36,538 nt of DNA. Source: an uncultured Desulfobacteraceae bacterium (GTDB taxonomy: Bacteria > Desulfobacterota > Desulfobacteria > Desulfobacterales > Desulfatirhabdiaceae). The stretch lies in the NCBI GenBank assembly GCA_903839535.1, contig CAIMCT010000298.1:1-36538 (forward strand), written 5' to 3'. A model generated the notes under the pieces. The model was given only the letters and a program-made list of their open reading frames with translations. It searched no databases and had not been told where the DNA came from. Positions within the stretch are counted from its first letter, which is position 1. Every line of letters begins with the position of its first letter. Position numbers and translations under genes: made by a program. Positions 1-36,538 of this stretch are shown one piece after another.

Positions 1-105
1 TACTGCGAACTGGCATAATCTGCGCTTTTCATAAACTCCCTCTCCCAGCGGGGGAGGGTTGGGGTGGGGGACCAAAAACGTAAAATTATACCAGTTCGCA
101 GTATA
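1..105 (+). repeat. 107-bp inverted-repeat element, copy 1 (clipped by window start)
   Basis: Starts TACTGCGAACTGG and ends CCAGTTCGCAGTATA; the first two bases (TA) lie outside the window. It has the same GC-rich core as the copies at 14132, 20338 and 36341 and appears identical to the 14132 copy. Ends are inverted repeats of about 21 bp bounded by TA, so a TA target duplication (IS630/mariner-like) is possible. It lies at the 3' end of a transposase remnant and supplies that frame's last codons and stop. Confidence 0.9.
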
Positions 106-460
106 TACGAACTGCTACAAATCTGCGAGACTTTGTCCAATCGGTGCAAGAATGGGTGAATTCCGTTGTTTCGTATCCAGGTTGATTCTTCACTTTGCTC
201 CAAATTTGTCTCTCAAGAAGCTGAACCAAACCTTTCAGTTTTACCTTTACGATATAAGAGCTGAATTTCTCTTCAAGGTAGTCAAAAAGAGCTCCAATAA
301 AGAACGCGCTATCACCACGAACCTCGATGTGACCAACTTGTTTGGGTAGTCTGGCATCGCAAGGTAGCATAACCTTTGTCCTGGAAACGATATTGGCAAG
401 CGGCAAGTTAGGGATATCTTGACCCGCCGTGAAATTTCGGCTATGGTATTCTAAAAACAA
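86..460 (-). pseudogene. Transposase fragment, IS1380-like
   Basis: The 124-residue frame has the look of the central part of an IS1380-family DDE transposase: a stretch ending EVRGDSAFF followed by a predicted ALFDYLEEKFSSYIVKVK segment, then W-x(n)-RRFVAVRI. Whole IS1380 transposases are about 430-500 residues, so both ends are missing. The last residues (CELV and the stop) are encoded by the inverted-repeat element at 1-105, so that element interrupts or abuts the old gene. There is no convincing start or ribosome site. Family assignment rests on motif resemblance only and is moderate; that it is a non-functional remnant is more certain. Confidence 0.55.
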
Positions 461-502
461 ATATATTCAGTTCTTCTTTTGTTGAGAGGACAATGAGCGA
501 CC

Positions 503-2047
503 ATGAAAAAACTGCCTATTGGCGTACAAAGCTTCGAGATCATGCGATCCGATGCATATTATTATGTTGACAAAACACCCATCATCAAAAAGATAGTGGA
601 TCAAGGCCGATATTATTTTCTGTCCCGCCCCCGGCGCTTTGGCAAAAGTCTGTTTCTGGATACACTGAAGCAGGCTTTTGCCGGGAAAAAAGAGTACTTC
701 AGCGGGCTATTTCTTGAACATCATTGGGACTGGGATGTATGTTATCCCGTTATCAGCCTCAGCTTTGGGACTGGCGTTATAAAAAGAACAGCCGATCTGG
801 AGATCACCATTATTTCGTTAATGGATGAAATAGCACAAAATTACGGCACCTTGATCAATGGAGAACTGTTGAGTCTGAGGTTCCGTGAACTGGTCATCAA
901 ACTTTATAATCAACGTCAGCAACAAGTTGTGATCCTGATTGACGAATACGACAAGCCTATTCTGGATAATATTGAAAATCCGGAACTCGCCAAGGAGATT
1001 CGCGAAGGACTGAAGAATTTTTATTCGGTTATCAAGGACTGCGACCGATATCTGAAATTTGTTTTTATCACCGGAATATCGAAATTCAGCAAGGTCAGTC
1101 TTTTCAGCGTGTTGAACAACTTGGAGGATATCACCTTGGACCAGGATTGCGCCACAATATGTGGCTACACCCATGACGAATTGTCACTAACCTTTGCAGA
1201 CCGGTTGCAGGGGGTGGATATTCAGAAGCTAAGGCGGTGGTACGATGGCTACAACTTCATGGGGGATCATGTCTATAATCCGTTTGATATTCTGCTTTTT
1301 CTCAAACATCATCAGTTTCGGAATTACTGGTTTGCAACCGGAACGCCAACATTTTTGTTGAAACTCATTCAGGAGAAACAGTACTCTGCTTTGGACATCG
1401 AGTTGATTCAGACATCAGAAGACATGATGAGCAGCTTTGATGTCGATGTAATGGATTTGGAAACACTTCTGTTTCAAACCGGATATCTGACCATCAAAGA
1501 CCATAAGACTATCCTGAATAACATTGTGTTTCGTCTCGGCTATCCCAATGCAGAAGTGAAAACCAGTTTCACTGCATACCTGCTGAACTATCTGACTCAG
1601 TCCCGAAAGGACAGCGAACGGAACAAATATGCCCTATATCAGGCATTATTGATGCCGGATTTTGAAAAAGTGCGGGAAGTTTTCCATTCATTTTTCGCTT
1701 CCATCCCACACGACTGGTACCGCAAAAATCAGATAGCCAAGTATGAAGGCTATTACGCCTCTGTTTTTTACTGCTATTTTACCGCGCTTGGGCTGGATGT
1801 CACGGCGGAGGATACCACTAATCATGGCCGGATCGATCTGACCGTCAAACTGGAACGGCGGGTTTTTATTCTGGAATTCAAGGTGGTGGATATGAATGCA
1901 GGAAAAAATAGCGCTCTGAAACAGATCAAGGAGAAAGCATACCATGAAAAATACCGTGCCGAGGCGGATGAACTATATTTGATCGGCGTGGAATTCAATC
2001 GCAAGGATCGCAATATCGTCCGGTTTGAATACGAAAAATTGGTTTGA
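503..2047 (+). CDS. AAA-ATPase-like protein with C-terminal PD-(D/E)XK nuclease domain
   Basis: A 514-residue member of the large AAA-ATPase_like (PF09820) plus PD-(D/E)XK nuclease (PF08011) family. The N-terminus has the family hallmark PIGVQSFE, then YYVDKT and a P-loop variant RPRRFGKSL at residues 42-50. ILIDEYDKP at about 144-152 is the Walker B. The C-terminal nuclease core shows GRIDLTV near 442 and EFK near 457, matching the D-(E)xK catalytic pattern. Length is typical. These proteins are abundant in anaerobic bacteria, often in multiple copies; their function is not established (defence or mobile-element roles are suggested). The ATG has GAGAGGA about 12 nt upstream, a weak spacing. 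It stands alone between a transposase remnant and a MITE, consistent with accessory DNA. Confidence 0.9.
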   Translation: MKKLPIGVQSFEIMRSDAYYYVDKTPIIKKIVDQGRYYFLSRPRRFGKSLFLDTLKQAFAGKKEYFSGLFLEHHWDWDVCYPVISLSFGTGVIKRTADLEITIISLMDEIAQNYGTLINGELLSLRFRELVIKLYNQRQQQVVILIDEYDKPILDNIENPELAKEIREGLKNFYSVIKDCDRYLKFVFITGISKFSKVSLFSVLNNLEDITLDQDCATICGYTHDELSLTFADRLQGVDIQKLRRWYDGYNFMGDHVYNPFDILLFLKHHQFRNYWFATGTPTFLLKLIQEKQYSALDIELIQTSEDMMSSFDVDVMDLETLLFQTGYLTIKDHKTILNNIVFRLGYPNAEVKTSFTAYLLNYLTQSRKDSERNKYALYQALLMPDFEKVREVFHSFFASIPHDWYRKNQIAKYEGYYASVFYCYFTALGLDVTAEDTTNHGRIDLTVKLERRVFILEFKVVDMNAGKNSALKQIKEKAYHEKYRAEADELYLIGVEFNRKDRNIVRFEYEKLV

Positions 2048-2116
2048 CATCTGCTTTTGACATAAATTCCACCCCCCTCATGAGATTATTAGTAGATGGG
2101 TTTGTAAACAAAAGAC

Positions 2117-2286
2117 AAAACTTATCAGCAATTCTAATTATGAACTTAGACATCGAGACCATTTTCTTAAAACGGACAAAATATCGGCAAAAGTGGGAGA
2201 ATGTACATGTTTCAAGCTGCTATTTTGCTAATTGGTTCAAAATTCACACTATGAATTCGCCATAATTAGAATTGCTGAAAACTTAT
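2117..2286. mobile_element. 152-bp MITE with 17-bp inverted repeats and 9-bp target duplication
   Basis: Perfect terminal inverted repeats CAGCAATTCTAATTATG (2126-2142) and its reverse complement (2261-2277) enclose a core without a plausible transposase gene. The direct repeat AAAACTTAT lies immediately outside both ends (2117-2125 and 2278-2286), which is a textbook 9-bp target-site duplication. The element is AT-rich and lies 70 bp after the nuclease gene. The mobilising transposase is not in the window. A 9-bp duplication would fit several IS families, so I do not assign one. Confidence 0.88.
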
Positions 2287-2306
2287 ATACCTATGCGTAA
2301 TTTTTC

Positions 2307-2335
2307 TTGACAAACAAACGAACTTATAACATAAA
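2307..2335 (+). promoter_or_regulatory. Possible sigma-70 promoter for the HAD gene
   Basis: A perfect TTGACA at 2307-2312 is followed after 17 nt by CATAAA (2330-2335), four of six matches to the -10 consensus. It would give a leader of about 240 nt before the HAD gene. No other candidate stands out in 2287-2505, which otherwise shows no gene. Tentative. Confidence 0.3.
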
Positions 2336-2580
2336 AGGCCTCTGGAAAAGATAGCAAAAGATACCCCAATAATCAGTGCTGACGCACAGCTTTTCAAAGG
2401 CAGTTAAACAGACAGTTTGCAAGGCGTTCAAAAAAACTTATCGCAAGGAATCCATACACAAAAACTGCTAATGCCATGAAATAATGGACTACAGTTCTTT
2501 ATTTCATGCATCAGCACCGCCCAATGAGATGTACCCTGAAATTGCTGGCCTATCTGACTGAAAAAATGATAAAACAGGTT

Positions 2581-3474
2581 ATGAAATCATTTGCTGAATT
2601 TTTAATTTCTGAATCAAATCCGATACGATACGTCCTGACGGACATTGACGACACCCTGACAATTAACGGTCGCCTGCCCTCTGTTGCGTTTGTTGCGATG
2701 GAGAAATTACAAGCGGCGGGTATTGCAGTGATTCCGATCACCGGCAGGCCGGCTGGCTGGTGCGACCATATTGCACGGATGTGGCCGGTGGATGGTGTTG
2801 TGGGTGAAAATGGGGCATTCTATTTTCGCTATAACGGCGGCATCCGCAAAATGATCCGGCGTTATTGGAAATTAGAGAAAGAGCGCTGTACAGACAGAAA
2901 GCGCCTTGATGCCATTCAACGGCAGGTACTGAAATCGGTTCCAGGCGCTCGGGTGGCTTCGGATCAGGCTTACCGTGAAGCAGATCTGGCCATTGATTTT
3001 TGTGAGGATGTAGCACCGCTGACATCTGTGGACATTGACCTCATTGTGGCCTGCTTTACGGAAGCCGGGGCGCAAGCCAAAATCAGCTCCATTCACGTCA
3101 ATGGCTGGTTCGGAGACTACGATAAACTGGCCATGACCCGGCTACTCTTCGAAGAGGTTTTTTCAGAGGATATCAATGCCATCAGAGAGCAAGTGATTTA
3201 TGTCGGGGATTCTCCCAATGATGCACCAATGTTTGGATTCTTCCCCAATTCCGTAGGCGTTGCCAATGTCAAGAATTTTACAGGAATAATGCCCCATGAT
3301 CCAGCCTGGGTGACAGAAAGGGAAGGGGGTTTTGGCTTTGCGGAGATGGCCAGTGGCCTGCTACATCATTCCGATAGCCTGGATAGATGCGCGATTCCTA
3401 ACCGCACAGGTCGAAAAAATTCTCAAAGATTTCTTCCAGGTATTCTGGAGCAATGCCAATACCGGAATCCTTGA
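2581..3474 (+). CDS. HAD-superfamily phosphatase (type IIB, sugar-phosphatase-like)
   Basis: Motif I is DIDDTLT about 20 residues from the chosen start. Then come ITGRP (motif II region), GENGAF, a conserved lysine in DKLAM (about residue 181) and YVGDSPNDAPMF (about residue 208, the acidic motif IV). This order with the cap between motifs II and III is the Cof/IIB subclass, which includes mannosyl-3-phosphoglycerate and sucrose/trehalose phosphatases. Substrate cannot be told. Start is uncertain: in-frame ATGs exist at 2506, 2566 and 2581; I chose 2581 because it leaves a normal 18-residue lead before motif I, though no ribosome site is strong. The conserved domain ends near GFGFAEMASGLL; the last 30 or so residues are odd because they are read antisense through a histidine-kinase remnant (3398-3508), so the native C-terminus has probably been replaced. 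Confidence 0.85.
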   Translation: MKSFAEFLISESNPIRYVLTDIDDTLTINGRLPSVAFVAMEKLQAAGIAVIPITGRPAGWCDHIARMWPVDGVVGENGAFYFRYNGGIRKMIRRYWKLEKERCTDRKRLDAIQRQVLKSVPGARVASDQAYREADLAIDFCEDVAPLTSVDIDLIVACFTEAGAQAKISSIHVNGWFGDYDKLAMTRLLFEEVFSEDINAIREQVIYVGDSPNDAPMFGFFPNSVGVANVKNFTGIMPHDPAWVTEREGGFGFAEMASGLLHHSDSLDRCAIPNRTGRKNSQRFLPGILEQCQYRNP

Positions 3475-3508
3475 CAATGATTTGAATGGTTTTGGAAATA
3501 TCGCTCAT
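3398..3508 (-). pseudogene. Remnant of a histidine-kinase ATPase domain
   Basis: A 36-residue frame reads SKTIQIIVKDSGIGIAP then EYLEEIFENFF, the N-box/G1-box region of an HATPase_c domain. It is almost the same as the corresponding part of the PAS kinase at 12333-13676 (SKTIQIIVEDSGIGIAP), and the DNA matches 12502-12580 nearly base for base over about 75 bp. Nothing else of the kinase is present. It therefore looks like a scrap of a duplicated kinase gene. It overlaps, antisense, the 3' end of the HAD gene. Confidence 0.75.
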
Positions 3509-3582
3509 ACTGGACTTGTAGCCGCAATCATCAAGGATGTCAAACGCATATTAAGCAATCCGCACAGTAATATTATGTCCCG

Positions 3583-4686
3583 CTATGGCATGAGCGGAAG
3601 AGAAAAAATGAATTCGGTACCCTTTCCCGGTTCCGACAGTAACCATATTCTCCCCTCATGCGCTTCCATGATTTTCTTTACAATAAGCAGGCCCAGCCCG
3701 GTGCTGCGTTCTTTCTTTGAAGTAGGCTGGACCGATGTTTTCCCGAAGGCCTGGAAAAGCTTGCGCTGTTCTTTTTCCGGAATGCCGGGGCCTTGATCGG
3801 CAACCGAGATTATGACTTCATTGTTCTCATGACGCAGACGGACGGTAATATCGGTTCCTGGTTGAGAATACTTCATCGCGTTGGAAAGAAGATTGTTGAT
3901 CACCTGTTCGATTCTATGAATATCAGCGTACACCTGAGGCAATTGCTCCGGACAGCTTATGATTATCGGCTTATTTGTTTTGGAAGCCAGCACCCTGTTG
4001 ATTTCAACGATTCTCTTGATCAGAACAGTGATATCGACCGGCTGCCTATTAATACTGAAGTATCCGGATTCGATCGTGGATATATCGAGCAAATCATTGA
4101 CCAGTCCGAGCATGAATTTACTCGAAGTGACGATAATATCGAAAAATTCAGCTTGTGTCTTGGTCAGCGAAGGCTTGAGTTCGATAGCCAGAAATTCGCT
4201 ATATCCCATGATCCAGCCCAGTGGATTACGAAGATCATGCGCCGCCATTCCCAGAAAATGGTTTTTTAGCTCATTCAGTGATCGCAGTTCAAGCTGCTGC
4301 CTTCGCAGGCGTAGATGGATCTCCACGCGAGCGTTCACATCCTCGAATTGGAACGGTTTGGTCACATAATCCACGCCGCCCGCGGCGAATGCTTTGACCT
4401 TGTCTGCGGTTTCGGTCAGAGCGCTGATAAAGATTACTGGAATATCCTTCAGCACTTCATCCGCCTTCAATCGCTCGCATACCTCAAAACCGTTCATCTC
4501 CGGCATGTTGATGTCGAGCAGGATGAGATCGGGCGGGTTCTTTGCAGCGGCTTTCAACGCCGTCGCACCACAGAGAAATGTCAGCACAAGGTAACCTTTG
4601 GCCTGCAGCATCTCCTGCAAAAGCTTCAAATTGGCCGGGGTGTCATCCACCACCATGATGTTTGTGCTTTCCGATGCCATAGTCAT
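3583..4686 (-). CDS. Response regulator-histidine kinase (REC-HisKA-HATPase)
   Basis: A 367-residue cytoplasmic protein. An N-terminal receiver domain has the DD pair at residues 14-15, phosphoacceptor D58 (LILLDINMP) and K110 (YVTKPF). A linker helix (about 122-138) leads into HisKA with H150 in GMAAHDLRNPLG and an ATPase domain with VADQGPGIP and STGLGL. No transmembrane segment or sensor domain is present, so its input is phosphotransfer to the receiver, likely from the hybrid kinase encoded directly upstream. Its ATG (4686) lies 3 nt after that gene's stop (4690-4692), so the two are co-transcribed and probably translationally coupled. A second Met at codon 3 is an equally good start. Domain assignment is secure; partners are inferred. 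Confidence 0.95.
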   Translation of the reverse strand: MTMASESTNIMVVDDTPANLKLLQEMLQAKGYLVLTFLCGATALKAAAKNPPDLILLDINMPEMNGFEVCERLKADEVLKDIPVIFISALTETADKVKAFAAGGVDYVTKPFQFEDVNARVEIHLRLRRQQLELRSLNELKNHFLGMAAHDLRNPLGWIMGYSEFLAIELKPSLTKTQAEFFDIIVTSSKFMLGLVNDLLDISTIESGYFSINRQPVDITVLIKRIVEINRVLASKTNKPIIISCPEQLPQVYADIHRIEQVINNLLSNAMKYSQPGTDITVRLRHENNEVIISVADQGPGIPEKEQRKLFQAFGKTSVQPTSKKERSTGLGLLIVKKIMEAHEGRIWLLSEPGKGTEFIFSLPLMP

Positions 4687-4689
4687 AAG

Positions 4690-7600
4690 TCAGTCCCTCT
4701 CTTTTTCCAGCCATTGGCTGAGTTTTTTGTAGTCGTACCGGTCAGTCAACGCTTGCAGCCCACGGGCCGTAGCGCTGTCAATCTTTTCCACTTGGGCGAC
4801 GAGCTCTGTCAAACGGGCCATGTTGCCTTCTTCCACTGCCTGTCGCATTGCTTCGACAATATCCTGTGGCAGCGCAGCGATTGATTCCATAGTCAGAGGT
4901 GCGGCTTTGTTATGGCCAGGAGCATCGGCTATATCATCAGCAAAGACATAGTGCAGGCCCAAGCATTTTCCCAGCATCTCAAATAAATCTTCTGTTCGGA
5001 AAGGTTTACGCAGATAGGCATACATACCGGTAGCCATCACCTGTTCAAAATCGTCTTCAAAGGCGCTGGCAGTAACGGCGATGACGGGTATGGCGCTGCC
5101 CGCCGCCGTGGCCTTGATCCGCCGGGTGGCCTCGTAGCCGTCCATGATTGGCATGCGCATGTCCATGAGTACCGCATGAGGCGACCAGTTGTCGAAGACA
5201 TCCAAGGCTTCAACGCCGTTGCTCGCCTCTGCAATCTCGAATCCCACGGGTCGGAGCAATTCGCACAGAAGGGTGCGGTTGTCTGGTATATCGTCCACCA
5301 CCAGGATTCGAAACGGCCCAGCGCCGGGTTCCATACCAACGATGCGGCGCAATGTTGGTTGCTCCTGCTCGGCAATGTCCCCAGCTTGTGTAAGCAGCAC
5401 CTCGAACCGGAAACAACTCCCTGTGTTCACTTGACTTTTAACTGTGAGTTCACCGCCCATTATTTCCACAAACTTGCGGCTGATGGCCAAACCCAGTCCG
5501 GTGCCGCCAGCTTTCGCGCCGGTCGCTGTCTGCTGAAAAGCATCGAATATCCGGCCCATGTCCAAGTCGGGGATTCCAGGGCCGGTGTCTTCCACCTCGA
5601 CCATTAGCCGCAGGGATACTTTGTCTTTCAAGGTTTCTCCTTCGACCGCCTCGACACGGACCCGCAAGGCGACCCCGCCCGTTTCCGTAAACTTGACCGC
5701 ATTTCCCATCAGGTTGACTAATACTTGTCGCAGTTTGCCATCGTCGGTGGTGACATAACGCGGTACGCTTTCATCCCGCTCCACAAGAAGCTGCAATCCC
5801 TTGGCGGCGGCGCGGGAGCGGAACATCAACTCAAGGTCGCTTAGAAGATCGTGCAGGCAGAAATCGACCTCATTTAGGTCGGTCCGCCCGGCTTCGATTT
5901 TGGACATGTCAAGAATGTCGTTGATCAGATGGAGCAGATGCCCGCCGCTGCGAGCGATGATCCGGACATGTTCGGCCTGTTGAGGCGTGAGCGATGGGTC
6001 GCGCTCCAGTATCTGTGCAAATCCCAGAATGGCATTCATGGGAGTGCGGATTTCGTGGCTCATGTTAGCCACAAATATGCTTTTGGCCCGATTGGCCGCT
6101 TCCGCCACTTTGCGGGCGGCGTGAAGGGCTTCTTCAGATTTCAGCATTGCCGCCTCCGCCCGCTTGCGCTCGGTTATTTCCGTCCGTTGGTACTCATTTG
6201 CCTGCCGCAATTCCTCCACCCGCTGCTCCAGCAATTTGTTGATCTGCCGGACTTTGTTGAACTGTCTTATCAACGAATCAGTCATATCACTGAAATTATT
6301 GATCAAATGATTTAGCTCCTTTACGCCGCTTTCAGGCCAGACGACCGCCTTGCCATCCATCGACAATCTGTCAGAAAGCCCATTGGTGATAAGACGCAGA
6401 TTATCGAGCGTAACAATAGCCCCGCGGCTCAAAAATTCCGCCAGTATCAACGCTCCGAGCAAAATCATGAACAGCAGGATCAACTTGCCGGTGTAGTTAT
6501 CGTAGAGTTTCTTCTGGAAGGGTGCCACAGGCTGCTCCAGAATCAGTTTCCATTCCATCAGGCTGCCGATGGTGGTTTCCGCGATATAGAACGATTTTTT
6601 CCAGCGTTCCGAGACAGGGGTATTGGGAGGCAAAGTCGGCATCCACTGACTGATCCCTGAGTCAAGATAATTGATGGCGCCCATGCCGCGCACAAATGGT
6701 GTCATCACAACTTGGTCGATTCGATTGGTCACAATGACGTTGTCATTTTTATCAATCAGTGTGTAGAGCATGGCAATTTCTTGCGTACTCGTGTCAAGGT
6801 ACTCCCGTATCTGCTCCAGACTAAGGATTCCGCTGACGTAGCCGCCGTACTCTCCACTAATGATCACCGGCGCAAGCATCGCGATAATCGGCCTGGGAGT
6901 ACCGATTCTACCCATGACCACTTCCGATAACATCGGTTTTAGCATCCGTTTGAGGGCCTGGATGTAAGGGCGATCAGCAAAGTTTTTGCCGATGTTGTTT
7001 TGTCCCAGTTCGTCAAGCAGTGGAAAGAAGGCGGTAGTGATGGCTTCTCTGTCCAGCAGCCCTATGCGCAGAAAATTGACATCCGATTTCTGTGCAAGTT
7101 CCAGATAGGACTGCATCTGCTGCGGAGACATGGAAGCAGCCATCTCCGCCAGATTGACAATGGGTGATTCTCTGTTTGTCATCCAGGTTTTCAGGCGTTG
7201 ATTCACAAGCTGACTATCCTGAATCAGCGAGGTGCGAATATGGAGATCGGTTTCGGCAAAATCAGTTCTGCTGCCAATCGCCAGAATTATCAGTGTCGGA
7301 CACAACACAAAAAGGGCCAGCAGGTTGTAGATAATATCACGGTATGACATCTGCGATGAACGCGACCGAAGAAGTGAAAAACCGGTAAAGATCAGCCGTG
7401 CTACCAAGGCATTGGCGATGCCGTTCAGCGCCTGTTTGGTCATGACAATGGCGGTATTGCTGAAAGAAATATCCATGACAATGTGGTAGAAAAGGTAAAC
7501 CAACGGCATACCAACGATCAGCCAGTAGAGCGTATCGGCCAGCACCATTCCTATCTTGCGGTGGCCCATGAGCCAGCCGACAACCGCCACCTCAGCGGTC

Positions 7601-7857
7601 ATGATGATGATAGCGTAGGGGTGATTCCAGAGGATATAGGTATAGCTGGCTATGATGGTGGCGGCCAGAATACCCCGGCCAAACCCAAAGAACTGCAAGG
7701 CCAGCATGGCGAAGATGCTGCCGAATAGAAAATCAATATTGAGAAAGATCGGGAATCTGAAATAATTGCCTGCAAGACCGGCTACGATCAGAGCAAGGAA
7801 AAGTGGCAACGTCTGTTTCAGTTGCTGCAATGAGATGCCTTTGTTCAAAAACTTCAT
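4690..7857 (-). CDS. Membrane hybrid sensor histidine kinase (CACHE, HisKA, HATPase, REC)
   Basis: 1055 residues. A hydrophobic N-terminal region with several membrane spans (about 15-195) precedes an extracytoplasmic double-CACHE-like sensor (about 200-455), a further span (about 457-475), a HAMP-like/coiled segment (about 480-590), HisKA with H601 ([16 protein letters not shown]), HATPase_c ([16 protein letters not shown]; about 705-825) and a receiver domain (about 850-970) with D899 (LMDMRMP). The final 70 or so residues form a helical tail resembling a degenerate Hpt module with no obvious phospho-histidine. The start is well supported: GGAGGAA five bases before the ATG. It begins the pair with the REC-HK gene 3 nt downstream. 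The ligand is unknown; CACHE domains usually bind small metabolites. Confidence 0.95.
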
Positions 7858-7917
7858 TGAATTCCTCCGTCAAAACTCATTATTTTTTCGGTCAACATAC
7901 TTCCGTCATGCTCTTCC

Positions 7918-8979
7918 CTATTCCTGATATTCATTCTTGATCGCTATAATCTCATCCTGAACCGCAAAAAAAGCGTTCACGACATCCGGATCAAAATGGC
8001 TTCCTTTTCCTTCCTGGATGATGGCGAAAGATTTTTCCACAGAAAAAGCTTCCTTGTAAGGTCTTCGTGTGGTCAGGGCGTCAAAGACATCGGCGATGGC
8101 AGTTATGCGGCCCACCAGCGGAATCTGTGTCCCTTTCAAGCCCCGGGGATAGCCGGAACCATCCCAGCGTTCATGATGAGTAAGGGCGACGACCTCCGCC
8201 AGCTTGATAAACCCTGTCAGGGATCCTCCCAGAATTCTGGCGCCAATTGTAGTATGCTGCTTCATGATTTCCCATTCATCCGGGTCAAGTTTACCTGGTT
8301 TCAGCAGGATTTTATCCGGAATGCCAATTTTGCCCACATCATGCATGGGTGCCGCATACAAAATGCGCTCAATAGTTTTGCCATCAAGGCCCATTTTCCG
8401 AGCCACGACTTCAGAATAACGGCTCATTCGCTCAATATGCGCGCCGGTATCTTCATCCTTGTACTCAGCGGCCCGGGAAAGCCGACGTATGGAATCCAGA
8501 GATGCAATCTGAAGCGCGTCCAGAGTTTTTTGCAGTTGAATGGTTTTCAGGGTAACCTCGGCTTCCAGTTGCTTCTGATAATTTCTAAGATGATCGTTGT
8601 AGGCTTTAACCTTGACCAGGGTTCGAATCCTGGTTCTGAGTTCGGTTTTATCAACCGGCTTGCTTAAAAAATCATCTGCGCCGGCCTCCAGCGCCCTTAC
8701 CCGGTCATTCACTTCCCGAAGCGCCGTAACCATTACCACTGGGATGATCCGGGTTTCTTCATCCTGTTTCAGGACCTTTACCGCCTCAAACCCATCCATC
8801 ACCGGCATCATGACATCCATCAAAATCACATCCGGTGACGTTTCCTTCGCCTTTTCAATGGCATCTTCACCGTTGACGGCCTTCAAGACTTCATAACCCA
8901 TCGGTAACAGTAGGGCTTCCATCAACCGCCGGTTGCGGTCTTCATCGTCTGCAATCAATATAATCGGTTTTTTTTCCAT
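7918..8979 (-). CDS. HD-GYP response regulator (RpfG-like cyclic-di-GMP phosphodiesterase)
   Basis: 353 residues from the chosen start. A receiver domain (acidic DDED at 11-14, phosphoacceptor D55 in ILMDVMMP, SKP lysine) is joined by a coiled segment to a full HD-GYP domain: MHDVGKIGIPDKILLKPG, then HHERWDGSGYPRGL. All canonical metal and GYP residues are present, so hydrolysis of cyclic di-GMP is likely. The frame opens further upstream, but I start at 8979 because AGGAAAA lies about 5 nt before this ATG and the receiver begins right after it; the extra 21 residues of the longer version look non-conserved. It lies in a kinase cluster lacking any DNA-binding regulator, so it is a plausible main output. 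Confidence 0.95.
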   Translation of the reverse strand: MEKKPIILIADDEDRNRRLMEALLLPMGYEVLKAVNGEDAIEKAKETSPDVILMDVMMPVMDGFEAVKVLKQDEETRIIPVVMVTALREVNDRVRALEAGADDFLSKPVDKTELRTRIRTLVKVKAYNDHLRNYQKQLEAEVTLKTIQLQKTLDALQIASLDSIRRLSRAAEYKDEDTGAHIERMSRYSEVVARKMGLDGKTIERILYAAPMHDVGKIGIPDKILLKPGKLDPDEWEIMKQHTTIGARILGGSLTGFIKLAEVVALTHHERWDGSGYPRGLKGTQIPLVGRITAIADVFDALTTRRPYKEAFSVEKSFAIIQEGKGSHFDPDVVNAFFAVQDEIIAIKNEYQE

Positions 8980-9068
8980 GCTTTTCCTGGTACACACATT
9001 AAAAGAGGTGATGAGACGAGTTTTAAGGAGCGAGTAAAGCAACAGCTCGTCCCTCGAAACCCACCCCC

Positions 9069-9440
9069 CTATTTACTATCAAAGAAAGTATCAATCGCCT
9101 GCAACAGTTCCTTGATTTTAAAAGGCTTTGAGAGATATCCGTCGCATCCTGCTTCAAGCATTCGTTTTTTGTCTCCATCCATTGCGTATCCGGTTAGGGC
9201 CACAATGGGAATATGCCGGGTTGCCGGATTTGCCTTGATGAGCTGGGTGGCTTCCATGCCGTCCATTACCGGCATTTGAATGTCCATGAGAATGAGGTCG
9301 GGTTTTTTTTCAATAGCCAGATCAATGCCTTCTCTGCCATTGGCGGCCTCGAAGACTGTATCCCCTCGATAGGTCAAAATTTCCCGGATCAGTTTTATGT
9401 TTAATAACTCATCTTCTACAACTAATATGGTTTTGCCCAT
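9069..9440 (-). CDS. Single-domain response regulator (CheY/DivK-like)
   Basis: 123 residues consisting of one receiver domain: acidic VEDE near the start, D53 in LILMDIQMP, T in ALTGYA, and K in YLSKPFK. No output domain. It probably shuttles phosphate between the neighbouring kinases and other targets, as DivK-type receivers do. I chose the second of two close ATGs (9440, not 9446): AGAGGA sits 7 nt before it but directly abuts the first ATG. It lies between the PAS/CACHE kinase upstream and the HD-GYP regulator downstream on the same strand, with short gaps, so co-transcription is likely. Confidence 0.93.
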   Translation of the reverse strand: MGKTILVVEDELLNIKLIREILTYRGDTVFEAANGREGIDLAIEKKPDLILMDIQMPVMDGMEATQLIKANPATRHIPIVALTGYAMDGDKKRMLEAGCDGYLSKPFKIKELLQAIDTFFDSK

Positions 9441-9467
9441 GGTCATTCCTCTTGTCTCTAAATAGGT

Positions 9468-9517
9468 GTGAGGGACGAGTATTGAGGGGCGAGAAAAAAC
9501 TAACCCCCTTGGCTCAC
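9468..9517. repeat. Intergenic hairpin of the GAGGGGCGAG type
   Basis: Outer arms GTGAG (9468) and CTCAC (9513-9517) enclose an inner AGGGG/CCCCCT pairing. The sequence GAGGGGCGAG recurs in the hairpin inside the end of nuoJ (19795-19804), and a weaker relative lies at about 9006-9058. Probably a dispersed palindromic repeat in the gap between kinase and receiver genes. Confidence 0.5.
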
Positions 9518-9518
9518 A

Positions 9519-12287
9519 TCACTCGCTACTGCTGTTAAATGTCTGGCGACATGGGAGTTCGATCACAAAACGGCTTCCATTTCCCGGCCCCTCACTTTCG
9601 GCCCGGATATCACCGCCGTGCAACTGTACAAACTGCCGGGATATAGACAGCCCAAGTCCGGTTCCTGGAGTTTTATTAACTACACCATTCTGAATCTGAT
9701 AAAATTCCTCAAATATTCTGCTAAGATGATCCGGATCAATGCCGATGCCAGTGTCTTCAACAATGATCTGAAGGCTCTTCGATGATGGGTCTGAAAATCG
9801 AGTCTTCAGGGCGACACTACCGCCATCCGGAGTAAATTTGACGGCATTGGAAAGAAGATTGAACAAAATCTGTTTGAGTTTTCTGTCATCCGCATCGATC
9901 TGAAAGGTTTCCATATCCAGCGGGATATTCAGGTTCATACGAATGCCGTGTTTGTTAGCCTTTTCACGAACCATACGAATGCTGTTTTCCAGAATATCCG
10001 CCACATAAAACCGTCCCAACTCCAGCTCCATTTTACCTGCTTCAATCTTGGATAAATCCAGAACATCGTTAATGAGCGAGAGCAGATGATTGCCACTGGA
10101 TAGAACATCCGAAATGTATTCCCGTTGTTTGTCGTTGAGTGGACCAAAATATTCTTCCAATAGCACTTCTGAAAAGCCAAGAATGGCGTTCATAGGCGTT
10201 CGAAGTTCATGGCTCATACTGGCCAGAAAATTGGATTTGGCCTGGCTGACCTGTTGAATGCCGCGAATCAGTTCATCTTCCTTTGAAACATCCCGAAAAA
10301 CCTCAACCCCCCCAAGATTTTGGCCATCGCTATCCACAATTGCCGACGCTGACAGAGAAACCGGAATCAGCTTGCCGGATTTGGTTCGGGAAAGCACTTT
10401 CTTAATCTCAGCAGAAACGCTCGTCCCCCAGACTATTGACAAAGGACAATTCCCGGTTTCACAATACGAATGGCCGGATTCATCCTGGTGAGCAAGAATT
10501 TCAGAACAGGTTTTGCCGAGTGCATCCTGAACCCCATATCCGGTGATTTCCACTGCCCCGTTGTTCCAGGAGAGAATCACACGGTTTCGATCCACGGTAT
10601 AGACACCGTCTGAAATGCTTTGAATCACGGCTTCGGCATATCGTTTTTCCTGAAGCACCTGTTCATAAAGCCGGGTATTCTCATTTGACACAGCAAGAAG
10701 TCCGGCTTCAGTCCGCTTACGCTCGCTGATATCCCGGACAAAACTCTGTATGGCCGGCTTCGCACGATAACTCAGCACTGTTGCGCTGATCTCGACCGGA
10801 ATAACTGAGCCGTCCTTACGCTGATGTATGCTTTCAAATATGGCTGTCCCTTTTTCACTAATGTGCGTCTGCTTTATGAAATACAGGCTGGCCTCTTCCG
10901 GTGTGTCGATTTCCTGAATTTTTTTGATCAGGAGTTCTTCCCGGCTGTACCCCAGACGCCGGACAGCGGTTTCATTGACATTCAGTATATGGCCGCTTAA
11001 ATCATGAATAAAAATGGCATCATTGGCGTTTTCAAACAGATGCTGATATTCGGCCTGAAGACCTCTATAGGATGTTTCCAGCATAGCGGCCATTTCATTA
11101 AAATCCAGGGCAAGTTCAATGAATTCCGGGGCACCCTTGACCTGAATCCGCTGATCCAGTCTTCCGGATGCGATTTGTTTGGACCCAATGCTCATAGCAT
11201 TCAACGAAGCAGTCATCAGGCGAGAGAGCAAAAACGCCGCAACAATTGCTAATCCTCCAACCAGAATCATAGCCGCAGAAAAGATGTCAAGAAATTGATT
11301 GGCGGCAGATAGAATACGATTGTGCTGCACAATCGTACCCAGAACCATAAAACTGCCAGAATCGGAGTCTGACAGCAATGACACCGGCGCAAAAAAGATT
11401 TCCCACTGCTCGGCTTCCACTCTGCCTGATCTTCCGGATAAAAGGGTTTTAGCCTCCAGTGGATAGTCTTTCCAGAGCGAATGGCCAGTGTTTAAGTTAT
11501 CCGGTCCGCCCCATTCCCTGCCCGGATCACTGCTGTGATGAATGTAGAATCCGCGATTGGTCGCAAGAAATGTCCGATAATCATCGTTTGCATCCGCCAC
11601 GGTGGGAAAGGCCCTGTGAATTGCAAGGTTCGCATCAATATCAATGACAAGGATTCCCCGTAATTCATTGACATTGTTAAAAATCGGGGTTGCCAGGTGC
11701 ATGACCAGTTGGTGAGGAATAACGATTTTTCCTTTTTCCTGATTCAGATATGGATCGGAGATGTAAATCTGGCCAGCAGTCAGCTTTATAGTTTCGAGAA
11801 AATAGGGTCGATCCGCCTTTTGTTGGAGGCTCATGGCCGGAACCACAATAGGCTCTTTTCCATCCCGGTCCACATGTACCAGTTCCAGGCCGGTCTGGTC
11901 AAGAATGCGTATTTGGACGTACCGACCGCTGTTTTTGTGCATGGACACAAAAATCAGCTCCAATCGCTGAATGCACTGGTTGTAGGTAGAGCTGCTTTCC
12001 GGATCATAGCCACCGTTGTCACGGGCGCGGATCAGATCCTGTACACGGGGCATCGTGGCTGCCAGCAGCAGATTCTCCTTAAGCTGATTCAGCAGGGTTT
12101 GAAACCTCATTACTTCAGCCTGATTGACGGCGACATACTGTTTTTCAACGAGTTCATAAATCTGGTGGCGTTCGTGAAAAAAACCATAAACCGCCACAAT
12201 ACCGGCAGAAACGACACCCATCAGCACCAGGGCAATCATCAGCCTGGTTCGGAAGGAAAAATATCTGCTGAAAGATTCGAGTTTCAT
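9519..12287 (-). CDS. Sensor histidine kinase with dCACHE, HAMP and two PAS domains
   Basis: 922 residues: membrane span at about 16-36, a large periplasmic double-CACHE sensor (37-330), a second span (334-356), HAMP (357-406), PAS1 (413-525), PAS2 (548-670; contains CETGNC), HisKA with H693 ([20 protein letters not shown]), and HATPase_c (VEDTGIGI, GTGLGL) to the C-terminus. There is no receiver, so it must pass phosphate to a separate protein; the single-domain receiver immediately downstream is the obvious candidate. AAGGA five bases before the ATG supports the start. The catalytic half closely resembles the kinase at 12333-13676, suggesting duplication. Confidence 0.95.
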   Translation of the reverse strand: MKLESFSRYFSFRTRLMIALVLMGVVSAGIVAVYGFFHERHQIYELVEKQYVAVNQAEVMRFQTLLNQLKENLLLAATMPRVQDLIRARDNGGYDPESSSTYNQCIQRLELIFVSMHKNSGRYVQIRILDQTGLELVHVDRDGKEPIVVPAMSLQQKADRPYFLETIKLTAGQIYISDPYLNQEKGKIVIPHQLVMHLATPIFNNVNELRGILVIDIDANLAIHRAFPTVADANDDYRTFLATNRGFYIHHSSDPGREWGGPDNLNTGHSLWKDYPLEAKTLLSGRSGRVEAEQWEIFFAPVSLLSDSDSGSFMVLGTIVQHNRILSAANQFLDIFSAAMILVGGLAIVAAFLLSRLMTASLNAMSIGSKQIASGRLDQRIQVKGAPEFIELALDFNEMAAMLETSYRGLQAEYQHLFENANDAIFIHDLSGHILNVNETAVRRLGYSREELLIKKIQEIDTPEEASLYFIKQTHISEKGTAIFESIHQRKDGSVIPVEISATVLSYRAKPAIQSFVRDISERKRTEAGLLAVSNENTRLYEQVLQEKRYAEAVIQSISDGVYTVDRNRVILSWNNGAVEITGYGVQDALGKTCSEILAHQDESGHSYCETGNCPLSIVWGTSVSAEIKKVLSRTKSGKLIPVSLSASAIVDSDGQNLGGVEVFRDVSKEDELIRGIQQVSQAKSNFLASMSHELRTPMNAILGFSEVLLEEYFGPLNDKQREYISDVLSSGNHLLSLINDVLDLSKIEAGKMELELGRFYVADILENSIRMVREKANKHGIRMNLNIPLDMETFQIDADDRKLKQILFNLLSNAVKFTPDGGSVALKTRFSDPSSKSLQIIVEDTGIGIDPDHLSRIFEEFYQIQNGVVNKTPGTGLGLSISRQFVQLHGGDIRAESEGPGNGSRFVIELPCRQTFNSSSE

Positions 12288-12332
12288 ACCGTCCTTTTAG
12301 GAGGCTGTGAGCTACCTCCACGTTTTTTCGCC

Positions 12333-13676
12333 TCAATGACCATTCACCGGCAGCTCCACCACGAAACGGCTGCCGTTTCCTATGCCGGTGCTTTCGGCCC
12401 ACACCCTTCCGCCGTGCATCACGACAAGCTGCCTGACTAAGGAAAGGCCCAGCCCAGCTCCCTGGGTTTTATCCAGAATGCCACCTTGAACCTGAAAAAA
12501 ATTCTCAAAGATTTTTTCCAGGTATTCTGGCGCAATGCCAATGCCGGAATCCTCGACAATGATTTGAATGGTTTTGGAATCATGGCCCGCAAAACCGGTT
12601 TTTATTACGATGTCGCCGCTGTCCGGCGTAAATTTTACGGCGTTTGAAATCAGGTTGAACAATACCTGCTTGAGCTTTTGCGGGTCTGCAACAATTTCAA
12701 TATCCGATGTTTGCGCTTTCATTTCAATGCGGATGGCAATGGAGTGTTTACCGACTTTTTCCCTGACCATGATCAGGCTGTCTTCCAGAAGGCCGCTGAG
12801 CCTTACCACATCAGGTTCCATGGTCATCCTGCCGGATTCGATCAGGGACACATCCAGAATGTCGTCGATCAACAGCAGCAGATGTTTTGCGCTGTCCAGG
12901 ATATCCCCAACATACTCGCGCTGTTTGGCATTGAGCGGGCCGACATATTCCTCGGCCAGGACATCCGAAAACCCAATGATGGCGTTCATCGGAGTTCGCA
13001 GTTCATGGCTTATGCCGGCCAGAAAGCTGGATTTGGCATCGCTGGCTATTTTAGCCAGCGACATGGCTTCTTTCAAATCCCGGGTTCTTTCCCGAACAAT
13101 TTCTTCAAGGTGCCGATTAGATTCAAAGATTTGTTCGCGCAGACTGACGCTATTGCGGGACATCGCAGCATGAGATGCCAGGGTTTCTTCCAGCTTGCCC
13201 TGAACGGATTGTTCAAGAGCAACGATGCGGACTTTTTCGGCTTCCTCCACACGATGCCAGGTCAGATCACGAACTATCGAAAGAAATAGGCTTGTATCTT
13301 TTACAGTGAAAAGCCCCCTCAATCCCCCTTTGCCAAAGGGGGAAGCTATCAATTTAATATGTGTGGTGCTGATTTCAACATCCACCATGGACCCGTCCTT
13401 GCGGCAAAGTGAGGTTTCAAACCGGGCAGCGCCTGAAGCCCTGGAGGCTTCGATGCGACGGAAAAATGCTTCATGGGATATGTTTGTTTCTACATCGTGA
13501 ATGGACAGGGCTAGCAGCTCTTCACGGGAATAGCCCAGCAGATTGCAGTATGCGGGATTGACTTCCAGAAATCCGCCATCTTCACCGAAAACATAAATGC
13601 CATCACTGGAAAGGTTGAGCAAGTCATCGAAGATTTTATCGGCGGAATAATTTTGATTCCAAGGATTATCGGACAT
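12333..13676 (-). CDS. Soluble PAS-domain histidine kinase (with repeat-derived insertion)
   Basis: 447 residues without membrane segments. A single PAS domain (about 14-145) is followed by a long coiled coil (145-205), HisKA with H224 (GISHELRTPMNAIIGFSDVL) and HATPase_c (VEDSGIGIAP, GAGLGLSLV). The PAS C-terminal part carries an in-frame insert of about 15 residues (110-125, including SPFGKGGLRGLF) encoded by a dispersed palindromic repeat that also occurs between genes at 14247-14293. Reading frame and catalytic residues remain intact, so the protein may tolerate it in a loop. It is 45 bp upstream of the membrane kinase gene and probably co-transcribed. A 75-bp scrap of a near-identical kinase lies at 3398-3508. 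Confidence 0.93.
   Translation of the reverse strand: MSDNPWNQNYSADKIFDDLLNLSSDGIYVFGEDGGFLEVNPAYCNLLGYSREELLALSIHDVETNISHEAFFRRIEASRASGAARFETSLCRKDGSMVDVEISTTHIKLIASPFGKGGLRGLFTVKDTSLFLSIVRDLTWHRVEEAEKVRIVALEQSVQGKLEETLASHAAMSRNSVSLREQIFESNRHLEEIVRERTRDLKEAMSLAKIASDAKSSFLAGISHELRTPMNAIIGFSDVLAEEYVGPLNAKQREYVGDILDSAKHLLLLIDDILDVSLIESGRMTMEPDVVRLSGLLEDSLIMVREKVGKHSIAIRIEMKAQTSDIEIVADPQKLKQVLFNLISNAVKFTPDSGDIVIKTGFAGHDSKTIQIIVEDSGIGIAPEYLEKIFENFFQVQGGILDKTQGAGLGLSLVRQLVVMHGGRVWAESTGIGNGSRFVVELPVNGH
13308..13354. repeat. Palindromic repeat inside a coding region
   Basis: Core palindrome CCCCCTTTGCCAAAGGGGG at 13324-13342 with flanks AAAAGCCCCCTCAAT and AAGCTATCA. The intergenic element at 14247-14293 matches it over nearly the whole length. 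Here it lies within the PAS kinase gene and is translated in frame, comparable in principle to the protein-coding palindromic elements described in Rickettsia. Confidence 0.88.
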
Positions 13677-13767
13677 TTAATAAAAGTCCTCTGTGTATGA
13701 TGATTTCAGCCAGAACAGGTTTTAGGCAAATCAAAATATGTACTTGAGACAGGATAAATTTACGAAT

Positions 13768-13915
13768 TATACTGCGAGCGAGCATGATCTGAACTTTCCA
13801 TAAACCCCCTCCCCCGCCGGGGAAGGAAAGCGTATGTAGAGCTGGCATCCTGCCGGCTGCTGCAGCCAGCAAGACACCGGCTCTACGACGAAAGATCATG
13901 CCCGTTCGCAGTATA
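13768..13915. repeat. 148-bp divergent member of the TATACTGCG inverted-repeat family
   Basis: Ends TATACTGCGAGCGAGCATG and CATGCCCGTTCGCAGTATA are imperfect inverted repeats matching the 107-bp family. The left arm keeps a CATAAACCCCCTCCCCCG core, but the middle has a different hairpin with GTAGAGC/GCTCTAC arms. It is a compound or older relative of the four near-identical copies. Confidence 0.8.
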
Positions 13916-14131
13916 TATACACTGCCTTTTTCACACCACATCTCCCGCATATCCTTCCATTGTCAGAGTATCTAAATTCAAAGATTATATCTTCCTGGGC
14001 TATGGCATAATTCGGTATAAAATCGTATCATTCTTAAATTTCATCGAACGCTCTTGTGCCCGCTAATCACAACTAAAATCGAAAGGATTCCCCCCCTTTG
14101 AAAATGGGTGGCCAGGGGGGATTTAGGAAGC

Positions 14132-14238
14132 TATACTGCGAACTGGCATAATCTGCGCTTTTCATAAACTCCCTCTCCCAGCGGGGGAGGGTTGGGGTGG
14201 GGGACCAAAAACGTAAAATTATACCAGTTCGCAGTATA
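14132..14238 (+). repeat. 107-bp inverted-repeat element, copy 2
   Basis: A complete copy: TATACTGCGAACTGG at the left, CCAGTTCGCAGTATA at the right, and a GC-rich core with a CTCCCAGCGGGGGAG hairpin. It is the same as copy 1 at the two positions where copies 3 and 4 differ (GGGACC versus GGGATC; ATTATACC versus ATTATGCC). No coding capacity. Confidence 0.93.
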
Positions 14239-14246
14239 TCTACCTG

Positions 14247-14293
14247 AAAAATCCCCCTCGATCCCCCTTTTCCAAAGGGGGAAGTATCATTTT
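14247..14293. repeat. Palindromic repeat, intergenic copy
   Basis: CCCCCTTTTCCAAAGGGGG with the flanks AAAAATCCCCCTCGAT and AAGTATCA. It matches the copy translated inside the PAS kinase gene (13308-13354) with few differences. Confidence 0.85.
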
Positions 14294-14384
14294 CATATAT
14301 GGGGTGATCGAGTTTAAGAAAGATACATAAAATCGTATTTTGTTTTTGTGGCGATCATTGCATCCCTTCCTTTGCCGCCGGAGG

Positions 14385-15836
14385 CTAAATGCTGATCGAA
14401 GTGATAATCCTGGAAATCAGGGCCTGCAGAGGCGAAGGAAATACGCCGGCCCATATCACGCCGAAAAGAATCAACGCAAAGGCTAAGCGTGCTTCAACGC
14501 CAAAGCCGCTGGTAACCGCCATGTCTTTTTGGGACCTCATGAACATGACTACTATCACCTTGAGATAGACAAAAATGGACAGAATGGCCGAAGCGATACC
14601 GATAACCGCCAGCACTATATATTGGGCCTGTAGGACAGCCTTGAACACCATGAATTTGCCGATAAATCCTGCTGTCGGCGGCAGCCCGGCCAGGGAAAGC
14701 AGGCAAATAGTTAGAAGCGCCGCCTGCCAAGGGTGAGAATAGCCAAGACCACGGTAGTTTTCCAGCTCGTCCAGGTCGCTCTCAGGTGATGCGCAAAGTG
14801 TTGAGATGGCGCCGAAAGCACCCATATCCATCAGGGCGTAGGCGGTGAAATAAAACATGACAGCCAGTCCTCCGTCCTCTCTTGTGGCCAGCACTCCCAT
14901 TACAGCATAGCCCATCTGGGCCACGGACGAGTAGGCCAGGAGGCGCTTTATTCGCGTCTGAGCCAGAGCTGTGATGCTTCCTGTCAGAAGCGTTGCTGCG
15001 GCAAGGGTCCATAGCACCGGGGTGGCGTGCGCCCAAAGCCAGTTCGAGGACAGCATCAGGATGCGAAGAAGTCCGGCGAAAACAGCGATCTTGGAACCAG
15101 TAGTCAGAAGAGCAGTTACCGGCGTTGGTGCTCCCTGATAGACATCCGGAGTCCACAGGTGGAAGGGAACCAGGGAAATCTTGAAACCAGTTGCTGATAG
15201 AATCAGGCCAAGGGACAGGAGCATGCCTGTCGGAGATACAACCTTTTTCAGGTCAGCCAGGCCAATGGGCATGTCGAGCGTTCCAGTCGATGCGTAAAAC
15301 ATTGCAATGCCAAATGCCAAAAAACCGCCGGAAACCATGCCCATGATCAGATATTTCAGAGCCGCTTCATTTCCAGGTAGATCATCCCGGCGCATCGCGA
15401 TGAGAATATAAAACGCCAGTGAAAGCAGCTCAAATCCCAGAAAAAAGATCAGCCAGTGGGTTGCGCCGGCCACCAGCGACATTCCCAGAACCGCCAGGAT
15501 CATAAGCCCATAGAATTCATCACCTGCCACCTGCCGCAAGCCGGCATGTTGATGGCTGAACAGTAGCGAGAAAAAGGCGACAAGAGCAAAGAGTACGTTG
15601 AAGAAGCGCGCATAAACGCCCACATCCAGCATCTGAAAGAATGGCATTCTGCCGCCGTCTATCAGCAGCGCGGCCACTGCCGCAGAAAGAACAGAGCCAA
15701 TTGCCAGGCTAAAGAGCAGGGACTTTGGCTTGTTTTTTACAAAAGCGCCTACAGCGAAAACGGTGATGCCTCCACCTGCCAGCAGGAGCTGGAAGAGAAC
15801 GGCCAGAATATCTTTTGGCCAGGATAATACGGTCAT
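14385..15836 (-). CDS. nuoN: NADH-quinone oxidoreductase subunit N
   Basis: A 483-residue, highly hydrophobic antiporter-like proton-translocating subunit with about 14 membrane helices. The conserved glutamate of helix 5 lies in FLGFELLSLAFYIL. The segment FKISLVPFHLWTPDVYQGAP is the diagnostic Proton_antipo_M motif for NuoN, and RIKRLLAYSSVAQMGY follows. Length is close to the usual 480-490. I start at 15836 rather than the longest frame because AGGA lies 7 nt before this ATG. It is the last gene of nuoJKLMN, separated from nuoM by a 195-bp gap holding a long hairpin (15906-16010). Confidence 0.95.
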   Translation of the reverse strand: MTVLSWPKDILAVLFQLLLAGGGITVFAVGAFVKNKPKSLLFSLAIGSVLSAAVAALLIDGGRMPFFQMLDVGVYARFFNVLFALVAFFSLLFSHQHAGLRQVAGDEFYGLMILAVLGMSLVAGATHWLIFFLGFELLSLAFYILIAMRRDDLPGNEAALKYLIMGMVSGGFLAFGIAMFYASTGTLDMPIGLADLKKVVSPTGMLLSLGLILSATGFKISLVPFHLWTPDVYQGAPTPVTALLTTGSKIAVFAGLLRILMLSSNWLWAHATPVLWTLAAATLLTGSITALAQTRIKRLLAYSSVAQMGYAVMGVLATREDGGLAVMFYFTAYALMDMGAFGAISTLCASPESDLDELENYRGLGYSHPWQAALLTICLLSLAGLPPTAGFIGKFMVFKAVLQAQYIVLAVIGIASAILSIFVYLKVIVVMFMRSQKDMAVTSGFGVEARLAFALILFGVIWAGVFPSPLQALISRIITSISI

Positions 15837-15905
15837 GGTTGATTCCTGAATATCTTTTGCGTAAAAAGTCAAAAATTGTTGAAGCGGTTGATGACGAATT
15901 TGAGC

Positions 15906-16010
15906 TATAGACTTTCAGAAAATTCATTTCGCAAGGCAGCAGAGAGGAGATAATACTGTAGTATATCTCCGACCGATAACGCTGCGAAATTATTTTTCTG
16001 AATGTCTATA
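15906..16010. repeat. Long imperfect inverted repeat between nuoM and nuoN
   Basis: Arms TATAGAC...TTCAGAAAA...ATTTCGCA pair with TGCGAAAT...TTTTCTGAA...GTCTATA, and the centre is GGAGATA/TATATCTCC. About 105 nt fold into one long hairpin in the nuo mRNA. It is not followed by a T-run, so it is not a plain terminator. Possible roles are processing, stability or setting nuoN dosage. Confidence 0.85.
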
Positions 16011-16030
16011 TTTAAACTTCATAACCATTT

Positions 16031-17527
16031 TCATGGGGCCAACGTAAGCAGCCCCTTTCCTGAGTTCAGTCCGGCCAGAGCCGTCCCTATAATTTCCAAA
16101 GCCGGACCAGGATGCAGACCCAGCCAGAGTACTCCTATACAGAGCGGAATCAGAATGGTCAGCTCCCGGTTTGTCAGATCCGCTATATCGGGCCTGGGGT
16201 CAGCATTTCCCCAGAGGCTTTTCCTGAGCATCCGCAGTCCATACAACACAGTCCAGAGAAGGCCAATGAATCCTGCTACTGCAGCCCACGGCCGATCCGT
16301 GAAGGTTCCAACCAGAATCAGAATCTCGCCCACAAAATTGTTGAGGCCCGGAAGACCGAGCGAGGCCAGTGTAAAAAACAGAAAGAACCCGCTCCATACC
16401 GGGATGATTTTCCACAGTCCGCCAAGCTCCGAGAGCTTTCGCGTATGCAGGCGCTCATCCAGCATACCGATCAGGATAAACATTGCGGATGTTGTGATGC
16501 CATGGTTGATCATCTGAATCATGGAGCCGCTAAGGGCGGTTACATTCCACACGCTAAGACCGACAACGATCAGCCCGATATGGCTTATGCTCGAATAGGC
16601 CACCAGGCGTTTTAAATCCTCCTGGGCCAGGGCGATCCAGCCAGCATAGAACATTCCCGTCAATCCCAGAACCAGTAGTAGGGGAGAAAAAAACTGGGCC
16701 GCGGCGGGAAACAGCGGAAATGCAAAGCGAAGCAGAGCATACACTCCGGTTTTTAGAAGGAGTCCCGCCAGAATAACGCTTCCGGCCGTAGGCGCCTCGG
16801 TATGTGCGTCCGGAAGCCAGGTGTGCAAAGGAATCAACGGAATCTTGATGGCAAAGGCCAGTGCAAAAGCGCCAAAAAGTGTCAGCTCCAATGGTAGGCT
16901 AAAGGAGGTATGCATCAGTTGGAGCAAGGCAAAAGTAGTTTCACCGGTTTGGCGTGCATGAATAATGTGAAGGCTTAGCAGGGCCAGGAGCATCACAAGA
17001 CTTCCCGAAATGGTGAAGAGCGCAAATTTGACCGTAGCGTAGATGCGCCGCTCATGCCCCCATATACCGATTAGAAAAAACATCGGAATTGCTTGTATCT
17101 CCCAGAACAGGTAAAAGAGAAACAGGTCTGTTGCAAGGAACACACCCAGGATGCCGGTCAGCATGGCAAGCAGGAAAAAATGAAATGCAGCCACATGATC
17201 GGTGATTTCTCTCCATGAGACCAGTACTGCCAGTGCTCCAAGAGCTGTGGTAAGAAGAATTAGCAGCAGGCTGATGCCATCCAGAGCCAGGGTAAAGCGA
17301 ATCCCCAGCGAATCCATCCAGGAAAAGTCTTCAACCCGCAGCCAGTTTCCGGCAAGCTGGGGACTTGTGTTCAGAGCAAAAAGCGACAGCACCAGAACAA
17401 GGTCTGTCAGCATTACCGTCAGCGCAAACAGGCGACATGCCCGCTCATTTTGCCGATACACCAGCGCGCCCAGAGCGCCCATCAGCGGAAGAAAAACAAT
17501 TATGCCAAGAAGGGGAGTTGAGTTCAT
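16031..17527 (-). CDS. nuoM: NADH-quinone oxidoreductase subunit M
   Basis: 498 residues, about 14 membrane helices. Conserved glutamate in FYLFWEIQAIPMFFLIG; KIPLIPLHTWLPDAHTEAP is the NuoM signature, followed by DLKRLVAYSSISHIG. Length is normal (about 490-510). The ATG overlaps the nuoL stop as ATGA (17524-17527), which fixes the start and implies translational coupling. It forms one of three antiporter-like proton channels of the complex I membrane arm. Confidence 0.96.
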   Translation of the reverse strand: MNSTPLLGIIVFLPLMGALGALVYRQNERACRLFALTVMLTDLVLVLSLFALNTSPQLAGNWLRVEDFSWMDSLGIRFTLALDGISLLLILLTTALGALAVLVSWREITDHVAAFHFFLLAMLTGILGVFLATDLFLFYLFWEIQAIPMFFLIGIWGHERRIYATVKFALFTISGSLVMLLALLSLHIIHARQTGETTFALLQLMHTSFSLPLELTLFGAFALAFAIKIPLIPLHTWLPDAHTEAPTAGSVILAGLLLKTGVYALLRFAFPLFPAAAQFFSPLLLVLGLTGMFYAGWIALAQEDLKRLVAYSSISHIGLIVVGLSVWNVTALSGSMIQMINHGITTSAMFILIGMLDERLHTRKLSELGGLWKIIPVWSGFFLFFTLASLGLPGLNNFVGEILILVGTFTDRPWAAVAGFIGLLWTVLYGLRMLRKSLWGNADPRPDIADLTNRELTILIPLCIGVLWLGLHPGPALEIIGTALAGLNSGKGLLTLAP

Positions 17528-19449
17528 ATTTGAAGATACCACCATGCCACGGTAAGGCTGCACAATATCAGGGTAAATCCGGTAACCATCATGGAGACAT
17601 ACTGCGAGACTCTGCCCGTTGTCCAGAGTCTGAGCCTTTCAGCTAATGTCAGGAATGACCGGGCGCTTTGATCCAGCGCGGCATCAACCCATCCTGCATC
17701 AACTTTATGCCATAAAAATTCCGCCGTTTTCCGGTAGGGCGTGATGATCCGGGTCTGGTAGAACCGATCCAGGTAAAAGCCGTTCAGGAACAGAGATTGC
17801 AATTTCTTTTGAAATGTCTCATCATTGCACTCATTTGGCTGAATGCTGGCGCCGTAAAAAATCCAGGCGAAAATTACCATAACAATCGTTATCAGTGCTG
17901 ATCCCAATTGCGTGGTGGATTCCATTTCCTGGGAGGCGTGCAGCTCCGGCGCAGCACCCGGAACCATCGCCAGATAATGAGCCAGCCACTCATTTCCGGC
18001 CCAGTTGGCGGGGAGATTCAAAAATCCTGCAAACAATGAGAGGACGGCCAGCGGCCACAGGACCCATGTCATCAGGTTGGGGACAGATGGATGGGAGACG
18101 GGCGCTGGCGCAGACGCTCGGCTCCTGTCTGCATGAGGCTGCCCGAAAAAGACAACAAAAAACAACCGGAATGCATAGAGCGGCGTGATTACGGCGGCCA
18201 TCGCTGCAATGGCCCATAAAACTTTGTAAATCGCATGAGGTTGAAGAAATACGGCCAGAAGAATGCGATCCTTGCTGAAAAACCCGGCTGTCAGGGGAAA
18301 GGCTCCCAGCGCAGCCGTTCCTGCCAGAAACAACCAGAACAATTGGGGCATTTTTCGCCGCAGCCCTCCCATCCGGAAAATATTCTGTTCTTCGTGAAGC
18401 GCATGAATGACACAGCCTGCAGCCAGGAATAGGAGGGACTTGAAGAAAGCATGGGAAATCAGGTGAAACAGGCTTCCCGCCAGATCCCCAGCGCCTACAG
18501 CTAAAAACATGTACCCTACCTGACTGATGGTGGAATAGGCCAGAATGCGTTTGATATCTTTTTGAACCAGAGCGGCAAGAGCGCCAAAGCAGATGGTCAT
18601 GACACCGACACAGGCAATAAGAGCCATGACAATAGGCGAGCCCTGAATGACAGGGAAAAACCGCATCAGCAGATAAACCCCGGCGGTGACCATGGTGGCG
18701 GCGTGAATTAGCGCAGATACAGGCGTGGGGCCGGCCATGGCATCCGGGAGCCAGACAGCAAGGGGAAGCTGCGCGGACTTGCCGATCGCCGCCAGGAGCA
18801 GCAAGAATCCAATAATCCCGGCTGCCTGGGAACCGAGGTTGGCGGCGCTGTCGTTAATGCCGGAAACAGAAAGATGACCCAGATTGATCCAGCAGAGCGC
18901 AATGGCGACACCAAAGGCTACATCGCCCAACCGGGTTACCACAAAAGCCTTGGCACCGGCGTTTGCAGCGTCAGGTTTTTCGTACCAGAAACCTATCAGC
19001 GCGTAGGAACAAAGACCCACCGTTTCCCATCCCAGGTATAGAAACACCAGGTTCCCGGCGGTTACGATCACCAACATGGCGAATACAAAGAGGTTCAGAA
19101 AGCAGAAATAGCGGATATAACCGCCTTCGCGGCGCATGTAGGCCACCGAATAGATGTGGACCAGGCTGGATACAAAGGTGACCATTAGCGCCATCATGGC
19201 CGCCAGGGGATCATAGTAAATATCCATGTCCACCTGAAACGAACCAGCGCTAAACCACTGCGCCAGGGTTAGGCTTTGAGTTTTTTGACCGGACAGGAGA
19301 AAGGCGGTCAGTGCCAGGACAAAGGCTGCCACCACTGCTGTGCAGGCTATGGTTTCAACGGCGCGTCGGGACAGGTGCCGTCCGATCAGCGCCAGTATCA
19401 AGGCACCCAACAGGGGAAATGATATTAGTAGAAAGAGTACCGGTTTCAC
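17524..19449 (-). CDS. nuoL: NADH-quinone oxidoreductase subunit L
   Basis: 641 residues, the largest antiporter-like subunit. Key features: SVAYMRREGGYIRYF, glutamate in FLYLGWETVGLCSYALIGFW, SAQLPLAVWLPDAMAGPTPV and DIKRILAYSTISQVGYMFLA. The C-terminal part (about 480-641) includes the region expected for the lateral helix and last membrane span. The start codon is GTG at 19449, with AAGGGA 5 nt before it and overlapping the end of nuoK, whose stop is 1 nt upstream. The stop overlaps nuoM. Confidence 0.96.
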   Translation of the reverse strand: MKPVLFLLISFPLLGALILALIGRHLSRRAVETIACTAVVAAFVLALTAFLLSGQKTQSLTLAQWFSAGSFQVDMDIYYDPLAAMMALMVTFVSSLVHIYSVAYMRREGGYIRYFCFLNLFVFAMLVIVTAGNLVFLYLGWETVGLCSYALIGFWYEKPDAANAGAKAFVVTRLGDVAFGVAIALCWINLGHLSVSGINDSAANLGSQAAGIIGFLLLLAAIGKSAQLPLAVWLPDAMAGPTPVSALIHAATMVTAGVYLLMRFFPVIQGSPIVMALIACVGVMTICFGALAALVQKDIKRILAYSTISQVGYMFLAVGAGDLAGSLFHLISHAFFKSLLFLAAGCVIHALHEEQNIFRMGGLRRKMPQLFWLFLAGTAALGAFPLTAGFFSKDRILLAVFLQPHAIYKVLWAIAAMAAVITPLYAFRLFFVVFFGQPHADRSRASAPAPVSHPSVPNLMTWVLWPLAVLSLFAGFLNLPANWAGNEWLAHYLAMVPGAAPELHASQEMESTTQLGSALITIVMVIFAWIFYGASIQPNECNDETFQKKLQSLFLNGFYLDRFYQTRIITPYRKTAEFLWHKVDAGWVDAALDQSARSFLTLAERLRLWTTGRVSQYVSMMVTGFTLILCSLTVAWWYLQI

Positions 19450-19450
19450 G

Positions 19451-19756
19451 TCATCCCTTCAGCATACTACAGTGATCGGCGTTGGTGGATCTGGTTCGAC
19501 GCTGGATGCACACAATGAGCGCCAGGGCTACGGCGATTTCAGCCGCAGCAACTGTCATGACAAACAAGGCCATGACCTGTCCGTTCATGTCCTGCCAGCG
19601 CATGGCGGCGGCGACGAATGCGATTCCCGCAGCGTTCAGCATAACTTCCACGCCGATCAGAATCATGAAGAGATTTTTCTGGGTCATGGCGCAGGCCGCT
19701 CCCATCGCAAAAAGCAGTATCGCCAGAAACAGTAAGTGCGTAAAAGGTATAGTCAT
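19451..19756 (-). CDS. nuoK: NADH-quinone oxidoreductase subunit K
   Basis: 101 residues with three membrane helices, the standard length. The two membrane glutamates needed for proton transfer are visible in LIGVEVMLNAAGIAF and VAAAEIAVALALIV. The ATG overlaps the nuoJ stop as ATGA (19753-19756), and its own TGA sits next to the GTG of nuoL, so J, K and L are tightly coupled. Confidence 0.96.
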   Translation of the reverse strand: MTIPFTHLLFLAILLFAMGAACAMTQKNLFMILIGVEVMLNAAGIAFVAAAMRWQDMNGQVMALFVMTVAAAEIAVALALIVCIQRRTRSTNADHCSMLKG

Positions 19757-20322
19757 CTGGTATCCTCTATAGACACGGGTGAGTCGAGAGGGATGAGGGG
19801 CGAGTCAATAACCAACCCCTCATCCCTCGCCTCTCGCCGTCCCAGGTAAAGTGATCCGATCAGTGCCGCAAGCAGTAGCAGGGAAACGATTTCGACCGGA
19901 AACCAGTACTCCTGAAACAGAATCAAGCCGAACTCTTGTGGTGTACCCATCACTGCGGGAGGGTGCAGCCGGTTACCGGAATCGGCAAATACAAGCAGTC
20001 CTGCCATGACCGCGCTGATTCCTGTCAGAATAATGGCTGGAAGCCATTTCCTGATGCGTGACGGTTTATCAACAGGAGACTGCTGATCCTTCACCATCAT
20101 GATTACAAAGAGAAACAGCACCATGATTCCGCCTGCGTAAATAATGACTTCAAGAGCCGCTAGAAAGGGCGCGCCCAGAAGATAGAACAGCACAGCTGTT
20201 CCCATAAAGGAAATCACCAGATAACACACGGCATGAACCGCGCTTTGCCGGGTAATGGCCAGACCGGTCGCACTGATAACAATAGCCGCTGCAATGTAAA
20301 AAATGATGTTAAGTACAGTCAT
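19753..20322 (-). CDS. nuoJ: NADH-quinone oxidoreductase subunit J
   Basis: 189 residues with five membrane helices; the helix-3 motif EVIIYAGGIMVLFLFVIMM is diagnostic. I start at 20322: AAGGA lies 5 nt before this ATG, while the longer frame would be read out of the inverted-repeat element at 20338-20444. The C-terminus after the last helix (from about LYLGRREARDEG) is unusual: it is encoded by a GAGGGATGAGGGG/CCCCTCATCCCTC hairpin, suggesting the natural tail was replaced or extended by a repeat. No nuoA-I genes are present upstream; the element and unrelated nuclease genes lie there instead. Confidence 0.94.
   Translation of the reverse strand: MTVLNIIFYIAAAIVISATGLAITRQSAVHAVCYLVISFMGTAVLFYLLGAPFLAALEVIIYAGGIMVLFLFVIMMVKDQQSPVDKPSRIRKWLPAIILTGISAVMAGLLVFADSGNRLHPPAVMGTPQEFGLILFQEYWFPVEIVSLLLLAALIGSLYLGRREARDEGLVIDSPLIPLDSPVSIEDTR
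19788..19828. repeat. Hairpin repeat within the 3' end of nuoJ
   Basis: Perfect 13-bp arms GAGGGATGAGGGG (19788-19800) and CCCCTCATCCCTC (19816-19828), with a 15-nt loop. Shares GAGGGGCGAG with the intergenic hairpin at 9468-9517. It is translated as part of the NuoJ C-terminus. Confidence 0.8.
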
Positions 20323-20337
20323 TGACATCCTTATGAA

Positions 20338-20444
20338 TATACTGCGAACTGGCATAATCTGCGCTTTTCATAAACTCCCTCTCCCAGCGGGGGAGGGTTG
20401 GGGTGGGGGATCAAAAACGTAAAATTATGCCAGTTCGCAGTATA
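20338..20444 (+). repeat. 107-bp inverted-repeat element, copy 3
   Basis: A full copy directly upstream of nuoJ; the nuoJ ribosome site begins about 10 bp beyond its end. It is identical to the reverse complement of copy 4 (36341-36447). Any transcript of nuoJ from farther upstream must pass through this hairpin. Confidence 0.93.
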
Positions 20445-20460
20445 GCTCATGAAACTTGCC

Positions 20461-20507
20461 GGCTGGAAGCCGGCACCACTGATGATTTTTGCCATCTGCT
20501 TCCAGCC
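20461..20507. repeat. Inverted repeat in the gap between nuoJ and the Uma2 gene
   Basis: GGCTGGAAGC (20461-20470) and GCTTCCAGCC (20498-20507) form a 10-bp stem with a 27-nt loop; a tighter alternative hairpin GCCGGCT-GGA-AGCCGGC overlaps the left arm. REP-like. It lies after the stop of the Uma2 gene in its direction of transcription and could end or protect that transcript, but there is no T-run. The rest of 20445-20634 shows no gene. Confidence 0.6.
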
Positions 20508-20634
20508 AAAATATCTACTGGCTGCCCGCTTTCATGTAAACCGTCACGGCATCAGACTCAGATTCCCGAACACAGAAAGCAACGACTGGTTATTCGTCCG
20601 CGTTTTTATCGCTTCAATCTGCTTGTATTGTCGT

Positions 20635-21204
20635 CTATTCTTCCGCCTCAAACCAAAGATTTTGTAGATCAATTTCTATTTCCTGAAATGGCTCAGCTCT
20701 AACCTTGTCGTTTTCTGCGTAAACAGAAAATAGCATCCATCTGCCAGAATCGAGTTTATAGACTTCAAAAATTTCTTCTACAGGGTTTATCAGCCAAAGA
20801 TAAGAGACTCCAAATAGAGCATATATAGGCATTTTTTTTGCTCTATCGGTTTTTTCAGTACTTGGTGAAAGGACTTCGCAAACCCAATCAGGAGGAACAG
20901 AGATATAGTTTGTATTTGGAAATTTTGGTAATCTTTCTTTTTTCCAACCTGCTAAATCAGGGACAAATATATCTTGACCAAGTTTAATTTCCGGCTCATC
21001 TAAAATTATCCAACCTCCTGGACCACCGCGACCGAATCTGTAAGGCGGTCCAATTTCAAACCCTATTCCTGAGACAACATTGCAATGCTTTGGTGAAGGT
21101 CTTGGCATTGCGATCAATTCACCATTAATAATCTGTCCTATCATGTTTTCTGGCATGCTATATAAATCCTCATAAATGGCGATTTTCTTTATTGGCTGTA
21201 ACAT
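20635..21204 (-). CDS. Uma2-family putative endonuclease (DUF820)
   Basis: 189 residues of the Uma2/DUF820 family, PD-(D/E)XK fold. Recognisable stretches are NGELIAMPRPSPKHC, the DEPEIKL...VPDLAGW catalytic segment, PPDWVCEVLSPSTEKTDRAKK (E and K of the active site) and YALFGVSYLWLINP. Length is typical. The family is common in cyanobacteria and some anaerobes, often multi-copy; biological role unknown. AAAGGG about 8 nt before the ATG supports the start. It is the last gene of a minus-strand nuclease/methylase island. Confidence 0.88.
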   Translation of the reverse strand: MLQPIKKIAIYEDLYSMPENMIGQIINGELIAMPRPSPKHCNVVSGIGFEIGPPYRFGRGGPGGWIILDEPEIKLGQDIFVPDLAGWKKERLPKFPNTNYISVPPDWVCEVLSPSTEKTDRAKKMPIYALFGVSYLWLINPVEEIFEVYKLDSGRWMLFSVYAENDKVRAEPFQEIEIDLQNLWFEAEE

Positions 21205-21323
21205 TTAATTACCCTTTACGAGCATTGTTGCTCTTGGTATTTTTCCTGTATGCCTACGCAGCTTTTTCTTGCTTTATCTTTACCATATACTGGGTTTAAC
21301 GATCAAGATCGTTTCTGTTCTGT

Positions 21324-21977
21324 TCAGTCCGGCGATACCTGGAATTCATTTAAAGCTAATTGCCTGATATTTTTTAAAATACCTAAGACGTGATATAAAT
21401 CATTACCGGGATTCATTAAATCAAACACCCGTGATACACCGTAAGTTGGAGACTCCGCTATCACAAGTTTTAGAAATACATAGCTGTCGCCGTTTGTTAT
21501 CAAACCGAAGCACGGTTTTTGGGGTACGGGACTGGCTAACATGTAGGATAGAATCTGCGCCAGTCCCGCCCTGACCGAAAGCTCAGCGCGCTTTGACTCA
21601 ATGACAAGCACCCAGAAATTTTGTTCCAAAACCAGGATATCAATTCTGCCTTCAATGGTGATATCTTCATCCATGCTTGTGACACGGACCGATGTTTGTG
21701 TCCTGATATGAAATGGCGCTAACAAAAGATTCGACAAATGAAGAAGTGGGGACAGAACAGTAAGCTGAACAGCATTTTCAAGCATAACCGGATACTTGGT
21801 CAAATTCATGTAACCAGCTTTGACCAAATTGAGAAATTTTTTCTCTTCTGGAGTAATTTCAGGTGGCTCTGCCTGCCATTCAGGGAAAAACAGACCATCT
21901 TCACTCAATTGAAGATTAAATTTTTTTTCCAGATCATACAGTGTAATATCTTTGGTATATATGATATTATTACCCAT
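21324..21977 (-). CDS. HsdR N-terminal-like nuclease domain protein
   Basis: 217 residues. The centre reads EGRIDILVLEQNFWVLVIESKR, the D-x(n)-E-x-K pattern of the type I restriction R-subunit N-terminal nuclease domain (HSDR_N-like), followed by Q-ILSYML and GLITNGDSYVFLKL as in that family. There are no helicase motifs, so this is a stand-alone nuclease domain, a frequent orphan type in cyanobacteria and sulfate reducers. I use the ATG at 21977: GAGGTG lies 6 nt upstream, whereas the longer frame starts with a GTG inside that ribosome site. Function beyond probable DNA nuclease is unknown. Confidence 0.75.
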   Translation of the reverse strand: MGNNIIYTKDITLYDLEKKFNLQLSEDGLFFPEWQAEPPEITPEEKKFLNLVKAGYMNLTKYPVMLENAVQLTVLSPLLHLSNLLLAPFHIRTQTSVRVTSMDEDITIEGRIDILVLEQNFWVLVIESKRAELSVRAGLAQILSYMLASPVPQKPCFGLITNGDSYVFLKLVIAESPTYGVSRVFDLMNPGNDLYHVLGILKNIRQLALNEFQVSPD

Positions 21978-22055
21978 TAAATACACCTCATTGCACTTGC
22001 TTTATACCACTAAAATCACTCATGAAACATTGAGTCAAGATAATTGCGCCTGGTA

Positions 22056-22376
22056 TTATAATGTTTTCTGTAACTTTTCTTGTACATTTTTCTTTGATGG
22101 TTTTAGAATTTCCTTTTCGCGGAGGTTTTTGATTTTTTTAAGCACTTTGGGAATTTTCGTGTTGCGCCAATCTATCAAGTGACCACCATGTATGAGCTGA
22201 CAACCATCAGAGATCATTTCTTCAAGATATTCGACCAATTCATGGCAAATCCGGCAATAAGCCCGTAGGCGCCTTCGTATATGGATTGGTAAAGTGACGA
22301 CTGCATTTTTTTCAAGCCGTTTATAGACTTTCCCCTTGTTTTCCAATAGAGTCACCGCTGCACTGGTCAACTGCAC
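22056..22376 (-). CDS. Small hypothetical protein
   Basis: 106 residues beginning with GTG; weak AAGG just upstream. I do not recognise a family. It is basic, has a CRIC pair (YCRICHELVEYLEEM) and a lysine-rich C-terminal third that may form a helix. It lies 84 bp downstream of the methyltransferase gene on the same strand and could be the third gene of the restriction-modification operon. It could also be a spurious frame; composition looks moderately coding. Confidence 0.4.
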   Translation of the reverse strand: MQLTSAAVTLLENKGKVYKRLEKNAVVTLPIHIRRRLRAYCRICHELVEYLEEMISDGCQLIHGGHLIDWRNTKIPKVLKKIKNLREKEILKPSKKNVQEKLQKTL

Positions 22377-22460
22377 AGCCTTATTCTGGGATTATTTCGG
22401 AAATTACAATTTTGATCCGATTATTTTCCAATAAAAACAACATGTTGTATGCCATAGTCA

Positions 22461-23750
22461 CTAAAAAAGAGACAACTGCTCTGCTTTTGGTCGGTTGGCC
22501 TTAAAAAAAGAAGGTTCATATTTACAACTTTCTTGCCATGTGGCATAAACACAGTATTCAAACAGCTCCTTTTTACTGTTTCTTTTTCTTACAACCTTGC
22601 TACCGATGTTGGTAAATCCAAGCGATCTCAAAGAACATTCAAGTAATTGTTCAGTGTGAACTTCTGTGCCGTAGAAACTGGAATTACCAACAATATATGA
22701 AAGTACAGCTCCTTTCTCCAGGCTCTTGCGTAAGTTTTGAAGGTGCAAGTACATATCATTGAAATATTTCCACACATATTTTGCCATCAATAAAGCGTTT
22801 TTTTCTCCAGTTTCAAATATTTGTGAAACCAACGACTGCAATGTTTCTGGTAATTCCACGTCGTTGCCGTTCCAATTTTGTAGCCTGCTGGTTGCAATGC
22901 CCCACGTTCCCCCAATAGCTTGCCAATCCAGCTCACCCGCTTCGCGGGCAGTTTCAAGATACTTTGTCCAGTACATGTAAGGACGAAGTTCGCGAATATA
23001 GCTTATTCGGTTTGGATAAGGTGGCGAAGTAACAACATGCGAATACTTCACGTTATTGATTGATACAGGCGCCATCGAATCCAATAAATGTACGGTTGCA
23101 GCTCCGGCAAGACAATTGCTGGCGCTTTCCAAAATAGTATCCAGAATAGATTGATAAATAAATTCGATCTGTTCAATCTCAAAAGTCATAACTTTATCAT
23201 GAAATGACATGGATACATGATTGAATGCTGCTGAAGATGTTTCAATTATCAATCGACAAAATGCAATCCAGGCAAGTGAAAAGACACTGTTATCCTTTGG
23301 TTCACCAAATTCATTTACAAGAGACTGTCGAAGAGCTGCAAGTATCTTCAATGTATGCCTGCACCACCATCTGTTTATATTGTGAATGGCTGGCAGCCAA
23401 TTGTCATTCTTTGTAATCGCCTTGAAATCACGAAGACTCTTTTGAACCCCCTCAATTAGCCTATCCAGTTCTGACTTTGAATAGTTCCTGCATTTGGCAT
23501 TACCTATCCAGATAAGAAATGGGTTAATATCAAGACAATGCGCAGATAGTCCGTGTTCAGACGCCACCAGTCCGGTTGTAGCCGTACCCGAAAATGGGTC
23601 GAGGACGAAAGCATCTTGAGGAATGTTTTCGATTATTTCTTTTACCAGTTTGACTGAATAAGCTGGAGTCAATCGTAACCATCCATGTCGTCCAATTTTC
23701 TGGTTTTGCTTGAATGTGTAATCAGACCGCTGGGAAACTTTCATGCCCAT
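22461..23750 (-). CDS. DNA methyltransferase (amino-methylase, N4/N6 type)
   Basis: 429 residues. An upstream GRHGWLRLTPAYSVKLV segment resembles motif X, DPFSGTATTGLVASEHG is the AdoMet-binding motif I, and VVTSPPYPNRISYIREL is the catalytic motif IV (TSPPY, as in N4-cytosine and some N6-adenine enzymes). IVGNSSFYG follows late in the protein. The order X-I-IV is the alpha-like arrangement. Its ATG overlaps the last base of the upstream gene's stop (TAATG at 23748-23752), so the two are translationally coupled, as in many type II restriction-modification pairs. The target sequence cannot be inferred here. Confidence 0.88.
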   Translation of the reverse strand: MGMKVSQRSDYTFKQNQKIGRHGWLRLTPAYSVKLVKEIIENIPQDAFVLDPFSGTATTGLVASEHGLSAHCLDINPFLIWIGNAKCRNYSKSELDRLIEGVQKSLRDFKAITKNDNWLPAIHNINRWWCRHTLKILAALRQSLVNEFGEPKDNSVFSLAWIAFCRLIIETSSAAFNHVSMSFHDKVMTFEIEQIEFIYQSILDTILESASNCLAGAATVHLLDSMAPVSINNVKYSHVVTSPPYPNRISYIRELRPYMYWTKYLETAREAGELDWQAIGGTWGIATSRLQNWNGNDVELPETLQSLVSQIFETGEKNALLMAKYVWKYFNDMYLHLQNLRKSLEKGAVLSYIVGNSSFYGTEVHTEQLLECSLRSLGFTNIGSKVVRKRNSKKELFEYCVYATWQESCKYEPSFFKANRPKAEQLSLF

Positions 23751-24550
23751 TATTTGCCGCTCAGCAAAGTATCAAGTATATCATGAATTTCTTTCTTTAT
23801 ATTCACAGATTGTCGCTTAAAGAAATCAGAAAGACTATAGCCTAAAATCTGTTCACAGAAAGCATATAATGAAATTTGATTACTACTGTTGGTTGTACCG
23901 ATGAGAACTCCACAACGGTTATTTCGGTATCTAAGAACAATATCAGCATCAATCTGAGAGGAAAAAATTGCAAACACCGGCAAGTAGTTATTTGCCCATG
24001 CCACTGTAGCGTTATCGATATCGGCGTTCTGACGTTTACTATCCTTGCTCTTGTAACCTTGACGCACTTCAAATACGATACCGTTAGACGGTTTTGTAAC
24101 CTCACCCAAGCCTGCGCAGTATTCATTTATCCAATGATTGACGTTGTTCGATACTGACTGATTTTTGATTTCTGACAGTTCAAGCCTGCCATCAAGTGAC
24201 AACTTTTTGACCTTTCCTGATTGTGTTTTTGTGGTGTATGACCATGTAGCAAAAGCAGCGTCTGTGTATCCGGTGGTATCAACGATGACCTTTCGGAACA
24301 AACGTTCGCATCCAATCCCAACTTGACGATAAATGGATGTCATCCCACCTGCTGCACGGTGGGCAGCGTACATAAGGTCGGTATCAAGACCAATCCATGC
24401 ATAAAAGGGGTCGGCTGCGTACAGCGTCCTGAATTCAGCAAGTGAAAAGCCATTATATTTTGTACCATGGCCGAACTTGGGCCGATAGTCTTTGCACTTT
24501 CTGACTGGTTTAAGAAAAGTCTCAAGATACTGCTTTTCATTTGTCTTCAT
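23750..24550 (-). CDS. Putative type II restriction endonuclease partner
   Basis: 266 residues, no family I can name. A candidate PD-(D/E)XK core is LELSEIKNQ (E and K) around residue 130, and VFEVRQGYKSKDSKRQNADI follows near 160; either could provide catalytic acid and lysine residues. Position is the main evidence: it overlaps the methyltransferase start by one base (TAATG). Ribosome site is weak (AGAG 4 nt before the ATG). It is separated by 12 bp from the broken nuclease frame upstream. Calling it a restriction enzyme is inference from context. Confidence 0.65.
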   Translation of the reverse strand: MKTNEKQYLETFLKPVRKCKDYRPKFGHGTKYNGFSLAEFRTLYAADPFYAWIGLDTDLMYAAHRAAGGMTSIYRQVGIGCERLFRKVIVDTTGYTDAAFATWSYTTKTQSGKVKKLSLDGRLELSEIKNQSVSNNVNHWINEYCAGLGEVTKPSNGIVFEVRQGYKSKDSKRQNADIDNATVAWANNYLPVFAIFSSQIDADIVLRYRNNRCGVLIGTTNSSNQISLYAFCEQILGYSLSDFFKRQSVNIKKEIHDILDTLLSGK

Positions 24551-24562
24551 TTTACTCTATCT

Positions 24563-24898
24563 TTAAATTTTCTTAGCAGTTATAAAAATATCAAATTGTC
24601 CGACACCTGTCACGCTTGTCTCGTTGGATATGTTTTCATTGGGTGTTACTTCTACATCCGAAAAACGGACGGTAGGCAGGATATCCCATAGTTTTATTCC
24701 GTCGTGATCTTTTGCTTTCAGACAAGTATCATCAAGAAGAAGAAACAGCAAGCGAACCAGGCTGTAGTCGGAAAACAAATGTGACCCGTTTGCATCGAGT
24801 ATCCACCCCAAAAAGCACGAATGCCATCGTTCATAATGAGTTCTGCCAACGATCTTGAAAAATTTGATCCAATTATTTTCCCATGCCGAAATTTTGTA
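24563..24898 (-). pseudogene. Truncated PD-(D/E)XK (PDDEXK_4-like) nuclease fragment
   Basis: An open frame runs from the end of the MITE-like element (stop in its terminal repeat at 24902-24904) to the TAA at 24563. It includes YERWHSCFLGWILDANGSH and DYSLVRLLFLLLDD, which resembles the N-terminal region of PDDEXK_4-type proteins (E-x2-HS-x-LAWLLDP-x2-H pattern). Those proteins are several hundred residues; here only about 110 remain and there is no proper start (a TTG at 24811 is the first start-like codon). I read it as a gene cut at its 5' side by the element at 24899-25042 and lost at its 3' side. Confidence 0.5.
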
Positions 24899-25042
24899 GG
24901 GTCATCGCGGATTAGTGGGAAAACTCATCTTGTCATTCCGAAGCCACCTTCGTTCTTTGAGGCTGTGCTTAAAGATTCTCGCATCACTTGTAAGACGGAA
25001 TACTTTACTTTGGTGTAATTTCCCACTAATCCGCGATGAACC
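24899..25042. mobile_element. 144-bp MITE-like element with 21-bp perfect inverted repeats
   Basis: TCATCGCGGATTAGTGGG (from 24902) and its reverse complement (to 25039) form 21-bp perfect arms, extended by GG-N outside for 24 bp with one mismatch. The interior holds about 95 bp with no transposase. No target duplication is visible on comparing the flanks. Ends starting with GG recall ISL3-type termini, but I cannot assign a family. The rest of 25043-25159 shows no gene. Confidence 0.8.
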
Positions 25043-25159
25043 ATCATGATTATATGACAAGTTTTTTTCTCATATCCTGAAAAGAGAAGGTTCTGATCAG
25101 TATCCTGCTCTCAAGCATAAAGTCAATGTTTTTCCGGGCTGTCAATTTTATCCGGGTTT

Positions 25160-27253
25160 TCACCGGAATGACTTGCTCTCCGGCGCTTCATCTTCGGTCG
25201 GAAGCATTATGTCGCTCCTTTCAATCCTGGAGTTTTTTGTTTTTCCAGTTTGCAGCGCACCCGGCTTGGCAGACAAGTCGCACAGGCAAGGGATTTCTTC
25301 AGTTGATACCGGTAAAAAAACCCGAAAAACACTGCCTCGGCCCTGTTTACTCTCCACCGTGATTCCCCCGCCGTATGCGCCTACAATCCCCAGTACAACG
25401 GACAACCCCAGACCACGGCCGGTAAAATTTGTGGTGAAAAACGGATCGAAGATATTATCTATATCCCCATCCGGAATTCCGTGGCCTTCATCCGCCACTT
25501 TCAGGCAGGCATAGGCGTTTTCCTTCGGCTGCCAGTTGATTGGGAATCGCTTTAAAGCCGGAATATCCGCCAGGGAAACCGTATTGACGGTCAGGTCAAT
25601 GGCGCTCTGGCTCTCACCGATAGCCTCACTGGCATTGGTGACCAGATTGACAAGAACCTGCTTTATCTGGTCTGCGTTCGCACAGATGACCGGACCCGAA
25701 GATGGGAAATCGGCCTTAAGCGCCAAACTTTTCGGGGCTGCCACCTGAAGCATGGACAGACTTTGACGGCAGATCTCGGATAGGTCCAGCGGTGCATGTT
25801 TGCCGCGCATTTGCCCCAGGTAAGTCAGCATCAGACCGCTGATTTCCGCGGCCTTGCGAGCCGCCTGCATGGCGGAGGCCAGGCTATCGATCGGATTTAA
25901 ACCCTGTGGCAGGTACAGGTCCATGACCATTTCGAGATTCCCCATCACAGCCTGGAGCTGGTTGTTGAAATGGTGGGCAATGGCCCCGGCCATGCGTCCC
26001 AGGCTTTCTGCTTTTTGAAGCTGCCGGTTCTGTGCTTCAAGTTCAGCCTTTTCCTCCTCCGCCTGTTTGCGCTCAGCAACCCCATGGCGTAGCCGCACGT
26101 TGATTCGATAGATGTAAACAGCTAATGTCGAAACGATAGCAATCGTCATGGTTGCGACAGCCATAAATACGTACAGCCAGCTACGATCCAGCGGTGGCGG
26201 ATTGGAATCATAGAGAAATCCCTTTAAGTTGAAATCCGGCTTCATCATGCCGAGTTCGGCGTATGTTTCGGCAATGTGGCGCCAGCGGCCCGGATTCATA
26301 TGTCCGATTTGCACCAAAGCCGTTTGCAGCAGCGGCACCATCTGGCTGGCTTCAAAGCGCAGGTGTTCAATGCTGTGCCTTTGGCTATAACTGGAATAAA
26401 TCAACTGTATCAGCTCCTCAGGGTTCTGCATGGCGTATTCCCACCCCTTCAGACTCGCTTCCCGGAATGCGTTCACCATTTCTGGCTTCAGCTTGAGCTG
26501 ACTCTCGGTGGTAAAGAGGTTGTCGCCGTAAAAATCAATGCCCACCGCGCGGGGTGAATAGAGCAAATACTCTCGCCCCGCCTTGTTCAGTTCAAAAGGT
26601 TCATCAGTGACGTAGGTGGACATGGCATCCACGTTCCCGGCGAGCAGGTCTTTTGTCTGAAAACCATGAGGAATCAGGGTGAACTTGCAGGAGGAAATCC
26701 CTTCTTTGCGCAGATATGCGTACAGTTCGGATGAATCAGGCTCAATCATGACCCTGCGACCGGCCAGGTCATGGATACTTTGCAGGCCACTCCGCCTGAT
26801 GGTCATGAGCGCCAGGGGAGAGTGTTGGAAGATCACCGCCAGGGCCACCACCGGCGCACCCTGCTCCCGCAGCAGCAGCAGATCAGTGGCGCTAACCCCG
26901 AACTCCGCCTTGCCCTGCAAAACATGCTGAACCGTATCCTCGCCCGGCTGACCAGGAATGATCTCCACATCCAGTCCTGCCGCCTGGTAATAGCCACGCA
27001 CCTGGGCTGCGTAATACCCTGCGAACTGGAACTGGTGCCGCCACTTGAGCTGCAGGCGCACCTTGTCGGCTGCAGCCGCAGAAAGCGGGTACAGCAGTAT
27101 AAGAAAAATCGCCAGGCAGAGACAAACATATCGACAGGAAACTTTTTCCTCCGCTTGTTGACGCAAATTATTCACATCCCGACATGCGCCATGCAGATGT
27201 CCCAGTTCAGCCGCAAACCGATTATGCATCCGGTGGAAATCATAGCCAGCCAT
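25160..27253 (-). CDS. Histidine kinase with NMT1/THI5-like substrate-binding sensor
   Basis: 697 residues. A hydrophobic signal/anchor (about 40-60) is followed by a periplasmic NMT1/SsuA-type solute-binding domain (about 62-310) starting VRLQLKWRHQFQFAGYYAA. A membrane span lies at about 360-385, then a coiled coil, a HisKA-type dimerisation helix with AGAIAHHFNNQLQAVMGN (second H likely the phosphoacceptor, about residue 420) and HATPase_c with VADEGHGIPD and GRGLGLSVV. Such binding proteins usually serve ABC importers for thiamine precursors, sulfonates or nitrate; here the module is a sensor. No receiver and no transporter genes lie nearby. The start is uncertain (27253 or 27229). It is 81 bp downstream of the sigma-54 activator on the same strand. 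Confidence 0.9.
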   Translation of the reverse strand: MAGYDFHRMHNRFAAELGHLHGACRDVNNLRQQAEEKVSCRYVCLCLAIFLILLYPLSAAAADKVRLQLKWRHQFQFAGYYAAQVRGYYQAAGLDVEIIPGQPGEDTVQHVLQGKAEFGVSATDLLLLREQGAPVVALAVIFQHSPLALMTIRRSGLQSIHDLAGRRVMIEPDSSELYAYLRKEGISSCKFTLIPHGFQTKDLLAGNVDAMSTYVTDEPFELNKAGREYLLYSPRAVGIDFYGDNLFTTESQLKLKPEMVNAFREASLKGWEYAMQNPEELIQLIYSSYSQRHSIEHLRFEASQMVPLLQTALVQIGHMNPGRWRHIAETYAELGMMKPDFNLKGFLYDSNPPPLDRSWLYVFMAVATMTIAIVSTLAVYIYRINVRLRHGVAERKQAEEEKAELEAQNRQLQKAESLGRMAGAIAHHFNNQLQAVMGNLEMVMDLYLPQGLNPIDSLASAMQAARKAAEISGLMLTYLGQMRGKHAPLDLSEICRQSLSMLQVAAPKSLALKADFPSSGPVICANADQIKQVLVNLVTNASEAIGESQSAIDLTVNTVSLADIPALKRFPINWQPKENAYACLKVADEGHGIPDGDIDNIFDPFFTTNFTGRGLGLSVVLGIVGAYGGGITVESKQGRGSVFRVFLPVSTEEIPCLCDLSAKPGALQTGKTKNSRIERSDIMLPTEDEAPESKSFR

Positions 27254-27334
27254 TTATGCACCCATACCTCTATACCACGTCAAAACGTGGAATCGGATTC
27301 AAGTTCCGTTTAACAAAGAAAGTTTATAAAGACA

Positions 27335-28708
27335 TCACGGAGAAAAAATCTCCGAATGAACATCAATTCCATATTTCCTGATGCGTTTCCATATCGTTAC
27401 CCGGCTTACTTCCAGAATTCGCGCAGCTTCGGACTGATTGCCACTTACCTGACGAAGGATTCGAATCAACTGCTCCCGCTTCCGCGTATTTTCCGGATGC
27501 TCCGTGGAAATTTTTGTCGCCCTGGTTTCCGGATGGGCGATTTTCACGGGCAGATGCCCAGCCTCGATCCACCCGCCGGAACACAGCACAAATGCGTATT
27601 CAATGGCATTGCGAAGTTCCCGAACATTTCCATGCCAGGAATAAACCATAAGTTTTTCCATGGCCTCGGAGGTAAGCCCCAGAATTTTTTTACCGCTTTT
27701 TTTCATGTTGTGTTCAATAAAATTCTGAACAATCATTGGAATATCTTCTTTTCGTTCGCAAAGCGTGGGACAATACAGCGGAAACACGTTGATCCGGAAA
27801 AATAGATCTTCCCGGAAAATACCCTGACTGATCAATTCGTCCAGATCCCTGTTGGTGGCTGAAATGATTCGGACATCGACCGGAATACTCTTATGATCTC
27901 CCACCCGCTCAATTTCCTTTTCCTCAAGAACCCGCAGCAGTTTCACCTGAGTCTTTAGTGGAATATCACCGATTTCATCCAGAAAAATAGTTCCTTCGTG
28001 AGCCGCTTCAAATCTGCCAGCCCGCGAGCGTTCAGCGCCGGTATAGGCGCCCTTCACATGTCCAAACAGCTCGCTTTCCAGAAGATTTTCATTCAGGGCT
28101 GCACAGTTTACCTTGACAAACGACTTGCTGCGCCGTAAGCTCACGTCATGGATGGCTCTTGCAACCAGTTCTTTCCCTGTACCACTGTCACCATGAATCA
28201 TCACCGGTGCATCCGAAAAAGCGACGCTTTCGATAAGTTCAAACAGTCGTTGCATAACTGGAGACTGTCCTAATATTCCCTGATATCCATCATCAACATG
28301 AAAGGTTTTGCGGAGAGACAGGATTTCCTGTTGCTGACGAACAATATCGGACATATCCTTAAACGTTTCCACTGCCCCAATTACACATCCGTCCGAGTCC
28401 CTCAGAACAGAGGCGTTCTTGATAATTTGGACCGACCGCCCGTCCTTTCGAGCAATAACACATTTCTTTGCCCGGGTTTCACCCTTTAAGAAAAGCTTGC
28501 ACCATTTTTCGCCAACGCCTTGGTCAAAGACATCACAACCTGTACAGTTTAACCCACGGCAATTGTTTCCGATTAACTCTACCGCCGAATAACCGGTAAG
28601 TTTTTCGGCCGCTGGGTTCACGGCGACAATATTGCCACCGGAATCGACAACCATGAGACCGTCCTGAAGGGTATCAACAATGGTTTTCCAGCATTTGGCG
28701 ATGTCCAT
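27335..28708 (-). CDS. PAS-domain sigma-54-dependent transcriptional activator
   Basis: 457 residues: PAS domain (about 8-125) with an unusual cysteine cluster (NCRGLNCTGC, then WCKLF and CVIARKDG), AAA+ domain (about 145-370) with GDSGTGKE Walker A, GAYTGA sigma-54-contact loop (Y in place of the common F), FLDEIGD Walker B and an arginine-finger region, and a C-terminal Fis-type helix-turn-helix (SGNQSEAARILEVSRVTIWKRI). There is no receiver domain, so it senses a signal directly through PAS; the cysteines suggest metal, FeS or thiol chemistry. It is divergent from the porin-molybdoenzyme operon, whose promoter has a sigma-54 site, so it is the likely activator of that operon. Confidence 0.95.
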   Translation of the reverse strand: MDIAKCWKTIVDTLQDGLMVVDSGGNIVAVNPAAEKLTGYSAVELIGNNCRGLNCTGCDVFDQGVGEKWCKLFLKGETRAKKCVIARKDGRSVQIIKNASVLRDSDGCVIGAVETFKDMSDIVRQQQEILSLRKTFHVDDGYQGILGQSPVMQRLFELIESVAFSDAPVMIHGDSGTGKELVARAIHDVSLRRSKSFVKVNCAALNENLLESELFGHVKGAYTGAERSRAGRFEAAHEGTIFLDEIGDIPLKTQVKLLRVLEEKEIERVGDHKSIPVDVRIISATNRDLDELISQGIFREDLFFRINVFPLYCPTLCERKEDIPMIVQNFIEHNMKKSGKKILGLTSEAMEKLMVYSWHGNVRELRNAIEYAFVLCSGGWIEAGHLPVKIAHPETRATKISTEHPENTRKREQLIRILRQVSGNQSEAARILEVSRVTIWKRIRKYGIDVHSEIFSP

Positions 28709-28731
28709 AATTTCAATGTCCTTTTACGAGT

Positions 28732-28765
28732 TATACTTCAAGCCGCCACAATCTGCGCTTTCCTT
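28732..28765. repeat. Degenerate left half of the TATACTGCG element
   Basis: TATACTTCAAGCCGCCACAA followed by TCTGCGCTTTCC keeps the order and spacing of the left arm of the 107-bp family (TATACTGCGAACTGGCATAA, then TCTGCGCTTTTC). The right half is missing. Confidence 0.55.
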
Positions 28766-28830
28766 ACGCCCATTCCTGAAAAGTGTCATCAAGCTCGCTG
28801 CGGTTGCCGTTCCACAACCCATCTGTAACC

Positions 28831-28921
28831 CTGTTAAGTTAATACCTGTTAACATAGCAAGTAATGCGCGTTTGATCAAGCAACGTTTATCCATAAGGAC
28901 TCAGGCCCAAAAGCTTAACAG
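28831..28921. promoter_or_regulatory. Candidate enhancer sites for the sigma-54 activator (CTGTTAA repeats)
   Basis: CTGTTAAG (28831-28838) and CTGTTAAC (28846-28853) lie in tandem with their starts 15 bp apart, and the inverted CTTAACAG is at 28914-28921; another TTAACAG is at 29003-29009. The first pair is about 110-130 bp upstream of the -24 element, the usual range for enhancer-binding proteins. Binding by the neighbouring activator is inferred. Confidence 0.5.
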
Positions 28922-28961
28922 TTCAGCGCTTACGGGCATTCGTCCTTCCATTTTTGCACTC

Positions 28962-28977
28962 TGGCATATTTATTGCT
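28962..28977 (+). promoter_or_regulatory. Sigma-54 (-24/-12) promoter of the porin-molybdoenzyme operon
   Basis: TGGCATATTTATTGCT matches the consensus TGGCAC-N5-TTGCW with correct GG-to-GC spacing; only the sixth base differs. Transcription would begin near 28988, about 30 nt before the porin ATG, leaving a short leader with AGGAGG. The divergent sigma-54 activator gene next door supports it. Confidence 0.85.
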
Positions 28978-29018
28978 GGCTTCCCAGAAACAACACAAAC
29001 GATTAACAGGAGGTGGAC

Positions 29019-30731
29019 ATGAAGAAAAAAAAACCGGTAGGAACAGTGACTCGCAGAATTTTGACGGTTGTCCTGATTTCATTTTTTTTGATGATGGGAT
29101 TTCCGACTGCAAGTCCCGCAGATGATGTGGAAGATATGAAAAAACAGCTAAAAACGCTCAACGAGATGATGAAAACCTTACAGGAAAAACTGGACAAGGT
29201 GGAAAAACAAAGTGTCGGTGAAGAAACCGAAATCAAGGAAATGGACAAGCGCCTGAACAAGGCGGAAATGCACACGGCATCCGATAAAGTTTCCTTTGGC
29301 GTGGATCTGAGATCTGAGGCCCAGTCAATTCATTACGAAGATGTTCGCATTGCGCCGCCGGCGATGATCAATTCGTTTTTCATCCCTTCTTCACAGGGAG
29401 GATTTAACGGAGCGACCCAGCAGCAGATTCAGCAGGCCATGGCCGGCATGAAGGCGGCAGGCATGGTTCCGCCGCCCAACAGCTACAACGCGGATAATAA
29501 CATCATATACACCAGTCGGTTTCGCATGAACATGAAAGCCACGGTCAACCCTCATCTGGATTTTGCAGGCAGACTGGCCGCCTACAAAGTGTGGGGAGAC
29601 AGCTCCGGCGTTCAGTTCAATCATGGCAGCCTGGGGGATGTTACCTTTGATGGCAATACCTCCAGTCTTCCCCATGGGGACGCAGTCCATGTGGAGCGCG
29701 CCTATTTCAATTACAAGCAGGACATCAGCAGCGTTCCCATCAACTTTTCACTTGGAAGACGGCCTTCAACCGAAGGCCCTCCGCAGGAATACGGCAACTA
29801 CAGTATGGAAGGCGGCTCTCCCTTGGCCACCATCATCAACTGGCAGTTTGACGGTGCATCCCTGAACTTTGGCTTGGAAGATGTAACCGGCATTTCGGGT
29901 CAGGCTTTGAAACTTTGCTACGGAGTCGGCTTTGAAGGCGACTGGGGCAACAGCTATTCCATGACCAGCAGTTCGGATGTAAATGATGTTCACATGTTCG
30001 GCTTTATCGCTGATATCTTTGACAATGAAGCCACCAGCGCTGTTCTTAATTACGCCCATGCCTGGGATGTTACCGACGGATTTACGGGGCTTACGGTCAT
30101 GCCGTTTATTGTTTCCATAGATGGCAATAATAAATATAATTTTTCGCCAAACAGCGGCGGATATATCAGCCGTATGCAGCCATCCACAAATATCGGCGAC
30201 TGGGATGCCGCATCTTTGCTTTTAAAGACCAATCTACGTGAAAAACTGGCCAATATTGATTTGTTTTTAGCCCCCTCCTGGAGCCATACCAGCCCATCCC
30301 AGATATCCAAAAATCCTTATTACGCATTATTGGGGCAGGGCCTTTTGAGTTCAAATGGCAATCTTCAGTCCAGGGATGGTTACGGTATCTATGCCGGTGC
30401 AATCTTTCCCATGCCACTGGAAGCCAGGTTAGGTCTTGAATATAACTGGGGATCCAAATACTGGTTCAATTTCACCGGGGCCGAAGACTCCCTGGTCGGC
30501 AGCAAACTGGCGGCCAGAGGACAGGTTTTTGAAGGTTATTATATTCAGCCCATTTATAAAGACAATTTCTTTCTCAAACTCGGCGGCCAGTATTACGATT
30601 ATGACTATACCGGCAGTGGCAATCCACTGGGTGAACCCATCAGTATCACGGACGCAACGGCCTTTGATTCGCTTAATGCCATCATCGACAAAGTATGGGT
30701 TGCATACCTGTCGGCAACCATTCGCTTTTAG
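29019..30731 (+). CDS. Outer-membrane beta-barrel porin (DUF3373-like)
   Basis: 570 residues. A basic, hydrophobic N-terminal signal peptide ends around TASPADD. A coiled coil with heptad leucines (about 30-75, MKKQLKTLNEMMKTLQEKLD) is followed by a long beta-rich barrel that ends in aromatic-terminated strand LSATIRF, the classic outer-membrane C-terminus. The overall layout (coil, then VSFGVDLRSEAQSIHYED, then barrel) fits the DUF3373 porin-like family of Desulfobacterota and Campylobacterota. Start set at ATG 29019, with AGGAGG 5 nt before; the frame's earlier GTG lies in that site. First gene after the sigma-54 promoter; probably lets the substrate of the periplasmic molybdoenzyme enter. 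Confidence 0.88.
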   Translation: MKKKKPVGTVTRRILTVVLISFFLMMGFPTASPADDVEDMKKQLKTLNEMMKTLQEKLDKVEKQSVGEETEIKEMDKRLNKAEMHTASDKVSFGVDLRSEAQSIHYEDVRIAPPAMINSFFIPSSQGGFNGATQQQIQQAMAGMKAAGMVPPPNSYNADNNIIYTSRFRMNMKATVNPHLDFAGRLAAYKVWGDSSGVQFNHGSLGDVTFDGNTSSLPHGDAVHVERAYFNYKQDISSVPINFSLGRRPSTEGPPQEYGNYSMEGGSPLATIINWQFDGASLNFGLEDVTGISGQALKLCYGVGFEGDWGNSYSMTSSSDVNDVHMFGFIADIFDNEATSAVLNYAHAWDVTDGFTGLTVMPFIVSIDGNNKYNFSPNSGGYISRMQPSTNIGDWDAASLLLKTNLREKLANIDLFLAPSWSHTSPSQISKNPYYALLGQGLLSSNGNLQSRDGYGIYAGAIFPMPLEARLGLEYNWGSKYWFNFTGAEDSLVGSKLAARGQVFEGYYIQPIYKDNFFLKLGGQYYDYDYTGSGNPLGEPISITDATAFDSLNAIIDKVWVAYLSATIRF

Positions 30732-30756
30732 CCATACCTAATCAAACGTAACCGTT

Positions 30757-30853
30757 CACTCCCACTCCCAGCGGGAGGGGGCTGGGGGGATGGCAACTGG
30801 TTGGCATAACAGCATTTCCCCCCTCCCGACCTCCCCCCGCTGGGGGGAGGGGT
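30757..30853. repeat. GC-rich imperfect inverted repeat between porin and cytochrome genes
   Basis: CTCCCAGCGGGAGGGGGCTG at the left can pair with the CCTCCCCCCGCTGGGGGG region at the right around a loop containing GGTTGGCATAAC. The core resembles that of the 107-bp element family (CTCCCAGCGGGGGAGGG). It lies within the operon after the porin stop and could reduce read-through or mark an mRNA processing point. Confidence 0.7.
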
Positions 30854-30894
30854 TTGAACGATTACAATCAAACATGAATTTTAAGGAGAAAAAA

Positions 30895-31227
30895 ATGAAA
30901 CGCACTATTATGACCCTTGCTTCACTGGTGCTGGTTTTGGTCTTTGCCGGCAGCCTTCTGGCGACAGACAAAGGCAACAGCCGGAAAGGGAAATCCACTT
31001 TTCGAAAAGGCTGCCGCGATTGTCATGTGGAAGGCGGCAAAGCTCAGGAGATGAGTCCTTCCAACAAAACACAGGCCCAGTGGGATGCTGCCTTTGCCAA
31101 AGACAAATATAAGGGATTTCCATGCAAGGCGGAATGGGATAAGCTGACCCCTGAAGATATCGGCGATATTTACGCATACATGTATGAACACGCGTTTGAC
31201 TCGCCGTCGCCGGCAAAATGTAAATAG
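30895..31227 (+). CDS. Periplasmic monohaem c-type cytochrome
   Basis: 110 residues. A signal peptide (MKRTIMTLASLVLVLVFAGS) precedes a small domain with one haem-binding CRDCH motif at about residues 41-45; possible distal ligands are methionines at EMSP or YMYEH. C-terminal helix LTPEDIGDIYAYMYEHAF is typical of small class I cytochromes. AAGGAG seven or so bases before the ATG fixes the start; the longer frame begins in the repeat upstream. It lies between porin and molybdoenzyme and is a likely electron carrier for the complex. Confidence 0.92.
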   Translation: MKRTIMTLASLVLVLVFAGSLLATDKGNSRKGKSTFRKGCRDCHVEGGKAQEMSPSNKTQAQWDAAFAKDKYKGFPCKAEWDKLTPEDIGDIYAYMYEHAFDSPSPAKCK

Positions 31228-31240
31228 AAAGACAGGCTGA

Positions 31241-31292
31241 AGGCTAAAGACTGATGGTGCAAGGATGTTTCAGCATTCACAGTCTTTAGCCT
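31241..31292 (+). terminator. Intra-operon stem-loop, possible attenuator
   Basis: AGGCTAAAGACTG (31241-31253) and CAGTCTTTAGCCT (31280-31292) form a perfect 13-bp stem, followed by TTGCTTTTT; outer CAGGCT/AGCCTG arms can extend it. It lies between the cytochrome and molybdoenzyme genes, so it may be a partial terminator or a stability element rather than a true operon end. Confidence 0.55.
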
Positions 31293-31334
31293 TTGCTTTT
31301 TAGCCTGACTACCACAAACAAAAGGAGACATTTA

Positions 31335-33539
31335 ATGACATCCCCCATCGAAACTCCGCTTTCGCGCCGCAGTTTTCTGAAATGGTCGGGAGCAGCCACT
31401 GCGGCAGCCGCAGTGGGCGGTAAGGCGCCGGTGCTGTACGCACTTACGCCCGATGAAACAAAGAAGTCTTTTGCAAAGCCCGACTCCAGGTATTCTGTGT
31501 GCGGCATGTGTCTGAATGCGTGCGGACTTGTGGCAAGGGTTGAAAACGGTGTGATCACCAAGCTGGATCCCAATCAAAAATTTCTGAAGTCCCGGGGGAT
31601 GCTCTGTGCACGCGGCAACGCCGGCATTCAGCAACTATATGATCCAGATCGCCTAAAATACCCGCTGCTTCGAAAAGGCGAGCGGGGAGAAGGCAAATGG
31701 GAACGGATTTCCTGGGACCAGGCTCTGGACCTTGCCGCCGCCAAAATGACGGAGATTGCCGAGAAATACACCCGCTGCGGGGTCATGTTTACGCCGGGTT
31801 CGGATTCCCAGTCCCTTTTTGTTCACTGGTTTGCCGAAGTGTTTGGCTCTTATAATGTCTCCACCCACGAATCTTCCTGTCTCTTAAGCCGGAACCGGGC
31901 TTATCTGGACACATTTGGCGAAGTGCCATTCGCAGACGTTCTTCATACCAAATACATCATCGTTGTCGGAGCTAATCCTTTTGAAGCCCTGATCACACCA
32001 GACAGTATCGATCTTATGACCGCAAAGAAAAACGGCTGCAAAATCGTTGTCCTTGATCCCAGGTTTACCAAGACCGCTGGCCTTGCCCATGAATGGCATC
32101 CCATCCGGCCAGGAACGGATATGGCGTTTTTTCTGGCCCTCAGTCATGTCATCACTTCGGAAAAACTGTATAACGAAACCTACTCTCAGGAAAAACTCTC
32201 TGGCATCGAACAACTGACCGAACACGTCCGCCAGTATTCTCCGGAATGGGCTGAAAAAGAATGCGAGATTCCTGCGGCCGATATTCGCCGTATAGCAAGA
32301 GAACTGGCTGCCGCCGCGCCAACGGCCATCGTCTATCCTGGCCGAAGAACTTCGGATTACGTCAATTCCACCCAGATCCGGCGATCCATGGCTATTGTCA
32401 ACGCGCTTCTTGGCAACTGGGACTCCCCTGGCGGCCTTCTGGCAGCCAGACAAGTCGGCCTTTCCGGCCCGGAACTTCCCGAAGCCCCTTTTTATGATGA
32501 CAACCCGGAACACCGGCTGGACAAAGGAATGGCTAAGATGATGTTTGAGGAGGAAGGCGCTTTCAAACACATGCGGGATGCCATCATCAGCCAAAAACCC
32601 TATCCTGTAAAAGGCTGGTTTGTATATCGATACAACCCCCTTCAGTCCGCAGCCAACCGTCAGAAAACCATCGAAATGATGAAACAACTTGATTTTGTTG
32701 TCACCGTGGACATTGCCATGAGCGACACTGCCTGGATGTCGGATCTGGTTCTGCCCGCACCCAGTGTACTGGAACGCCAGGACCCGGCAAGCGGCCTTCA
32801 GGGATCGGCGGCCTGCGCCTGTGTGGTGGCCCGTGATCCGGTGGTTCCGGCGCTGTTTGAATCCAGACCCGTATTCGAAATTCTCAAGGGGTTGGCAGGC
32901 CGAATGAAGCTGACCGAGTATTTTGACTTTACCATGGAGGAATACCGCAAGCAGCAGTTCAAACTCCTTCCTGATGCTGATCGAGCCATTCGGGAAGACG
33001 GGGTTTACTACAATCCCAGCAAGCTCTACGGAATTTATGAGGGTAAAATTTATAAAACCCTTTCCAAAAAGATTGAACTTTACAATGAGCGATATGCCCA
33101 GATGGGGGTTGATCCCATTCCGGTTTACCAGTCACCCAAACCCAATCCCGTAAATCAGTTTCGTCTTGTGGTGGGACGAAACGCCTATTTTACCCACTGT
33201 ACCACACAGAACAATGCTCTACTGAATGAGCTAATGCCGGACAATTCCCTGTGGATACACCCTGTGGCCGCCAAAAAACTGGATATAAAAGATGGCGAGC
33301 GGGTCGAGGTCACAAGCAATGCTGGAAAAGGCGAGCTTAGCGTCAGCCTGAACAATGGTATTCGGGAAGATACTGTCTATATGGCCAGCGGGTTTGGCGT
33401 ACTTTCAAAAGGACTGACCAGGGTTTATGGAAAAGGTGCCTGTATTGCGGAACTGATTGAAGATTATGCCGATGATATCTCCGGCAACATGGCCATGCAT
33501 GAAACCTTTATCCGTGTGGCCAAAAAAGGAGCGCTATGA
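31335..33539 (+). CDS. Tat-exported molybdopterin oxidoreductase catalytic subunit (PsrA/PhsA-like branch)
   Basis: 734 residues of the DMSO-reductase superfamily. A twin-arginine signal SRRSFLKW (residues 10-17) with an alanine-rich stretch directs it to the periplasm. The FeS cluster motif is C56-x2-C59-x3-C63-x27-C91. C182 in THESSCLLSRN is the likely molybdenum ligand, by analogy with polysulfide/thiosulfate/arsenate reductases. Further signatures are WHPIRPGTDMAFFLAL and SDLVLPAPSVLERQDP. The C-terminal dinucleotide-binding domain includes FRLVVGRNAYFTHC and a final AMHETFIRVAK. The start uses AAGGAG before ATG 31335. The next gene overlaps its stop (ATGA). The substrate is unknown: polysulfide, thiosulfate, tetrathionate or another oxyanion; a sulfur role is favoured by the rhodanese at the end of the operon. 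Confidence 0.92.
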   Translation: MTSPIETPLSRRSFLKWSGAATAAAAVGGKAPVLYALTPDETKKSFAKPDSRYSVCGMCLNACGLVARVENGVITKLDPNQKFLKSRGMLCARGNAGIQQLYDPDRLKYPLLRKGERGEGKWERISWDQALDLAAAKMTEIAEKYTRCGVMFTPGSDSQSLFVHWFAEVFGSYNVSTHESSCLLSRNRAYLDTFGEVPFADVLHTKYIIVVGANPFEALITPDSIDLMTAKKNGCKIVVLDPRFTKTAGLAHEWHPIRPGTDMAFFLALSHVITSEKLYNETYSQEKLSGIEQLTEHVRQYSPEWAEKECEIPAADIRRIARELAAAAPTAIVYPGRRTSDYVNSTQIRRSMAIVNALLGNWDSPGGLLAARQVGLSGPELPEAPFYDDNPEHRLDKGMAKMMFEEEGAFKHMRDAIISQKPYPVKGWFVYRYNPLQSAANRQKTIEMMKQLDFVVTVDIAMSDTAWMSDLVLPAPSVLERQDPASGLQGSAACACVVARDPVVPALFESRPVFEILKGLAGRMKLTEYFDFTMEEYRKQQFKLLPDADRAIREDGVYYNPSKLYGIYEGKIYKTLSKKIELYNERYAQMGVDPIPVYQSPKPNPVNQFRLVVGRNAYFTHCTTQNNALLNELMPDNSLWIHPVAAKKLDIKDGERVEVTSNAGKGELSVSLNNGIREDTVYMASGFGVLSKGLTRVYGKGACIAELIEDYADDISGNMAMHETFIRVAKKGAL

Positions 33540-34297
33540 ACAAACAACTGGCAATGGTCATTGATTCATCGGCATGTATTGACTGCAAGGCCTGTACCTT
33601 GGCATGCAAAGTGGAAAACAACGTGCCCGAAGGCAAATGGCGAAACTGGGTCAAACGAAGCGAGCCGGATTTCAATAAGCCGGACTGGATGGTTCACTCG
33701 GCATCCTTTCATTTTCAGCCAGGTGGCTGCATGCACTGCGAAGTTCCAACCTGCGTCCAGGCCTGCCCGACGGGAGCTACCTACAAAGATGAAAAAGATG
33801 GCGCGGTCAAGGTTGATCCCAAGCTCTGCATCGGTTGCGGAAGCTGTATTCCTGCCTGCCCCTACGGTGCCAGGTACCGGCACCCAACCAGGAACATCGT
33901 AGATAAATGCGATTACTGCGAAAAACGGCGGGCGCGCGGAGAACTTCCAGCCTGTGTGGTTACTTGTCCAACAAAAGCCAGGGTCTTTGGAGACATAAGC
34001 GATCCCAAAAGCGATGCGGCTTTGCTGCTAAAGAAAAACCAAAGTGTTCGCGTCATCAACAAGGAGTCGGACACCAAACCCAACATGTACTATCTGTCTG
34101 CAACAGCGCCCTTAAACTGGCCGGTCAAAGCCAGAATGCCAGATCCCATTCAGTTGTGGAAAATGGCTGGCCCCCTGATCTGGGGCATTGTGGGACTTAA
34201 TGCGATAGGAGTTCTGATTATGCTGGGAAAGCAGATTCTGATGAATGACAAAGCCCCCGAAACCGATGAATCCCATGAGGAAACGAGGCAATCATGA
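33536..34297 (+). CDS. Four-cluster ferredoxin subunit of the molybdoenzyme complex
   Basis: 253 residues. Sixteen cysteines in four groups bind four 4Fe-4S clusters: CIDCKACTLAC, CMHCEVPTCVQACP, CIGCGSCIPACP and CDYCEKRRARGELPACVVTCP. It is the electron-transfer B subunit typical of the DMSO-reductase superfamily (DmsB/PhsB/FdnH type). A C-terminal hydrophobic helix (about 208-232) should anchor it in the membrane, as in formate dehydrogenase-N. ATGA overlap with the catalytic gene and with the cytochrome b gene makes all three translationally coupled. No Tat signal; it probably travels with the catalytic subunit. Confidence 0.95.
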   Translation: MNKQLAMVIDSSACIDCKACTLACKVENNVPEGKWRNWVKRSEPDFNKPDWMVHSASFHFQPGGCMHCEVPTCVQACPTGATYKDEKDGAVKVDPKLCIGCGSCIPACPYGARYRHPTRNIVDKCDYCEKRRARGELPACVVTCPTKARVFGDISDPKSDAALLLKKNQSVRVINKESDTKPNMYYLSATAPLNWPVKARMPDPIQLWKMAGPLIWGIVGLNAIGVLIMLGKQILMNDKAPETDESHEETRQS

Positions 34298-35013
34298 CAC
34301 AAACACAAATCCATCGTCACACCCGACTGTCCATTTTCATGCACTGGTTTAATGCCGGATGCTGGATTTTTCTGCTTTTAACCGGCCTGGGCCTGATCCA
34401 AAACGACGACCTGCAGCCATTTACATCATGGCCTACGATATTGCGAATTGTGTTCGGCGGCGGCGCAAATCTGCTTTTGGCTCATGAAATTGTTGGCGTT
34501 ACCTGGGCGGGCGGATTTTTCTTATATGGAATTGTCCGGCTGAAATCCGATGTCCTTCCCTTCTTCCGCGAAATCTTTAACGTTAATATCCATCGGGACT
34601 TTCTGTGGTTGGTTGCCAAGGGAATCCAGATGACCCTTGGATATCGGGCGCTTGGTGTCATTGCTGAAAAATTTGGTTTCAGCCCCGTAATTCCGGATCA
34701 GGGGTTTTACAACATCGGACAGAAAATATTCGCCGTGCCGGCGGTATTTGGCGGAATAGTCATTGTGGCGTCCGGCATCACCATGATTCTCTCCCAGATT
34801 GGCATGGCGAGTACCGAGCTGGTTCAATGGGCGATCCTGGTTCATTTTATCACGGTCGGGCTGGTGTTTGCCGGTCTTCTCATTCATGTCTTCATGGCAT
34901 CAATTGCAGCCGGCGAGCAGCCTGCCTTTATTTCCATGTTTACCGGATCGGTTCCCGAAGATTACGCACGGCATCACCACAAGCTGTGGCTGGATGAGGT
35001 CAAAAAGAGTTGA
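34294..35013 (+). CDS. Membrane cytochrome b subunit (formate-dehydrogenase gamma-like)
   Basis: 239 residues with four membrane helices: FMHWFNAGCWIFLLLTGLGL, LLLAHEIVGVTWAGGFFLYG, FAVPAVFGGIVIVASGITM and ILVHFITVGLVFAGLLIHVF. Histidines in helices 1, 2 and 4 are candidate haem b ligands. The layout is that of the FdnI/PhsC-type di-haem quinone-interacting cytochrome b. It should exchange electrons between menaquinone and the ferredoxin subunit. Overlaps the ferredoxin gene by ATGA; the rhodanese gene follows after 13 nt. Confidence 0.92.
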   Translation: MTQTQIHRHTRLSIFMHWFNAGCWIFLLLTGLGLIQNDDLQPFTSWPTILRIVFGGGANLLLAHEIVGVTWAGGFFLYGIVRLKSDVLPFFREIFNVNIHRDFLWLVAKGIQMTLGYRALGVIAEKFGFSPVIPDQGFYNIGQKIFAVPAVFGGIVIVASGITMILSQIGMASTELVQWAILVHFITVGLVFAGLLIHVFMASIAAGEQPAFISMFTGSVPEDYARHHHKLWLDEVKKS

Positions 35014-35026
35014 GGTTGTTTCTGTC

Positions 35027-36088
35027 ATGCTGAGAATTGGACTCAAGAATACCAGGAATAATTTTTGGGTCTGGTTTTATCCCTTAGCGCTGATTCCAAT
35101 TCTGGTTCTGGTGCTTGGATTCCTGACTGCTGCCGCAACCGGCAGCCGGGAGGAACCAGCATGGCTTCAGCAGGCCATGGACGAAGCCAAACAAGACGGG
35201 TATGAACTGATTACCGCTCCCAGGTTGAAAGCCCTTTACGAATCCGGAAAAGACTTTGCCATTATTGATGTCCGGCCCGAATATGAATATCGTGACGGAC
35301 ATCTTTCCAATGCCGGAAGTCTGGAGTTTGATCTGGGGGATAAGCTCGAATTGAAGCCTGAAAAAGAAGCAACTCTTATCCATCTTCTGGGACCGGATAA
35401 ACAGCGAACAGTCGTGTTCTACTGCCGAAGCTTCGCCTGACTGCGAAGCTCCATTGCGGCCCGGTGGGCTGTGCGGCTGGGATATCAAAACATCCTGCGG
35501 CTTCCTGAAGGGTATTTTGGGTGGAAATCTTTTTTGCCAGACAAATCTCAGCCCGTAGATACCGTACAAAAATTAGGAAGTGGAGATGAATTTCCTTCTT
35601 GCCAGCTTGTGATTCTGTATGATGAAACCGACAGAGCCTATCTAAAAATCCAGAGCCTGCAAAAAAACTTTGCTCTGGAAGATGTGGGCTGCGAATATCT
35701 ATATATCGTGCTTTTCAATGAAAGATGCCTTGCCTGCGTGGATGATGTCAAAATATTCAAGACGTTATATCATCAAATGAATGCCAACCCCTATCTTTCG
35801 GACAAGGTCAAACTCCTGGCCATCGGTGCCGGCAGTAAAAAAAGGGGGATCATTGCTTTCAAAAAAGAAAATGCCATTCCCTATCCGCTTTTTGGAGATG
35901 AGAACCGGAGCATTTTCTCCTGCCTCGGAAACCCGGTTTTGCCCACATCCTACCTTGTTCAGATTCAGCCAGGCGGCAGAAGACAAATTCTGTTCGTTCA
36001 GCAGGATCATGTTAGCAATGTCGAAATACTCGTCCAGAAAATCACATCTCTTGTGAAAGACACGGAACTGCCCAAGAATCGGTATTAA
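35027..36088 (+). CDS. Probable selenoprotein: membrane-anchored rhodanese-thioredoxin fusion (UGA = Sec)
   Basis: Read through the in-frame TGA at 35438-35440, this is a 353-residue protein. Residues 15-37 form an N-terminal membrane anchor. A rhodanese domain (about 57-170) has FAIIDVRPEYEYRDGHL and the loop YCRSFA-U138-LRSSIAARWAVRLGY. The TGA takes the place of the second cysteine in relatives with a YC-x4-C-x2-S-x2-AA loop. A thioredoxin-like domain (about 175-353) has C234-LA-C237 and a likely cis-proline at 306 (LPTSYLV). Both halves are in one frame with no other stop. A hairpin with a GGU loop follows the TGA. An automated caller would split it into two genes (stop 35440; new GTG start 35471). 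It is the last gene of the molybdoenzyme operon and likely acts in the periplasm on sulfane sulfur or thiols. The alternative is a simple nonsense mutation. Confidence 0.82.
35429..35480 (+). promoter_or_regulatory. Candidate bacterial SECIS region
   Basis: Hairpin GGCCC (35458-35462), loop GGU, GGGCU (35466-35470), extended through internal loops by GC/GC (35456-35457 with 35473-35474) and CCA/UGG (35451-35453 with 35478-35480). The apical G is 22-23 nt after the UGA, within the range of bacterial SECIS elements, and GU in the loop is the known SelB-contact feature. In addition AGCUUCGC (35429-35436) and GCGAAGCU (35443-35450) pair perfectly, placing the UGA in a 6-nt loop. The UGA is followed by C. 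Confidence 0.65.
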
Positions 36089-36167
36089 TGACGTTTTCAT
36101 CGGCCAGAAACAGGTATGCAACCTTGCCATCCATTGTGTTGATTGCGAATCGAACGATCAGGCACAA

Positions 36168-36191
36168 TATACTGCGGACCGTATGAATTTG
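36168..36191. repeat. Degenerate end of the TATACTGCG element
   Basis: TATACTGCGGACCG followed by TATGAATTTG matches the left end of the 107-bp family at 17 or so of 24 positions. No matching right end is seen. The remainder of 36089-36340 shows no gene. Confidence 0.4.
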
Positions 36192-36289
36192 TGGAAATTA
36201 GAATAAGAAACTCACGCTCTTGTGTCGGCTAAATTTATCCGGTCTGAACTTACGATACATATGCCCACAAGTGGTAAACCCAGGATTAA

Positions 36290-36334
36290 AACAAAAAGTG
36301 GAGGTTAAACAGATTTCTCTTGTTTAACCTCCAC
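36290..36334 (-). terminator. Rho-independent terminator for minus-strand transcription
   Basis: GTGGAGGTTAAACA (36298-36311) and TGTTTAACCTCCAC (36321-36334) form a perfect 14-bp stem with a 9-nt loop. On the minus strand it is followed by TTTTTGTTTT, a standard T-tract, so it would end a transcript arriving from the right of the window. Confidence 0.75.
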
Positions 36335-36340
36335 ATCAGT

Positions 36341-36447
36341 TATACTGCGAACTGGCATAATTTTACGTTTTTGATCCCCCACCCCAACCCTCCCCCGCTG
36401 GGAGAGGGAGTTTATGAAAAGCGCAGATTATGCCAGTTCGCAGTATA
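36341..36447 (-). repeat. 107-bp inverted-repeat element, copy 4 (inverted)
   Basis: Reverse complement is identical to copy 3 at 20338-20444. It lies 6 bp from the terminator hairpin. After it (36448-36538) no gene is recognisable within the window. Confidence 0.93.
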
Positions 36448-36538
36448 CCATCCGTAATATTTTCTATTCAGACAAGCGGGTGATTATATCCCTCCATAAT
36501 TTCCAATGGTGAATACCACAGGGATATTGATTGTTCCA

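Follow-up and report, generated by a model that had tools for sequence, protein, structure and literature searches.

The sulfurtransferase Sud works with a Psr-type molybdoenzyme. In Wolinella succinogenes, Sud is a periplasmic protein that carries polysulfide chains (PMC3397948), and enzymes of the Psr type act on the periplasmic side, where their substrates are polysulfide, thiosulfate or selenite (PMC10100899). Rhodanese-domain genes are included in the respiratory selenite reductase (srr) operon of Bacillus selenitireducens (PMC12481199), and in Geobacter sulfurreducens a rhodanese-like gene beside a porin-like gene (ExtH/ExtI) has been tied to selenite reduction (PMC5877670). Rhodanese-like selenoproteins are known in five forms, including form 1, which has the motif UxxS (WP_010941598.1; Zhang and Gladyshev 2005), and TsoB, which has the motif UxxxxU (2026 review, PMC13188914 Table 1).

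The window analysed here, a stretch of 36,538 nucleotides from an uncultured Desulfobacteraceae bacterium, carries a gene predicted to encode a rhodanese domain with one selenocysteine (Sec) fused to a ResA-like domain. The gene stands in an operon with a gene for a Tat-exported molybdopterin oxidoreductase, designated MoA. The features of the locus are shown in Table 1.

Table 1. Genes, codons and motifs of the seleno-rhodanese locus, in window coordinates
Feature	Position	Strand	Remarks
Divergent sigma-54 PAS activator, probable operon regulator	27335..28708	-	PF00158 2.5e-72
DUF3373 outer-membrane porin-like protein	29013..30731	+	PF11853 3.6e-120
Small monohaem cytochrome c	30790..31227	+	PF13442 6.6e-8; likely start ATG 30895; operon-conserved
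MoA, Tat-exported molybdopterin oxidoreductase, PsrA/PhsA/SrrA type (predicted)	31293..33539	+	Likely start ATG 31335
PsrB/TtrB-type multi-[4Fe-4S] subunit	33536..34297	+	PF13247 2e-25; operon-conserved
Cytochrome b561 / FdhI-like membrane subunit	34294..35013	+	PF01292 2.1e-14; TIGR01583 below cut-off; operon-conserved
Sec-rhodanese / ResA-like fusion gene (predicted)	35027..36088	+	353 aa, read through one UGA
TGC codon for Cys133, presumed catalytic (persulfide) rhodanese cysteine	35423..35425	+	Invariant in alignment
UGA codon for predicted Sec138, second chalcogen residue of YC-x4-U-x2-S loop	35438..35440	+	
Candidate SECIS apical hairpin GGCCC-GGT-GGGCT	35458..35470	+	Loop starts 22 bases past UGA codon
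CLAC (C234-x2-C237) redox motif, ResA-like domain	35726..35737	+	Invariant in 12 fused homologues; fold match

Among the known selenoproteins, form 1 resembles the fusion protein in its Pfam Rhodanese domain, its single Sec and the x-x-S that follows it (here U138-L-R-S141), but the form 1 protein (WP_010941598.1), compared by motif description only, is listed without a ResA-like domain or an operon partner. TsoB has a homologous rhodanese domain, with TsoB-like genes being 34-44% identical, and also has Sec at the second loop position. It differs in that both loop positions are Sec and in that its C-terminus is a long DsbD-like membrane region, where the present protein has Cys133 at the first position and a ResA-like C-terminus. 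Against the TsoB model (NF045694) the fusion protein scored 111.3 bits, over residues 25-182 only, with a cut-off of 805, and membership of that family was rejected on the cut-off, the number of Sec residues (one versus two) and the C-terminus. A TsoB-like gene, in which a rhodanese region with two in-frame TGAs is part of a long open frame, occurs elsewhere in the source genome (G000:C428:32236-32703) and in many relatives.

Among the respiratory systems, Sud is similar as an exported sulfurtransferase paired with a Psr-type molybdoenzyme, a likeness drawn by description only, whereas the fusion protein contains Sec, carries a ResA-like domain in the same chain and is encoded in an operon of another kind. 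SrrE/SrrF, likewise compared by description, are encoded in an operon together with a Tat-exported molybdoenzyme of the PsrA/PhsA/SrrA type, but come from another phylum, have no reported Sec, and belong to an operon described without a porin or cytochrome c. The ext cluster shares the rhodanese-like and porin-like neighbours and also holds a selenoprotein (ExtKL). As described it has multihaem cytochromes and no molybdoenzyme, ExtI is assigned to another porin family, and its selenoprotein is a cytochrome, unlike the seleno-rhodanese here. Neither the fusion of a Sec-rhodanese with a ResA-like domain nor an operon of this type was found described in the literature searched (coverage without Haft and Tolstoy 2025). 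The suggestion in the initial annotation that the combination may be undescribed thus holds for the fusion and the operon type but not for its parts, as rhodanese selenoproteins (PMC13188914) and the pairing of a rhodanese with a Psr/Srr enzyme (PMC12481199) were already known.

Translation of positions 35027-36088 gave exactly one internal stop, the TGA at 35438 (codon 138), and a final TAA, in agreement with the single interrupted frame first proposed. The 215 codons that follow the TGA would remain open by chance with a probability of ~1e-5 (random frame of the same composition). The loop residues Y132-C133-R-S-F-A-U138-L-R-S141 read YC-x4-U-x2-S, which places the TGA, as claimed, at the cysteine position of a YC-x4-C-x2-S loop. 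The Pfam Rhodanese match (PF00581, 3.8e-15) extends over residues 64-168 of the read-through protein and so covers codon 138, in keeping with a rhodanese domain that is complete across the TGA; a weak AhpC/TSA match lies behind it. Without Sec decoding (table 11) the gene becomes two open reading frames (ORFs), 34799-35440, which ends at the TGA, and 35471-36088, which has a GTG start, and such annotation would list a truncated rhodanese and an orphan redoxin.

The GTG-start ORF lies within ~30 bases downstream of the TGA, as would be expected if the TGA were a true stop, either in a gene that has decayed or between two separate proteins, the second begun by restart at GTG 35471 after termination. 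A true stop at this point would, however, cut through the active site of the rhodanese fold, and the homologues make it highly improbable. Among 18 operon-borne loci, the window's own included, a TGA stands at exactly the Cys column in 13 (the window, L061, L062, L063, L064, L066, L053, L052, L058, L054, L069, L102 and L104), and the remaining five have Cys in an unbroken frame (L065, L101, L103, L105 and L106). No residue other than Cys or Sec was found at column 138 among these 18 operon homologues, as had been anticipated from the sequence of the window. The TGA is kept in four close relatives at a protein identity of 75-83% and is invariant among 10 aligned Sec homologues; C133, C/U138, C192, C234 and C237 are invariant among the aligned homologues. 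In comparisons of five close relatives, the codons past the TGA had dN/dS values of ~0.10-0.27 at synonymous distances of 0.45-1.3, so the downstream part is protein under purifying selection, which persists past the supposed stop.

Within a single genus, Sec is present in two species (G195 and G333) and Cys in two others (G415 and G452), and the Sec pair and the Cys pair form two separate, well-supported pairs on the rhodanese-domain tree, whose long branches give the number of Sec/Cys switches only roughly. Since sister species naturally carry either Cys or Sec, what selenium contributes to sulfur transfer can be tested directly.

The source genome (5.66 Mb, 580 contigs, 99% complete) contains selA (600 bits, cut-off 268), selB (371 bits, cut-off 242), two selD genes, both interrupted by an in-frame TGA (GAGUAS; TCGUAA), and a tRNA-Sec (Rfam 77 bits; ARAGORN tRNA-SeC, anticodon TCA), so that the sel genes, for which a search had been advised, are all present. 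The two selD genes (L010 and L011, on contigs C184 and C397) have their TGA near the start, and both selenophosphate synthetases are apparently selenoproteins themselves. A selA gene was also found in 13/13 further operon-bearing genomes checked, including those with the Cys form.

Reading of the UGA by a route other than Sec (as Trp or Gly), or a sequencing error, would be compatible with the weak support from the SECIS element, for which the candidate hairpin with a GGU loop was assessed in several ways. The hairpin falls within published bSECIS constraints and is kept in the close relatives of the window, and a hairpin scan ranked the window site among the best 2.8% of control codons. Shuffling of synonymous codons, a fairer null than control codons, placed the window site at 7% and other sites at 4-87%, and Cys homologues scored equally well. 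None of the folding z-scores at 10 Sec sites (single-strand) was significant apart from that of L054, and RNA covariation was weak among these related sequences. Because the shuffle removes the hairpin signal, the SECIS was not counted as support for Sec. Against a non-Sec reading, Cys is the only alternative at column 138, which is the signature of Sec, and the cognate tRNA-Sec is present. TGA is the ordinary stop of 15/25 long ORFs in the window, which excludes general recoding of UGA, and genome-wide recoding was rejected on this ground. The identical TGA recurs in 13 loci, many independent metagenome assemblies among them, so the sequencing error named as a possible refutation can be set aside. 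Misreading and sequencing error together are the least probable of the explanations considered. On these comparative data the fusion gene is almost certainly that of a real selenoprotein, in which UGA 35438 would be decoded as Sec by the organism's own SelA, SelB, SelD and tRNA-Sec.

In an AlphaFold2 model (12 homologues, mean pLDDT 76.5) the rhodanese domain was predicted with confidence for the most part, and a second domain followed it. The second domain matched ResA, DsbE-type and related thiol-disulfide oxidoreductases (VIA Z ~16, rmsd 2.1-2.5, ~136 residues); the fold matches listed all fell on this C-terminal domain, and the rhodanese fold was assigned from Pfam, sequence matches to solved rhodaneses and the secondary structure of the model. 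The CxxC thioredoxin domain of the initial annotation was therefore upheld, as a fold of the ResA/TlpA type in which C234-x2-C237 is invariant in 12 homologues. The ResA-like domain is absent from 6/18 homologues and is thus not essential. The proposed membrane anchor was borne out only in part: the N-terminus of the fusion protein is hydrophobic, but the N-termini of shorter homologues resemble cleavable signal peptides, and the anchor may therefore be a cleavable signal peptide instead. Family knowledge suggests that the product is exported and periplasmic.

The rhodanese gene lies in an operon for a molybdoenzyme of the Psr/Phs/Srr type in 18/18 loci, so the molybdoenzyme operon noted around it in the window is a linkage kept throughout. 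The set of cytochrome c, MoA, Fe-S subunit, membrane cytochrome and rhodanese is kept in related loci up to the contig ends. The operon begins with the DUF3373 gene in the close relatives of the window and in L052, L053 and L057, and the sigma-54 activator adjoins the operon in many related loci. The gene adjoining this regulator in the window (25160-27253, minus strand) encodes a sensor kinase joined to an apparent THI5/NMT1-type periplasmic binding region; no more than the first 28 of its residues were found again in the fetched loci of the closest relatives (L061 and L063). Genes for TorD-like chaperones flank many copies of the operon; the contig of the window stops shortly past the rhodanese gene. 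To our knowledge, a pathway has been assigned to only a minority of the predicted bacterial selenoproteins; conserved operon structure ties the predicted fusion selenoprotein to one respiratory enzyme.

MoA has a Tat signal, a [4Fe-4S] domain, and a Cys aligned with the residue that we take to be the Mo-ligand Cys of the Thermus polysulfide/thiosulfate reductase, which is also its nearest match (3.1e-116). Against the PhsA model it scored 564.5 bits, below the equivalog cut-off of 694, and the homologue in L101 scored 568.7. These matches point to a molybdoenzyme of the Psr/Phs/Srr type, with PsrA, PhsA and SrrA taken together as one class, and in the desulfobacterial relatives MoA probably respires sulfur or selenium compounds. 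Of the twelve genomes searched, eight have the rhodanese, together with a MoA that is 67-92% identical; in the other four, which lack the rhodanese, the MoA homologue is only ~36% identical. No rhodanese gene was found within the 19 kb fetched around the L115 operon, whose MoA is 60% identical, and none in the loci fetched for the L111 and L112 operons (MoA 51% and 42% identical, respectively). The L115 operon indicates that MoA may work without a rhodanese. In L054 (L054:4474-8753), L107, L109, L113, L114 and L115 the operon takes an alternative form: the places of the porin and cytochrome b are taken by a HybA-like Fe-S protein and an NrfD-like membrane protein that is very long. In L054 the rhodanese gene is present beside a membrane subunit of this alternative kind.

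Most of the related operons encode an additional protein with three rhodanese domains. In three of them (L052:10360-11688, L057:5784-7112 and L054:12131-13270) its reading frame is interrupted by a single TGA, which takes the place of the second Cys in the C-x4-C motif (FYCGGPT-U, FYCEGMK-U). The gene in L107 (L107:11259-12386) has two such TGAs, the first domain and the second holding one each (FYCGGPT-U-KLSH, FYCGGYT-U-KLSH), and the N-terminus of its product is lipobox-like. The three-rhodanese proteins with TGA are candidates for a second selenoprotein of the related operons. No NCBIfam model scored above its cut-off for the fusion protein or for the multi-rhodanese proteins. Where genes of the latter kind contain one TGA or two, annotation lacking Sec decoding would split them in the same way as the fusion gene, and surveys of sulfur-reduction genes would miss genes broken in this manner.

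We consider it probable that the UGA is decoded as Sec and that the protein is a dedicated periplasmic chalcogen-transfer partner of the Psr/Phs/Srr-type molybdoenzyme of its operon, a counterpart of Sud in Wolinella or of the srr rhodaneses; the chalcogen-transfer role of the fusion protein is moderately likely. The UGA decoding, the domain structure and the operon linkage come from computation, and family knowledge is the source for the periplasmic location, for sulfur or selenium as the cargo, for which way it is transferred and for the roles of the residues. Cys133 would be loaded with sulfane sulfur, or with zero-valent selenium, to give a persulfide. Sec138, which closes the same loop, would form a Cys-Sec selenenylsulfide and so speed transfer to MoA or release, and the CxxC domain, where present, would reset the Cys-Sec bond.

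The main rival accepts the selenoprotein as real and gives it a role in redox protection, or in cofactor or thiol maintenance, such that thiols of the exported molybdoenzyme or of cytochrome c stay reduced, with no transfer of substrate. The ResA-like CxxC domain does resemble the thiol-disulfide oxidoreductases of cytochrome maturation, the operon has a c-type cytochrome, and a Cys-Sec pair would make a good peroxidase or disulfide reductase. The part of the protein that is kept everywhere is nevertheless the rhodanese, the CxxC domain being the one that some homologues lack, and the further, triple-rhodanese protein encoded in most related operons points to sulfane-sulfur chemistry. A maintenance role is accordingly rated as unlikely, and chalcogen transfer in partnership with MoA is preferred.

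More tentatively, and with some doubt, the operons may form a selenium-dependent respiratory module in which an uncharacterised MoA clade is served by dedicated seleno-rhodaneses, sometimes two per operon and with up to two Sec per protein, such that selenium supply would govern the respiration of sulfur (or selenite) in Desulfobacterota.

Just past the operon in the window, a near-perfect inverted repeat (TTATACTGCGAACTGGCATAAT) is located at 36340-36361 and 36427-36447 and encloses a CCCTCCCCCGCTGGGAGAGGG stretch; it could represent a small mobile or repetitive element.
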